Below, one piece after another: positions 1 to 48,269 of a stretch of 48,269 nt of DNA. The DNA is from a virus. Position 1 is the first letter of the stretch. Every line of letters starts with the position of its first letter. Where the stretch lies: positions 1-48,269 of IMG/VR virus record IMGVR_UViG_3300032240_002466; one strand, written 5' to 3'. Below the pieces are notes generated by a model. The model worked only from the letters and a program-made list of their open reading frames with translations, ran no database searches and was not told the DNA's origin. The position numbers and the translations under genes were made by a program.

Positions 1-266
1 ACCCATTTGGCCAATTTCAAGAAATGTTTTTCAGGAATAGTAATTCCTTTAGATTCTTTAATAATCTCATCAACTAATAAAGAAGCACTTTCTTTGTCCA
101 TTCCCAAATTTTCATTTAATTTATCATAAATGAAAAATAATTTTTTAGTGGGAGTAGATTTCAAAACTAATTCTTTAAATGTTTTCAAATCGTTAGTTAA
201 TGATTCATTTACAAATGAATTAACTAATTTTCTTTCTATTGCTGTTTTAAGGTATCCGAATTTCAT
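1..266 (-). CDS. Unknown head-module protein, 3' end outside window
   Basis: The ATG lies at 266-264 and the frame runs off the left edge with no stop, so at least 88 codons are present. The protein starts MKFGYLKTAIERKLVNSFVNE and is mostly charged helix. Its place directly downstream of the portal gene is where T4-like phages keep prohead core, protease and scaffold genes, but no catalytic motif is visible in this part. A V-N-E tripeptide at about residues 19-21 resembles the putative cleavage sites described for other proteins in this window. An [AG]TATTTAT box lies 4 nt upstream. Function unassigned. Confidence 0.7.
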   Translation of the reverse strand, partial: MKFGYLKTAIERKLVNSFVNESLTNDLKTFKELVLKSTPTKKLFFIYDKLNENLGMDKESASLLVDEIIKESKGITIPEKHFLKLAKW

Positions 267-280
267 AATAATAAATATTC

Positions 281-2104
281 TTATTTTAAGAGTTTTTCCA
301 AAGTCTCATTAATTTCTTTCATAGAGTCCTTATTTTTATTGAAATCTACAAAATCATAGTCGTCGTTAAGAGTACTTTCTAATATAAGATTTTTCTTATC
401 TCTGTTTAAATTTTCAGGTACAGGTGATGGGGCTCCTCCTTCAGGTGATGGGGGTGGTGGCGGTGGTGGTGTAGAACCTCCTCCTGGTTCACCTCCAATT
501 CCTCCTAAATCAGGTGGTGTTTCTCCACCTTCTGAAGGTGTTCCCGCAGGTTCTCCTTTCTTCTTACCATACAACTTATCCAAAGTGTCAAATAGACCTG
601 TCTTAACGATAACTTCACCAGTCTTCTTAAGTTCTTCACCAACAGCTCTTTCAATTCTTTGTTGTTGGATATCCAATTTAATTTCTTCGTCAGAGAATCC
701 TAATATGTGTTTTTTAGCCCAAGATTGTGAAACGGCTGAAATACCAGTTCCTGGGTCAATAACCATATCCTTATATAAAAGTATTTTTTCTTTCCAAATA
801 TCAACCATCAACAAGTCGGCTTGTTTTGATGGGTTGGTTAATGATAATCTAAAGTTTGATAATTCATCTTCAAACCCTAACATAAACAAGTGAATAATTG
901 CAATCTTGTTAAGTTCTTGCAACATACTCTTTTGAATTCTGTTAATAGTTCTTGCAAAACGAATATCTTGTAATGCCAAGTTTTTACCATCACCCACAAC
1001 TTCCTCAAATCCCAAGAAAGCTTTAGGTACACGTAAAGCAGTTAATAATTTCTTTTGGATATATTCAATATCCGCAATTTCTGATAAATTTTGAGCTCCT
1101 GGCAATGTTTCAATTGGAGACGCTTGAGCTGGGTCACGCACAGGAATGAAATAATCTTGGTCAACCGCCATTTGATTAAATCTCATATCCACGTTACCTG
1201 TTTTAGAATCTACAACTTGGTCTCTTTTAAATTTATTCGCAACTCTTTGGATATATGGTTCAACATCTTTATCATCCATATTACCTACAAACACTTTAAA
1301 CACACGTCTTTCAGGTGCTCTTGATGTTCTGTAGATTAACATAGCATCTTCAGAAAGTAATAATTGTTTCCAAATACGACGAGCTTTCTCCAACATAGAT
1401 GTACCATAAGGTAATCTTCTATCATCACCTAATAATCTAAAGTGAGCAATCTCCCAAGTATTAAAATCCATATCCTTGTTTTTCCAACTGAATTTCAAAT
1501 GTTTCTTGGTTGGGTCAACATCAACTGATTTACCTTTAGCCATCATACCTCTTTCCAATCGTTCAATCTCAACAATCGGTAATTGCATACATCCAATAAC
1601 ACCTTTTTCAGGGTCCAATTTTAAGTAAACAAAATTATCACCATACTTACAAGTGTTTCTTGTCCACATAGGTAAGTTGGTGTTAAGGTCTAATACATTG
1701 TTAAATAAATCCGCAATAATTGATTTAATTCTGTTTGATTCAGAAAAAATCTGTAACATATGTCCGTTTTGGTCAACTGTAGTTGACTCCTCAGCATAAA
1801 TGTCTAATGCCGCAGAAATTTCAGGAGTGAACTCCATAGACTCGTAGTCGTAAAATGCTGAAAGTCTTGTTGGTTCATAATATATTGCTTGAGTGTATAA
1901 ATTATTTTCAATTTTAGCCCATTGATTTGACAAATAAAATGTCTGTTGAGCTTGTAATAATTGTTGCTCGTATTCTCTTTTTGAAGTTGTTTTTAATAAC
2001 TCTTTTTTATCAAACTTAACACTTGGATAATCTTGATTCAAAAGAGAGTTCGGACCAAAGGCCTGTGTTAATCTTTGCCAAACTGTAAAATTTTGTTCTG
2101 CCAT
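281..2104 (-). CDS. Portal (head-tail connector) protein, T4 gp20-like
   Basis: 607 aa. Portal proteins form the dodecameric ring at the capsid vertex through which DNA is packed and ejected. The segment around residues 70-130 (EFTPEISAALDIYAEEST), the KYGDNFVYLK stretch near 155-165, and the later LLLSEDAMLIYRTSRAPERR and LTALRVPKAFLGFEE segments are typical of gp20-type portals. Length is slightly above T4 gp20. The C-terminal tail (about 535-580) is very rich in Gly and Pro with a run of seven prolines, probably disordered. It lies two genes downstream of the terminase on the same strand. Start ATG with an [AG]TATTTAT box 8 nt upstream. Assignment rests on recalled family sequence and gene order. 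Confidence 0.88.
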   Translation of the reverse strand: MAEQNFTVWQRLTQAFGPNSLLNQDYPSVKFDKKELLKTTSKREYEQQLLQAQQTFYLSNQWAKIENNLYTQAIYYEPTRLSAFYDYESMEFTPEISAALDIYAEESTTVDQNGHMLQIFSESNRIKSIIADLFNNVLDLNTNLPMWTRNTCKYGDNFVYLKLDPEKGVIGCMQLPIVEIERLERGMMAKGKSVDVDPTKKHLKFSWKNKDMDFNTWEIAHFRLLGDDRRLPYGTSMLEKARRIWKQLLLSEDAMLIYRTSRAPERRVFKVFVGNMDDKDVEPYIQRVANKFKRDQVVDSKTGNVDMRFNQMAVDQDYFIPVRDPAQASPIETLPGAQNLSEIADIEYIQKKLLTALRVPKAFLGFEEVVGDGKNLALQDIRFARTINRIQKSMLQELNKIAIIHLFMLGFEDELSNFRLSLTNPSKQADLLMVDIWKEKILLYKDMVIDPGTGISAVSQSWAKKHILGFSDEEIKLDIQQQRIERAVGEELKKTGEVIVKTGLFDTLDKLYGKKKGEPAGTPSEGGETPPDLGGIGGEPGGGSTPPPPPPPSPEGGAPSPVPENLNRDKKNLILESTLNDDYDFVDFNKNKDSMKEINETLEKLLK

Positions 2105-2112
2105 ACTAAAGT

Positions 2113-2120
2113 ATAAATAC
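2113..2120 (-). promoter_or_regulatory. Putative late promoter box, portal gene
   Basis: GTATTTAT in gene sense, 8 nt before the portal start codon; no TTG element at 19-20 bases upstream. Confidence 0.5.
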
Positions 2121-2139
2121 TTTTAATTTAAATTAAATA

Positions 2140-3657
2140 TTAAGCAGGAGTTACAGTAACTCCTTTTGTAACTAAACTGGCTCTTGCGGCGTTTGATGCC
2201 GCAGTTCTTGTTCCATTAATATATAAAGTTTTAGGATTGCTACCTGAAATCCAAGTGACACCACCACCAAAACTATCTATATTTATAATTAAATTATCAA
2301 CTTCAGTTGAGGTTAGTGGAGTGTTTGATTTAAACTGAATATAATTAGTTTGAACCGTTCCCCACGGATAAACTCCTGAAGTATAACTTACACTACTAGT
2401 ACCTGCCGAATTATCAATACTGAACACTGAGCTTGGGAAGTCAGACGATGGTAAATTGCTTACATTACCACTAATATTTCCATTTATTTTAATTTGCATT
2501 GTGGTAGATGCTACAGGGATAGTTGCGGTTGTCGCACTAAATGTTGAATTATTAGTTGTTATTGTAAAGATGTTAAATGATGGTCTAACTAAATCACCCA
2601 AATTACCCGTAATATTTCCTCCATTTCCTCCAATAGATATGGTTGACAAACTATATGGGAATCCTGAAACATTACCATAAAGAGTATTTGAACCGGAAAT
2701 ATTTAAAGATACCAATGTTGTAGGTAAATTTGAAATGTTACCTGTTACAGTGTTATTACCAAGAAGTAGTAACTGTGTTAACGATGATGGTAAATTTATA
2801 ATGTCTCCACTTATAGTATTATTACCTGTAATATAAATTGTAGTTACTGTATTAGGTATGTTTGTTATATCACCAGTTATCGTATTAGTTCCTCCAACAC
2901 TAATATTAGTTAAGTTTATCATACTTGATATTGAACTTAAATTTCCTGAAATTGTGGTATGTCCGTAAAGTGATATATAAATATTGGTCAATGAATTGGG
3001 TAAATCACTTAAAACCGAAGATGTGGTGTAGTCATCCCTAATGTTTAACACATTTAAAACAGTATTAACTGATAAATCACTCATTTGACCAACTAATCTA
3101 CCATAAGAAATGTATAATTGGGTTAATGATGTTAAATTAGATATTTCTTGAGTACTAACCTGTACAACTGTTGACGTATCTGGTAACGCAGATGACAAAT
3201 TGAATGTAGTAAGACTACCATAATAATTCACAGTAATTACACCAGTATAACTTGTAGAATATGTATGAGGATAACTATTTGAATATGAAGAAATTGATGT
3301 TGTATTCCCATCCCCCCAATCAACATAACCTCCAATTGACGTAACTGTTAATGATAAACTAATAGAATTAACACCAATTCCACTAAATACAAATTGATAC
3401 ATAGGTATTGGTGAAGGTGTTGGGGTAATTGATGGGGTAGGAGTATTAGTCGGTGTTACTGTTGGTGTCGGTGTATTTGTTGGAGTAATTGAGGGTGTTG
3501 GTGTTGGTGACGGTGGGATACTACCCGCATAAATGTTTTTTTTGATTGATAACGCATCATTTTTTTGTACTTTATATACCGCCAATCCAACCCCAGGTAC
3601 AATCATTCTTGAACCTGTGAATTTATTTCCGCTATCTGGTAATCCGTCTAAACCCAT
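2140..3657 (-). CDS. Surface-type leucine-rich-repeat protein with PT-rich linker
   Basis: 505 aa. An N-terminal part of about 50 residues ends in a linker of Pro-Thr repeats (PTPTPSITPTNTPTPT, roughly 51-86). This is followed by a PKD-like strand segment (GGYVDWGDGNTT, near 108-119) and then about ten degenerate repeats of the form LPxxLxxLxIxGNNTIxGNI, which should fold as an LRR or beta-helix rod. The C-terminus (WISGSNPKTLYINGTRTAASNA) looks like a small capping or binding domain. Such designs are common in phage fibres, head decorations and Bacteroidota surface proteins. It sits between terminase and portal in the head operon, so a virion-exposed decoration or adhesin is the likely role. 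No enzymatic motif. Confidence 0.7.
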   Translation of the reverse strand: MGLDGLPDSGNKFTGSRMIVPGVGLAVYKVQKNDALSIKKNIYAGSIPPSPTPTPSITPTNTPTPTVTPTNTPTPSITPTPSPIPMYQFVFSGIGVNSISLSLTVTSIGGYVDWGDGNTTSISSYSNSYPHTYSTSYTGVITVNYYGSLTTFNLSSALPDTSTVVQVSTQEISNLTSLTQLYISYGRLVGQMSDLSVNTVLNVLNIRDDYTTSSVLSDLPNSLTNIYISLYGHTTISGNLSSISSMINLTNISVGGTNTITGDITNIPNTVTTIYITGNNTISGDIINLPSSLTQLLLLGNNTVTGNISNLPTTLVSLNISGSNTLYGNVSGFPYSLSTISIGGNGGNITGNLGDLVRPSFNIFTITTNNSTFSATTATIPVASTTMQIKINGNISGNVSNLPSSDFPSSVFSIDNSAGTSSVSYTSGVYPWGTVQTNYIQFKSNTPLTSTEVDNLIINIDSFGGGVTWISGSNPKTLYINGTRTAASNAARASLVTKGVTVTPA

Positions 3658-3666
3658 ATTAGATAA

Positions 3667-5421
3667 TTATCTCATTCCTCCAAATAACCAAGAATAGTTT
3701 TGGTAATCAGACCTTGTTGGTTCATTAACTTTAGCTTGGTTTCTATTATCTGTCATTGGGTCTATGAATTGTGACCTCACCGCAGGTTGGTTATTATTCA
3801 CTTGCCAAGATTCAATCATTACTTTGGCTTGTTCAGAAACTCTTGTTAAAGACGCAAATGATGTTTCACCAACATATACCGCCATTGCCAATGACATAAT
3901 CAAGTCATCGTGTTGTCCTTTTTGGTGGTCAGGTCTTCCGTTAACATAAACGAAAGTATTCATTTCATTTAATAATCTACTTGACCTAACAATAAAACCG
4001 TGTCTTAAATATTCTTCAAAGGTTGCAATAATTTGAACCCTTTTATTGTTAAAGTTAAGACCTGGAATTCTGTCTTGAACCTTTGGGTCCCACTTCCATT
4101 TGTTAGTTAAATCCCCACCCTCAACATATAAATCTCTATAACCTAATTCTTGTAATTTACGAGATGTGGTAACTCCCATACCACCTGTAATATCCACAAC
4201 AATAAATGCCGAGTACATCAATGCCCATTTAAATGCTAATTCTGCCAATACATCAGGTGGAATTTTTCCAATATATTCAGCAACTTGTTCTCTTGTATCA
4301 AAATCAATAACTTGGAACGTTGAAAAGTCCTCACTATCACCTCTTGATACGTCAATACCCATAATGTATTTATGACCAACTTCAGGTTCTCTCCAAATCC
4401 ACAGTGAACCTCCAATCATTTTTGTTTCAGGATTTCTAACCATATTAACCCTAATATTTTCGGTAATATTTGAATCAAATACGTTATCCCCTGAACCTAA
4501 AAACGCACATTCTAATTCCTGATTAACTTTACGTTTATCGTATTTTAATTTTTTTACCATTTTCTCATACCAAGAAGAGCTTGGTTTGTAACCTTGAGAA
4601 ATTAGTTCTTTAATTTTATCGTATTCTTTTTCTCTATCTGTATAATCAACAGTTTCAACACCTGATGGATATTCATTACGATTTAGATAATAATGAATTA
4701 AATCTTTAACATTCAATAACTGTAAATCTTTATTGTATCTTGGGTCTTTCCACCAAACCATTTCTGAAATTTTGAAATCATTCATATTCTTCAGAGCTTG
4801 GTCATAAATCTCATAATAAATTGGGTCATACCCGTTAGGAGTTGAGATAACAATTACTTTACCACCCGTAGATAAGGACGCCATACAAGCCGCCCAAAAA
4901 TCACCATCAGCCTCAATATATGCCGCCTCGTCAAATATCAATATTGTAGGAGTGTAACCACGTAAAGCGTCGGTAGATGTTGCAACTGCTTTAACCTCAC
5001 AACCATTTGTTAATTTAAAGTGTCTCTGTGAGTTCTTTTCAACCGAGAATCCAACTCCAACCCAAGAAGGCCATTGTTCAGTAAATCCTCTTACTTTGTT
5101 TGCAAATTCTACCGCAGTATCTAATTTGTTCGCAATGATTAGAACTTTTTCAGGTTTGTTTTTAGAAGCAAAAACAAGTTTTTTTGATGACCAAGCCGCA
5201 GTGACTGTAGATACACCTGCTTGTCTGTATTTTAATGCGATATTTTCATTAAATTCCTCGTAGTCATTCACTAGACCAACTTGGTCAGGAAATAACTCCA
5301 AAGGAACGTATTTTGATACTGTATTATCGTAAGTTTGTAGGTAAGTTTTTAAAGCGTATGGGGTAGACCTCATACACTTTGCGTATTCAATTAATACTTG
5401 TTCTCTTGTTATGTTTGACAT
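3667..5421 (-). CDS. Terminase large subunit, T4 gp17-like
   Basis: 584 aa DNA-packaging motor: an N-terminal ATPase that pumps DNA and a C-terminal nuclease that cuts the concatemer. The ATPase shows a deviant Walker A (YRQAGVST, about 65-72, with the lysine at 64 rather than inside the loop), Walker B LIFDEAAYIE (161-170) and a coupling motif STPNG (193-197). The RNase H-like nuclease shows the three expected acidic sites: GIDVSRGD near 356, VVDITGG near 408 and HDDLIM near 504. Length matches gp17-type terminases. It is followed 9 nt later by the LRR gene and then the portal. Confidence 0.95.
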   Translation of the reverse strand: MSNITREQVLIEYAKCMRSTPYALKTYLQTYDNTVSKYVPLELFPDQVGLVNDYEEFNENIALKYRQAGVSTVTAAWSSKKLVFASKNKPEKVLIIANKLDTAVEFANKVRGFTEQWPSWVGVGFSVEKNSQRHFKLTNGCEVKAVATSTDALRGYTPTILIFDEAAYIEADGDFWAACMASLSTGGKVIVISTPNGYDPIYYEIYDQALKNMNDFKISEMVWWKDPRYNKDLQLLNVKDLIHYYLNRNEYPSGVETVDYTDREKEYDKIKELISQGYKPSSSWYEKMVKKLKYDKRKVNQELECAFLGSGDNVFDSNITENIRVNMVRNPETKMIGGSLWIWREPEVGHKYIMGIDVSRGDSEDFSTFQVIDFDTREQVAEYIGKIPPDVLAELAFKWALMYSAFIVVDITGGMGVTTSRKLQELGYRDLYVEGGDLTNKWKWDPKVQDRIPGLNFNNKRVQIIATFEEYLRHGFIVRSSRLLNEMNTFVYVNGRPDHQKGQHDDLIMSLAMAVYVGETSFASLTRVSEQAKVMIESWQVNNNQPAVRSQFIDPMTDNRNQAKVNEPTRSDYQNYSWLFGGMR

Positions 5422-5437
5422 ATATCTTTAAGGATAA

Positions 5438-6733
5438 TTAGAACCCTAAAGAAGACAAGTCAATATCATCCAAATCATCATCACCTTCTTCAGTATCACC
5501 CAATGAACCTTGTTGTAATTTTTTAAAGATGTCATTAGCAATTCTTTCCATAATCTGTTGAGCTTTAGCTCTATCAGACTCATTGTAAGAATGTAATAGT
5601 TTGTTTAATTTTTCAAATTCAGGTTTAATTAATTTTGTGTATTCAACAAACAATTCACTTTGGATTTCTTTAGCGTTGTCTTCAAATGCTGACATAGGAT
5701 ATGCACTTAACATTCTTTCCCATAATAAACTACCAACAATGATATCCCACATTTCGTTTTCTAAAACATCAGTCGCCGACTTAATTTTTTCAGCCTTTTC
5801 AGGGTCTTCAGGTAAATGATATGATTGTAACATACCATAATAACCTTTGATTAATTCGTGTACCACAATTGGGAACATAATACCTTTAGCTTTAATAACT
5901 AATTTTGGGTTTTGTTCCATTTCACCATTCTCACCATCTTCCTCATTTTCTTCCATCTCCCACTCAACAGAACCTCCCATATTCATACCTTGAGATGCCA
6001 TTTGTTGAGCAATTTGTGGTGGTAAAGTCCAATAGAAGTAGTCATTAATTGCCATAACCGCTCCGTATTTGTTTGTAATTCCAGGTTGCATTCTCTCCAA
6101 TCTCTGTCTCATAAATTCAAACATATAGTGACCTTTTTTAGAAACACCTTGTACTAAAGCGTTAATAAATCTTCTTTTTGCAACTTGAAAATCAAAGTCC
6201 TCATCTTCAGGTGTTTCAATTTCATCACCAGTTTCTAAATCAAACTTTGGAAATTTTGGTTCTTCTTTTTTATCGTCTTTTTGAGCCTTCTTTTGCATAT
6301 TTTCAGCAGAAACCTCTCCCATACCAACCAATTCAGGTTGTAAATCTAAATAATCTTTAAACTTGTCAGCAATTACCTCGTCTTCAACAAGTTTAACCGC
6401 CATCTTCTCTAAAATTTCTTTATTGTTTCCACTATCCTCAAAACTCTTGATGTCCATAAATAATGACATCATTAATTGCATAATTTGGTCTGGAGTTGGC
6501 ATATTACCACCCATATAGTGTCTTATCTTATCAGATAATTCTTTAATTCTTTTCTCACTTGCCTTCTCCAAAAACTTTTTTTCACCCTCACCTGTTTTTT
6601 TAATAAATTCAGATTTTGAAAACGGAGTTTCATCCCTTTCAATAGATTGTTTTAAATTTGGATTAATAGGTAAACTACCTGGTTCTAAATCTATTGGTGC
6701 TTCTTTTACTAATTTCTTTTTCATTTTTCCCAT
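5438..6733 (-). CDS. Unknown acidic/helical head-module protein
   Basis: 431 aa, not recognised. It is highly charged and mostly helical, with an acidic central block (about 245-270, rich in Glu) and an acidic C-terminus (DTEEGDDDLDDIDLSSLGF). It lies immediately upstream of the terminase, so a packaging, neck or head-completion role is possible but not shown. Two starts are possible: ATG at 6733, used here, overlaps the upstream gene by 13 nt. The ATG three codons later, at 6724, would give the 4-nt ATGA overlap seen elsewhere in this genome and may be the real one. Confidence 0.75.
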   Translation of the reverse strand: MGKMKKKLVKEAPIDLEPGSLPINPNLKQSIERDETPFSKSEFIKKTGEGEKKFLEKASEKRIKELSDKIRHYMGGNMPTPDQIMQLMMSLFMDIKSFEDSGNNKEILEKMAVKLVEDEVIADKFKDYLDLQPELVGMGEVSAENMQKKAQKDDKKEEPKFPKFDLETGDEIETPEDEDFDFQVAKRRFINALVQGVSKKGHYMFEFMRQRLERMQPGITNKYGAVMAINDYFYWTLPPQIAQQMASQGMNMGGSVEWEMEENEEDGENGEMEQNPKLVIKAKGIMFPIVVHELIKGYYGMLQSYHLPEDPEKAEKIKSATDVLENEMWDIIVGSLLWERMLSAYPMSAFEDNAKEIQSELFVEYTKLIKPEFEKLNKLLHSYNESDRAKAQQIMERIANDIFKKLQQGSLGDTEEGDDDLDDIDLSSLGF

Positions 6734-7488
6734 TTTTTATATTCTGAAAATTGCATAAAGTCAGGCAATTGGTTAATCGCTTTTGGTTTTGGTAAACTAC
6801 CAGGATTTGGTAGAGGACTACCCGGTTTAACTCTTGGTTTTGTTGTTGGTTTTACAGGGGCTTCTTTAGTTCCCGCAGCCTTTGGTTTTGGTAAACTACC
6901 AGGATTAGGTAATGGACTACCAGGTTTAACGTTAGGTTTTGTCTTTGGTTTAACAGGAGTCTCAACAGGTTGTTCGTTAATCATATTTAATAAATCTCCT
7001 TTAGTAATTGTTGGTCTTAAATTCTTCTCAATAATAGTTCTAAATTTATTCTCTAACAATACCTCTTCAGGATTTTTACCTTCTTTAATAGATTTTTTAA
7101 CACCCATCACACATTTCTCATACTTGTCCATTTGTTTTTTACTCCAATCACTTCTTTCAGTTGAACCAAACTCGGCTCCCATAACTGAAGTACAAATTGC
7201 AAAAGGATTCTTTTTAGATTTTTTACTTTTTTTACCTTCGGTAAATTCAACGGTTCCGTCAGGATTTGTTCTGGCTTTAGTTACTCCTGTAGGTACTTTA
7301 ACCCCAGCTTTCACCTCTTCAGGTGTTGCAACAAAAGATTTTTTTTCAATAACCTCGTTAGTTTCTTTTTTTGACTCGTAAATGAAATTCTTAAATAATT
7401 TAGATATTTCAGATTCAGTCATTAATGACAATGTTTTGGGACTAAACCCCATTGTTTTTAAACTTTCTTTTTTGTTAACCAAGCTCAT
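6721..7488 (-). CDS. Leader-like motif protein with duplicated Pro-rich tail
   Basis: 255 aa from the ATG at 7488, which lies 1 nt after the upstream stop; an ATG at 7506 would add six residues but overlap by 17 nt. Residues 22-40 carry LMTESEISKLFKNFIYES, an internal copy of the T-E-S-E leader motif found at the N-termini of many proteins here. A middle segment (NPFAICTSVMG through YEKCVMGVKK) recalls a small conserved phage domain with two cysteines. The C-terminal third contains two near-identical proline-rich repeats (VKPGSPLPNPGSLPKPKA, twice), probably disordered. Role unknown; position suggests head assembly. Confidence 0.75.
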   Translation of the reverse strand: MSLVNKKESLKTMGFSPKTLSLMTESEISKLFKNFIYESKKETNEVIEKKSFVATPEEVKAGVKVPTGVTKARTNPDGTVEFTEGKKSKKSKKNPFAICTSVMGAEFGSTERSDWSKKQMDKYEKCVMGVKKSIKEGKNPEEVLLENKFRTIIEKNLRPTITKGDLLNMINEQPVETPVKPKTKPNVKPGSPLPNPGSLPKPKAAGTKEAPVKPTTKPRVKPGSPLPNPGSLPKPKAINQLPDFMQFSEYKKWEK

Positions 7489-7489
7489 T

Positions 7490-7870
7490 TTATAAAACTT
7501 TTTCAAAATTCAAAATTAAATCTTTTGAATATAATTTATTTTTTGTATCCTCCTCTTTCTCACCAAATCTGAAAACTAATCTGTCTTCTATTTCTTTATC
7601 ACTTTCCCATCCTAAAGATATTACTCCGTCTATTGCGTCTTTCATTGAGAAATAATCAGAATTTTGAACTAACTCTAACTCCATCCCTCCGTCTGATAAA
7701 ACACCAACACTGTCTATATCTCCTAATTCAGGTGGTTTTGGATATGTACTAGCCGGCTCATGCTCCCACTCTTCTCCCCATATATCTAACTTGTTGGAAA
7801 AAATGAATTCGTATCTCATCTCCCCTTTATAATTCGGTCCTAAACCATTAATAAAAACTAAATAACTCAT
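7490..7870 (-). CDS. Conserved hypothetical, head module
   Basis: 126 aa, soluble, acidic, with no motif I recognise. It starts MSYLVFINGLG and has a strand-rich first half followed by a helical half. It overlaps the upstream scaffold-like gene by 4 nt (ATGA), so the two are translationally coupled. Confidence 0.75.
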   Translation of the reverse strand: MSYLVFINGLGPNYKGEMRYEFIFSNKLDIWGEEWEHEPASTYPKPPELGDIDSVGVLSDGGMELELVQNSDYFSMKDAIDGVISLGWESDKEIEDRLVFRFGEKEEDTKNKLYSKDLILNFEKVL

Positions 7871-9030
7871 AAAATATTTCCTGATGGAGTAATCTTAATT
7901 TGTTGACCTCCATTTTCAAATACTAAATTTTTTCTATCTGTTCTTCCAATGAATTTTACAGTAGGCGCAACTTCCATTAAGTTTTTAGCAACATTTGCTT
8001 GAACTTTAGTTACAGACATTTCAAAAATTTGAGAATACTTACTTTTCTTTGTTTTTTTCTCACCTTCGTTTACAACAAAGTATTTTTTCAAAATGTTTTC
8101 AACTTTTAATTCGTCCATTCCAAACATATCTGATGTATTGTGAGAAGCAATTGAAGACTGATGAGCCGGTGAACTTTCTTCCATTTCAGGTGTTGGTTCT
8201 TCTTCAGGCATTTCCTCTTCCTCTGAAGAAAAATCAGTTTCTTCTTCATAATCTGATGGAGTTTGGTCTTCATCTTCTTCTTCAAATCTTGACATAATTT
8301 CTTCCTTATCATCACTTGATAATTCATCAAGATTTAATGCTGATAAAATAGAATTAATTACATACTTAACATCTTTACCATTTAATGGTTGTTCTTCCTC
8401 AATATCTCTAATTTTTTGAGATAGCTTTCCTGTTAATTTTTGAATATCTTTAAAAGAAATTTCTTCTCCGTGATTCATTTCCTCACCTTGGTCCATTGAT
8501 GGTTCTTCATCGTCCATTGGTTCGTCCATTGATGGTTCGTCATCAGGCATTGGTTCATCCATAGGAGGTTCAGGTGATGGTGCGGGTGCCGCAGCTGCTG
8601 GAGGTCCCATTGGTGCTGGCTCTTCAGCAGGTTCTTCAGTTGGTGCAGGTCTGTTAGGTTGTTTTAACAAATATTTTTTATCTTCAGTGAATAATGAAAT
8701 ATTTTCATCTGTTCCTGTAAGTACGTTAACTTCCTTAGCAATTAAGTTAAGTCTTTTAAACGCTTGTGAATATGAGCGATAATGATTTCTATTCTTCATT
8801 GACTCAATATATTCAAAGTTTTCATTAACTTCTTTTTTAATTACATAACCAAGTTTTTCTTTATTGATAGAATATTTTACTCCATCAGCTAAAACAACTT
8901 GATACTCTCTACTTGAAACTTCGTTTATTGGTTGAGGAATATTCTCTTTATATCTAGCGATTTCCATAATACGTTGGATTTTCTCCAATCCTTCAAGTTT
9001 CTCGCTACCAATTGGTTTTAACTTACTCAT
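7867..9030 (-). CDS. Probable prohead scaffold/core protein
   Basis: 387 aa. An N-terminal helical part (1-120) is followed by a long low-complexity acidic block (about 125-300, dominated by E, D, P, M and S) and a basic C-terminal domain (about 310-387, ending KITPSGNIL). Long acidic helical proteins located among portal and terminase genes are typically scaffold or core components (T4 gp22 is the comparison). The identification is inferred from composition and position, not from a catalytic motif. The 5' leader is unusually long (about 55 nt) and contains a small hairpin. Confidence 0.6.
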   Translation of the reverse strand: MSKLKPIGSEKLEGLEKIQRIMEIARYKENIPQPINEVSSREYQVVLADGVKYSINKEKLGYVIKKEVNENFEYIESMKNRNHYRSYSQAFKRLNLIAKEVNVLTGTDENISLFTEDKKYLLKQPNRPAPTEEPAEEPAPMGPPAAAAPAPSPEPPMDEPMPDDEPSMDEPMDDEEPSMDQGEEMNHGEEISFKDIQKLTGKLSQKIRDIEEEQPLNGKDVKYVINSILSALNLDELSSDDKEEIMSRFEEEDEDQTPSDYEEETDFSSEEEEMPEEEPTPEMEESSPAHQSSIASHNTSDMFGMDELKVENILKKYFVVNEGEKKTKKSKYSQIFEMSVTKVQANVAKNLMEVAPTVKFIGRTDRKNLVFENGGQQIKITPSGNIL

Positions 9031-9049
9031 TTGTTTTTATTTGTTTTTA

Positions 9050-9067
9050 ACGCATTATTAGATGCGT
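9050..9067 (-). promoter_or_regulatory. Hairpin in the leader of the scaffold-like gene
   Basis: ACGCAT and ATGCGT flank a 6-nt loop, with no U-run after it. It lies between the promoter box at 9090-9097 and the start codon, so it is in the mRNA leader; possible stability or translation element. Confidence 0.35.
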
Positions 9068-9089
9068 GATTTTATTAAGTATTTTCTAA

Positions 9090-9097
9090 ATAAATAC
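9090..9097 (-). promoter_or_regulatory. Putative late promoter box, scaffold-like gene
   Basis: GTATTTAT in gene sense, 59 nt before the start; the only copy far from its gene. Confidence 0.4.
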
Positions 9098-9126
9098 TTC
9101 ATACTTTGTAAACTTGTTTAATTTTT

Positions 9127-9867
9127 TTATTTTTTAGATAAAGAAAGTTCTTTGTCAAGTATTTGATTTTCTAAATTGAATAATTTTTCAATATGACCTG
9201 ACCTTCTTAAGTATTTGAATACAATATTTTCGTATGAAAACTCCCCACCTTTCTCAAGACCACAACTTCTAAACTTTTTAAGTTTATCTCTGTATTTGTC
9301 AATAATTTCTTTTGATTCCTCCGCAGACATATCTTTAGTATTTTCTTCAACCCCGTCAATAATATTAACCCATTGGTTAATTTTGTCTTTTAATATCTTT
9401 TTATCAACGTCTATTTTTTCGTGTTTAGGTTGTACAATCCATTCATCATATAATACTGAATATACACCTGAACTAAAGTGAGCCTCATTACTATCCTGAA
9501 CATAAACTTCAACATCAAATCCATAAATTTTAATATTATGAACATTGTTAAAAATTGTTTTTTTAACTTTAAAAAGTTCAGTGTAAAGTTCTAATTTGTC
9601 TTCATCAAATTGAGTAAAGTCAACAACCAAATGTAAATCAACATCTGAAAATTTTGACCAGTTGTAATTTGCCAATGAACCCGTCATTATCACATCATCA
9701 AGAAAGAAATCCACCCCAATAAAATCTCTGAATAATTCAGAAACTTTAATCAAATTTAATTTAACTTCATTTTTTAATTGCGGAGGATTCTCATCCAAAT
9801 CCCAAACGGTTGGACAAAGTGTAGGTTGTAATTTAAAACTGTCTAATATTTCTTGGTTTAACTTCAC
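9127..9867 (-). CDS. Predicted nucleotidyltransferase (Pol beta-like fold)
   Basis: 246 aa starting at a GTG. The motif MTGSLANYNWSKFSDVDLHLVVD (about 61-83) carries the GS and paired Asp (D-x-D) of nucleotidyltransferases of the DNA polymerase beta superfamily, which bind the metal-nucleotide. A third acidic strand (FDVEVYVQDSNE, about 118-129) fits the fold. The C-terminal half is helical. Similar genes occur near structural genes in large phages; substrate unknown. An [AG]TATTTAT box lies 4 nt before the GTG, supporting this start. Confidence 0.75.
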   Translation of the reverse strand: MKLNQEILDSFKLQPTLCPTVWDLDENPPQLKNEVKLNLIKVSELFRDFIGVDFFLDDVIMTGSLANYNWSKFSDVDLHLVVDFTQFDEDKLELYTELFKVKKTIFNNVHNIKIYGFDVEVYVQDSNEAHFSSGVYSVLYDEWIVQPKHEKIDVDKKILKDKINQWVNIIDGVEENTKDMSAEESKEIIDKYRDKLKKFRSCGLEKGGEFSYENIVFKYLRRSGHIEKLFNLENQILDKELSLSKK

Positions 9868-9871
9868 AAAT

Positions 9872-9879
9872 ATAAATAC
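9872..9879 (-). promoter_or_regulatory. Putative late promoter box, nucleotidyltransferase gene
   Basis: GTATTTAT in gene sense, 4 nt before the GTG start. Confidence 0.45.
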
Positions 9880-9887
9880 CTCAAAAA

Positions 9888-10130
9888 TTACAATTTTTTA
9901 AATTTGTACTTTTTTGCAATATTCTTACTGAAAAAACTTCCTTGAGATTCAGACATTCTAAATTGAGTATACAATTGGTGAGGGACTTCCTCATATTCAT
10001 ATAGTGTCCCATTTTTAAACTCAACAACAAGTTTTTTACTAATTGTGTCGTAGTCTGTCTTTGTAAGATTAGTTGATTCAATTTCACAAATAATCTTTGT
10101 ACCTTCAATAATTTCTCTTTTGATTGCCAT
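9888..10130 (-). CDS. KTSC-domain small protein
   Basis: 80 aa from ATG 10130 (an ATG eight codons upstream at 10154 is also open). The segment YDTISKKLVVEFKNGTLYEY, then EVPHQLYTQF, then SQGSFFSKNIAKKYKFKK matches the KTSC domain, a single-domain family common in phages and bacteria and associated with lysyl-tRNA synthetase in some hosts. Biochemical role unknown. It is divergent from the Clp gene at 10211. Confidence 0.8.
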   Translation of the reverse strand: MAIKREIIEGTKIICEIESTNLTKTDYDTISKKLVVEFKNGTLYEYEEVPHQLYTQFRMSESQGSFFSKNIAKKYKFKKL

Positions 10131-10210
10131 AATATTTTGTTTGTTTATAATCATAACCGAGAATCATTGAATTTTAAATAAATTATACTTAAACTTATAA
10201 AAAAAAATAT

Positions 10211-12259
10211 ATGACAGATTCAGTTGATGACGGAATGAAACTTCCTAAAAAAGTTGAAACAAGTAGTTCTACCCCTGTATTAGATAACTTCAGTAGAGAC
10301 TTAATCAAACTTGCCGAAGAAGGTAAGTTGGACCCCGTAGTGGGTAGAGAAAACGAAATTATTCGTATTGCTCAAATTCTATCAAGAAGAAAGAAAAATA
10401 ACCCTATCATCATTGGTGAACCTGGTTGTGGTAAAACTGCAATCGTTGAGGGTTTGGCTATGAAGATATTTGATGGTGATTGTCCAAGAAATCTATTAGA
10501 TAAAAGAATCTTATCATTGGAGATGAATTCAGTTATTGCAGGAACCAAGTATCGTGGTCAATTTGAAGAAAGATTGAAAGTTATTTTGGAAGAAATCCAA
10601 GCTAACCCAAATGTTATTTTGTTTATTGATGAGATTCATACAATTGTTGGAGCAGGTAACGCATCAGGGTCATTAGATGCATCTAACATCCTAAAACCCG
10701 CATTGTCAAGAGGTGAAATTCAATGTATTGGAGCAACAACATTAGACGAATACAAAAAACAAATTGAAAAAGACGGAGCGTTAGACCGAAGATTTCAAAA
10801 GGTAATCGTTAGTCCATCAACTAAACAAGAGACACTACAAATTTTACAAAATGTAAAAGATAAGTATGAAAATTACCACAAAGTAAATTTCACAGATAAC
10901 ATTCTTCAAATCTGTGTTGACTTGGCTGAACGATACATTACAGATAGAGAATTTCCCGATAAGGCGTTTGACATTTTGGATGAAGTCGGAGCAAGAGCTC
11001 AAGTTGATGTTAAAAACCCTGAAATTATTGAGGAGTTGAAACGACAAGCTCAAGATATTAAGAAACAAAAACTTTTAGTAGTTAAAAAACAAAACTATGA
11101 AGAAGCAGCAAACCTTCGTGATAAAGAGAAAAAGGTACTTCACCAACTTGATGTTGAGAAAAAATTGTTTGAACAAGATTTACTTGAAAACAGAAAAGAA
11201 ATCCCCGAAGAACTTGTTTATGAAGTAGTTTCAACAATGACCAAAATTCCATTAACCAAATTAAGTTTGGATGACAAAAATGTATTATTAAATTTGGAAG
11301 ACGAATTAAATAATTCAGTTATTGGTCAGAAAGAAGCGATTGTTAAAATTGCAAAATCAATCAGAAGGAACCGTTTAGGTATTAAGGACCCAAATAAACC
11401 AATTGGTTCATTTATTTTCCTTGGTTCAACCGGTGTTGGAAAAACATTATTAGCGAAAGAACTGGCAAAACAGATTTTTGGAAGTGATGAAAACCTTATC
11501 CGTATTGATATGAGTGAGTTCCAAGAAAAACATACGGTATCCCGTTTGATTGGTTCTCCTCCTGGTTATGTTGGTTATGATGAAGGTGGTCAGTTAACTG
11601 AACAAGTAAAAACTAAACCATATTCAGTAGTATTATTTGACGAGGTTGAAAAGGCTCACAAAGATATATTCTCAGCATTACTTCAACTTTTAGATGAAGG
11701 ATATATGACAGATAGTTTTGGAAGAAAAATTAATTTCAAAAACTGTTTAATCATTATGACATCAAACTTGGGTGTTAAGAAAATGCAAGACTTTGGGGCA
11801 GGAGTTGGATTTGGTACAGGAAATAATATATATGCCAACGAAGAGTTGAAAAAGAATATGTTAAACAAGGAACTTAAAAACCACTTCGCCCCTGAATTCA
11901 TTAATCGTTTGGATGAGATTATTGTGTTCAATACTCTTCAAAATGAAGATGTTCAGAAGATTGTTAGAGTAGAAGTTGGTAAACTTCAAAACAGATTATC
12001 AAAACTTGGATATAACATCTCATTTGACGAATCAATTATTGAATATATTTCAAAAGTTGGGTTTGATGATGTGTACGGGGCACGTCCGTTAAAGAGAGCA
12101 ATCCAAGAGAAGATTGAGGACTTTATATCCGATGAAGTATTAAGAGATAACATCAATACCAATGACACTTATATGGTATCAATAAATGAGGAAACGGTCT
12201 CAATAGAAAAAACAGAGACCAAACCTGAAAGAAAGAAGAGAAAAAGAAAGGGAGAATAA
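10211..12259 (+). CDS. ClpC-like AAA+ unfoldase
   Basis: 682 aa with two AAA+ modules. D1 has Walker A GEPGCGKT (69-76) and Walker B VILFIDEIHT; D2 has Walker A GSTGVGKT (about 406-413) and Walker B VVLFDEVEKAH. Between them is a short coiled region with a UVR-like motif (YEEAANLRDKE), as in ClpC rather than ClpB. The N-terminal Clp domain is absent, with only about 40 residues before D1, so adaptor binding should differ. After MTSNLG in D2 there is a loop containing GVGF, in the place where ClpC-type proteins have the VGF tripeptide that docks onto ClpP. The protein may therefore feed substrates to host ClpP. The C-terminus is strongly basic. Confidence 0.92.
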   Translation: MTDSVDDGMKLPKKVETSSSTPVLDNFSRDLIKLAEEGKLDPVVGRENEIIRIAQILSRRKKNNPIIIGEPGCGKTAIVEGLAMKIFDGDCPRNLLDKRILSLEMNSVIAGTKYRGQFEERLKVILEEIQANPNVILFIDEIHTIVGAGNASGSLDASNILKPALSRGEIQCIGATTLDEYKKQIEKDGALDRRFQKVIVSPSTKQETLQILQNVKDKYENYHKVNFTDNILQICVDLAERYITDREFPDKAFDILDEVGARAQVDVKNPEIIEELKRQAQDIKKQKLLVVKKQNYEEAANLRDKEKKVLHQLDVEKKLFEQDLLENRKEIPEELVYEVVSTMTKIPLTKLSLDDKNVLLNLEDELNNSVIGQKEAIVKIAKSIRRNRLGIKDPNKPIGSFIFLGSTGVGKTLLAKELAKQIFGSDENLIRIDMSEFQEKHTVSRLIGSPPGYVGYDEGGQLTEQVKTKPYSVVLFDEVEKAHKDIFSALLQLLDEGYMTDSFGRKINFKNCLIIMTSNLGVKKMQDFGAGVGFGTGNNIYANEELKKNMLNKELKNHFAPEFINRLDEIIVFNTLQNEDVQKIVRVEVGKLQNRLSKLGYNISFDESIIEYISKVGFDDVYGARPLKRAIQEKIEDFISDEVLRDNINTNDTYMVSINEETVSIEKTETKPERKKRKRKGE

Positions 12260-12274
12260 ATCTCCCTTTTTTTT
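12247..12274 (+). terminator. Intrinsic terminator after the Clp gene
   Basis: AAAGGGAG, 7-nt loop, CTCCCTTT, then a T-run. The hairpin overlaps the Clp stop codon; it is flanked by A-rich sequence and may also stop the convergent peptidase gene. Confidence 0.85.
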
Positions 12275-13091
12275 ATCCAAAAATGTTTCGTGGATTATGT
12301 TTGAATGGGTATTTCTTTAACCCAAGTTCTTCAATCATTTTCTTACCTGAATGAATCCCCGCAAAAACTTCGTCAACAACAACATATTCATTTTTTGTGT
12401 GATAACTGTGGTAACCTACAGAAAGATTGATACAAGAGAAATCAAATTTTTGTTTCAATTGCCAAACATCGGTATATGGATGTTGCATAAACTTTGGTTC
12501 AGACAACATATTTTCATTCAACACCGTTTTAGCAGTTGTGTGAAATATTGAGTCGGTTTCAAATAACTTAACTCCAAAACAATACTCTGTAACCATATAG
12601 TCATCAGGAGCGTCAAATTGAATTGCGTAACCTACATCACTGAAAAACACAGGGTCCGCTTTCTTTGACCCAATACAACCAACCTCTTCAGATACAAAGA
12701 ATGCAACTTTAATTACGTCAAACTCCTCAAGTAACTGAAGACACGCAAATACACCACATTTGTCATCACCACCAATTCCTGTTGGTTGACCCTCGTCATT
12801 ATAAGCCTTAAAACTAAAACTATCGTTTCCTTTAGAGTCCTTTAAATATTCCTCACGAATATTGATGGTGTCCAATGGATGTACCGTATCGGTATGAGCA
12901 ACAACACAAGGATAAAACTCCTCGTCACCCAATTCTCCTTTGGTTACATAGATGTTACCAATTTCATCAATTGTGAAATCGTATTTTTTTTCGGAAAGAT
13001 AATCAATAAGAAAATCAATCATTCTATCCTCCTCAAATGTGTGGGTAGGAATAGATAAAACAGTTTTTAAGAAGTCAGTGTTTTCAATCAT
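12273..13091 (-). CDS. M20-family (PepT-like) metallopeptidase
   Basis: 272 aa zinc exopeptidase-type fold. Visible metal and catalytic motifs: VVAHTDTVH (63-71, first His ligand and the Asp next to it), GIGGDDKCG (105-113, bridging Asp), SEEVGCIGS (134-142, catalytic Glu and ligand), an Asp at 160, and a late HSYHTKNEYV near 235 that supplies the final His. It is shorter than bacterial PepT (about 400 aa), with a small or missing lid domain. Such enzymes trim peptides, so a role in finishing Clp-derived peptides is plausible but inferred only from proximity. Confidence 0.85.
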   Translation of the reverse strand: MIENTDFLKTVLSIPTHTFEEDRMIDFLIDYLSEKKYDFTIDEIGNIYVTKGELGDEEFYPCVVAHTDTVHPLDTINIREEYLKDSKGNDSFSFKAYNDEGQPTGIGGDDKCGVFACLQLLEEFDVIKVAFFVSEEVGCIGSKKADPVFFSDVGYAIQFDAPDDYMVTEYCFGVKLFETDSIFHTTAKTVLNENMLSEPKFMQHPYTDVWQLKQKFDFSCINLSVGYHSYHTKNEYVVVDEVFAGIHSGKKMIEELGLKKYPFKHNPRNIFG

Positions 13092-13097
13092 AGTTCG

Positions 13098-13127
13098 TAA
13101 AGGTACGAAAAAAAATCAATTAAACAA
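13098..13127 (-). promoter_or_regulatory. Host-type promoter for the M20 peptidase
   Basis: TTG, 19 bases, TACCTTTA, ending 6 nt before the start codon. Confidence 0.6.
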
Positions 13128-14192
13128 TTCTGGATGATATAAATAATTTAAAAAATCTTCAAATGACATTTTAGATTTTTTTACATTATAATAGTTACCT
13201 GTATCTTTTCTCATTAATTCAATTTTACCTTTTTCAACACATTCTAATCTAAATACTTGGTTAGTTTTCTCACCATAGTTTTTTTGCGTAGGTAAGTCAT
13301 ACCATACACCAAATTTATAACCCAACTTTGATATTTTTTCATAGATTTCTCTATTTTTAACTAAATCACCTTCTTCACTCTGTTCGTTAATTTTTTCTTC
13401 AATTTTATCCAAGTTTGATTTAACTACTCTATCAAATGACTCTTGGTCAAAGTTTTTCCTATCATAATAATTGTGGTATTCTTCATATAAATCCTCATCA
13501 ATTAACAAATTAGATTGGTCCGCTAAATTTTTGAGTACTTTTAAGATTCCTTCATCTTGAGGAGTTTCAGTTCTCTTCCACATTGATAACAGTATGTCAA
13601 CGGTTGTGTAGTATTGTCGGGCACAAGACTTTTCATAAATCCCATATAATGAAAATTTATCACAAGTTTTACCTTGTACATATTCTCTCAATCCTTCAAC
13701 TAAACATTGGTCATATAAATCAGCATATTCATATGAGATTGAAGATGTCTCACTTTCAAACGCTTCGGACATTGTTCTAAAAAGCTCTGGTTCATAACGA
13801 CCCCATTGGTCTTTACTATCCAATAACGAAGGATTAATTTGTCTTGCTAATGAAAGAAATTGTTCTTGATTTTCATCACTAAAGTGTTGGAAAATATATC
13901 CTTCATTCCACTCTTCATCAGAAAAATAACCAGAATCAATAAAAACATCACTATAGTATCCCCCACCTATTGCAACCCTCATCAAATATGTATTATTAGA
14001 ATCTTCTTTATCAGCATCCGAAAACAATTCAATATACTCATCTCTGTTAAATTTAAGAGACACTAACGATTTACCAATATTTTTTTTACTTGCAGTTTGA
14101 ATTTGAACAACTCCATCATCACATGCTCTTCTCACATCCCATTCATCGGCATTACCTTCTTTATACTTAATCAACGCATCGTATAGGTTCAT
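13116..14192 (-). CDS. Unknown 358-aa protein
   Basis: Not recognised. A soluble protein with an acidic N-terminal two thirds and a basic C-terminal 90 residues (from about 270) that begins NREIYEKISKLGYKFG. No signal peptide, membrane segment or catalytic motif seen. It lies between the M20 peptidase and the tmRNA and is divergent from the tmRNA. Confidence 0.75.
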   Translation of the reverse strand: MNLYDALIKYKEGNADEWDVRRACDDGVVQIQTASKKNIGKSLVSLKFNRDEYIELFSDADKEDSNNTYLMRVAIGGGYYSDVFIDSGYFSDEEWNEGYIFQHFSDENQEQFLSLARQINPSLLDSKDQWGRYEPELFRTMSEAFESETSSISYEYADLYDQCLVEGLREYVQGKTCDKFSLYGIYEKSCARQYYTTVDILLSMWKRTETPQDEGILKVLKNLADQSNLLIDEDLYEEYHNYYDRKNFDQESFDRVVKSNLDKIEEKINEQSEEGDLVKNREIYEKISKLGYKFGVWYDLPTQKNYGEKTNQVFRLECVEKGKIELMRKDTGNYYNVKKSKMSFEDFLNYLYHPELFN

Positions 14193-14206
14193 CTAAAACT
14201 TTTTAA

Positions 14207-14214
14207 ATAAATAC
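14207..14214 (-). promoter_or_regulatory. Putative late promoter box of the 358-aa gene
   Basis: GTATTTAT in gene sense, 14 nt before the start and directly abutting the -33 element of the divergent tmRNA promoter. Confidence 0.4.
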
Positions 14215-14245
14215 TTGTGTATTCAAGAATATATTTATATATTTG
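14215..14245 (+). promoter_or_regulatory. Host-type promoter of the tmRNA
   Basis: TTG, 20 bases, TATATTTG; the tmRNA 5' end lies 21 nt downstream. Confidence 0.7.
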
Positions 14246-14266
14246 TAACGTAGTTCTTTGATTTAT

Positions 14267-14660
14267 GGGGATGTTTTTGGATTTGACAGGAATGCATTTG
14301 GCATAAAACGCACGTCGGGGCTAAGCTAACCTCGTTTAACTGGCTTGAATTATAAACGGCAACGTTATCAACAAACTTTCTACAATCGGTTTAATCCGTA
14401 CTGAAGAAGTATCTGTAGCTTAATTTAGAATTAACCTACTAGGGGTCGGCAGACATACAACCTTGCAACAGAAGTCGTAGTAGTGGTGTGGTTTCTATCC
14501 AAAAAGGAACAAAGTGGAGGATTAGTTCTCAGTAAACCGAACCACTATAAAATAAGGGAATTGTGAAGTTTCGGATTGTTTAGAAAAACAATGACCTAAG
14601 CGTGTAGTGTTTTATGGTAAACATTTTTGGACCGGGGTTCGAACCCCCGCATCTCCACCA
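14267..14660 (+). ncRNA. ssrA: tmRNA (transfer-messenger RNA)
   Basis: 394 nt. The 5' end GGGGATG pairs with CATCTCC before the encoded ACCA tail, with the G-U pair at position 3 that AlaRS needs. GGATTTGACAGG after the stem and GGGTTCGAACCCC near the 3' end are the conserved tRNA-like parts. A pseudoknot-like segment precedes a resume codon at 14358 (GGC), preceded by TAAAC, which matches the conserved A at -4. From there the frame runs 21 codons to TAA at 14421: the tag begins GNVINK and ends EEVSVA. tmRNA rescues stalled ribosomes and tags the nascent chain for degradation. The tag is longer than usual and lacks the common LAA end. Confidence 0.93.
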
Positions 14661-14666
14661 TAATAA

Positions 14667-14695
14667 TAAAGGGACTTCGGTCCCTTTATTTCTTT
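14667..14695 (+). terminator. Terminator after the tmRNA
   Basis: TAAAGGGAC, TTCG loop, GTCCCTTTA, followed by a T-rich tract. Confidence 0.85.
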
Positions 14696-14715
14696 TATAA
14701 ACATTAGTTGTCGGT

Positions 14716-14723
14716 ATATTTAT
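14716..14723 (+). promoter_or_regulatory. Putative late promoter box
   Basis: ATATTTAT, 16 nt before the ATG at 14740. Confidence 0.4.
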
Positions 14724-14739
14724 TTATAAACACTCAAAA

Positions 14740-15237
14740 ATGCCTAAATCAAAATTTGAAAAATTTAATCAAAGAATTTTAAAAGATATCGTATTAAGAT
14801 TATATAAATTATTATTAACCGACAACGAAGAAAATCCTAGCATTTATAATATATCTGATGATGGTGTGTTTAGGTCAATAGAAACAATTATAAGATTAAT
14901 GGGTTTTGGCGATGGTGAGTACGAGGATATTGATTTTATTTTTGCACTATATGATGAAAACTTTCATTTAATTGATAATGGTAAAATTGAAGGTGATTTA
15001 GTAATACCGAGTATTGGTACATATACATTTAGTGTAGACATAACCGAAAGAGTTCTTCAAACAATTACTTATGAACATCGTGCGGAATCATATTCTTATA
15101 ATAATGTAATACCTATTGCTCAAAGAGAAGATTATGATGGTAATTTTTCAGTATGGGATGGTGAAAATATTAATACTGAACATCACGATTCCGATACTAT
15201 GGAGATTGATTGGATTGGTAATGTAAAGAAATTATAA
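14740..15237 (+). CDS. Unknown 165-aa protein
   Basis: Not recognised. A basic N-terminal helix (PKSKFEKFNQRILKDIV) is followed by a strand-rich, acidic body. It has no membrane segment. It converges with the minus-strand gene ending at 15232, with a 6-nt overlap of 3' ends. Confidence 0.7.
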   Translation: MPKSKFEKFNQRILKDIVLRLYKLLLTDNEENPSIYNISDDGVFRSIETIIRLMGFGDGEYEDIDFIFALYDENFHLIDNGKIEGDLVIPSIGTYTFSVDITERVLQTITYEHRAESYSYNNVIPIAQREDYDGNFSVWDGENINTEHHDSDTMEIDWIGNVKKL

Positions 15238-15936
15238 GTTAAGTAACTCTTTAATTCTTGATATTTCTTCGTTCAACTGCTCGTTAACAGAACCTCCTAA
15301 CAATTTTGTGGTATTACCTAATAAGTTGCTGTCATCATCCTCTTTTTCTTTATCATCCTCATCGTCAAAAAATGACCAACCTTTATCTTTTTTAGGTTCC
15401 TCATCTTTTTTTGGCTCTTCATCTTCAACATCATCTGTTTCAGTAGGTTTTTTATCATCATTATAAAAAGCACAAGGGTCATTTTCCTTTTTATAACCTA
15501 AAGCAGTTTGTGGAACACCTACTAAATTTTTAACAATACATCTAGCCCTTTCTTTCGCACTCATAGTTATTCCCTTACTTTGATTAAAAGTTTTACCTAT
15601 GAATGATTTAGCGTCAATAAAAGAACCTTTATGTTTAATTTTCAATTCAACTTCTTCATCTGTTACACCAATAGTAGTTGACTGTAAAACTTCTTCACCT
15701 TTTTTAACTTCAATTTTACCGTCAATAACATAGATTGAAACGTAATCTTCTTTTATATATTCTTTATGAGATATATAAACTTCATCACCATCAATTTTAG
15801 TAACTCTACCTGGTAAAACAGGGGTAATTCTATGGTCTTGACCATTGTCAACCATATACATAATACCTCCTTCAGAAGTACTTTTTGTTTTGATACCTAC
15901 AATTTGAATTGGAAGTGTTGATTTAATTTCGCCCAT
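15232..15936 (-). CDS. Unknown protein coupled to the M23 peptidase
   Basis: 234 aa. The N-terminal 120 residues are strand-rich and suggest an SH3-like or carbohydrate-binding fold (around IMYMVDNGQDHRITPV). A Cys pair (CIVKN and CAFYN) follows, then a low-complexity Asp/Glu/Lys linker (about 158-200). The C-terminus LNEEISRIKELLNL resembles the C-terminal helix of its neighbour. Its start overlaps the M23 gene stop by 1 nt (TAATG), so the two are translated together and may act together on peptidoglycan. Function unassigned. Confidence 0.7.
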   Translation of the reverse strand: MGEIKSTLPIQIVGIKTKSTSEGGIMYMVDNGQDHRITPVLPGRVTKIDGDEVYISHKEYIKEDYVSIYVIDGKIEVKKGEEVLQSTTIGVTDEEVELKIKHKGSFIDAKSFIGKTFNQSKGITMSAKERARCIVKNLVGVPQTALGYKKENDPCAFYNDDKKPTETDDVEDEEPKKDEEPKKDKGWSFFDDEDDKEKEDDDSNLLGNTTKLLGGSVNEQLNEEISRIKELLNL

Positions 15937-17111
15937 TATCTTATTAGTCTTTTAAAATTTTTAACTTCCTCTTCCAATATTTTATCAAAGTCCTTTTCAA
16001 TACTCTCAGCCTGTTGTTTACCGTTAACTAATGTGTTTAACACATTTGTAACATTTTGTCTAGCTGCGGTTTTATAAGGACTTTCAGCTTGAGTAGTTGA
16101 AGTTTGAGTGCTACTTTGAGCCGGTTGATTAGTATTACTTTTAGCAGGTTGATTATTAGTCGGAGTATTATTTTTAGGTGAAGATTTGATGAATAACTTA
16201 CCATCATTAGTCTTACCGATAACACTACCTGAAGAAATAGTTTTCCCATTTGCAACACTTAATGTACCATTCCAAAAATAATCGTATTGTCCACCAACTC
16301 TAACTGCATTTTGGTAATTACCTTTTTCAGTTAATACCTCAATTCTACCAGCCGGAGGTAGTACACTAATCTCTGAATTTATATTAGTAGAAGTATAAAT
16401 TGTCCCTCCATCAGCATTTGATTGTGATGCGTTATCTAACACCATAACTTGTTCATTAACTAACTCTTTATAACGGTATAATTCTTCAATTATTTCATTA
16501 ACAACTTCAGGTTTTACTTCAGTCCCACTATCAACACCAAATAATTTTTTAATTAAATTTCTAGCAACTTCTTTATAACCTTTAACACCTTCAGAACTTT
16601 TATCGTCATTAGTGTCAGAATCGTCAGCGTCATTAGTATTAGTATCACCAGGTGTTTGAGTTAAAGTTTGTTCTCCACTAATTGAGTTCAAATAATATGA
16701 TTTAGGGTCCACCGCAGTTCCATTTTCTAATACTTCAAAATGAAGGTGTGGACCTGTTGCGTTTCCTCTACCAGTGTCACCTTTAGCACCACCCGATAAC
16801 CCAAGATTTTGACCTTGTTTAACTTGGTCACCAGTTTTAACATCAATTTTTTTAATGTGACAATATTTTGTTTTAATGTTTTTACCGTTAAAGGTTCCGT
16901 GATTAATTAATAAAAATCCACCACATTTACCATTATTAGCAGATGCCTTTTCAACTGTACCATCTAAAGGTGATATAAGTTGAGTACCACTTTTAAATGA
17001 TATATCAATTCCTTTATGATTTTTACTTTTACCAGGTCCAATATTTCTAGGTCCAAATCCTGAACTTATTTTTGCTTTACCCGTATTTGAGATGTTTCCA
17101 AACTGTGCCAT
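15936..17111 (-). CDS. M23-family peptidoglycan endopeptidase
   Basis: 391 aa. M23 (LytM/lysostaphin-type) domain at about 10-140: HKGIDIS supplies the His and Asp zinc ligands and HLHFEV the catalytic His and last ligand. The domain cuts peptide crosslinks of the cell wall. There is no signal peptide, so it is probably a virion or lysis enzyme. A helical linker follows (KGYKEVARNLIKKLFG, then YKELVNEQV near 217, with an L-V-N-E site of the type discussed in the findings). After it comes a second strand-rich segment resembling a degenerate M23 lobe (about 235-310), a Gln/Ser/Thr-rich linker and a C-terminal helix ending VKNFKRLIR. Confidence 0.88.
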   Translation of the reverse strand: MAQFGNISNTGKAKISSGFGPRNIGPGKSKNHKGIDISFKSGTQLISPLDGTVEKASANNGKCGGFLLINHGTFNGKNIKTKYCHIKKIDVKTGDQVKQGQNLGLSGGAKGDTGRGNATGPHLHFEVLENGTAVDPKSYYLNSISGEQTLTQTPGDTNTNDADDSDTNDDKSSEGVKGYKEVARNLIKKLFGVDSGTEVKPEVVNEIIEELYRYKELVNEQVMVLDNASQSNADGGTIYTSTNINSEISVLPPAGRIEVLTEKGNYQNAVRVGGQYDYFWNGTLSVANGKTISSGSVIGKTNDGKLFIKSSPKNNTPTNNQPAKSNTNQPAQSSTQTSTTQAESPYKTAARQNVTNVLNTLVNGKQQAESIEKDFDKILEEEVKNFKRLIR

Positions 17112-17116
17112 ATCAT

Positions 17117-17124
17117 ATAAATAT
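17117..17124 (-). promoter_or_regulatory. Putative late promoter box, M23 gene
   Basis: ATATTTAT in gene sense, 5 nt before the start codon. Confidence 0.45.
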
Positions 17125-17142
17125 AAATTAAAATTAAAAATT

Positions 17143-17172
17143 TTGAGTGATGGGATTTTTATCTTACATTTG
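17143..17172 (+). promoter_or_regulatory. Host-type promoter of the PspC-like gene
   Basis: TTG, 19 bases, TACATTTG; 11 nt before the ATG at 17184. Confidence 0.65.
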
Positions 17173-17183
17173 TAAAAAAAACA

Positions 17184-17369
17184 ATGTATAGACTCTCAAC
17201 TAGATTACTTGGAGGCGTATGTTCAGGACTCGCCCATATGATTGGTATTGATACATTATTAATTAGATTAATTTTTATCTATTGTTTCTTTACTACTATC
17301 CCAATCGTTACTATTTATATCTTGATGTGGATATTCTTACCACTTAAAGATTATGAAAAATATAAATAA
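17184..17369 (+). CDS. PspC-domain membrane protein
   Basis: 61 aa. The sequence LSTRLLGGVCSGLAHMIGID followed by a single hydrophobic helix (about 26-53, ending WIFLPL) is the whole PspC domain, found in phage-shock and membrane-stress proteins. It would sit in the inner membrane with a short cytoplasmic N-terminus. A phage copy could protect the membrane during infection or block superinfection; both are inference. Confidence 0.85.
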   Translation: MYRLSTRLLGGVCSGLAHMIGIDTLLIRLIFIYCFFTTIPIVTIYILMWIFLPLKDYEKYK

Positions 17370-17559
17370 CGAAAAAAGTGTAATATTAGTTCCATTGGAA
17401 TTAATTGAAGAGTTAAAAGATTTTGACACTTGGAAAGAGTTTAAAGGTAACCCTGATTTTTTAGTTAATAGAGGTTCTAAAATTGTAAACCCTAATAAAA
17501 AACAAACCCACTTTGATGACCCTTGGGATAATTATAGTGGTACACATTTCGGATATTAA
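17353..17559 (+). CDS. Small unknown protein
   Basis: 68 aa, soluble, acidic then Asn/Asp-rich, no motif recognised. The ATG overlaps the end of the PspC-like gene by 17 nt, so the two share a transcript. Confidence 0.6.
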   Translation: MKNINNEKSVILVPLELIEELKDFDTWKEFKGNPDFLVNRGSKIVNPNKKQTHFDDPWDNYSGTHFGY

Positions 17560-17561
17560 TT

Positions 17562-17735
17562 ATGTATTGTATCATTAAGTATATTAAATTAGACAAAAAA
17601 GAATTACCTGTAATTATTCTCAATTCACAGGATGAGGTATTAGAATTTGACACTGAAGTTAAAGCTGAAGATTTTAAAAACATTCTTCAGATGAATTCCG
17701 ATTCGGGTTACAGATACGTCGTAAAAAAGATTTGA
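17562..17735 (+). CDS. Small unknown protein, 57 aa
   Basis: Begins MYCIIKYIKLDKKELPVIIL and ends YRYVVKKI. It starts 2 nt after the preceding stop, so it is the third gene of this mini-operon. A compact strand-helix pattern, no motif recognised. Confidence 0.6.
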   Translation: MYCIIKYIKLDKKELPVIILNSQDEVLEFDTEVKAEDFKNILQMNSDSGYRYVVKKI

Positions 17736-17762
17736 TATCGTAACAAAAAAGTTGTATATTTG
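17732..17762 (+). promoter_or_regulatory. Host-type promoter of tRNA-Arg
   Basis: TTG, 20 bases, TATATTTG; the tRNA starts 12 nt downstream. Confidence 0.7.
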
Positions 17763-17774
17763 TTACAAATAAAT

Positions 17775-17846
17775 GGTTCCGTGGTGAAAGGGATATCACA
17801 GTAGATTTCTAATCTTCTATTCTTGGTTCGAATCCAAGCGGAACTA
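17775..17846 (+). tRNA. tRNA-Arg (UCU)
   Basis: 72 nt. Acceptor GGTTCCG pairs with CGGAACT; D-stem GTGA/TCAC; anticodon loop TTTCTAA gives anticodon UCU, reading AGA, the most frequent Arg codon in these genes; T-stem CTTGG/CCAAG around TTCGAAT. The anticodon stem has one U-U mismatch at its second pair. The CCA end is not encoded, unlike in the tmRNA. Confidence 0.88.
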
Positions 17847-17856
17847 CTAAAAAATA

Positions 17857-17881
17857 AAAGAGGACTAATGTCCTCTTTTTT
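17857..17881 (+). terminator. Terminator after tRNA-Arg (bidirectional)
   Basis: AAAGAGGAC, 4-nt loop, GTCCTCTTT, T-run; it also lies at the end of the convergent minus-strand gene. Confidence 0.85.
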
Positions 17882-18651
17882 TAATCTTTATCATCTAAAT
17901 AAGTGTCGGAAATATAGTTACCATTACCATAAAATTCAGGGACTCTTGAAAGACCGTAAAAATGAACATCTCCATTATATAAAGTACTATTTGATTCCAC
18001 ATTTCGTGTTTCTGAAGTTAATAAAATAGTTCTATTTCTATTTTCAATTGATTGGATATCACCACCAGTTATTACATCGTCTTCATCATACATTTCACAA
18101 ACTGAAAGAATTTTTAAGTCGTATGATACACAATAATTTTGTTCAATTTCATAAGTGTCATCAAGTTTTACATACCCGCTTCCGTCACATTCATCACAAG
18201 TCTCTTGTCCACTACCACCACAACGGTCACAATCAAAACGACCTTCACCACCGCAGTTATTACAAGTATCACCATCAGAATCTTCACCATCACCGTCACA
18301 TTCGTCACAATCTACTCTACCATCACCATCACAAGTATTACAATCAACTGTTCCATTAGCACTACAGGAATTACAATCCTCCTCAACTTCATCATTCTCT
18401 ATTTCATAATACGTAAACGTGAATAAATTTGAGACAATATTTTCAAATTGTGATTCTCTATGAACTTCGGGTATTGAGACTAAAAAACTAATTATTAAAA
18501 TGTCACCATTTGCTTTACTGAATAACGGTTTGTACATTTCATTATCTCTTAAAGACTGATATGCATCTCCAGGTTTCATTTTACCCGAATACTTCTTTAA
18601 GAACCCATTAGATAACTTATTGGCAATTGCAATTAATTTATTTTTTTCCAT
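17881..18651 (-). CDS. DnaJ-type zinc-finger protein without J domain
   Basis: 256 aa. Residues about 95-170 hold six CxxCxGxG-like motifs (for example CNTCDGDG, CDECDGDG, CNNCGGEG, CDRCGGSG, CDECDGSG), whereas canonical DnaJ has four. Each pair binds a zinc ion and in DnaJ helps hold unfolded polypeptide. There is no HPD-containing J domain, so it cannot stimulate DnaK in the usual way. The N-terminus (MEKNKLIAIANKLSNGFLKK) is helical. A chaperone-like or thiol-redox role is possible but unproved. Confidence 0.8.
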   Translation of the reverse strand: MEKNKLIAIANKLSNGFLKKYSGKMKPGDAYQSLRDNEMYKPLFSKANGDILIISFLVSIPEVHRESQFENIVSNLFTFTYYEIENDEVEEDCNSCSANGTVDCNTCDGDGRVDCDECDGDGEDSDGDTCNNCGGEGRFDCDRCGGSGQETCDECDGSGYVKLDDTYEIEQNYCVSYDLKILSVCEMYDEDDVITGGDIQSIENRNRTILLTSETRNVESNSTLYNGDVHFYGLSRVPEFYGNGNYISDTYLDDKD

Positions 18652-18679
18652 AATAATAAATATAGGACATTAGGTGAAT

Positions 18680-18710
18680 TTGGAAATTACAAAATTCATT
18701 AGTACATTTG
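18680..18710 (+). promoter_or_regulatory. Host-type promoter of the HNH gene
   Basis: TTG, 20 bases, TACATTTG; 8 nt before ATG 18719. This decides the start, because an upstream in-frame codon at 18674 lies ahead of the promoter. Confidence 0.65.
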
Positions 18711-18718
18711 TATCAATT

Positions 18719-19207
18719 ATGAACTCGGTTTTAGTTTTAAATGCGGATTACTTTCCAATAAACGTTACTTCGTTTAAACGAGGTTTCAGTTTATTGTATA
18801 AGGGTAAGGCGGAAGTGGTTAAAAGTACTGACGAGTTGATACCTTGCGGTTTAGGCACCATTAAACGACCTGTAATTATTCGTCTTAATAACTACATAAA
18901 ATATAAAGCAAGAAAGATTAGAGTTAATCGTCATAGAATTATGAGACGTGATGAACATTCTTGTGTTTATTGTGGAAGTAAAAAGAATTTAACAATTGAC
19001 CATATCATACCTAAAAGTAAAGGTGGTGGAAATACTTGGATGAATCTTGTAACTTGTTGTAGTCCTTGTAACTTAAAGAAGGGTGACAAATTATTACACG
19101 AAAGTGGATTGACTATGATTAAGACTCCTTCAGAACCAACTATTTTTTATGACACATCGGGAGAGAAGTTGAAACAACTTTACGATGAATATATACAAAG
19201 TTTTTAG
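18719..19207 (+). CDS. HNH endonuclease
   Basis: 162 aa from ATG 18719. The N-terminus MNSVLVLNADYFPINVTSFKR is the usual start of a widespread HNH family. The catalytic region reads HSCVYCGSKKNLTIDHIIPK with the H and metal-binding residues, followed by CSPCNLKKGDK, so the CxxC pairs make the zinc knuckle. HNH nucleases next to terminases can assist packaging; stand-alone ones can degrade host DNA or act as mobile elements. The gene is far from the terminase, so its job is open. Confidence 0.9.
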   Translation: MNSVLVLNADYFPINVTSFKRGFSLLYKGKAEVVKSTDELIPCGLGTIKRPVIIRLNNYIKYKARKIRVNRHRIMRRDEHSCVYCGSKKNLTIDHIIPKSKGGGNTWMNLVTCCSPCNLKKGDKLLHESGLTMIKTPSEPTIFYDTSGEKLKQLYDEYIQSF

Positions 19208-19214
19208 AAACAAA

Positions 19215-19236
19215 AAAGGTGACTCTCGTCACCTTT
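19215..19236 (+). terminator. Hairpin after the HNH gene
   Basis: AAAGGTGAC, TCTC, GTCACCTTT with only a short T-tract; probably works together with the next hairpin. Confidence 0.6.
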
Positions 19237-19276
19237 CCTGTAGATTTAAATACCCCCTTTGATATATATGGTTTAT

Positions 19277-19305
19277 ATTGTAGGTTTCTCAACCTTACAA
19301 TTTTT
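19277..19305 (+). terminator. Second terminator after the HNH gene
   Basis: ATTGTAGGTT pairs with AACCTTACAAT (one bulge), followed by five T. Confidence 0.55.
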
Positions 19306-19310
19306 CAGGT

Positions 19311-19928
19311 TCAACTAAATTTAACGGGAGCCTTTTTGTTATATTCCGCCCCACTTCCTTGGTATTGTTTTTTCTTCCATTCCTCTCTATCACCTGCTCC
19401 AAATAATCCTCCAACCCATCCTAACGCTTGACAAACAGCATCTCTAACAACTCCTTTCATACTTTGAGCAAATTCTGTGGTTGCCAATGTATCAACAATT
19501 GTTTTTCTAAGCGCAACCGTTAAGATATCCTCATCAACAAATTGTTTTGCAACATATTTTGCAATAATTTCAGGCAATTGAGCAACAATCAAATCACTAA
19601 ATTTACCACAGTCAGTTAAGATACCAGGTAACTCGGTCCATTTAGAATTTGCTAATACCACTTCAACAGTATCACGTAGAAACCCTTCTTCCATACCCAT
19701 ACCGTCAAGTACTGAAGATATTACTCTTTCCCAAATACTATTTACCCCTGTACCTTTAAACCAACCTGTAACTTTACCAGTTAAATCATCAAGAATACCT
19801 TCATTTAAAGATTTATTTTTTTCAATTGACTCTAAAAGTTGTGGTAACACAATTTTCATTCTATACTTTGGTGGGGATTGTATAAACTTCTCACAAAGTA
19901 TTTTAAATTCTTTTTCCTGTTTTGTCAT
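19311..19928 (-). CDS. Unknown protein with putative L-N-E cleavage site
   Basis: 205 aa. The helical N-terminus ends at SLNEGILDDLTG: L-N-E at 41-43 followed by G-I, the same L-N-E-G-I junction as in the proteins at 25155 and 39970. The rest is amphipathic helix with several hydrophobic stretches (for example FSDLIVAQLPEIIAKYVAKQ) and a basic Lys-rich C-terminus. This could be a membrane-active or packaged internal protein. It overlaps the upstream gene by 26 nt. Confidence 0.75.
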   Translation of the reverse strand: MTKQEKEFKILCEKFIQSPPKYRMKIVLPQLLESIEKNKSLNEGILDDLTGKVTGWFKGTGVNSIWERVISSVLDGMGMEEGFLRDTVEVVLANSKWTELPGILTDCGKFSDLIVAQLPEIIAKYVAKQFVDEDILTVALRKTIVDTLATTEFAQSMKGVVRDAVCQALGWVGGLFGAGDREEWKKKQYQGSGAEYNKKAPVKFS

Positions 19929-21474
19929 TTTTTGTAATTATTTCTTTATTTTCAGTAAGAGTTTTATTCATATCGTAGTTCATCATCAATAACGCTCTGT
20001 TTAAAGCCTCAATTGATTCCATTCTTGGTAATTCTCTTCTTTGTTTTTTATTAATTTCTCTTTTGTTAAATCCATACATTTTAACCACTCTGTTTTCACC
20101 ACTACCTAAATCTTTCCAATTAAAATTATATTTGTTTAGACAAGCAAAACATTTTGTCTTATACGCAGGATTTGCAGAATGTTCTTTTCTTTCACATTTT
20201 TTCCACGAGTTATACCAATTAACCGCTTCACTAAATAGAATCATACAATCATCTTTTGATAAATTATCATCTTCTTGTTGTAAGATTGAAATAACACTAC
20301 CCGGTGTTGAACATCCCTCAATTATTATGTTTGATTTTCCAGAATCTAAAACAACTGGATGAGTCTCGTCTTGGGTAAAATCAGTTTTACAATATGATGA
20401 AACATAACTTTTTAAATATTTTTTATTTTCACCCAAATATGAATACCCGTCATCACCTGAACTAGCTTTAGTACCACAAAAACAAATCACATCTTGTAAG
20501 TTATCACAATGTGTTTCATTTTCCATTTGGTAATTAATTACGATTTTACATTCTCTTCTTAAGAACGATGGGTCATCCGCTCTCATATTTTCTTTAATTG
20601 AATTATAAGCTCTGATAACTGACTTATCATTAATCTCACATAATGATTCAACAACATCTTCAGTATCAGGGTTACTAATCACTGAAGTTCTATTAGGAGT
20701 AGTAGTATTAGTAATGGTTGAGGATGTGTTACCACTATTTGTTGAGGTAACTGGTAATATTGTAATGTTCTGTTTACTACAAATTCCCATCGCAGAAATT
20801 GTTTGTGGTCCAAGGATACCGTCAGGTTTTAGACCAAACGTTGATTGGTATTTCATAACCATTGATTTAGTCATCGGTCCGTAAATTCCATCAGCAGTTT
20901 CTGTTTTAGAAACACTTTTTAATCCTTTAGATATTAAAAAATTCTGAACGGGAATTACTGAATCACCTTTCATACAGTTTTTCAAGTATGCCTTACCTGA
21001 ACATATACTTTCTAAAGATGGTGCAGGTTTACATCCACCCTTTTTAACAATAACTTCTTGTTCCTTTTCAGGATTTACAACAGGTGTTATTGTTGTTTCT
21101 GAATTTTGTTTTCCACTTGCAAAATCAAAATCAAATGTACTTTGGTCATTAGGATTTACTACGTTAACCCCTAATCCTGATAAATGACTAAAAATTTGTT
21201 TAACGTAACCCCAATCTTCACCGTCCTTAAAATTAAATTCGTCATCAACAAATGACCTTAAATTATATTTGTCATTAACAGCACTTGCTGTTTCTAAATC
21301 AGGAATTTCTTTAATCGCTTCAAGAGCCATATCTTCATTAGTTCCAATTCCAAAACTCCAAGAATATTGACTTGTTGAATCTTTAAGTTTTTTAACAATT
21401 TGGTCAACCTTACTTTGGTCAACCGATTCTTTTAAAATTCTTTTAAGAATTTTTTTTATATCTCTATCATTCAT
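19903..21474 (-). CDS. Peptidoglycan-binding-domain protein with short leader
   Basis: 523 aa. It begins MNDRDIKKILKRILKESVDQS, a basic amphipathic leader with L-K-E at 14-16. A PG_binding_1-type three-helix domain lies at about 167-228, including DGIYGPMTKSMVMKYQ and DGILGPQTISAMG; it binds cell-wall peptidoglycan. A long middle region contains about a dozen cysteines (a disulfide or zinc module, about 270-440). The C-terminus (about 485-523) carries LLMMNYDMNKTLTENKE, a motif that appears at the N-terminus of the 569-aa protein at 26441. Likely a virion-associated wall-active protein. Confidence 0.8.
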   Translation of the reverse strand: MNDRDIKKILKRILKESVDQSKVDQIVKKLKDSTSQYSWSFGIGTNEDMALEAIKEIPDLETASAVNDKYNLRSFVDDEFNFKDGEDWGYVKQIFSHLSGLGVNVVNPNDQSTFDFDFASGKQNSETTITPVVNPEKEQEVIVKKGGCKPAPSLESICSGKAYLKNCMKGDSVIPVQNFLISKGLKSVSKTETADGIYGPMTKSMVMKYQSTFGLKPDGILGPQTISAMGICSKQNITILPVTSTNSGNTSSTITNTTTPNRTSVISNPDTEDVVESLCEINDKSVIRAYNSIKENMRADDPSFLRRECKIVINYQMENETHCDNLQDVICFCGTKASSGDDGYSYLGENKKYLKSYVSSYCKTDFTQDETHPVVLDSGKSNIIIEGCSTPGSVISILQQEDDNLSKDDCMILFSEAVNWYNSWKKCERKEHSANPAYKTKCFACLNKYNFNWKDLGSGENRVVKMYGFNKREINKKQRRELPRMESIEALNRALLMMNYDMNKTLTENKEIITKNDKTGKRI

Positions 21475-21770
21475 AATAACGTATTTGATTTTCCTCTTTT
21501 AATTCCTGTTGTCCATTTTTCTTTGTTATTCACAGGATTTGCCTTTCCTCTTGTTATACCACTTTCCCATTTTGTATTTCCAATTTGGTTAGCCTTACCT
21601 CTTGTCAATCCTGTTTCCCATTTAGTAACTGTTGGGTATCCTGCGGGTGCCGCTGGTGTAGATGGGGCTGACGTTGTACCACCTGCAGCAGGTGCCGCAT
21701 CTTGTTCATTTAGTTCGTCTTTTGAAAAACTTTTGAGTAGATTAACGTATGTATCAAAGTCAAACAACAT
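21471..21770 (-). CDS. Small leader-bearing protein with three KWxTG repeats
   Basis: 99 aa. Residues 1-22 form a leader ending DELNE followed by Q-D-A, then an Ala/Pro/Gly/Thr linker, then three copies of KW-[ET]-[ST]-G-[LI]-x-RGK-[AS]-N at about 50-96. The repeats are basic and could bind nucleic acid or a capsid surface. It overlaps the next gene by 4 nt. Confidence 0.75.
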   Translation of the reverse strand: MLFDFDTYVNLLKSFSKDELNEQDAAPAAGGTTSAPSTPAAPAGYPTVTKWETGLTRGKANQIGNTKWESGITRGKANPVNNKEKWTTGIKRGKSNTLL

Positions 21771-21780
21771 TTTTTATCTT

Positions 21781-21788
21781 ATAAATAT
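21781..21788 (-). promoter_or_regulatory. Putative late promoter box
   Basis: ATATTTAT in gene sense, 10 nt before start 21770. Confidence 0.4.
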
Positions 21789-21810
21789 TTTTATATATGA
21801 AAAAAAGTAG

Positions 21811-21818
21811 TATATTTG
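21811..21818 (+). promoter_or_regulatory. Host-type -7 box of the lipoprotein gene
   Basis: TATATTTG, 14 nt before ATG 21833; no clear TTG at -33. It lies downstream of the ATG at 21797, so that start is excluded. Confidence 0.5.
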
Positions 21819-21832
21819 TAAAAAAAAGGAAT

Positions 21833-22339
21833 ATGAAAAATTTATTGGTCTTATTATCATCGTTATTCGTATTAACAGGTTGTTACAAACCTGATGAATG
21901 GAACACTCAATATACATCATTAGGTGGTGAATATGTTGTTGAAAGAGTTACTCTATTAACATCTGACCAATCAACTGTTGAGGAAGGTACTAGTTACTAC
22001 ACAGGTGACTTATACGTTAACCCAAATGGAACACTACCATTGGATGCGATTGAAGTTGGGATTACTCGTTGGCACATTGATAATTCAATGATTGCTTTCA
22101 ATCCTGTTGGAAGTTCTACAGGTCAGACTTTATGGTTAAATGAATACGTATTGTCTCGTGTTACAACTCCAGGTGGGGATGAGGTATTGAGTTTCAATAT
22201 TGATGGTACCGTGAAAAAATTTAAAATTGTTGATTGTACTTTGGAGTCATTAACATTGAGAAGTACAGGTCAATGGGCTTTTGGTTCTTCAGGTCCTTAC
22301 GAGTCAGTTGTAATCAAATTTACACGTATCGGTCCTTAA
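21833..22339 (+). CDS. Lipoprotein
   Basis: 168 aa. MKNLLVLLSSLFVLTGC is a complete lipoprotein signal with lipobox LTGC at 14-17, so the mature protein is lipidated at Cys17 and exported. An AAGGA lies a few bases before the ATG. The mature part is strand-rich, starting CYKPDEWNTQ, and may sit at the cell surface. Phage lipoproteins often block receptors or DNA entry of competing phages; that role is inference here. Confidence 0.85.
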   Translation: MKNLLVLLSSLFVLTGCYKPDEWNTQYTSLGGEYVVERVTLLTSDQSTVEEGTSYYTGDLYVNPNGTLPLDAIEVGITRWHIDNSMIAFNPVGSSTGQTLWLNEYVLSRVTTPGGDEVLSFNIDGTVKKFKIVDCTLESLTLRSTGQWAFGSSGPYESVVIKFTRIGP

Positions 22340-22656
22340 AATACTTCGGTGTCAGGTAATTTGTCTGAATTGTTTGAATAGTATTCAATTAAGAAAGACT
22401 TGAGTTCATACTCATCAATTGAAGGTTCAAGGTTAGTTTCCTCACTTTCAAAGATATAGTCTTCTAAATCGTCATAAGACGAGTAAGAATCACTTAACTC
22501 ATCAAGATTAATTACCTGATACCCATATTCTAATATAACGTCAACATCAAACTCTTCTTGACGAATTACATCATCAGAGTCTTCGGCAACTCTGAAATCA
22601 ACTTCAACCATATTTGTTTTTTGGTTGTAATAAAAATCTACGAGCTCAATAGACAT
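22336..22656 (-). CDS. Acidic unknown protein
   Basis: 106 aa, very acidic (Asp/Glu/Ser rich from about 45 on), no recognised motif. Its 3' end overlaps the convergent lipoprotein gene by 4 nt. Start is 10 nt downstream of the preceding gene's stop. Confidence 0.65.
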   Translation of the reverse strand: MSIELVDFYYNQKTNMVEVDFRVAEDSDDVIRQEEFDVDVILEYGYQVINLDELSDSYSSYDDLEDYIFESEETNLEPSIDEYELKSFLIEYYSNNSDKLPDTEVF

Positions 22657-22666
22657 CTTTAAAATT

Positions 22667-23131
22667 TTACTTGATTAATTTTTTGAACCAATCTAAAGAC
22701 TTGTCAATGTCTTCCATAACCATATTAGACTTTGACTTTAATTTAACATTTTCTTCTAATTCTTCCATAGTGTACTTTGAACCACACTCACACATATCTC
22801 CTTCAGACATTTCTCCACCACATTCTTCACACATTTTTCCTTCGTACATTTTATCAACTCCACATTCGCACATCTCACCTTCGTATAATCCACCACACTC
22901 ATTACATTGTTTTTTTAATTTTTTGTTAACTTCTGTGTTTGTGTATTTTTTCACATCACCTAAATTACTAACACTGATACCATCTTTATCTAATGCATAA
23001 TCACCAATAGTTAATGGAGTTTCATTTGGTACAGTATTACCTCTTGTAACATAACCATCATATGGCTTACTGTGTTTTTCTTTGATTGAGTTTTTCTCTT
23101 CGTCTGTTATGTTTAAAAAATATGGGTTCAT
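22667..23131 (-). CDS. Cys-rich protein with leader-type N-terminus
   Basis: 154 aa from ATG 23131; a longer frame to 23170 would start upstream of the promoter box. It begins MNPYFLNITDEEKNSIKEKH, closely similar to the N-terminus of the 48-aa peptide at 41066. Four zinc-ribbon-like elements (CNECGG, MCECG, CEECGG, MCECG, about 87-130) follow. The C-terminus ends DKSLDWFKKLIK. Probable zinc-binding virion or internal protein. Confidence 0.75.
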   Translation of the reverse strand: MNPYFLNITDEEKNSIKEKHSKPYDGYVTRGNTVPNETPLTIGDYALDKDGISVSNLGDVKKYTNTEVNKKLKKQCNECGGLYEGEMCECGVDKMYEGKMCEECGGEMSEGDMCECGSKYTMEELEENVKLKSKSNMVMEDIDKSLDWFKKLIK

Positions 23132-23148
23132 AATTAAAATGTTTTGCA

Positions 23149-23156
23149 ATAAATAT
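23149..23156 (-). promoter_or_regulatory. Putative late promoter box
   Basis: ATATTTAT in gene sense, 17 nt before start 23131. Confidence 0.4.
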
Positions 23157-23170
23157 ATGATTTTAGACAT

Positions 23171-23200
23171 TTGACAAAAAAAATATTTTTATTATTTTTA
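23171..23200 (+). promoter_or_regulatory. Host-type promoter of the RmlC-like gene
   Basis: TTG, 19 bases, TATTTTTA, ending 4 nt before the ATG. Confidence 0.55.
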
Positions 23201-23204
23201 GGGA

Positions 23205-23711
23205 ATGAAACCATATACATTAAATCATTCAGTTTATAAAGACCATCGCGGGTCATTTACCCCAATAGACATTACAGGAAAATGGGTACAATCCAATGTT
23301 AGTATTAACGATGATATTTTCACTTTCCGTGGATTACATTTTCAGGAGTCTTCAAAATCACAAACTAAATTAGTATCAGTAATACAAGGTAGAATTATTG
23401 ATTTTGTTGTTAACATTGACAAAACAAGTGAAGACTTTGGTAAAGTTGAAAACTTTGTATTAGAGAGTGGCGACTCTGTTATGATACCAAAGGGTTATGC
23501 TCACGGATTTTTAACACTACAAAGTGGTACAATAGTTAATTACTTGGTAGATGAACCTTATTCACCGTCAGATGAGAGATGTATTAAATGGGATTCAGTT
23601 GAAGACGTTAGGGAAGTTATTGTAAAATTAATGTCAGGATTTACTTTTAAAATGAAAATAAGTGATAAAGATACAATTGGTTTAACATTAGAAGAATATA
23701 AAACACTATGA
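23205..23711 (+). CDS. dTDP-4-dehydrorhamnose 3,5-epimerase-like (RmlC family)
   Basis: 168 aa cupin-fold enzyme. FRGLHFQ (41-47, catalytic-type His45), GRIIDFVVNID (62-72), IPKGYAHGFLTL (94-105) and YSPSDERCIKWD (119-130) match RmlC. RmlC makes dTDP-4-keto-L-rhamnose during cell-surface sugar synthesis. No other rhamnose genes are in the window, so the phage may redirect host sugar nucleotides, decorate a surface or virion protein, or use a related ketoisomerase reaction. Confidence 0.85.
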   Translation: MKPYTLNHSVYKDHRGSFTPIDITGKWVQSNVSINDDIFTFRGLHFQESSKSQTKLVSVIQGRIIDFVVNIDKTSEDFGKVENFVLESGDSVMIPKGYAHGFLTLQSGTIVNYLVDEPYSPSDERCIKWDSVEDVREVIVKLMSGFTFKMKISDKDTIGLTLEEYKTL

Positions 23712-23944
23712 CAAGAGAAGAATTAAATGAATTAGCCGAAGGCGCAATCATTTTAGATGGGTTTGACGACTGTATTGTTGGAATCACTGAATCCTTTGGT
23801 GAAGGGATTAGAATACTTTATTCAAGAGATAAAATTTTGGAGTCACTTCAAAAGGATATGACGGAAGAAGATGCTATTGAGTATTACTATTACAATATTA
23901 TTGGAGGGTATTTTGGAGAACAGAACCCTATCTTTTTAGTTTAA
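23708..23944 (+). CDS. Small acidic unknown protein
   Basis: 78 aa, with EGAIILDGFDDCIVGI at about 11-26, a pattern I recall from small phage proteins without a known role. It overlaps the RmlC-like gene by 4 nt (ATGA). Confidence 0.7.
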   Translation: MTREELNELAEGAIILDGFDDCIVGITESFGEGIRILYSRDKILESLQKDMTEEDAIEYYYYNIIGGYFGEQNPIFLV

Positions 23945-24522
23945 TAATATGTCATCCAAAACATAAGAACTTTTGGTGCCCATCTTTTAATCGTACTCAT
24001 TACTTTTTCAGTTGTAATCTCTTTACCCTCATCTTCCAATATTTGCATAGCCCCTCTAATCATTATTGATTTAATATCTTCTGATAATTCAAGTAATTCT
24101 TCAAATTCAGGACTATCTTGGTTATAATGTTCTTTTCGTAAAATATCTTTACCGATATACAAATATGGACTAGCTCCAAACATATTTGTGATTGACGTTT
24201 CTTTTAATAAATCCAAGTATTTTTTAATTTTAATCATTTTAAAATACTTTAAGATTTTTGAATCGTCAGCTAAATCCCCAACACTTTTTGACTCGTTAAC
24301 TTTTGACTTTCGTTTAAAATCTTTTTCATAAATCCATTTATCAGTATCTAATAAAAATAAACTTCCGCCATTATCCCATTCTACATTATATTGTAGAAAT
24401 CCAGGTCCTTTATTAATATCAATCACTGTACCTCTTTTACCAGTGTAGTTTGGTTCGTCTTCCATATCAACACAAACGATTCGGTCACCAACTTTTAATT
24501 TAGGATTAATTATTTTACTCAT
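23941..24522 (-). CDS. Protein with KOW/SH3-like N-terminal domain
   Basis: 193 aa. Residues 10-60 (KVGDRIVCVDMEDEPNYTG, then GTVIDINKG and YNVEWDNG) form a small SH3-like barrel of the KOW or mib type. The C-terminal half is helical and lacks known motifs. It is divergent from the membrane protein at 24535. Confidence 0.7.
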   Translation of the reverse strand: MSKIINPKLKVGDRIVCVDMEDEPNYTGKRGTVIDINKGPGFLQYNVEWDNGGSLFLLDTDKWIYEKDFKRKSKVNESKSVGDLADDSKILKYFKMIKIKKYLDLLKETSITNMFGASPYLYIGKDILRKEHYNQDSPEFEELLELSEDIKSIMIRGAMQILEDEGKEITTEKVMSTIKRWAPKVLMFWMTYY

Positions 24523-24536
24523 ATATTTATAAATAT
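24523..24536. promoter_or_regulatory. Palindromic box shared by divergent genes
   Basis: ATATTTATAAATAT is a perfect palindrome. It places an ATATTTAT box 4 nt before the plus-strand start (24535) and 6 nt before the minus-strand start (24522). Confidence 0.5.
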
Positions 24537-25158
24537 GTCAAAGATTATATTGAGTGAACAACAACGTAAAATGATTCTTATTGAATCAGTATCCAATGAT
24601 ATTGAGGAAACTCAAAAACATTCAGAAAAACTTTCTGAAAAAATTTACACAGAAATTAAAAGTCAATTGTCATTTGATTTTAAAATTCTTTTAACTTGGA
24701 GTACCGCAATTGGCGGATTCTTAACACCTTTAACACAGTTAATTAAAGGAGAATCTCCTCAATTAAGTGAAATGGATACATATCTAATTTTATGTGGGGT
24801 TGTGTTCACTGTGTTGTTTCAAAATAAAGAAAATTTTAAATTAATCAAAGACGAGTTAGTTAAACGTGGGATATATGAAACATTCTTATATGTTAAAGAC
24901 AAAGCATTAGATTTGAAAAAATCTTTCTTTAGTTTCTTATCAGGTTTAAATATTACAACTCACACAATGGCGGGTATTGTTGCTTATTCATTCTTAATTC
25001 CAATTGTACCTATCTTAATGCAATTGTCATCAGGTGATTCTTTAAGTCCAGAAGATATTGCCGAAATAGTAAAAAGGGTATCTGCTTGGGGACTAACAAT
25101 TGTCTCAGCAAACACCCTTAAAAATGTTATCACTAAAATTATAAGTAAATTTAATTAA
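24535..25158 (+). CDS. Membrane protein with leader-type N-terminus
   Basis: 207 aa. It starts MSKIILSEQQRKMILIES with a possible L-I-E site at 15-17. It has hydrophobic segments at roughly 50-70, 82-95, 143-163 and 184-198, so it is probably a multi-pass inner-membrane protein. If the leader is processed like those of the other proteins, this could be a virion protein that inserts into the host membrane during DNA entry. Confidence 0.75.
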   Translation: MSKIILSEQQRKMILIESVSNDIEETQKHSEKLSEKIYTEIKSQLSFDFKILLTWSTAIGGFLTPLTQLIKGESPQLSEMDTYLILCGVVFTVLFQNKENFKLIKDELVKRGIYETFLYVKDKALDLKKSFFSFLSGLNITTHTMAGIVAYSFLIPIVPILMQLSSGDSLSPEDIAEIVKRVSAWGLTIVSANTLKNVITKIISKFN

Positions 25159-26417
25159 GGTGTCCAAGGGTCAACATCTGAACCACCACCTTCACCAACA
25201 CTTGATAATTTTGAAAGAAGTATCCAAACAAGTATTCCCATAACCACCCATTCACCACTATACTTAGCGAATTTTTTAGACTTTTTCAATATACTACCAC
25301 CTAAACTAATCATATCATCAGCCTTTCCACCTAAAGTACTTAAAAGGGTATCTATATTTCTATAACCTGTTTTACCTAAATTAGCCAATTTTGTCTTACC
25401 TGATGCAACATCACTGAATTTTTTCAATACTGATGCTTGCTCAGGAGAAAGTTTAGAAGATAATGTTCTATACATTCTTTCAAGTTGTTTGGCATTAATA
25501 TCTCTAGCGGTTTTAGTTGAAGTATAAGCCTCTATAAAATCAATAAACATTTGGTTATTCCCAGGTGATAATGTACCATCAAATGTACCTATTTTTTTCT
25601 CAAGAGCGTTTAATTCTTTTACGTATTTTGAAGTAGCCCTATTTACCACAGGTATTGAACCAAATAAATCCCCAAGTTTATCCCATCTATTGTTTGGTGG
25701 TAAATAAGAATCAATTTGTTGTTCAAATTTATTTGTACCTACATTAAAATCAGCATCAGTTACAGGTTCGTCATCAGGTTTAGGTGGAATTGGTTCGTCT
25801 TTAGGTTTTGATGAGCCTCCTTTAGCATTAATTTTTTCTTCAATCTTGTCAAGATATTGAGTTTCAAAATTATGTTTAACCTCTAATGTAAATGCATCTG
25901 ATGTGTCTAAATTATTAATATACGATTCTAAGTCAAGTTTAATTTTTTCCAATTCTTCAAGAGTAAGTTTATCTCCTCTTTCCGCGGCGTATCTAATTAC
26001 TCTTGAAAATTTATCTCCCATAACAGCGTCCGCAGAGTATCTTGCAAATTTTGTAGGGTTTTGTTTTGCTAATGCGACAACAAAATCTTCTAATACATCG
26101 TCAGTAGTATTTTTAAAATATTTTTCAATAACGTCATCCGGTTTTCCCGATGATAAATACTCTTTTTCAAATTGTGAGTATAATCCGTCAATATCTGATG
26201 TACCAGGATTAGATGTTTTCAACATATTTTTAAGCTCAATTAATGAAGCTTGTTCAACTCCTTGTTTCATACCTATCTTAACCGCATTTTTAAGACCTGG
26301 TATTCCTTCATTTAATAAGTTTTCACTTTCAAATAAATAGTTTTTTTTGGTGGCAGTTATATGCATATTAAGAATTCTGTTTCTTTCAGATTCATTAATT
26401 ATAAATAAATTTTTCAT
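25155..26417 (-). CDS. Large leader-bearing protein, paralog of the 39970 protein
   Basis: 420 aa. Leader MKNLFIINESERNRILNMH, then L-F-E at 28-30 and L-N-E at 35-37 followed by GIPGLKNAVKIGMKQG. Residues about 37-210 align with the protein encoded at 39970-41073, including DDVIEKYFKN. After a Pro/Lys linker comes a helical C-terminal half, ending in one hydrophobic helix (VVMGILVWILL, about 395-408) and a short acidic tail. Candidate internal virion protein with membrane contact. It overlaps the convergent membrane-protein gene by 4 nt. Confidence 0.8.
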   Translation of the reverse strand: MKNLFIINESERNRILNMHITATKKNYLFESENLLNEGIPGLKNAVKIGMKQGVEQASLIELKNMLKTSNPGTSDIDGLYSQFEKEYLSSGKPDDVIEKYFKNTTDDVLEDFVVALAKQNPTKFARYSADAVMGDKFSRVIRYAAERGDKLTLEELEKIKLDLESYINNLDTSDAFTLEVKHNFETQYLDKIEEKINAKGGSSKPKDEPIPPKPDDEPVTDADFNVGTNKFEQQIDSYLPPNNRWDKLGDLFGSIPVVNRATSKYVKELNALEKKIGTFDGTLSPGNNQMFIDFIEAYTSTKTARDINAKQLERMYRTLSSKLSPEQASVLKKFSDVASGKTKLANLGKTGYRNIDTLLSTLGGKADDMISLGGSILKKSKKFAKYSGEWVVMGILVWILLSKLSSVGEGGGSDVDPWTP

Positions 26418-26431
26418 ATATTTTTTTTATT

Positions 26432-26439
26432 ATAAATAG
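26432..26439 (-). promoter_or_regulatory. Putative late promoter box
   Basis: CTATTTAT in gene sense, 14 nt before start 26417. Confidence 0.35.
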
Positions 26440-26440
26440 T

Positions 26441-28150
26441 TTATTGAACAGGAGAATAATTTTTCCCATCAGATGGTGGAGTTGGTGTAGAACTTCCAAT
26501 TTCTTCCGAATCAGGATAATCATCCGCAATTCTTAATAAAATATCATCAATTTCCTCTTGTTTAATAATTTGCTCTGTGGGTTTTTTAGTTTTTATCATA
26601 CCTTTTAATTCATTTACCACTTCTTTAGGGTGATTTACAAATGTTTCAAACTCTTTTTTATCATCAATCATTGCATCCGCCATAACATTTTGTGCGTTCT
26701 TATCAAGTTCACCAATAGCTTTAATAATTTCGTCAGCCTTTTGTTGGGTTAATTTAACATCGTGAACTTTAAATAAGTTCATAAACTTTTTTAATATGTC
26801 TTGACCTATTTTAGTTGTTGCGGCACCTGCGGCAGCAACTAATAAATCCCAAGCAAGATATTCTTTGTTATAAATTTCTGAATAACCTTTTAAATATGCT
26901 TTTTGTTGTTCTGTTAATTTTTCCCCTTGGGTTTGTAAGATGTTATCGGCTCGTCTTGCGATTGATTCTTTAATTTCACTATTCAGTTTTGAAGGGTTTA
27001 AAGTTTTTAAACTTTCAATAAACTCCACTTCAAAATTAGTTAAATTTTTTAATGGTTTACCTGATAATATTTTTTTCTCAACCATTTTTTGACCCTTCAT
27101 TAATTTAGCACTTTTGGTAATATTGGAAGCAATTTTAAGTTCTGGTAATAATGTAACCAATAACATAAACACTCCCATATCCTTATCACCTTCAGCATAA
27201 TAAAGTGATGCGTCAACACTTCCAATTGCGGCTGAAATTACAGGACCAGCAACAGGGATAAATGCGGTACCCAATTCTAAAACTCCTAAAATATTATGTA
27301 TTTCGTCTGAAGTCAGACCTGTTTTAAATTCAATATCTTTAGCGCTAACTGATTGTTGTCCTTTACTCATACCAGGTGCACTTCTGTTGACAAAGGCAGA
27401 TTTAGGTGACTCATTAATTTTATTGATTACATCTATATAATTTGGTCCGTAACATGCCACAACATCTGCATAACTTGGTATATGTCCGGTATATCCTTTA
27501 ATACTACTTGAATTTAATAACCCACCACTACTATCAATACCCGAATCAAAAGTTATTTTATCATAAGGTTTATAGTATGCAATGTCCTCATTATAACATA
27601 TTGTGGTAACTTCATAAGTATTCCTTGATTTTTCATTATAATTAAGTCGTTTAATTAGATTACCTGATTTACAAGACTCCCTACCTGGGGTCTTCCAAGA
27701 TTTTGGACACCTCCCTTCAGGAAACCATCCCCATTTTTCGGCAATTTTAAATTCTACCTCTTGAGCGAACCAAACCGCATAAACCGCATACCATTTATCT
27801 TCACTATTAACTCTAAAAACTCCACCATTTGGTGTACTTGAGGATGGTACCCCTACAGTGTCAAACAACACTTTTTGTCTTTCTTTTGAAATACAACAAT
27901 ATCCTTTTTTACCATTGTAAGTGTCGTTACCATCTAAATTATCTGAAACCCATACTAAATTTTTATAGGTCCCACGATTACAGTAATCATTTCCTGTTTT
28001 GTAAGTAGTTTGACTAACTCCTTGAGCGACGTTATCACTACTATTTAGTCTTTGATTGGGGATTTGTTCAACTAATAAATTTTCTGACAAAGTTTTACTT
28101 GTGTCATACTCCATTAATAATTTAATTCTATTTAAAATATTTTCACTCAT
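26441..28150 (-). CDS. 569-aa leader-bearing protein with hydrophobic core segment
   Basis: The N-terminus reads ILNRIKLLMEYDTSKTLSEN with L-S-E at 21-23 and L-V-E at 26-28 followed by Q. A Cys-containing domain of unknown type (about 55-225) follows. A Gly/Ala/Ile-rich hydrophobic segment (ELGTAFIPVAGPVISAAIG, about 292-310) then appears, reminiscent of pre-toxin segments in polymorphic toxins and of pore-forming regions. Another hydrophobic patch lies near 424-438. The C-terminus is acidic with a Thr/Pro tail. Likely a packaged or ejected protein; no catalytic residues identified. Confidence 0.75.
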   Translation of the reverse strand: MSENILNRIKLLMEYDTSKTLSENLLVEQIPNQRLNSSDNVAQGVSQTTYKTGNDYCNRGTYKNLVWVSDNLDGNDTYNGKKGYCCISKERQKVLFDTVGVPSSSTPNGGVFRVNSEDKWYAVYAVWFAQEVEFKIAEKWGWFPEGRCPKSWKTPGRESCKSGNLIKRLNYNEKSRNTYEVTTICYNEDIAYYKPYDKITFDSGIDSSGGLLNSSSIKGYTGHIPSYADVVACYGPNYIDVINKINESPKSAFVNRSAPGMSKGQQSVSAKDIEFKTGLTSDEIHNILGVLELGTAFIPVAGPVISAAIGSVDASLYYAEGDKDMGVFMLLVTLLPELKIASNITKSAKLMKGQKMVEKKILSGKPLKNLTNFEVEFIESLKTLNPSKLNSEIKESIARRADNILQTQGEKLTEQQKAYLKGYSEIYNKEYLAWDLLVAAAGAATTKIGQDILKKFMNLFKVHDVKLTQQKADEIIKAIGELDKNAQNVMADAMIDDKKEFETFVNHPKEVVNELKGMIKTKKPTEQIIKQEEIDDILLRIADDYPDSEEIGSSTPTPPSDGKNYSPVQ

Positions 28151-28415
28151 TAATAAATGTGATTTTTATTTTTAAATCACTTGTCCCTTTTATTGTCCTA
28201 TGATAAATACCTTCAGGAATTATATATTCTCCACCTTTAATCATTTTAACGGGTAATTCGTCATCTAATTGTAATAACCACCCTTCACCCTCAATGACCT
28301 CAACTAATCGTGTTTCTCGGTCTCTATGCCAATGGAGTTCTCCTGAATCAACATTTGATTCAAATACTCTAATTTTTGATTTTTCTGTAATTTCAGAATC
28401 TTTATATGGGTTCAT
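28143..28415 (-). CDS. Single-domain cupin
   Basis: 90 aa. LHWHRDRETRLVEVIEGEGW (about 28-47) and IPEGIYHRTIKG (about 66-77) are the two cupin motifs with conserved His and Glu residues for a metal. Such small cupins bind sugars or small metabolites. It overlaps the following gene by 8 nt and starts 4 nt after the preceding stop. Confidence 0.8.
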   Translation of the reverse strand: MNPYKDSEITEKSKIRVFESNVDSGELHWHRDRETRLVEVIEGEGWLLQLDDELPVKMIKGGEYIIPEGIYHRTIKGTSDLKIKITFINE

Positions 28416-28418
28416 AAA

Positions 28419-29015
28419 TTACCAATATCCAGGATAAGTTTTACCACCCCACAAATGTCCAAAACGATTTAATCTACAAGCCCAATATCCTGCTTTCATT
28501 CTATCTTTTTTCTTATCACATTGGTGTCTTGCGGCAAATGATTTACGAGCCTTTGGATTTGAAACTTTTGCAGTTAGTCCTCCGTGTACATCACCAAATG
28601 ATATTTTTTTAACTCTACCTGTTGATGGATTTTTAACGTACACTACGTATTTTTTTCCACCACCTGTATTTCTTCTTGGTTTACCTATTTCAACTTTTTT
28701 ACCGTTGTATTCGGCTTCATTAATAAATTCTTCAGACAATGGTATATCTAAATAAACTTCTTGACCATTAAATAATCTAACTTTTTCACCAATATTGGTT
28801 TCAATCAATTCAACTTCTTCTTCATTTAATACAACTCCACCGTCAAAGTATAATTCTCTAACTTCATTAATTAAATCAAAAAATGATTCAGAATGAGGTC
28901 TATAAATGTTTTCAGTAAGTGGGATATTATTATCTAAATGATATCTCAATCCTTGAGAAACAACCGATTCAGTTTGTTCTTGTAATACTTTTTTAATAAT
29001 GTTATCTATTTTCAT
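28419..29015 (-). CDS. Conserved T4-like phage protein with leader
   Basis: 198 aa. Leader MKIDNIIKKVLQEQTES, with L-Q-E at 11-13. The C-terminal half (KKVEIGKPRRN, VYVKNPSTGRVKKISFGD, KARKSFAARHQCDKKKDRMKAGYWACR) is a domain that I recall from many T4-like and cyanophage genomes, where it has no firm function. It is basic with two cysteines and probably binds nucleic acid. It lies in a four-gene minus-strand operon. Confidence 0.8.
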   Translation of the reverse strand: MKIDNIIKKVLQEQTESVVSQGLRYHLDNNIPLTENIYRPHSESFFDLINEVRELYFDGGVVLNEEEVELIETNIGEKVRLFNGQEVYLDIPLSEEFINEAEYNGKKVEIGKPRRNTGGGKKYVVYVKNPSTGRVKKISFGDVHGGLTAKVSNPKARKSFAARHQCDKKKDRMKAGYWACRLNRFGHLWGGKTYPGYW

Positions 29016-29215
29016 TTTTTCTCACGAAATAAAAAATACAACCCAAAAAAGAATAGTGACACACCATAAAAAATACTTGTGGTAATCCAATAAGAATTCG
29101 TCGCATCTAATATTGTTTTGAAAATTACGTCGAATCCTAAAGGGTTGAAAAACATTCCAGCCATTAGACAATATGTTGCCACATTTCTGTGAAATACTTT
29201 TTTCCAAGTTGTCAT
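29012..29215 (-). CDS. Small two-helix membrane protein
   Basis: 67 aa with two hydrophobic helices (about 13-33 and 43-63) and basic ends. It overlaps the next gene by 4 nt (ATGA), which favours this frame over another open frame at 29022-29222. Possible holin-like size, but nothing specific supports that. Confidence 0.65.
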   Translation of the reverse strand: MTTWKKVFHRNVATYCLMAGMFFNPLGFDVIFKTILDATNSYWITTSIFYGVSLFFFGLYFLFREKK

Positions 29216-29315
29216 TATCCATTCATTTGGATTTAAAATTTATGAGTCAAGCTCTTTTATACAATAAATATTAAAATAAATAAAAAAATGGATAATTATA
29301 GGCAAATAACAAAAT

Positions 29316-29456
29316 ATGGCAGCAAAAGTTTCAAAAGGGGCTACATCAAATAAAGTTAATTTTGGTGTAAAAAAATCTGGTAAGTTCTCTAAAAAATTAA
29401 CTAGTAACAAAAGGTCAAAAAATTATAAAAAAGCCTACAGAGGACAAGGTAGATAA
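29316..29456 (+). CDS. Very basic 46-aa protein
   Basis: Starts MAAKVSKGATSNKVNFG and ends KKAYRGQGR; about a third of residues are Lys or Arg. I recall similar short basic proteins ending YRGQGR in other large phages, function unknown; nucleic-acid binding or packaging is plausible. Confidence 0.65.
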   Translation: MAAKVSKGATSNKVNFGVKKSGKFSKKLTSNKRSKNYKKAYRGQGR

Positions 29457-29480
29457 TTGTTTTTTTGTAAATAATTTCTT

Positions 29481-29488
29481 ATATTTAT
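29481..29488 (+). promoter_or_regulatory. Putative late promoter box
   Basis: ATATTTAT, 4 nt before the GTG at 29493, which supports that unusual start. Confidence 0.45.
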
Positions 29489-29492
29489 AATT

Positions 29493-29828
29493 GTGAATAA
29501 GAAATTATCTTTACAAGAAATGTGCGATAAATACATCGCCAAAACTTACCCACATATTGTAGGAGTGAGAGTAGATGACATATCCCTTAACAAAGATGGG
29601 CTTCTTGACGTTGATGTTACTTTACTATCAACAATGGAGAAACTAAATAAAATTGGGGTGTACGATGAATATATCAAGTTAATGACCGATGAAAGTAACG
29701 GTTCTGTATGGATTGGTTATAACCGTGAGATGGATATAAAGAATATTAGAGCAGATATTAAATCTTTTATCAAGTTTTTTTATAATGAAAGAATTAATAC
29801 TCTAACGGTTTTTCTTAAACTATTATGA
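29493..29828 (+). CDS. Unknown 111-aa protein
   Basis: GTG start. An alpha/beta pattern (VRVDDISLNKDGLLDVDVTLL), no motif recognised. It resembles in layout its neighbours at 29823 and 30129 (short proteins with a central strand pair), perhaps a local paralog group. 3' end overlaps the convergent gene by 6 nt. Confidence 0.65.
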   Translation: MNKKLSLQEMCDKYIAKTYPHIVGVRVDDISLNKDGLLDVDVTLLSTMEKLNKIGVYDEYIKLMTDESNGSVWIGYNREMDIKNIRADIKSFIKFFYNERINTLTVFLKLL

Positions 29829-30116
29829 CCTTCTAATGTAGTTAGTTTTTAAATCAGGTACTGATACATTCTCCAAACCTAAATGTTGTCCCAAATTTCG
29901 TGAAAAATCAAAAATTTTACCAACCCATCCTTCATCGCTTTCCCCAAGATACAATGTCATATTAACCTCATAATTCCAAAACCATTTTTCAGAATTTTGT
30001 TCAAACATTTTTTTAACGTCATCCTCATTAATTTTAAAATCAATTACAAATGGCATTTTTCTCATATAACGTGACATTCCGCTTATAAACAGTTTGATTT
30101 TTTTTTCAGTATTCAT
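29823..30116 (-). CDS. Unknown 97-aa protein
   Basis: Basic N-terminal helix followed by VNMTLYLGESDEGWVGK and a helix ending QHLGLENVSVPDLK. Same size class and strand-helix layout as the adjacent small genes. Its start is divergent from 30129, with a TTATAAATAT element between them. Confidence 0.65.
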   Translation of the reverse strand: MNTEKKIKLFISGMSRYMRKMPFVIDFKINEDDVKKMFEQNSEKWFWNYEVNMTLYLGESDEGWVGKIFDFSRNLGQHLGLENVSVPDLKTNYIRRS

Positions 30117-30128
30117 ATTATTATAAAT

Positions 30129-30398
30129 ATGTTGAATTTATTCTTTGAGAAAATGATGAACCGTGTCTTTAAAAAAGATATTGATTTATTATTTGGTAAA
30201 GATAGTACAATTAAAGTAAACTCTATGGGATATTCAACACAACATAAGAAATTTCATTTATCTGTCACATTATTTCCAAGTAACTACGACTACGCCCTTG
30301 AGGTATTCCCTGAAGGTTTGGAAGGAGTTGTTCAGGACGCTTGGAAGTTTATGGGAATTTCTAAAGATTTTATATTAACAACTTCAATACATCATTAA
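30129..30398 (+). CDS. Unknown 89-aa protein
   Basis: Starts MLNLFFEKMMNRVFKKDIDL; central strands KFHLSVTLFPSN; no motif recognised. Ends 2 nt before the next gene, so the two are in one operon. Confidence 0.65.
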   Translation: MLNLFFEKMMNRVFKKDIDLLFGKDSTIKVNSMGYSTQHKKFHLSVTLFPSNYDYALEVFPEGLEGVVQDAWKFMGISKDFILTTSIHH

Positions 30399-30400
30399 CT

Positions 30401-30754
30401 ATGGCACATCCAATCATACACGCAAAAAGTTCAGTTAGAAAATACGGTGGAAAATGGGAAGATTACATCCATTTACACAATTGGTTGGATGAAACCAAGT
30501 CTTGGTATGGACACTCAACACATAGAATGTTTAGACATCACTCGGAAGGTATTTTTGAGATGGAAAAAATATTTGGTCCTATGTTTATTAACAGTGACGG
30601 AAAAACTGTGTACACTCGTTACATCGGAGAACAACACGTTAGGGAAGACTGTAATAACTATATCCCAACAGCTAAAGAATGGGTGGATGGAATACAATCT
30701 AAAGAAAGACCTATTTGGATGATGAAAACAATGAAATTAGAAATTGAAGACTAA
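30401..30754 (+). CDS. DUF6915-like protein
   Basis: 117 aa. MAHPIIHAKSSVRKYGGKWEDY, then HNWLDETKSWYGHSTHRMFRHH, EGIFEMEKIFG, and YIGEQHVREDC match a small bacterial and phage family with many conserved His and Glu residues, suggestive of a metal site. Biochemical role unknown. Confidence 0.75.
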   Translation: MAHPIIHAKSSVRKYGGKWEDYIHLHNWLDETKSWYGHSTHRMFRHHSEGIFEMEKIFGPMFINSDGKTVYTRYIGEQHVREDCNNYIPTAKEWVDGIQSKERPIWMMKTMKLEIED

Positions 30755-30761
30755 TATTTAT
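30754..30761 (+). promoter_or_regulatory. Putative late promoter box
   Basis: ATATTTAT, 4 nt before ATG 30766. Confidence 0.45.
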
Positions 30762-30765
30762 CATT

Positions 30766-31440
30766 ATGGAAAAAATTGAAAACTATATCAAATCTAACTT
30801 ACCAAATTTTAAATTACTTTACTTTTTTTTAAAAAGTGAGGGTCACGACCATATTACTGTATCATTTAATATCCAATCAGGTGAAATTGATTACTGGTAT
30901 GATGCTTATGGAAGAGGGTCAATTAAATTACCTGAAAGATTAAAAGATTTTTACGAAAAATTAGTAAACCTAGTTATGGAAGAAGATTTTGAAATTGATT
31001 ACGACAATTACCACACTATTGATGTAACTTACGATATTGACGATAACCAATTATTAATTAGAGATAATGAAGTAGTGTTAGTTACAAAAGATACAGGAGC
31101 ATCAGAAGAGATTGAATCTCCTGATTTATTAGAGACTATGAAAAATTGGTTAGACAAAGGGATATTAATGATGAAAGTTGAATTTAACGGTGGTGGTGAT
31201 AGTGGTTACATAGATGATTATGGATACGATGAAAAAGGTAATAATCATCCTATACCGGCAAGTATGGAAGATTTTTTATACAATATGTTAGAGTCCAACT
31301 TTGGAGGATGGGAAATTAACGAAGGGTCTCAAGGTCAATTTGAGATATATAATAAAAGTTCAGAAATTATCCTTTCAATTGGTGTTAATGAGGAAGAAAC
31401 GGAAACAACAACTCTTTGGAAAGGGGATGTAAAATTTTAA
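30766..31440 (+). CDS. Protein with DUF6878-like C-terminal domain
   Basis: 224 aa. The C-terminal segment (VEFNGGGDSGYIDDYGY, then MEDFLYNMLESNFGGWEINEG, then GQFEIY) matches a family with a GGGDSG motif that I associate with DUF6878. The N-terminal half contains a possible diverged copy of the same fold (HDHITVSFNIQSGEIDYWYD). Function unknown. It overlaps the convergent gene by 4 nt. Confidence 0.7.
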   Translation: MEKIENYIKSNLPNFKLLYFFLKSEGHDHITVSFNIQSGEIDYWYDAYGRGSIKLPERLKDFYEKLVNLVMEEDFEIDYDNYHTIDVTYDIDDNQLLIRDNEVVLVTKDTGASEEIESPDLLETMKNWLDKGILMMKVEFNGGGDSGYIDDYGYDEKGNNHPIPASMEDFLYNMLESNFGGWEINEGSQGQFEIYNKSSEIILSIGVNEEETETTTLWKGDVKF

Positions 31441-31820
31441 AACAATACGATAGCAATTGGTTTGTGACCTTCAAATGAAGGATTCGCCTTAAAGTAAACT
31501 TTGTTAGCATCGTGATAAATGTTTCCAGTTGACCCGTCCTTGATTTCAAAATCATCTTTGTCAGGAGCATTTAATTGAGTATCGTCAACTTTGAAGTATC
31601 CGTTCTCAAAAGATGCAGGATAATTTTGTCCCATATTATAAACTTTCATAAACTCGTCTTTAGTTCTTGGTTTCAAAGTTTCAGGAGTTGCAGTAACAGG
31701 AACATCCGCAGCTTCAGGAGCTTCAGATTGTTCAAACAATCTTTTCTTAAGTGATGGGTCAGAATGTAACCCTAAAATTCTATTTTTTTCTGATTCTGTA
31801 ATACTGATGTGATTTTTCAT
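31437..31820 (-). CDS. Small leader-bearing protein
   Basis: 127 aa from ATG 31820. Leader MKNHISITESEKNRILGLH with L-F-E at 28-30 followed by Q, then an Ala/Pro/Glu/Thr linker and a C-terminal domain (about 50-127) rich in Asp and aromatic residues, no known motif. A frame open to 31955 contains the promoter box and is not used. Confidence 0.75.
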   Translation of the reverse strand: MKNHISITESEKNRILGLHSDPSLKKRLFEQSEAPEAADVPVTATPETLKPRTKDEFMKVYNMGQNYPASFENGYFKVDDTQLNAPDKDDFEIKDGSTGNIYHDANKVYFKANPSFEGHKPIAIVLF

Positions 31821-31837
31821 ATGAATATAATATACAA

Positions 31838-31845
31838 ATAAATAT
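31838..31845 (-). promoter_or_regulatory. Putative late promoter box
   Basis: ATATTTAT in gene sense, 17 nt before start 31820. Confidence 0.4.
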
Positions 31846-31865
31846 TGCGTCAAATAAAAAAATAA

Positions 31866-31873
31866 ATATTTAT
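31866..31873 (+). promoter_or_regulatory. Putative late promoter box
   Basis: ATATTTAT, 4 nt before ATG 31878. Confidence 0.45.
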
Positions 31874-31877
31874 TATT

Positions 31878-32234
31878 ATGAAGATTATCTTGAATAACAA
31901 AACACTCAAAACTAAAGTTTGCAAAACTCCACAAGAAAAAATGGAGGGTATGCAAAATAAAAAATTTAAAGGATTTGATTCTATGTTATTTTTATTAGGG
32001 GATGACCACGATTGTTTTTGGATGAAAGATTGTATTATCCCGTTAGATATTCTATTTTTAGACCACAAGTTTAATGTGGTTAAAATTTTTCCATCGTGTC
32101 CTATCTGTGATACTGACGATTGTAAAAGATATTGTAGTGATGGTAGCTACGTATTAGAATTACCATCAGGGTATTGTAAAGAAAATAATGTTAAATTAGG
32201 GGATAAAGTTATTTTGTCCCTTCAGAATCTTTAA
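31878..32234 (+). CDS. DUF192-family protein
   Basis: 118 aa. GMQNKKFKGFDSMLFLL, FWMKDCIIPLDILFLD (about 47-62), VVKIFPSCPICD and YVLELPSGYC match the DUF192 beta-barrel family, usually exported and of unknown function. No signal peptide here, and there are extra cysteines (CPICDTDDCKRYC). It overlaps the convergent DHH gene by 26 nt. Confidence 0.85.
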   Translation: MKIILNNKTLKTKVCKTPQEKMEGMQNKKFKGFDSMLFLLGDDHDCFWMKDCIIPLDILFLDHKFNVVKIFPSCPICDTDDCKRYCSDGSYVLELPSGYCKENNVKLGDKVILSLQNL

Positions 32235-33627
32235 TTTTTTCTTGTAACTTTTCAACAAATTCTTTTTGTAATGTCTTTAAGAATTTAACGTATGCAGCGT
32301 CTTCACTGTCAACAGGTTTACTGTACTTACCTTCAGGTGGTCTCTTACTTCTACCAAATAAATTCAATCCTGAAATGTTTGTAATACATTTATGTCCACC
32401 TGAATTAGCTTGGATGATATCCCAAGCGGTCACTCCAATCTTATCTAACAATGATTTTTCTTCATCTGTTAATGATGTGAATGGTTTAGACATAATCTCT
32501 TTGATAATACCAAGATATTCCATACCATTATCAATATCCATCATTTTCTCACCATAAATTGCTGAGAAATCTTTGAATGTAAATCCTACAGACTCCTCAC
32601 CAAAACCTTTTGATGATTCTGAAATCCATTTAATTGTTGATAATGGAATAACTTTATCTTTTAGTTTTGATTCCCATTTACCAAGTACCTCTTGAGCAAT
32701 TTCACCGAGGTTTACACCCTTTAATTGTCTTTCTTTTTTAAATGGGTTACAAGATGCTTGTAATAAACCAAGCGGCCAAGCAATAACAAGGAAATCCGCT
32801 TCAGGGTTATTTCTGAATGGTGTATATCTGTCATAAGCCCCAGGTTTAATCATACTACCACCACCGTATTGTACTATAATGTTACCATCAATTTTAACAT
32901 TTGGATTGTCTTTCATTGATTTAACATAATTCTCTTTGTTCTTCTCAAGTTGTGAAGTTCCTGCATATCCTTTCTCTTTAACAATCTTACTAATGATGTT
33001 AAAAATGGATAAAATTGACGGTTTAGCCGTCATTACAAGTTTTTCTAAAAAGTCAGGTTTGTTTTTAAATGCTAATAACAATTTGTTTGTTACTAAACCT
33101 AACATCATTCTATTTTCTTTAGACGATTTATTTTTGTCAAAATTATAAACGTAATTCATCACCATTTCAGGTGTAATATCTCTTGATGCGTAGTCCGCAC
33201 TATCAACCATAGATATTGTTGAAACATCTTCAGGTGTGAAAATTTCTGATGGTGGAACAATTTGAGATAATGTTTCAACATTTGAACGAGCTCCTCTAAA
33301 TTGTGTTGATTTTGTTTCTTCAGCGCCTGCCTGTCTATCGTGGTGGTCAGTATGAATAATGAACATTGGTTTTCCGTGAGCAAAGTCAACTAAAACCGGC
33401 ATAATCTCTCCGTGAGCATCAGCTTTCCTTACTGAAAACTCTTTATCTCCATATTGGATTACTTCAGAGTCCACAACTTTGATTCCATTATCTTCCAAAT
33501 ATTTTTTCATAGCCAAAGCGGTAGTGACACCGTCTAAATCCATATGAAAATAAATTTTTGCTTTCTTATATCTCTTTGATAATTCGTTAATATTACGAAT
33601 ACCACCTTCTGTCAGTAAATTTTTCAT
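32209..33627 (-). CDS. DHH-family phosphoesterase
   Basis: 472 aa. HMDLDGVTTA (28-37) and HTDHHDR (93-99) are the first metal-binding motifs of the DHH superfamily, with MVDSADYA near 160 as the next Asp motif. Members include RecJ exonuclease, oligoribonucleases and cyclic-dinucleotide phosphodiesterases. A late GGGSMIKPGAY and GGHKCITNISG could be the DHHA1-type substrate-binding part. A nucleotide recycling or anti-signalling (cyclic nucleotide) role is possible; the substrate cannot be told from sequence. Confidence 0.85.
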   Translation of the reverse strand: MKNLLTEGGIRNINELSKRYKKAKIYFHMDLDGVTTALAMKKYLEDNGIKVVDSEVIQYGDKEFSVRKADAHGEIMPVLVDFAHGKPMFIIHTDHHDRQAGAEETKSTQFRGARSNVETLSQIVPPSEIFTPEDVSTISMVDSADYASRDITPEMVMNYVYNFDKNKSSKENRMMLGLVTNKLLLAFKNKPDFLEKLVMTAKPSILSIFNIISKIVKEKGYAGTSQLEKNKENYVKSMKDNPNVKIDGNIIVQYGGGSMIKPGAYDRYTPFRNNPEADFLVIAWPLGLLQASCNPFKKERQLKGVNLGEIAQEVLGKWESKLKDKVIPLSTIKWISESSKGFGEESVGFTFKDFSAIYGEKMMDIDNGMEYLGIIKEIMSKPFTSLTDEEKSLLDKIGVTAWDIIQANSGGHKCITNISGLNLFGRSKRPPEGKYSKPVDSEDAAYVKFLKTLQKEFVEKLQEKIKDSEGTK

Positions 33628-33632
33628 ATAAT

Positions 33633-33640
33633 ATAAATAC
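33633..33640 (-). promoter_or_regulatory. Putative late promoter box
   Basis: GTATTTAT in gene sense, 5 nt before start 33627. Confidence 0.45.
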
Positions 33641-33678
33641 TAACCTCAACAGAAAACTTGGATAATAGAAAATCTAAA

Positions 33679-33858
33679 CTATTTGTCTTTCTTACCTTTA
33701 ACGTTTGGATGGTTTACGTAATAATCAAAAAATAAAATACAACTTCTACATAGAATGTATTTTTTATCTGATTTGTCAGATGTCATCTCACAACAGTCGT
33801 CTTTTTCTTTCTTACACTGTTGACAAGTGTTAGTATGTTTGGAACCAAAAGTAATCAT
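33679..33858 (-). CDS. 59-aa zinc-ribbon-like protein
   Basis: MITFGSKHTNTCQQCKKEKD followed by a CC pair and CRSC gives CxxC...CxxC spacing that fits a zinc ribbon; the tail is basic (VKGKKDK). Short zinc proteins in phages often regulate transcription or bind DNA; no direct evidence here. It starts 13 nt after the preceding stop. Confidence 0.65.
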   Translation of the reverse strand: MITFGSKHTNTCQQCKKEKDDCCEMTSDKSDKKYILCRSCILFFDYYVNHPNVKGKKDK

Positions 33859-33871
33859 TGGTTAATTATAG

Positions 33872-34066
33872 TTATTTCTTTTTAACTTTTCCATTTTTTT
33901 TATTAAAGTTTACGATTTCTTCTTCGTAAATGTTCAACAAGTTTTCTAATTTAGTTTTCTTACCCTCTAATGTTGCAAATAACACCGCATCATAAAATTG
34001 TTCTTTCAATGATGGATTACTTTCAAAGTATTCAAACATTAATTCAGATATTTCATCAATAGTCAT
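33872..34066 (-). CDS. Small helical unknown protein
   Basis: 64 aa, two predicted amphipathic helices and a basic tail (NKKNGKVKKK). No recognised motif. Confidence 0.6.
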   Translation of the reverse strand: MTIDEISELMFEYFESNPSLKEQFYDAVLFATLEGKKTKLENLLNIYEEEIVNFNKKNGKVKKK

Positions 34067-34070
34067 ACTG

Positions 34071-34078
34071 ATAAATAT
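34071..34078 (-). promoter_or_regulatory. Putative late promoter box
   Basis: ATATTTAT in gene sense, 4 nt before start 34066. Confidence 0.4.
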
Positions 34079-34126
34079 TTTAATACTATTGATTACTTTT
34101 TAAAATGTTCATATATTTAATATGAA

Positions 34127-34183
34127 ATGATTATGAAAAAAACACGAACCAATTTAAATAATATAAACTCATCAGAATCCTGA
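34127..34183 (+). CDS. Asn-rich leader peptide (putative)
   Basis: 18 codons, MIMKKTRTNLNNINSSES, with four Asn codons within six positions. A TATATTTA box (34112-34119) lies just upstream. The stop codon sits inside the left arm of the terminator at 34176-34203. It precedes the AsnRS-like asparagine ligase gene, so it may be a translated control peptide. Asn is common in this AT-rich genome, so chance cannot be excluded. Confidence 0.45.
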   Translation: MIMKKTRTNLNNINSSES

Positions 34184-34203
34184 CATTTGTCAGGATTTTT
34201 TTT
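34176..34203 (+). terminator. Terminator-like hairpin upstream of the asparagine ligase gene
   Basis: AATCCTGACA pairs with TGTCAGGATT over 10 bp with a tight loop, then eight T. No other plus-strand gene precedes it for about 1.9 kb, so it most likely acts on the leader of the downstream gene (attenuation) or ends a short RNA. Confidence 0.75.
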
Positions 34204-34239
34204 GCCCATACGTTAACAATAAACTAAAAATAAAAAAAA

Positions 34240-35067
34240 ATGAAAAACACAGAAACTTACAATGAATTAGTTCAAAAAATGAGAACATTCTTCCAAGAAA
34301 AAGGATTTAAAGAAGTTCCAACACAATCAAGATTATCAATCTTGGCAGCGTGTGAAAATCCACACTCAATCACAACATTTAATTATCAAGGAGAGGTTTG
34401 GCCATTACCACAAACAGGTCAAATGTGGTTAGAATACGAACTTCTTAAAAATCCTGAATGGAATGGTGTATACTGTATTTCAACGTCATATAGACAAGAA
34501 AAAGACCCAATTCCTGGTAGACACGAATTAATTTTCCCAATGTTTGAGTTTGAATCAAAAGGTGGAATGAAAGAAATGTTAAAACTTGAATCTGAACTTT
34601 TAAATTATTTAGGATTTGAAAAACCAATTGAAGTTAACTACGATGATGTTTGTGAAGAATATGGTGGAGTTCAAATTTTAGAAAATGAACACGAAACAAG
34701 AATGTGGGAAGAAAAAGGTCCCGTTGTTTCTCTTCAAAATTTCCCATACAGAACCAATCCATTTTGGAATATGAGAGAAAGTGAAAATAGAATATTCAAT
34801 AAAGTTGATGTAATTCTTTATGGACAAGAAACAATTGGTTCGGCAGAAAGAAGTTCTAATGTGGAAGAAATGAGAAATAACTTTTACACTATTGAAAATG
34901 GAAAATACTCTGAAAAACTTTTTGAACTATTCGGTAAAGAAAGAGTTGAAAAAGAATTAGAAGAATTTCTATCATTTGATTTCTTCCCACGTTTTGGTGG
35001 AGGAATTGGAATGACAAGACTTGCAAGAGCCTATCAGTTAATGATGGAAGAAGTTGAAGTAATCTAA
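34240..35067 (+). CDS. AsnRS-like class II synthetase core, candidate asparagine synthetase
   Basis: 275 aa. Class II motif 2 (ISTSYRQEKDPIPGRHELI, about 80-98) and motif 3 (FGGGIGMTRLARA, about 256-268) belong to the aspartyl/asparaginyl-tRNA synthetase group. The anticodon-binding domain is missing, as in the archaeal asparagine synthetase related to AsnRS, which makes Asn from Asp, ammonia and ATP. The size (about 290 aa there) fits. It could instead modify another amino acid or peptide. A phage copy would raise the Asn supply for its Asn-rich proteins. Confidence 0.8.
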   Translation: MKNTETYNELVQKMRTFFQEKGFKEVPTQSRLSILAACENPHSITTFNYQGEVWPLPQTGQMWLEYELLKNPEWNGVYCISTSYRQEKDPIPGRHELIFPMFEFESKGGMKEMLKLESELLNYLGFEKPIEVNYDDVCEEYGGVQILENEHETRMWEEKGPVVSLQNFPYRTNPFWNMRESENRIFNKVDVILYGQETIGSAERSSNVEEMRNNFYTIENGKYSEKLFELFGKERVEKELEEFLSFDFFPRFGGGIGMTRLARAYQLMMEEVEVI

Positions 35068-35070
35068 TAA

Positions 35071-35096
35071 AAACCCCTCAAAAGAGGGGTTTTTTT
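35071..35096. terminator. Bidirectional terminator
   Basis: AAACCCCTC, AAAA, GAGGGGTTT with T-run on one side and A-run on the other, between convergent genes. Confidence 0.85.
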
Positions 35097-35259
35097 ATTC
35101 TTTAATGTTTTCCAACAACTTACCCCATACAAGTCCTTGAATCAAAATCAAAACGATTGACATTACAAATACACTTGTGTTTGGTGAATGTACCAATAAC
35201 AATACTGATAATACGAGTGCCATCATCGCTGCGGTCAATTTTGCTTTCAAGTTTTTCAT
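35095..35259 (-). CDS. Small membrane protein, 54 aa
   Basis: MKNLKAKLTAAMMALVLSVL followed by a second hydrophobic stretch (VFVMSIVLILIQGLVW). Two membrane helices with short polar ends. Function unknown. Confidence 0.6.
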   Translation of the reverse strand: MKNLKAKLTAAMMALVLSVLLLVHSPNTSVFVMSIVLILIQGLVWGKLLENIKE

Positions 35260-35285
35260 AGTCGTTTATGTTTTTAATTATATTT

Positions 35286-35315
35286 CAAAGATAATCAAAA
35301 AATCTGAATGCACAA
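35286..35315 (-). promoter_or_regulatory. Host-type promoter of the 54-aa membrane protein
   Basis: TTG, 19 bases, TATCTTTG; 26 nt before start 35259. Confidence 0.5.
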
Positions 35316-35316
35316 A

Positions 35317-35342
35317 AAAACCCTCAAAAAAATGAGGGTTTT
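35317..35342. terminator. Terminator of the 35364 gene
   Basis: AAAACCCTCA, 6-nt loop, TGAGGGTTTT; follows the stop codon of the minus-strand gene. Confidence 0.8.
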
Positions 35343-35363
35343 AACATATTTAAATTTGATTTA

Positions 35364-35750
35364 TTATCTTCTTCTTCTTACAATACGACTTTCCATCATT
35401 CGGTCTTTTGACATTTCCATATCATCAGATGGTTTCATTCCCATTATTCTTTCATCTGTATCCATATCTTCCATTCCTTCTTCACCTCTTTGGTGTTCAC
35501 TAATAAAAGACATAAGTTGATGAGCCTCTTTTTTCTTACCCTTTTTCATTAATTTCATTGCCATCTCTTTTAAGATATCATAACCTGCAAATCCTAACAT
35601 TCCGATTACAGTAAGGGCAATTGTTAAAATCGCATCACCTGTTTCCATAACTTCAGGATTGACAGGTTGCTCATTCATTTCAGTTTCATTAACAATATTC
35701 TTAATTAAAGATGTTAATTCCGATTCAGTTAAACGTATTACTTTTTTCAT
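35364..35750 (-). CDS. Small leader-bearing membrane-associated protein
   Basis: 128 aa from ATG 35750. Leader MKKVIRLTESELTSLIKNIV, with V-N-E at 20-22 and M-N-E at 25-27 followed by Q. A hydrophobic helix (AILTIALTVIGMLGFAGYDI, about 37-56) follows and then a basic and Met-rich tail ending in three Arg. Candidate capsid-packaged membrane-active peptide. Confidence 0.75.
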   Translation of the reverse strand: MKKVIRLTESELTSLIKNIVNETEMNEQPVNPEVMETGDAILTIALTVIGMLGFAGYDILKEMAMKLMKKGKKKEAHQLMSFISEHQRGEEGMEDMDTDERIMGMKPSDDMEMSKDRMMESRIVRRRR

Positions 35751-35766
35751 TTTTTTTCTGTTTATT

Positions 35767-35774
35767 ATAAATAT
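35767..35774 (-). promoter_or_regulatory. Putative late promoter box
   Basis: ATATTTAT in gene sense, 16 nt before start 35750. Confidence 0.45.
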
Positions 35775-35788
35775 ATCGTAATTTGGAT

Positions 35789-35819
35789 TTGACAAAAAAA
35801 AATTATTATGGTATAATTG
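35789..35819 (+). promoter_or_regulatory. Promoter of the prolyl isomerase gene
   Basis: TTG, 20 bases, TATAATTG fits the Bacteroidota pattern; the same bases also read TTGACA, 17 bases, TATAAT, the classical sigma-70 consensus. It ends 4 nt before the ATG. Confidence 0.65.
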
Positions 35820-35823
35820 AATT

Positions 35824-36249
35824 ATGAGTACAATTAAAAGTGGTGATAATGTCACCGTAAACTACACAGGTAGATTAGAAGACGGAACAATCTTCGACAG
35901 TTCATTAAATGAAGGTAGAACCCCATTAGTTGCAAAACTTGGAGAAGGTCAACTTATCCCAGGTTTTGAAGAAGGACTAATTGGTTTGTCTACAGGAGAA
36001 AAAAGAACCGTTGAGATTGAACCAGAAAATGCATATGGTCAACACAACCCTATGATGATTCAAGAAGTTGAAAAATCTAACGTACCTGAAGGCGTTCAAG
36101 CTGGAGATACTTTACAAGGTATGAACCAATATGGACCAATTACTGTTACAGTTTCAGAAGTTAAAGAAGAAACTGTTGTTTTAGATATGAATCATCCACT
36201 TGCTGGTAAGAAACTTATCTTTGACTTGGAAGTTGTATCGGTTAACTAA
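35824..36249 (+). CDS. FKBP-type peptidyl-prolyl isomerase, SlyD-like
   Basis: 141 aa. VNYTGRLEDGTIFDSS, GEGQLIPGFEEGLIGLSTGEKR, PENAYGQ, and the flap-insert end with DMNHPLAGKKLIFDLEVV are the SlyD-type FKBP with an inserted chaperone flap. It speeds proline isomerisation and assists folding; the His-rich metal tail of E. coli SlyD is absent. A folding helper for abundant virion proteins is the simple reading. Confidence 0.9.
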   Translation: MSTIKSGDNVTVNYTGRLEDGTIFDSSLNEGRTPLVAKLGEGQLIPGFEEGLIGLSTGEKRTVEIEPENAYGQHNPMMIQEVEKSNVPEGVQAGDTLQGMNQYGPITVTVSEVKEETVVLDMNHPLAGKKLIFDLEVVSVN

Positions 36250-36268
36250 TACAAAATCCTTTTAAACT

Positions 36269-36295
36269 AAAAAACCCCTCTTGGAGGGGGTTTTT
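36269..36295 (+). terminator. Terminator after the prolyl isomerase gene
   Basis: AAACCCCTC, TTG, GAGGGG followed by a T-run; also A-rich on the other side. Confidence 0.8.
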
Positions 36296-36312
36296 ATTAT
36301 AAACAAATATTA

Positions 36313-36714
36313 TTATGCTCTAATAAAATCAACATTTTGTAACGTACTTTCTAATGTGAATTTAGGTCTGTTATTTTGTTTAGCATCATACCATTTACTG
36401 GCAAATTGTTTTTGGTCATCAGAGTCCATACAATATTGTTTTCTAATTGTCCAATCCTCGTTATTTCCCACACAAATTTGCCCGTTAGAATTCCATAAAC
36501 CTTTAACCACCAAATACTGGTCTTTACCATTTTGTTCAGGTAACTTCATTTTCCATTTAACACCTTCAATTTCTAAAAGACCCCATTGACCTAGTTTGAT
36601 TGGAACCCAATTGTCAATTTTTTCATCTTCATTTAGTAATCTTTTATTTTCACTAATTACTTTCTTAACTAATCTAACGATATCTGATTCGTTTAATCTA
36701 ACTACTTTTTTCAT
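36313..36714 (-). CDS. Small leader-bearing protein
   Basis: 133 aa from ATG 36714. Leader MKKVVRLNESDIVRLVKKVI with I-S-E at 20-22 and L-N-E at 27-29. The C-terminal part is strand-rich with two Cys and a conserved-looking WVPIKLGQWGLLEIEG segment; no function recognised. Confidence 0.75.
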   Translation of the reverse strand: MKKVVRLNESDIVRLVKKVISENKRLLNEDEKIDNWVPIKLGQWGLLEIEGVKWKMKLPEQNGKDQYLVVKGLWNSNGQICVGNNEDWTIRKQYCMDSDDQKQFASKWYDAKQNNRPKFTLESTLQNVDFIRA

Positions 36715-36730
36715 AATTTTAATTTTATTT

Positions 36731-36738
36731 ATAAATAC
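36731..36738 (-). promoter_or_regulatory. Putative late promoter box
   Basis: GTATTTAT in gene sense, 16 nt before start 36714. Confidence 0.45.
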
Positions 36739-36739
36739 T

Positions 36740-37861
36740 TTATTTTTTAAATAAATTTTTATAGTCTCTGAATATATCAAACTCTTTTGAGTCATTATTA
36801 GAACCACTTTTTGGACTTCCTGTCACCCAAGTAATCATTCCATTACCTGAACTACTTAATAACTGACTAGCAGGTGTTGCCAATCTTGTCCCGTGTACAC
36901 TATGGTAGATGATTGGAACTCCGTTTTTAATTGCTCCAACATATCCAAGGTGAGTATTAAATGTAAATGGACTGGTATCTTTGAATGTACCATCATTCCC
37001 AAGTCCTCTGTGGTCTAACGCTCTTTGACAAAATGCTTTACCTTTATTTGCCGAATTTTTCCAATACATACCAACAACATCACCAACTTTTAAATTATTT
37101 AAATCAATACTTGATGATGAAGGATAGAATGAAGATATTGTTTTAGATACTTTTGTACCATCGGTACAAGTTTTATCATTATCGTCCATATCTTGGTAAA
37201 AACACCCACAAGTTTGAGCATTAATTCCATTATTCTTTACGTCATTTCTAATTTTGTCCCAGTCAATTGTGCCATCCGTAAACATATTATATTTAACACC
37301 ATACTTTTTAACTATATTAAATGCCGCCCAAGCACTTCCCAAAAAACCAGTCTCTAAAAATTTTTTAACAAATTCCGCACAACCTTCAGAACCTCCATCA
37401 CCAATAGTTTTTTCACTACCTGTACTAATTTTAGGACATAAATCTTGAGGGATTGAAACACAAGATTCATTAATTAATGGGTCCTGTGATTTACCATCAC
37501 TTGGTTTTTGCTTATTTGGTTGAGACAATAAACCTTGACACGCAGTTATATTAACACCTTTAGGGAAATAAGATTCCACCCCAAGTTTTTTGGCAGTATT
37601 ACTACCAACCTTACCGTCCATTGTTAAATTATTACTGATTTGGAATTTAGCCACCGCACATGCGGTACTTTTACCATACTTACCGTCAATTGTTCCAGGA
37701 TTAAAACCTAACGATTGTAATTTTTTTTGAATCGCTTCAGTTTTAGGATTATAAACTGATTCTTCAGTAATTAAATTTAGGTATAAATTCTTTGTTGAAT
37801 TTTCGTGCATCATCAGAATTCGTAACTTCTCATCTTCTGATATTAAAAATTTGTTCTTCAT
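36740..37861 (-). CDS. Leader-bearing wall hydrolase candidate: PG-binding plus NlpC/P60-like domain
   Basis: 373 aa. Leader MKNKFLISEDEKLRILMMH with I-T-E at 31-33. PG_binding_1-type domain at about 40-95 (KLQSLGFNPGTIDGKYGKST, KFQISNNLTMDGKVG). The C-terminal domain (about 155-350) shows GCAEFVKKFL with Cys161, NTHLGYVG with His304 and YHSVHG with His320, the layout of an NlpC/P60 or CHAP-type cysteine peptidase that cuts peptidoglycan peptides. Several extra Cys lie between. The leader suggests it is carried in the virion rather than used for lysis. Confidence 0.75.
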   Translation of the reverse strand: MKNKFLISEDEKLRILMMHENSTKNLYLNLITEESVYNPKTEAIQKKLQSLGFNPGTIDGKYGKSTACAVAKFQISNNLTMDGKVGSNTAKKLGVESYFPKGVNITACQGLLSQPNKQKPSDGKSQDPLINESCVSIPQDLCPKISTGSEKTIGDGGSEGCAEFVKKFLETGFLGSAWAAFNIVKKYGVKYNMFTDGTIDWDKIRNDVKNNGINAQTCGCFYQDMDDNDKTCTDGTKVSKTISSFYPSSSSIDLNNLKVGDVVGMYWKNSANKGKAFCQRALDHRGLGNDGTFKDTSPFTFNTHLGYVGAIKNGVPIIYHSVHGTRLATPASQLLSSSGNGMITWVTGSPKSGSNNDSKEFDIFRDYKNLFKK

Positions 37862-37866
37862 ACTAT

Positions 37867-37874
37867 ATAAATAT
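37867..37874 (-). promoter_or_regulatory. Putative late promoter box
   Basis: ATATTTAT in gene sense, 5 nt before start 37861. Confidence 0.45.
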
Positions 37875-37944
37875 ATCTTTGTTTAATATAGTTTTTTTTA
37901 AAAAAAAACATATTTATTATTAATAAAATTTTATTTTTAAAATA

Positions 37945-38556
37945 GTGAGTATATCCCCTGAAATCATTGTAGCCTTTATCACAGGTGTATTAGGTCCAAT
38001 ATCAATTATATTTGTTAAAAATTATTTTGACAAAAAGAAAAAGAAACCAGATTTGGTTCAAGAAACATTAAAAGTAAGTGAATTAATCACATCAAGAATT
38101 GAACATATTAGAGAAGAGTTCAAGGCTGACAGAGTTTGGATTACCCAATTCCATAACGGAGGTAATTTCTATCCTACAGGTAAGTCAATGGCGAAATTTA
38201 GTATAATGTACGAGACAGTTGGGGTGGGAGTTAATTCAATACAATCAAACTTCAACAATATCCCGGTTAATTTATTTAGCAAATCAATCAATCAACTATT
38301 AGAAAATGACATTATTGAAATCCCTGATTTTAAAGACGATACAATTTCAACGTTTGGTTTAAAATATATTGCAGAAGAAAGTAATTGTAAATCAGGTTAT
38401 TTATTTGCAATTAAATCAATTGATGAAAAATTTATAGGAACATTAGGTTTAGATTTTACAAAACGCAAACATAAACTTGATATTGAGTCTATTAATCATT
38501 TACAAGTACATGCAACTGCTTTAGGTGGAGTGTTAATGACTCATTTATCTAAATAA
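37945..38556 (+). CDS. Membrane-anchored GAF-like protein
   Basis: 203 aa, GTG start. One N-terminal helix (IIVAFITGVLGPISIIFVK, about 7-25) and a KKKKK stop-transfer signal, a coiled linker, then a domain (about 60-200) with RVWITQFHNGGNFYPTG and GYLFAIKS plus GTLGLDF, which fits a GAF-type ligand sensor. It would face the cytoplasm. Ligand and partner unknown; it has no output domain. Confidence 0.7.
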   Translation: MSISPEIIVAFITGVLGPISIIFVKNYFDKKKKKPDLVQETLKVSELITSRIEHIREEFKADRVWITQFHNGGNFYPTGKSMAKFSIMYETVGVGVNSIQSNFNNIPVNLFSKSINQLLENDIIEIPDFKDDTISTFGLKYIAEESNCKSGYLFAIKSIDEKFIGTLGLDFTKRKHKLDIESINHLQVHATALGGVLMTHLSK

Positions 38557-38748
38557 TTAAAAATTAATCATCATCTTTTGAATTTCGTTTTCAATTAGAC
38601 TTTGGCTATATTCCAACTTTTTAACCTCATTAAGTTGAGATTGGTTTAATTCAAAATTACCCCCCTTAATTGACGCGATTTGATTACCTAATATGGTATG
38701 TTCATTCAATAAGTAACTATACCTTTCAGCCATTTGTTCTCTGTTCAT
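38557..38748 (-). CDS. Small coiled-coil protein
   Basis: 63 aa, mostly one long helix (MAERYSYLLNEHTILGNQIA and LNEVKKLEYSQSLIENEIQK). Its stop directly abuts the convergent GAF-like gene. Confidence 0.6.
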   Translation of the reverse strand: MNREQMAERYSYLLNEHTILGNQIASIKGGNFELNQSQLNEVKKLEYSQSLIENEIQKMMINF

Positions 38749-38762
38749 AATAATTGTTTTAG

Positions 38763-38770
38763 ATAAATAT
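38763..38770 (-). promoter_or_regulatory. Putative late promoter box
   Basis: ATATTTAT in gene sense, 14 nt before start 38748. Confidence 0.4.
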
Positions 38771-38796
38771 AAATGATGATTTAAAATAAAGAATAG

Positions 38797-39120
38797 TTAA
38801 AATTCAACATTAACTTGTTTGATAGGAATTCCAAATTCATCCTTAATATAACTCATAATTCCATCACTGATAATATCACTATTAAGATTTGTTAAATCAC
38901 TAACATACGTAAAGAAGTTATAGTCAACCCATAGAGTTCCATATTTATTTCTGTGAGCAATTCTTACAGGGTAACCATCACTATCAATATCTTTTCTACT
39001 AAAAAAATGAATATATCCATCATCGTCTTTATCAACCGCTATTTCAATATCACCGTAATAAGATTTGATTATTTTTGAGATGATACCAAATACTTTATTT
39101 TCATTAATTATAATCTTCAT
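38797..39120 (-). CDS. Unknown protein with I-I-N-E start
   Basis: 107 aa. MKIIINENKVFGIISKIIKS resembles the shorter leader variant (MKYIITE) of 43169 and 43949 but has no [ILV]-x-E afterwards. The body is strand-rich with many Asp and Tyr (DKDDDGYIHFFSRKDID). Function unknown. Confidence 0.7.
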   Translation of the reverse strand: MKIIINENKVFGIISKIIKSYYGDIEIAVDKDDDGYIHFFSRKDIDSDGYPVRIAHRNKYGTLWVDYNFFTYVSDLTNLNSDIISDGIMSYIKDEFGIPIKQVNVEF

Positions 39121-39125
39121 TAATG

Positions 39126-39133
39126 ATAAATAT
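39126..39133 (-). promoter_or_regulatory. Putative late promoter box
   Basis: ATATTTAT in gene sense, 5 nt before start 39120. Confidence 0.4.
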
Positions 39134-39145
39134 TAGTGAAATAAA

Positions 39146-39167
39146 AAACCCCCAATTAAGGGGGTTT
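39146..39167. terminator. Terminator of the small lipoprotein gene
   Basis: AAACCCCC, AATTAA, GGGGGTTT with A/T tracts on both sides. Confidence 0.8.
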
Positions 39168-39178
39168 ATTATTTAATT

Positions 39179-39364
39179 TTATCTATGTGGTGTGCACTTA
39201 TGATTCAATTGGTTACCACCTTTATTCACACGTTGTGTTTTTCGGTGCATTGAATTACCTTGTTTTTGGTGTTTGGAATAGTTGTACCCTTTTTGAGTTT
39301 GGCAAGATTGTAAAAATATTGATACAGATAAAATTAGGATAAGAGATAAAATAGTTTTTTTCAT
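39179..39364 (-). CDS. Small basic lipoprotein
   Basis: 61 aa. MKKTILSLILILSVSIFLQSC is a lipoprotein signal with lipobox LQSC and Cys21. The mature part is about 40 residues, rich in Lys, Arg, His, Gln and Asn. It resembles small secreted lipoproteins of Bacteroidota; a lysis or superinfection role is only a guess. Confidence 0.75.
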   Translation of the reverse strand: MKKTILSLILILSVSIFLQSCQTQKGYNYSKHQKQGNSMHRKTQRVNKGGNQLNHKCTPHR

Positions 39365-39381
39365 ATTATTGTTATATTACA

Positions 39382-39389
39382 CAAATATA
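39382..39389 (-). promoter_or_regulatory. Host-type -7 box of the small lipoprotein gene
   Basis: TATATTTG in gene sense, 17 nt before start 39364; no TTG at the expected distance. Confidence 0.45.
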
Positions 39390-39412
39390 CAAAAAAATTT
39401 TGGAATAATAAA

Positions 39413-39910
39413 TTATTCTTCCTCAAAATGTCTCTCAATAGTAACAGGTTCCACAAATGTTCCCTTAAGTTCAGACATCTCTTCTTTAAACTGTTCAATC
39501 ATTTCAGCAGAATAGATGGGAGCAAATAATGGACGATGACTAAACGGAACATTATCTCGGTTTTCCCAATCCACCAATTCTTTTTCCCATCCAGGAATGT
39601 GGGTTTCTATAAACCTATAATTTTTCCATTTCTCCAAATCTTCTTTTGTTGGAACAAATTTAACATCCCCATAGTTATCAATATTCAAATTAGGATTGTT
39701 TGTATAAACATCAACAATACCTTCGTCACCGAAATACTGATAACATAGTTCCTGAACCGTATGGGGGTTTATATGATTTTCTTTCCAATTCCTACCATAA
39801 GAACGGACATCACAGATATAAAAATACCCATCTTCAAAAGAATAAATTTTGAAGTTAACTTTATTCTTTAATTCAATAAGTTCGTCAAAAGTGTAGTTAT
39901 CTAAATTCAT
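39413..39910 (-). CDS. Unknown 165-aa protein
   Basis: Begins MNLDNYTFDELIELKNKVNF from ATG 39910; a TTG at 39928 would lie inside the promoter. Aromatic and acidic (many W, Y, E), no recognised motif, soluble. Confidence 0.7.
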   Translation of the reverse strand: MNLDNYTFDELIELKNKVNFKIYSFEDGYFYICDVRSYGRNWKENHINPHTVQELCYQYFGDEGIVDVYTNNPNLNIDNYGDVKFVPTKEDLEKWKNYRFIETHIPGWEKELVDWENRDNVPFSHRPLFAPIYSAEMIEQFKEEMSELKGTFVEPVTIERHFEEE

Positions 39911-39914
39911 AGGG

Positions 39915-39945
39915 CAAATATAAAACAAAAACCCCCATCAAACAA
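39915..39945 (-). promoter_or_regulatory. Host-type promoter of the 165-aa gene
   Basis: TTG, 20 bases, TATATTTG, ending 4 nt before start 39910. It overlaps the terminator of the upstream gene. Confidence 0.6.
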
Positions 39946-39958
39946 ATGAATGGGGTTT
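39928..39958 (-). terminator. Terminator of the 39970 gene
   Basis: In gene sense AAACCCCAT, a loop, ATGGGGGTTTTT. Confidence 0.65.
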
Positions 39959-39969
39959 AATTTATTTTA

Positions 39970-41073
39970 TTATTGATTATTTCTAATTCTTTCTAATATT
40001 TCATCAAGTTCTTTGTGTTGTTTTGGAGACATCGTAACATCAAAAAGATTTTGCATAACAGAGACTGGTGGATTTGGAGCTTCGTCTAGTTCACCTTGTA
40101 AACCACCTCTTCTACCGTAACCCCCCCAAAAATTACCCGACAACATTTGAATTTCCTCGTCAAGTGTTTTAGGTAATCTATTAAAATCATTTTTAAAACC
40201 CATCTCAAGACCACCTACAAGGTTTTTTTGTTTAACAATATCTAATAATTGTAATAAGTAACTTTTTGTTTCAGGTGTAAATTGTCTTACAACATTCATT
40301 GAAAAAACGTCCATTCTTTTTTCATTCCCTTCGTAAAAAACCTTTTGAAAAATTTGGTCAATGGATTTATCAAATTTTGAACCGTTATTTAGTTTTCCAA
40401 CTTTGAAATTTCCTATTGATATCCCCGTTTGAGGTTTTACTTGTTCGGCAGGTTTAGGAGAGGTTGGGGTTTGTTCCGCAGGTTTTTCAGCCGGCTTAGG
40501 ATTGGTTCCCTTTTTTGATTCAATATTTTGTTTTAACTTATTCCCATATTGAGTTTCTAAATTATTTTTAACTTCCGAAGTAAATGGGTCGGTCTCATCT
40601 AAATTATTTACGATATTTCTGTAAACTTTGTCAATTTTTTCTAATTGTTCTAAATTATATTTTTCAGGATGTTCAACTGCGTATCTTATAACAATACTTG
40701 TGTTATGATTACTTACAGCTTCTAAAGAATATTTTGCAAATTTGTCAGGGTTTTCTTTTGCCAAAATTCTACAAAAATTTTTTACTTCGTCATCCTCAAC
40801 ATTTTTGAAATATTTTTCAATAACATCGTCCGTGTCTCTTGCATGCAAATATTCATATTCAAATTTCTCATATACATCGTCCACATTTTCATTAGGAAAC
40901 GAACTTTTTAATAACTTTTTAATTTCGGCTTTTGATGAATCTTTTAGACCTTGTTTCATACCAATTCTAAACGCTGATGTAAGACCAGGTATCCCCTCAT
41001 TCAAAGTACCTTTTGTAACATACAACGATTTGATATGTTTTCTTTCAGATTCTGTTATAAAAAATTTATTCAT
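39970..41073 (-). CDS. Large leader-bearing protein, paralog of the 25155 protein
   Basis: 367 aa. Leader MNKFFITESERKHIKSLY with L-N-E at 24-26 followed by GIPGLTSAFRIGMKQG. The next 170 residues align with the 25155-26417 protein, including DDVIEKYFKN and ENPDKFAKYS. A Pro/Lys/Gln linker (PAEKPAEQTPTSPKPAEQ) leads to a different C-terminal domain (about 215-367) without a membrane helix. Shared N-terminal and different C-terminal halves suggest a common packaging or transport module carrying different effectors. Confidence 0.8.
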   Translation of the reverse strand: MNKFFITESERKHIKSLYVTKGTLNEGIPGLTSAFRIGMKQGLKDSSKAEIKKLLKSSFPNENVDDVYEKFEYEYLHARDTDDVIEKYFKNVEDDEVKNFCRILAKENPDKFAKYSLEAVSNHNTSIVIRYAVEHPEKYNLEQLEKIDKVYRNIVNNLDETDPFTSEVKNNLETQYGNKLKQNIESKKGTNPKPAEKPAEQTPTSPKPAEQVKPQTGISIGNFKVGKLNNGSKFDKSIDQIFQKVFYEGNEKRMDVFSMNVVRQFTPETKSYLLQLLDIVKQKNLVGGLEMGFKNDFNRLPKTLDEEIQMLSGNFWGGYGRRGGLQGELDEAPNPPVSVMQNLFDVTMSPKQHKELDEILERIRNNQ

Positions 41074-41212
41074 TAATCAATGGTTTAACATCACCTGATT
41101 TGGTATTGATTAATTTTGAAAAGTTTTCAGTAACAACTTTAATTACTTCTGTATGTTGACCACGTATGGAGTTCTTCTCCTCCTCCGTTAAATTATTTAA
41201 TAAGTGTTTCAT
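41066..41212 (-). CDS. 48-aa peptide made of a leader only
   Basis: Begins MKHLLNNLTEEEKNSIRGQH and ends GDVKPLINE followed directly by the stop. The last nine residues equal residues 20-28 of the protein encoded at 41300, where they precede its putative cleavage site. Its stop overlaps the start of the 39970 gene by 8 nt, so translation is coupled. It could be a truncated gene, a free targeting or inhibitor peptide, or simply a translated leader. Confidence 0.6.
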   Translation of the reverse strand: MKHLLNNLTEEEKNSIRGQHTEVIKVVTENFSKLINTKSGDVKPLINE

Positions 41213-41228
41213 AATATTTTTGTTTATT

Positions 41229-41236
41229 ATAAATAT
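41229..41236 (-). promoter_or_regulatory. Putative late promoter box
   Basis: ATATTTAT in gene sense, 16 nt before start 41212; probably serves both 41066 and 39970. Confidence 0.45.
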
Positions 41237-41243
41237 ACCTTAA

Positions 41244-41274
41244 AAACAAAAAAAGGGGTGATTAAAACCCCACA
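41244..41274 (-). terminator. Terminator of the MORN gene
   Basis: In gene sense GTGGGG, 7-nt loop, CACCCC plus seven T. Confidence 0.7.
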
Positions 41275-41299
41275 ATTTCAGATTCAGCAGTATAGAGTA

Positions 41300-42121
41300 T
41301 TAAAATAATCTTGAAAATGTTTTTTCACCAACCACCCCATCGGTAGGTAGTCCATTTTTACCTTGGAATTTCATAACCATTTTCTTTGTTTGATTTCCAA
41401 AGATACCATCAACAGTAAGGTCAGATAGACCAAGACTTAATTCTTTGTTTTTACCATTTAATAAACACTGAACATATTTTACAAGAGGACCTTGATTTTT
41501 TAATCCTATAACTAATTTACCTGAACTAAGATTATTAGTATTATAAACCGTTTGTTTATCGGCTTCTAACTTTAAAGAATCACAATCGTTACTTGGGGTA
41601 TTTGGAGTACTTGGGGTACTTGGGGTATCTTTACGATTAGGGTCGAATAATCCATTATAATCAGGGATTGTTAATTTTCCGTTTGACCATATACCTTTTT
41701 GAACTGTCCCGTTTTTTTGAGTATAAGTACCATACCCATTCCGTTCATCATTTTTTTGATATCCTACGAATGTTCCACAACAGGGGTTAGTTTCAGTTCC
41801 ATAACCATTTCTCTCATTGTTTTTAAATTCCCCAACATATTTAAACCCCGAAGATACCCATACAAAAGTCCCCTTACCTTCATATTTTGAATTAACCCAT
41901 TCTCCGTCATAATATGTAACTAAAACACCGTTTGCAGTACTATCCATTCTTCCACGTCCGTTTTCACAATTACCTTTTACACATTCATAACAAATATCAC
42001 TATTTTTTTCATCACATTCTTTTTGACCTTGTTTTAATTCATTAATTAATGGTTTAACATCACCAATGGTTGATTCCATTAAATCAAAAAATCTTTTTCT
42101 ATAATTCTCAATATTGTCCAT
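41300..42121 (-). CDS. MORN-repeat and peptidoglycan-binding protein with leader
   Basis: 273 aa from ATG 42121. The leader (MDNIENYRKRFFDLMES to 17) ends with GDVKPLINE and I-N-E at 26-28. A Cys-containing spacer (CYECVKGNCENGRG) follows. Three MORN-type repeats (about 68-150: YDGEWVNSKYEGKGTF, YVGEFKNNERNGYGT, FVGYQKNDERNGYGTYT) come next. After a Ser/Thr/Pro linker there is a PG_binding_1 domain (about 205-273: GPLVKYVQCLL, DGIFGNQTKKMVMKFQ). MORN repeats form extended beta sheets and contact membranes or other proteins. Likely virion-associated wall-contact protein. Confidence 0.85.
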   Translation of the reverse strand: MDNIENYRKRFFDLMESTIGDVKPLINELKQGQKECDEKNSDICYECVKGNCENGRGRMDSTANGVLVTYYDGEWVNSKYEGKGTFVWVSSGFKYVGEFKNNERNGYGTETNPCCGTFVGYQKNDERNGYGTYTQKNGTVQKGIWSNGKLTIPDYNGLFDPNRKDTPSTPSTPNTPSNDCDSLKLEADKQTVYNTNNLSSGKLVIGLKNQGPLVKYVQCLLNGKNKELSLGLSDLTVDGIFGNQTKKMVMKFQGKNGLPTDGVVGEKTFSRLF

Positions 42122-42125
42122 AACA

Positions 42126-42133
42126 ATAAATAC
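42126..42133 (-). promoter_or_regulatory. Putative late promoter box
   Basis: GTATTTAT in gene sense, 4 nt before start 42121. Confidence 0.45.
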
Positions 42134-42143
42134 ATCACAAAAC

Positions 42144-42186
42144 AAAAAAGGGGGTAGGGGGGATTGGAACAACGGAAAAAAAATTT
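42144..42186 (-). repeat. G-rich intergenic repeat, copy 1
   Basis: On the plus strand: A6, G5, TA, G6, ATTGGAACAACGG, A8, T-tract. It starts directly after the stop codon of the 42187 gene in the direction of transcription. Confidence 0.9.
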
Positions 42187-42468
42187 TTATAAATTATCGG
42201 AATACATAATCTTAACTCTGATGATGTTCTCAATACCGAGAAATTTAATTGTATCAGTAACCAATTCTTTTATCTCATTCCATCGTTCCCAATATTCCAT
42301 AAGGAATGTTTTAAAATCAATAATCAGGGTAACGTCATAAATTACACCACTTTCCCCATATGTGTAATCACGAAACGGATTCTTCTCTGAGCTCACATTA
42401 ATATCTCCAAACAATGGAAATTTCTTTTCCACAATATAACTAACGATTTTCTCAATGGGTTTTTGCAT
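42187..42468 (-). CDS. Unknown 93-aa protein
   Basis: Starts MQKPIEKIVSYIVEKKFPLF from ATG 42468; a longer open frame to 42576 would run through the repeat and promoter. Alpha/beta layout (IYDVTLIIDFKTFLMEYWER, then KFLGIENIIRVKIMYSD) like the small genes around 29.8-30.4 kb. Function unknown. Confidence 0.65.
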   Translation of the reverse strand: MQKPIEKIVSYIVEKKFPLFGDINVSSEKNPFRDYTYGESGVIYDVTLIIDFKTFLMEYWERWNEIKELVTDTIKFLGIENIIRVKIMYSDNL

Positions 42469-42476
42469 ATGAGATA

Positions 42477-42484
42477 CAAAGATA
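42477..42484 (-). promoter_or_regulatory. Host-type -7 box
   Basis: TATCTTTG in gene sense, 8 nt before start 42468; the -33 region falls in repeat copy 2 and has no TTG at the right distance. Confidence 0.45.
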
Positions 42485-42485
42485 C

Positions 42486-42530
42486 AAAAAAAAGGGGGTA
42501 GGGGGGATTGGAACAACGAAAAAAAAAATT
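42486..42530 (-). repeat. G-rich intergenic repeat, copy 2
   Basis: A8, G5, TA, G6, ATTGGAACAACG, A-tract, TTT. Like copy 1 it abuts a gene whose last sense codons are TTA TAA. It has one G fewer after AACAAC. Confidence 0.9.
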
Positions 42531-43150
42531 TATAAACTATTTTTAATTGAGTTATAAAAATAATTGCTAATATCATCAGGTGAAGTTATATTACGTCCAC
42601 TTAATTGTATCCTTAAACTTTTTATTAAATTAACAATTTGTGATTCAGGGACATTTTTATAAAATTCAGGTGATATAAATTTCCCATCAATCAATCCCAT
42701 TTTTTGTAGTTGTCTAATTTTTCTTGATGCAAAATTATCGGCAATTAGCTCTATCTCTTTCATAAACTTGGCACCATCATCAAGGGAGATTTCATCGTTA
42801 TAAAGCTCATACATTTTTTCCTCACCATATTTCTTATACTGATACTGATGAGCAACTTCGTGAAATATAACAAACAAAGCAAACTCTAATGGACGGCTAA
42901 GAACAATATTATTAATTAAGACCCCGTTATGTAAAGCAACACCCAACGCATTATATTTAAAATTAGCAAATTCTATTTTTTGACAATCTGATTTCTCTAT
43001 GAAGTCAACAACAAAATCAACCAATTCATCTGACATATCATATCTTGATTTTAAAGTATCAACAAAATCAACAAGATTGGTTGTCTCCTCGTTAATAACT
43101 CGTCTAACCAATTTAATCAAATCTGATTCTGTCAATATTATAGTTCTCAT
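42530..43150 (-). CDS. Leader-bearing HExxH zinc metallopeptidase
   Basis: 206 aa. Leader MRTIILTESDLIKLVRRVIN with I-N-E at 19-21. The zinc site is HEVAH at 97-101, with ELIADNFASRK (E134, D138) 33 residues later as third ligand region, the layout of gluzincin-type peptidases related to ImmA/IrrE and SprT-like enzymes. There is no signal peptide or membrane segment. If the leader targets it to the prohead, the protease would be injected into the host with the DNA. Confidence 0.82.
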   Translation of the reverse strand: MRTIILTESDLIKLVRRVINEETTNLVDFVDTLKSRYDMSDELVDFVVDFIEKSDCQKIEFANFKYNALGVALHNGVLINNIVLSRPLEFALFVIFHEVAHQYQYKKYGEEKMYELYNDEISLDDGAKFMKEIELIADNFASRKIRQLQKMGLIDGKFISPEFYKNVPESQIVNLIKSLRIQLSGRNITSPDDISNYFYNSIKNSL

Positions 43151-43156
43151 ATTACA

Positions 43157-43164
43157 ATAAATAC
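43157..43164 (-). promoter_or_regulatory. Putative late promoter box
   Basis: GTATTTAT in gene sense, 6 nt before start 43150. Confidence 0.45.
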
Positions 43165-43168
43165 CAGA

Positions 43169-43477
43169 TTACCAAATATAATCAAACTCACACCCATATG
43201 TCTTTTTAATGTAACGACCTATTGCGTCAGTAAATTCTTTTGAGTCAATACTAAAGAACTCCCACATAGTACCAAAATATTTTCCGTCAGTATAATAAGT
43301 GGAAGTATCAGATTCTGGATGACCAACCAACATCTCACCATCCCGATTAAATAATCCGTGCCACGTTTCACCATATCCACTAACATATTCATCACTCCAC
43401 TTGGCATCTTTAAACACCTTATCAAAATAACGTTTCATAACTTTGTCCAACTGTTCAGGCGTGATAATATATTTCAT
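43169..43477 (-). CDS. Unknown protein with MKYIIT start
   Basis: 102 aa. MKYIITPEQLDKVMKRYFDK is a shorter variant of the leader pattern without an [ILV]-x-E site. The rest has many aromatic residues (YGETWHGLFNRDGEMLVG, YFGTMWEFFS). Function unknown. Confidence 0.7.
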   Translation of the reverse strand: MKYIITPEQLDKVMKRYFDKVFKDAKWSDEYVSGYGETWHGLFNRDGEMLVGHPESDTSTYYTDGKYFGTMWEFFSIDSKEFTDAIGRYIKKTYGCEFDYIW

Positions 43478-43483
43478 ATTACA

Positions 43484-43491
43484 ATAAATAC
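43484..43491 (-). promoter_or_regulatory. Putative late promoter box
   Basis: GTATTTAT in gene sense, 6 nt before start 43477. Confidence 0.45.
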
Positions 43492-43502
43492 ATCAAAACA
43501 AA

Positions 43503-43527
43503 AAACCCCTCTTTATGGGAGGGGTTT
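43503..43527. terminator. Terminator of the 43550 gene
   Basis: AAACCCCTC, 7-nt loop, GAGGGGTTT. Confidence 0.8.
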
Positions 43528-43549
43528 ATAAAAAAATATTATATAATTA

Positions 43550-43867
43550 TTAATGTCCTTTTATTCTTTGCATAAGTGGGTCAACAACTCTTGAGTAGTC
43601 AGCTCCCAAATATTCTCTTAAAGCGGTTATCAAATCTTTACCGTTAGGTTTCCCATAAGTTCTTTGGATTTCTTTCCATCCTTCCTCGGTTTGAATCTGA
43701 TTTAAAATTGAGGCAACTTTGTCTTTACCTCCCTCTGTTTTGAACCCACCTAATCGGCCATCCAACTGCTTAGCCATTGTCCAATAATCCAATTCTTTTT
43801 GTTCACTTATAACTCTTTTAACAATCTTAACCAAATCGGTTTCTGTTAATCTAACAACTTTTTTCAT
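43550..43867 (-). CDS. Small leader-bearing protein
   Basis: 105 aa. Leader MKKVVRLTETDLVKIVKRVI with I-S-E at 20-22 followed by Q. The C-terminal helical domain (ASILNQIQTEEGWKEIQRTY, then LITALREYLGAD) resembles short helical repeats seen in other phage and gene-transfer-agent proteins. Function unknown. Confidence 0.75.
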   Translation of the reverse strand: MKKVVRLTETDLVKIVKRVISEQKELDYWTMAKQLDGRLGGFKTEGGKDKVASILNQIQTEEGWKEIQRTYGKPNGKDLITALREYLGADYSRVVDPLMQRIKGH

Positions 43868-43882
43868 ATTATTAATTTATAT

Positions 43883-43890
43883 ATAAATAT
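43883..43890 (-). promoter_or_regulatory. Putative late promoter box
   Basis: ATATTTAT in gene sense, 15 nt before start 43867. Confidence 0.4.
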
Positions 43891-43900
43891 ATCAAAAAAT

Positions 43901-43943
43901 AAAAAAGGGGGTAGGGGGATTGGAACAACGGAAAAAAAATTTT
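43901..43943 (-). repeat. G-rich intergenic repeat, copy 3
   Basis: A6, G5, TA, G5, ATTGGAACAACGG, A8, TTT. The second G-run is one base shorter than in copies 1 and 2. Confidence 0.9.
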
Positions 43944-43948
43944 AGAAA

Positions 43949-44491
43949 TTAATTTAATATATTAGTTTGATACTCCTCTTTATAAAGTTTTTCAAAATCA
44001 TCAATAATTTTGTTTTGAGCTTTTTCACTAATTCTTCCATTAATGGTCTTTTCCAATTTAGAATAGAATTCCTCTTCCCCATCAGGGTCGTTCATATAGT
44101 CCCACTTAATACGGTTTGTGGGATATGTGTTTCGTTTCCATATACCATTTTCTGTCTTATAATTAAAATTTACTTTATTAGGATTCCAAAAAATATTAAT
44201 CTCAACTTTGCCCGTAGATTTTTTTATATGATATGAAATAATCAAAGCCGGCTCATTCCTATTATATTTTGCAAGTTCAGAAGTTAATTTATTAGGATAA
44301 ATAAAAAATCCAGGATATTGCATCCAACCGTGGGTTCCAAATCTACCTTGAAACTTGGAGTTTAAAAAATTGGTTACGTCAGTTTCAATTGCACTTGAAA
44401 TGTCCGTCTTTAAAAAACTGATAGTGTCTTCGTGTTTTTTAATTAGTTTCCTCAATGCGGAATATTGTGCTTCAGTAATAATATATTTCAT
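43949..44491 (-). CDS. Unknown protein with MKYIITE start
   Basis: 180 aa. Begins MKYIITEAQYSALRKLIKKH; no [ILV]-x-E site directly after. Strand-rich middle (ALIISYHIKKSTGKVEINIF) and basic C-terminus. Function unknown. Confidence 0.7.
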   Translation of the reverse strand: MKYIITEAQYSALRKLIKKHEDTISFLKTDISSAIETDVTNFLNSKFQGRFGTHGWMQYPGFFIYPNKLTSELAKYNRNEPALIISYHIKKSTGKVEINIFWNPNKVNFNYKTENGIWKRNTYPTNRIKWDYMNDPDGEEEFYSKLEKTINGRISEKAQNKIIDDFEKLYKEEYQTNILN

Positions 44492-44497
44492 ATAAGA

Positions 44498-44505
44498 ATA
44501 AATAC
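44498..44505 (-). promoter_or_regulatory. Putative late promoter box
   Basis: GTATTTAT in gene sense, 6 nt before start 44491. Confidence 0.45.
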
Positions 44506-44514
44506 CTTAAAAAT

Positions 44515-44556
44515 AAAAAAGGGGGTTGGGGGGATTGGAACAACGGAAAAAAAATT
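44515..44556 (-). repeat. G-rich intergenic repeat, copy 4
   Basis: A6, G5, TT, G6, ATTGGAACAACGG, A8, TT. It has TT between the G-runs, as in copy 5 but unlike copies 1-3. It borders the 3' end of the HNH gene. Confidence 0.9.
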
Positions 44557-45448
44557 ATTTACGATTAAATTCAGGAAATGGTGATTCCCATAAACAAGAA
44601 ATGACAGGGACTGTATCGTTTTTAGATAAATTATCAAATGCCCACATAGGATTTAAATTCTGATAATTAAATAATTTTAATAACGTATCAGTATCACCGT
44701 TACTTAATGAACAAGGTAATATGTGGTCAATATGCCATTTCCCGTGATTATCCCAAGACATACCAAATAAAAATTGTTTCTCAATATGTTTTATAAATCC
44801 ATCAAAATCAATCCCTAAAATATCTTCGGTGCTCGGTTTAACATCAATATTATTTTTTTGTTTCTTAATGTATACCAATATTGATTTTCTTAAATGGGCT
44901 TTCATATACCTAAAAGTATCACTTTGTTGTTGGATGTATTCCTTCTTATAATCTCTAACCCTTTCAGAAGATTTCTCTTTATACCAATCCAAATTTTTAA
45001 CCCGATTATAATACTCCTTCTTCCTTAATTTATTTTTATCAAAATGTTTTTCCCTATATTTTTTATCAGACTCGCATTTACAATCACGGCAAATAGACAT
45101 CATACCATCTTTTTCCGATTTGTTTTTTCCAAAGTTTTCAAAAGGTAAATCTTGTTTACAAGCATAACATCTTTTAAATTTTGATTTACAACTATTACAC
45201 TTTGAATCAATTTTACAAGAACTCTTAACTACATTAAATTCATCAATTGATTTAACTTGATTACATTTTTCACAGTGAGACTCCGTTGGGAGTGTTTTTA
45301 AAAACTTAACTTCATTTCTTTTAGAAATAACTCTATCAGAGTTAGTACACTTTTTACATTTACTACTAATATATTTTCCACCTTTAATGTAGTATTTAGA
45401 TAAGTCTTTAAATTCATTACAAGATTTACATTGTCTTAAATTTTCCAT
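44555..45448 (-). CDS. HNH homing-type endonuclease with zinc-finger array
   Basis: 297 aa. The N-terminal half holds four or five CxxC pairs (CKSCNEF, CKKCTN, CEKCNQ, CNSCK, CYACKQ, CRDCK), so several zinc ribbons for DNA recognition. The C-terminal HNH core is HIDHILPCSLSNGDTD followed by FNYQNLNPMWAFDNLSKND, the pattern of free-standing phage homing nucleases. Such genes spread by cutting alleles that lack them. Repeat copies 4 and 5 flank it exactly. It has a host-type promoter. Confidence 0.88.
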   Translation of the reverse strand: MENLRQCKSCNEFKDLSKYYIKGGKYISSKCKKCTNSDRVISKRNEVKFLKTLPTESHCEKCNQVKSIDEFNVVKSSCKIDSKCNSCKSKFKRCYACKQDLPFENFGKNKSEKDGMMSICRDCKCESDKKYREKHFDKNKLRKKEYYNRVKNLDWYKEKSSERVRDYKKEYIQQQSDTFRYMKAHLRKSILVYIKKQKNNIDVKPSTEDILGIDFDGFIKHIEKQFLFGMSWDNHGKWHIDHILPCSLSNGDTDTLLKLFNYQNLNPMWAFDNLSKNDTVPVISCLWESPFPEFNRK

Positions 45449-45452
45449 AATA

Positions 45453-45460
45453 CAAAGATA
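45453..45460 (-). promoter_or_regulatory. Host-type -7 box of the HNH gene
   Basis: TATCTTTG in gene sense, 4 nt before start 45448; no TTG at -33, where repeat copy 5 lies. Confidence 0.5.
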
Positions 45461-45462
45461 AT

Positions 45463-45502
45463 AAAAAAGGGGGTTGGGGGGATTGGAACAACGGAAAAAA
45501 AT
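45463..45502 (-). repeat. G-rich intergenic repeat, copy 5
   Basis: A6, G5, TT, G6, ATTGGAACAACGG, A7, TT. Directly after the stop of the 45502 gene and upstream of the HNH gene. Confidence 0.9.
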
Positions 45503-45987
45503 TATTTTTTCATAAACATACTGAAGAACTCACTCTCATAATCACGTTTCTCAATGCTGATTCTTTTAACTTGAAACTTAATGAAATCATTGTCGGTATG
45601 CATCATAGAAAAAGCTGTGTTAATATCCTCACCCAACTTCTCAGGGGTGGAGACGTTCTTGGTATCCCAATGAAACTTAACATTCAATTTAACAAGATAA
45701 CTTGGAACAGGTTCAAAATCTATAGAACTATATTTAAAATTGTTTCTGTAACTATCAATCTCAATTGAAGAGATACCTGGTAAGTTCTTCTTAATAATCT
45801 TAAACAATAATTCAGGAAAAAACATTTCCCCCTTTCCGTTGGGGATATCCTGTCCATCACTATACGGATTATGACTTATTCCTCCTCCACTTACGTGATA
45901 ATCACCATATTCTCTTACAGTAGTTAATCCTCCATATGTTGAATTATCTATAATTGATTGACCAATGTTGTCTTCTTCAGGTTCCAT
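45502..45987 (-). CDS. Unknown 161-aa protein
   Basis: A Gly/Asn-rich N-terminal part (about 1-45) and an alpha/beta C-terminal domain (PELLFKIIKKNLPGISSIEI, YLVKLNVKFHWDTKN) similar in layout to the small protein at 42187. No recognised motif. Confidence 0.65.
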   Translation of the reverse strand: MEPEEDNIGQSIIDNSTYGGLTTVREYGDYHVSGGGISHNPYSDGQDIPNGKGEMFFPELLFKIIKKNLPGISSIEIDSYRNNFKYSSIDFEPVPSYLVKLNVKFHWDTKNVSTPEKLGEDINTAFSMMHTDNDFIKFQVKRISIEKRDYESEFFSMFMKK

Positions 45988-46001
45988 ATATATTTTTTTT
46001 A

Positions 46002-46032
46002 CAAAGATAAAACAATAATCTTAATTAATCAA
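46002..46032 (-). promoter_or_regulatory. Host-type promoter
   Basis: TTG, 20 bases, TATCTTTG; 14 nt before start 45987. Confidence 0.6.
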
Positions 46033-46289
46033 AAATTAATATTCCGATACAACCTCCTATATTCATCAAGGTCCTTTTTCACATTGATAACATACTGTCT
46101 AAAATCAATCTTCTCATCAAACCTAAACCTCTCATTCTCCTCTTCCCTTTGAAGTAAATTAATAATAGAATCATTAATCTCAGATAATATCTCCTGATAT
46201 ATTCTCTCCTTATCAATACACTCCTGTAACTCCGACCTCAAGTCAAAGATTTCACCTTCAAGTTCCTGTATTCTTTCATTGTCTTCCAT
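46029..46289 (-). CDS. Coiled-coil protein, 86 aa
   Basis: MEDNERIQELEGEIFDLRSE and following residues form a continuous heptad pattern; the C-terminal 20 residues are basic and aromatic (DEYRRLYRNINF). Probably a dimer; function unknown. Confidence 0.7.
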   Translation of the reverse strand: MEDNERIQELEGEIFDLRSELQECIDKERIYQEILSEINDSIINLLQREEENERFRFDEKIDFRQYVINVKKDLDEYRRLYRNINF

Positions 46290-46293
46290 AATA

Positions 46294-46324
46294 CAAAATT
46301 AGTAAAATTCCCAAAATTTTCCAA
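46294..46324 (-). promoter_or_regulatory. Host-type promoter
   Basis: TTG, 20 bases, TAATTTTG, ending 4 nt before start 46289. Confidence 0.6.
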
Positions 46325-46445
46325 AAATTTATTTTTACTTTTACCCACCTTTTATATATAAGGGGTCGTGTTCCATAAAAAAAGAAACCCCTCCGTTAAA
46401 GGAAGGGTCAGTCCAACAATACTATCATTGGAGAGGTTAATATAT

Positions 46446-46709
46446 TTAAACATACCGAAACTCCCATACCGCAATTGGGTCATAATTACCACCCGTTGGG
46501 AAAAATACCTTGAAGATAGAATCAAAATCATCCTCAAATTCCAAAGATACTCTAAACCCACCCGTATCAAAATAAAATATATAATCAGGTATTTCCTTAT
46601 CCCTAAATCTATATGTCTCAACCTCAACATACTTCACACCCTTAAACCAATCGTGTTTTGACATCTTCCTCTCAATCCAACCTTTTAAAAATTCAACCTT
46701 CTTATCCAT
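46446..46709 (-). CDS. Unknown 87-aa protein
   Basis: Basic N-terminal helix (MDKKVEFLKGWIERKMSKHD) and strand pairs (YVEVETYRFRDKEIPDYIFY). The minus frame is favoured over the overlapping plus frame by its ordinary amino-acid composition and its strand match with the neighbours. No clear promoter box is seen. Confidence 0.6.
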   Translation of the reverse strand: MDKKVEFLKGWIERKMSKHDWFKGVKYVEVETYRFRDKEIPDYIFYFDTGGFRVSLEFEDDFDSIFKVFFPTGGNYDPIAVWEFRYV

Positions 46710-46954
46710 TTCTATATTTTTTCCAAAAATTTATTTTTTAATATATACACTATGATAAATAGTAGGGTCCCCTTTCCATAAAAAATTTCCCAAAATTTTA
46801 TTGATGGGATTGTACCCCCCTTTTGACTGACAAAATGACCTATATAAGGGGGGATACGGGAGGGGGGTGTCAGTAGGGGGGAGGGGTAACCCCTATATCA
46901 GGGGGGAGTTATCAATAGTTATGAACAACTCCCCCCCACCATTATGTTAATAAG
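46710..46954. other. G-rich structured non-coding stretch
   Basis: 245 nt without a credible gene. It holds CCCCCCTT pairing with AAGGGGGG (46815-46853), a run of G-tracts from 46848 to 46886 able to form a G-quadruplex on the plus strand, and a 10-bp stem GGGGGGAGTT/AACTCCCCCC (46901-46936). Strikingly G-rich against an AT-rich genome. Confidence 0.7.
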
Positions 46955-47053
46955 TTATACCAACCCACAGGTACGTAGACATACTACGAGTGTTACCATA
47001 CATAGGACGTATAGTATGATTGCGGTGTTGGGGTTTAGACTGAATCGTTTCAT
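46955..47053 (-). CDS. 32-aa single-helix membrane peptide
   Basis: MKRFSLNPNTAIILYVLCMV continues through one hydrophobic helix to CLRTCGLV, with three Cys. It starts 4 nt after the stop of the 47058 gene, so it is probably the second gene of that transcript. Short, so moderately uncertain. Confidence 0.5.
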   Translation of the reverse strand: MKRFSLNPNTAIILYVLCMVTLVVCLRTCGLV

Positions 47054-47057
47054 TGTG

Positions 47058-47333
47058 TTATAGTTTAGATAGGTCGTATAGTATGTGGGTGATTTCATCT
47101 TTGTCTTGGTACTTCTTAACATCGTCGTAGTCAGTGAGGGAAATCCAATCACCTTGGTCACCCCACCAAGCAGCGACCTCAAAGGTATCAACACCATCAC
47201 CATATAATGTTGGACCACCGACGATGGATACTGTGATATTGTTTGGGAGTGTAAGTAAACCTTGTACACCACCCTTCACCACATTGTGGGGTTTGAATAC
47301 TATGTCCTTAAATGTATACACCTTTGATTTCAT
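47058..47333 (-). CDS. Conserved small phage-type protein
   Basis: 91 aa. YTFKDIVFKPHNVVKGGVQG, then NNITVSIVGGPTLYGDG and FEVAAWWGDQGDW, form a pattern (a short FxP-H segment, then G-rich strands) that I recall from uncharacterised proteins in T4-like phages. Two other open frames overlap it and are rejected. Function unknown. Confidence 0.7.
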   Translation of the reverse strand: MKSKVYTFKDIVFKPHNVVKGGVQGLLTLPNNITVSIVGGPTLYGDGVDTFEVAAWWGDQGDWISLTDYDDVKKYQDKDEITHILYDLSKL

Positions 47334-47337
47334 AATA

Positions 47338-47368
47338 CAAAGATAGTGAATTATTATTCCCCCACCAA
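47338..47368 (-). promoter_or_regulatory. Host-type promoter
   Basis: TTG, 20 bases, TATCTTTG, ending 4 nt before start 47333. Confidence 0.6.
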
Positions 47369-47424
47369 ATAAATGTTCACCTTATTAATGAGGGAAACAT
47401 TTTGTTAATAAGTTTATTTGGGGG
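47359..47424. repeat. Large inverted repeat A
   Basis: CCCCC, AAATAAA and CTTATTAA on the left pair in order with TTAATAAG, TTTATTT and GGGGG on the right, with two left-side bulges. An alternative AAATGTT/AACATTT pairing excludes part of it. Confidence 0.7.
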
Positions 47425-47436
47425 TTTGATATTTCT

Positions 47437-47504
47437 GCCGTAACTTAGCTCGGTGCCTTATATATTTTTTTTTATATAAAAGAGCGTCAACACAAAGTTA
47501 CGGC
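47437..47504. repeat. Large inverted repeat B
   Basis: GCCGTAACTT pairs with AAGTTACGGC; the interior holds TTATATA and TATATAA around a T-run. GTAACTTAGC recurs at 47547-47556. Together with repeat A it lies in a 382-nt stretch (47334-47715) that has no gene. Confidence 0.7.
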
Positions 47505-47610
47505 GAATAAAGTTAATATCCTATTTTTTTATTAATTATTTTTGTTGTAACTTAGCCCTAACGTACTTCATAACGATGAGGGGATAAAGGGCTGGCACAT
47601 AATAGAATGC

Positions 47611-47628
47611 TTGGAGTGTGTACTCCAA
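47611..47628. repeat. Small hairpin
   Basis: TTGGAGT, GTGT, ACTCCAA, between inverted repeat B and the promoter of the 47716 gene. Confidence 0.55.
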
Positions 47629-47658
47629 CCTGCTTATAAAAAATATATAAGGTTTTTC

Positions 47659-47689
47659 TTGTATATGTCAAATCCCCGCCGTATATTTG
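47659..47689 (+). promoter_or_regulatory. Host-type promoter
   Basis: TTG, 20 bases, TATATTTG; 26 nt before ATG 47716. It rules out the earlier in-frame start at 47611. Confidence 0.65.
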
Positions 47690-47715
47690 TAAAACAATCA
47701 AACACCACTACTACT

Positions 47716-48132
47716 ATGACACTAACAGCCGATAAGAAGACAACCAACCTTGTTAAGAAGTACTTCAAGATGAACGGGTTAACCACAATCCCTTGTGAGT
47801 TAAACGGGTTCGGTCAATGTACCGTTAGATTCGTGTCTGTTAGCGAGTCAAGCAAGTGGGACTATAGAGAGCAAAAGTACGCTCGTGTGATTAACTTTGA
47901 GATTACCCTAAAGAAGAGCGGTCAAAGATATTCTGAAGATAGAATCCCATCAGAATATTCTTGGAGAGAGTCAAGACAAAGTTTCTACAAGAGCAGAAAG
48001 TGGTCAGCCAAGAATCAGTTGAACAGAATGTTGAGAGAGACAAAGGTTCCCCTATTCTTCAATATGGCAACAATCCCAACATTGAATCACGGAGAGTTGG
48101 TGGGGAACGTAACTTACAAATACATTGACTAA
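47716..48132 (+). CDS. Unknown 138-aa protein
   Basis: Starts MTLTADKKTTNLVKKYFKMN. Basic, with many Arg and Ser (YSWRESRQSFYKSRKWSAKN), suggesting nucleic-acid contact. Codon use is less AT-rich than in the head genes (more AAG, GAG, AAC). The only gene of its type here; role unknown. Confidence 0.75.
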   Translation: MTLTADKKTTNLVKKYFKMNGLTTIPCELNGFGQCTVRFVSVSESSKWDYREQKYARVINFEITLKKSGQRYSEDRIPSEYSWRESRQSFYKSRKWSAKNQLNRMLRETKVPLFFNMATIPTLNHGELVGNVTYKYID

Positions 48133-48269
48133 TGAAACTAAAAGATAGATGTGACAAATACTCCACCCACGAACTACGTATCCTTGGTATGTATGTGGTG
48201 GAGGTTGCAAGAAAAGTTATCGGTCACGGGAACAAACCAACCCCTTCGTTTCATATAAGAAATAATATG
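48132..48269 (+). CDS. Partial unknown protein, 3' end outside window
   Basis: ATG overlaps the preceding stop by 1 nt (TAATG). 46 codons are visible, starting MKLKDRCDKYSTHELRILGM; basic and His-rich. No motif recognised. Confidence 0.65.
   Translation, partial: MKLKDRCDKYSTHELRILGMYVVEVARKVIGHGNKPTPSFHIRNNM

Follow-up and report, generated by a model that had tools for sequence, protein, structure and literature searches.

The 48,269-nt stretch of viral DNA analysed here (the window) contains five copies of a C/G-rich element of 40 bases that probably represents a conserved boundary module of single-gene cassettes, confined to a single hypervariable locus in jumbo phages of the T4 type and combining roles in transcription and in recombination. 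Comparison between phages shows its position, its restriction to a single locus, the switch of gene partners at the element, and the gain and loss of cassettes that leave one copy behind. The finding bears on the question of how gene-by-gene exchange in the hypervariable regions of large phages spares their operons. A short, recognisable boundary, together with examples of gain and loss at the level of single bases, opens the exchange process to direct tests, and the element can serve as a marker for fast-evolving accessory genes of phages in metagenomes. It also raises a puzzle, namely that a hairpin-free element is found in the place of terminators.

The element and the cassette genes of the window

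The initial annotation had described five copies of a G-rich repeat in the same orientation, with the plus-strand consensus A6-8 G5 T[AT] G5-6 ATTGGAACAACG(G) A7-10 TT. All five are present where it had placed them, and the window has five occurrences of the core GGGGGATTGGAACAACG, all on the same strand, compared to zero in the reversed-sequence control. Each minus-strand gene concerned is followed, within a few nucleotides of its stop codon, by the start of a copy, and the copy ends shortly before the promoter and start codon of the next gene. Read in the sense direction (minus strand of the window), the order runs from the stop codon through an A/T tail (T7-10), CCGTTGTTCCAAT, C5-6, TA or AA, C5 and T6-8 to the promoter and ATG. 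The relevant features are as follows:

41255-41271: hairpin terminator in the same slot as the element
41300..42121 (minus strand): cassette gene, MORN repeats and peptidoglycan-binding domain (Pfam PF02493, PF01471), preceded by the element
42144..42186 (minus strand): element copy 1, between genes 42187-42468 and 41300-42121; sense T8 CCGTTGTTCCAAT C6 TA C5 T6
42187..42468 (minus strand): cassette gene, 93 aa, element on both sides; by eye similar to family F46 of phages L171 and L187
42488..42530 (minus strand): element copy 2, between genes 42530-43150 and 42187-42468; followed by a host-type promoter, TATCTTTG
43503..43527 (minus strand): hairpin terminator of ordinary type (stem AAACCCCTC/GAGGGGTTT), located where other junctions have the element
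43902..43944 (minus strand): element copy 3, between genes 43949-44491 and 43550-43867
43949..44491 (minus strand): cassette gene of family F38, with the element on both sides and different neighbours in four different phages
44516..44558 (minus strand): element copy 4, between genes 44555-45448 and 43949-44491
44555..45448 (minus strand): cassette gene, endonuclease VII/HNH-like zinc protein (PHROG 1035, E 3.9e-22; HIDHILPCS motif), element on both sides
45464..45505 (minus strand): element copy 5, between genes 45502-45987 and 44555-45448; followed by a host-type promoter, TATCTTTG

The claim that a copy directly follows the stop codon holds for all five copies, but not for every junction of the array, as the one at 43,490-43,530 carries a hairpin terminator and no copy. 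The absence of a dyad was borne out by folding of the window copies as sense RNA, in which the 51-nt stretches remain unfolded (0 to -0.6 kcal/mol). This RNA is nearly devoid of G (2 G per about 43 nt). The plus strand of the element, folded as DNA, gave no significant structure, and an Rfam scan over 40-47 kb returned only sub-threshold, chance-like matches, none of them on the element. A hairpin in RNA or DNA was rejected as the shared principle, with the window copies unfolded and the mini-hairpins CCCTTCGGG and CTCCCTTCGGTCG present in some variants and not in all. A resemblance to the T-arm of tRNA (TTC-AAT-CCCC) was no more than a lead, as there is no 5' arm and the pattern is broken in many variants.

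The genes of the arrays are small and mostly of unknown function, with HNH/endonuclease VII-like members in several arrays. They were called with a simple script, which missed the gene at 42187-42468; the F46 genes of L171 and L187 likewise have the element downstream. Among the 70 array proteins screened, neither integrase or transposase-like genes nor an integron-type tyrosine recombinase were recognised; one protein of L192 shows a weak match to DNA invertases. About half of the array proteins carry recurrent N-terminal tags, often ending with [ILV]xE, and such tags also occur outside the array.

Distribution and host phages

The element was absent from 50,697 named phages, in which blastn returned matches of 21 nt only. 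The 16-mer GGGGGATTGGAACAAC was found in 17 viral-contig stretches, 14 of them in phage contigs with the full context of A-tracts and G-tracts; its 76 matches in GTDB genome contigs were dismissed, as they are devoid of this context and consistent with chance. A looser pattern extended the collection to 49 stretches. The initial annotation had proposed to look in the whole genome and its relatives for random or genic copies; in all 44 environmental phage records searched over their whole length (among them records of 200-326 kb), the copies found with the pattern lie on one strand and form one small cluster per record, and the reversed pattern has zero matches in the same records. The cluster spans 0.4-7.0 kb in the fetched regions. 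In the comparison set of 27 non-redundant regions with 85 copies, it is mostly found ahead of family c2, at a distance of a few kb from a recurring set of divergently read genes (families c3 and c17).

The phage is of the T4 type, according to its T4-like portal protein (PF07230, E 6e-78) and T4-type terminase (PF03237). The closest terminases with a name, from the uncultured phage LR756508 and the Flavobacterium phage immuto, are 27-28% identical. Because of the TAnnTTTG promoters and the terminase match to immuto, the host probably belongs to Bacteroidota. An independent sample of relatives, drawn by terminase and by cassette gene, indicates that the element is patchily distributed: among large records not previously known as carriers, one of 261 kb matched, while those of 154 kb and 224 kb had no match.

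Anatomy of the element

Comparison of 75 copies reveals the invariant part AAT(T)-C4-6-2 nt-C4-6-T4-9, in which the 2-nt spacer is TA in 46, AA in 23 and AG in four copies. The preceding segment differs by lineage (CCGTTGTTC, CGTCGTT, CCCTTCGGGTTGT, CTCCCTTCGGTCGTAAT or CTCGTTATACTCGATAT), and in family F63 the stop codon falls inside the core (GTGGTTTAATCCCCCTACCCCC), hence this variable part can be absent altogether. The consensus of the initial annotation describes the copies correctly, except that its A7-10 TT end is partly the tail of the upstream gene: the T-tract after the stop codon is attributed to that gene because F16 retains it in L167, where the element is missing.

Downstream of the element lies a promoter-like box, TATTTAT in 59/75 copies and TAnnTTTG in 12/75. 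TATTTAT precedes 494 of 1174 genes on the sense strand, with position peaks at -15 and -25, compared to 102 for ATAAATA. It is also found before the portal gene, which may point to late expression. Since the box is strongly directional and precedes start codons in the sense direction, we rejected a promoter of the T4 late type reading into the element on the plus strand (TATAAATA). Concerted evolution within a genome need not be invoked either, since copies from one genome (mean distance 5.0) are about as similar to each other as copies that follow the same gene in separate genomes (4.7).

Gene exchange at the element

With orthologs defined by at least 60% identity, adjacency is kept at 3/137 junctions with the element vs 16/70 junctions without it in the same arrays; the regions were picked for carrying the element and the phage pairs are related, so that adjacency and pair statistics are not independent. 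The difference within the same arrays is 0.21 (95% 0.02-0.36, bootstrap over genomes), zero or less in 6/300 replicates, and against non-element junctions within 1.5 kb (38/175) it was zero or less in 0/300 replicates of genome resampling. The low adjacency could partly come from the element marking the most recently acquired genes without being the cause of their exchange.

The identity profiles localize the switch. In 46 pairs with the same upstream and a different downstream gene, sequences that precede the core are 78-92% identical and those to its right show background identity, and 36 pairs with the same downstream and a different upstream gene show the mirror image. In these non-independent pairs, similarity of the variable left part goes with the upstream gene (p 0.003) and that of the right flank with the downstream gene (p 0.008), and the C-tract core is tied to neither gene.

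Individual events can be read at the level of single bases. Phage L194 has the order F128-E1-F114-E2-F78 (E denotes the element; F114 encodes 482 aa), whereas L202 has F128-E-F78, with flanking F128 and F78 proteins that are 98.7% and 95.4% identical between the two phages. The element of L202 is chimeric: its left part corresponds to E1 of L194 through CTCGTTATACTCG and its right part to E2 from TAATCAATCCCC. This presence or absence of F114 is a recent case. Another case is provided by L166 (F13-E-F63-E-F33) and L175 (F13-E-F33), where the switch falls within some 30 nt of shared sequence, and looser cases of presence and absence are found in L165/L199 and L167/L169. Cassettes are thus present or absent between two copies of the element, of which one remains. 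At some junctions of the same gene the element is missing (F16 in L167, F7 in L175 and L186), hence it is not required there. Taken together, the comparison shows whole genes being gained, lost and swapped between phages at the element. The initial candidates had included a site of recombination for the exchange of single-gene cassettes, with the gene content of relatives suggested as a check, and this candidate is now well supported comparatively by adjacency, identity profiles and base-level events. The conditions under which the initial annotation would have been refuted, randomly placed copies and relatives that do not exchange genes there, thus turned out in its favour.

Transcription and alternative explanations

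In the window's lineage (A), a hairpin is present at 5/54 junctions with the element, at least two of the five being artefacts of the element sequence, vs 48/115 other promoter junctions (p 1.3e-5). In the element-free relative L290, the hairpin terminator TAATCCCCTCCCTTCAAGGTGGGGTTTTTT at F63 is found in place of the core TAATCCCCCTACCCCCTTTTTT of L287. The local hairpin terminators end with a T-tract like that of the element (T5-8) and lie at about the same distance from TATTTAT. On the other hand, in lineage B (L184, L190, L194, L202) a normal hairpin directly precedes the element, and the frequency of hairpins does not differ between its junctions (9/21) and others (15/27). A terminator, as envisaged initially, is therefore compatible with the data from lineage A and not general; in that lineage the element can be said to stand in the place of a hairpin terminator, which falls short of claiming that it is one. 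It could be argued that the primary role of the element is termination without a hairpin (sequence-specific, Rho-loaded or as a roadblock), which selection maintains for insulation, and that gene exchange is a by-product of its repetition. Its invariable location and orientation between stop codon and promoter, the unfolded and nearly G-free sense RNA with its T5-8 end, and the replacement of hairpins in lineage A all agree with this explanation, which we nonetheless regard as unlikely, given that the element is confined to one locus while hairpins serve the rest of the genome, that lineage B has both, that some expressed-looking junctions have neither, and that AAT with two C-tracts and a 2-nt spacer is a tighter constraint than a rut site needs. 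The initial suggestion of a G-structure on the template strand did not gain positive evidence: an intramolecular quadruplex takes four tracts of at least three G, and the element has two tracts of 4-6 G, 2 nt apart. A more speculative version, in which these tracts are the working part, and a bimolecular G-structure or a bridge made by a phage protein both stops RNA polymerase and joins cassettes, seems improbable to us; if true, the paired G-tracts would constitute a dedicated system of cassette exchange coupled to transcription. The bimolecular pairing considered was of the G4T2G4 type.

The spacing between the C-tracts and TATTTAT is tight (mostly 14-20 nt), as could be expected if the element were an activator or operator box of the following promoter that marks a set of co-regulated genes. 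However, the distance to the host-type TAnnTTTG promoters is 4-9 nt, and hairpins lie about equally far from TATTTAT, hence the spacing is rather a property of the T-tract/promoter block; moreover, the left part of the element follows the upstream gene and not the promoter, and the next start is 60-160 nt away from some copies, which makes such a control box very unlikely. It is also tempting to assume that a dedicated recombinase or endonuclease recognises the element and would move cassettes site-specifically instead of by general recombination: its core is more conserved than its surroundings, the switch between the element types of L194 and L202 maps to a few bases within it, and the arrays contain endonuclease genes. 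We consider this very unlikely, as the element has no inverted repeats, the 70 array proteins screened yielded no integrase or transposase-like gene and only the weak match in L192 points to an invertase, and the sequence shared by element and promoter would probably suffice for general recombination.

Proposed mechanism of cassette exchange

We therefore prefer to view the element as a cassette boundary, which always has the same orientation and separates the 3' end of a gene from the promoter of the gene that follows. As every cassette boundary has the element in common, recombination between two copies, either within one genome or between co-infecting phages, would remove, add or swap the gene or genes between them and leave one intact, sometimes chimeric, element. 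Any two boundaries are similar over about 60 bp, made up of the element and the promoter block, a length that is probably enough for the phage's own homologous recombination to carry out the exchange. The HNH/endonuclease VII-like homing enzymes of some cassettes perhaps initiate it: in T4, homing endonucleases start recombination (PMC2988022), and the array endonucleases could act in an analogous manner. In the window's lineage, the C-tract/T-tract end may shield the next promoter from read-through, as the replaced hairpin terminators would.

Comparison with known systems

The array resembles integrons in having one-gene cassettes that all point the same way, each gene being followed by a site associated with recombination. 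However, the element lacks the two inverted core-site pairs and the bottom-strand fold of attC (the plus-strand DNA has no significant fold), no integrase was recognised among the 70 array proteins, and the cassettes have their own promoters. With the intrinsic terminators of the same phages the element shares the slot between stop codon and promoter, the T-tract and the spacing to the promoter; it differs in having C-tracts, and its window copies combine a U-tract with no GC-rich hairpin.

The T-even phages possess variable genes of internal proteins (IPI, IPII, IPIII) with capsid-targeting N-termini (PMC9026906). The array likewise comprises poorly conserved small genes with a common N-terminal tag, although here the tags are also found outside the array.

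The closest parallel is offered by the PeSLs (promoter-early stem-loop cassettes) of T4-type phages, reportedly described by Arbiol et al. in 2010 and Comeau et al. in 2014. A PeSL is a repeated short intergenic module that comprises an early promoter and a stem-loop and accompanies small, mostly orphan genes in hyperplastic regions. In a passage of PMC4503421, PeSLs are cited as mediators of gene shuffling. Our element is likewise a short module repeated between small genes in a hypervariable region of a T4-type phage (by portal and terminase), forms a transcription boundary with a promoter, and is flanked by genes that shuffle there. It differs by its own two-tract C/G core, followed by TATTTAT or host-type promoters, and by its restriction to one locus per genome. 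We do not class it as a PeSL, because the window copies are unfolded, the hairpin of lineage B lies beside and not within the element (9/21), and the promoter-like box that follows it may be a late one. By analogy, the best reading is that the element works like the PeSL cassettes, dispensing with the stem-loop and probably with the early promoter.

Intergenic signals

A directional TATTTAT box lies upstream of the start codon, at a distance of 11-15 or 21-25 nt, in 494 of the 1174 genes counted, with examples in the window before the genes at 2104, 17111, 37861, 42121 and 43477; the portal gene is also preceded by it. This box is likely the late promoter of the phage, with a leader that would be very short or absent.

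In L290 (33367-41753 of IMGVR_UViG_3300010885_020780), where a relative of the cassette gene F63 occurs without the 40-bp repeat, an intrinsic terminator occupies the exact position that the repeat core holds in the F63 cassette. Some arrays, in the related phage stretches L017 (near 5446, reverse strand) and L019 (near 5698), also have other G-rich sequences between genes in their vicinity (GGGGGGGATACCCC..., GGGGGGAGGGGGTACCCC); these are separate from the repeat and unrelated to it.

N-terminal tags

Otherwise unrelated small proteins, from the window and from many array genes of related phages (L165-L204), share recurrent N-terminal tags: M-KKVVRLTESDLVKIVKRVINE, MKYIITESQ and MxNIEQYRKRFFNLMESTIGDVKPLINE.

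Window genes with tags or peptidoglycan-binding/endolysin-like domains
19903-21474, domain
35364-35750, tag
36740-37861, tag and domain
41300-42121, minus strand, tag and domain
42530-43150, tag
43550-43867, tag

The tags, which frequently end in [ILV]xE, occur in about half of the array proteins versus 28% of flanking proteins. They look like candidate capsid-targeting/prohead-protease sequences, comparable to those of the T4 internal proteins.
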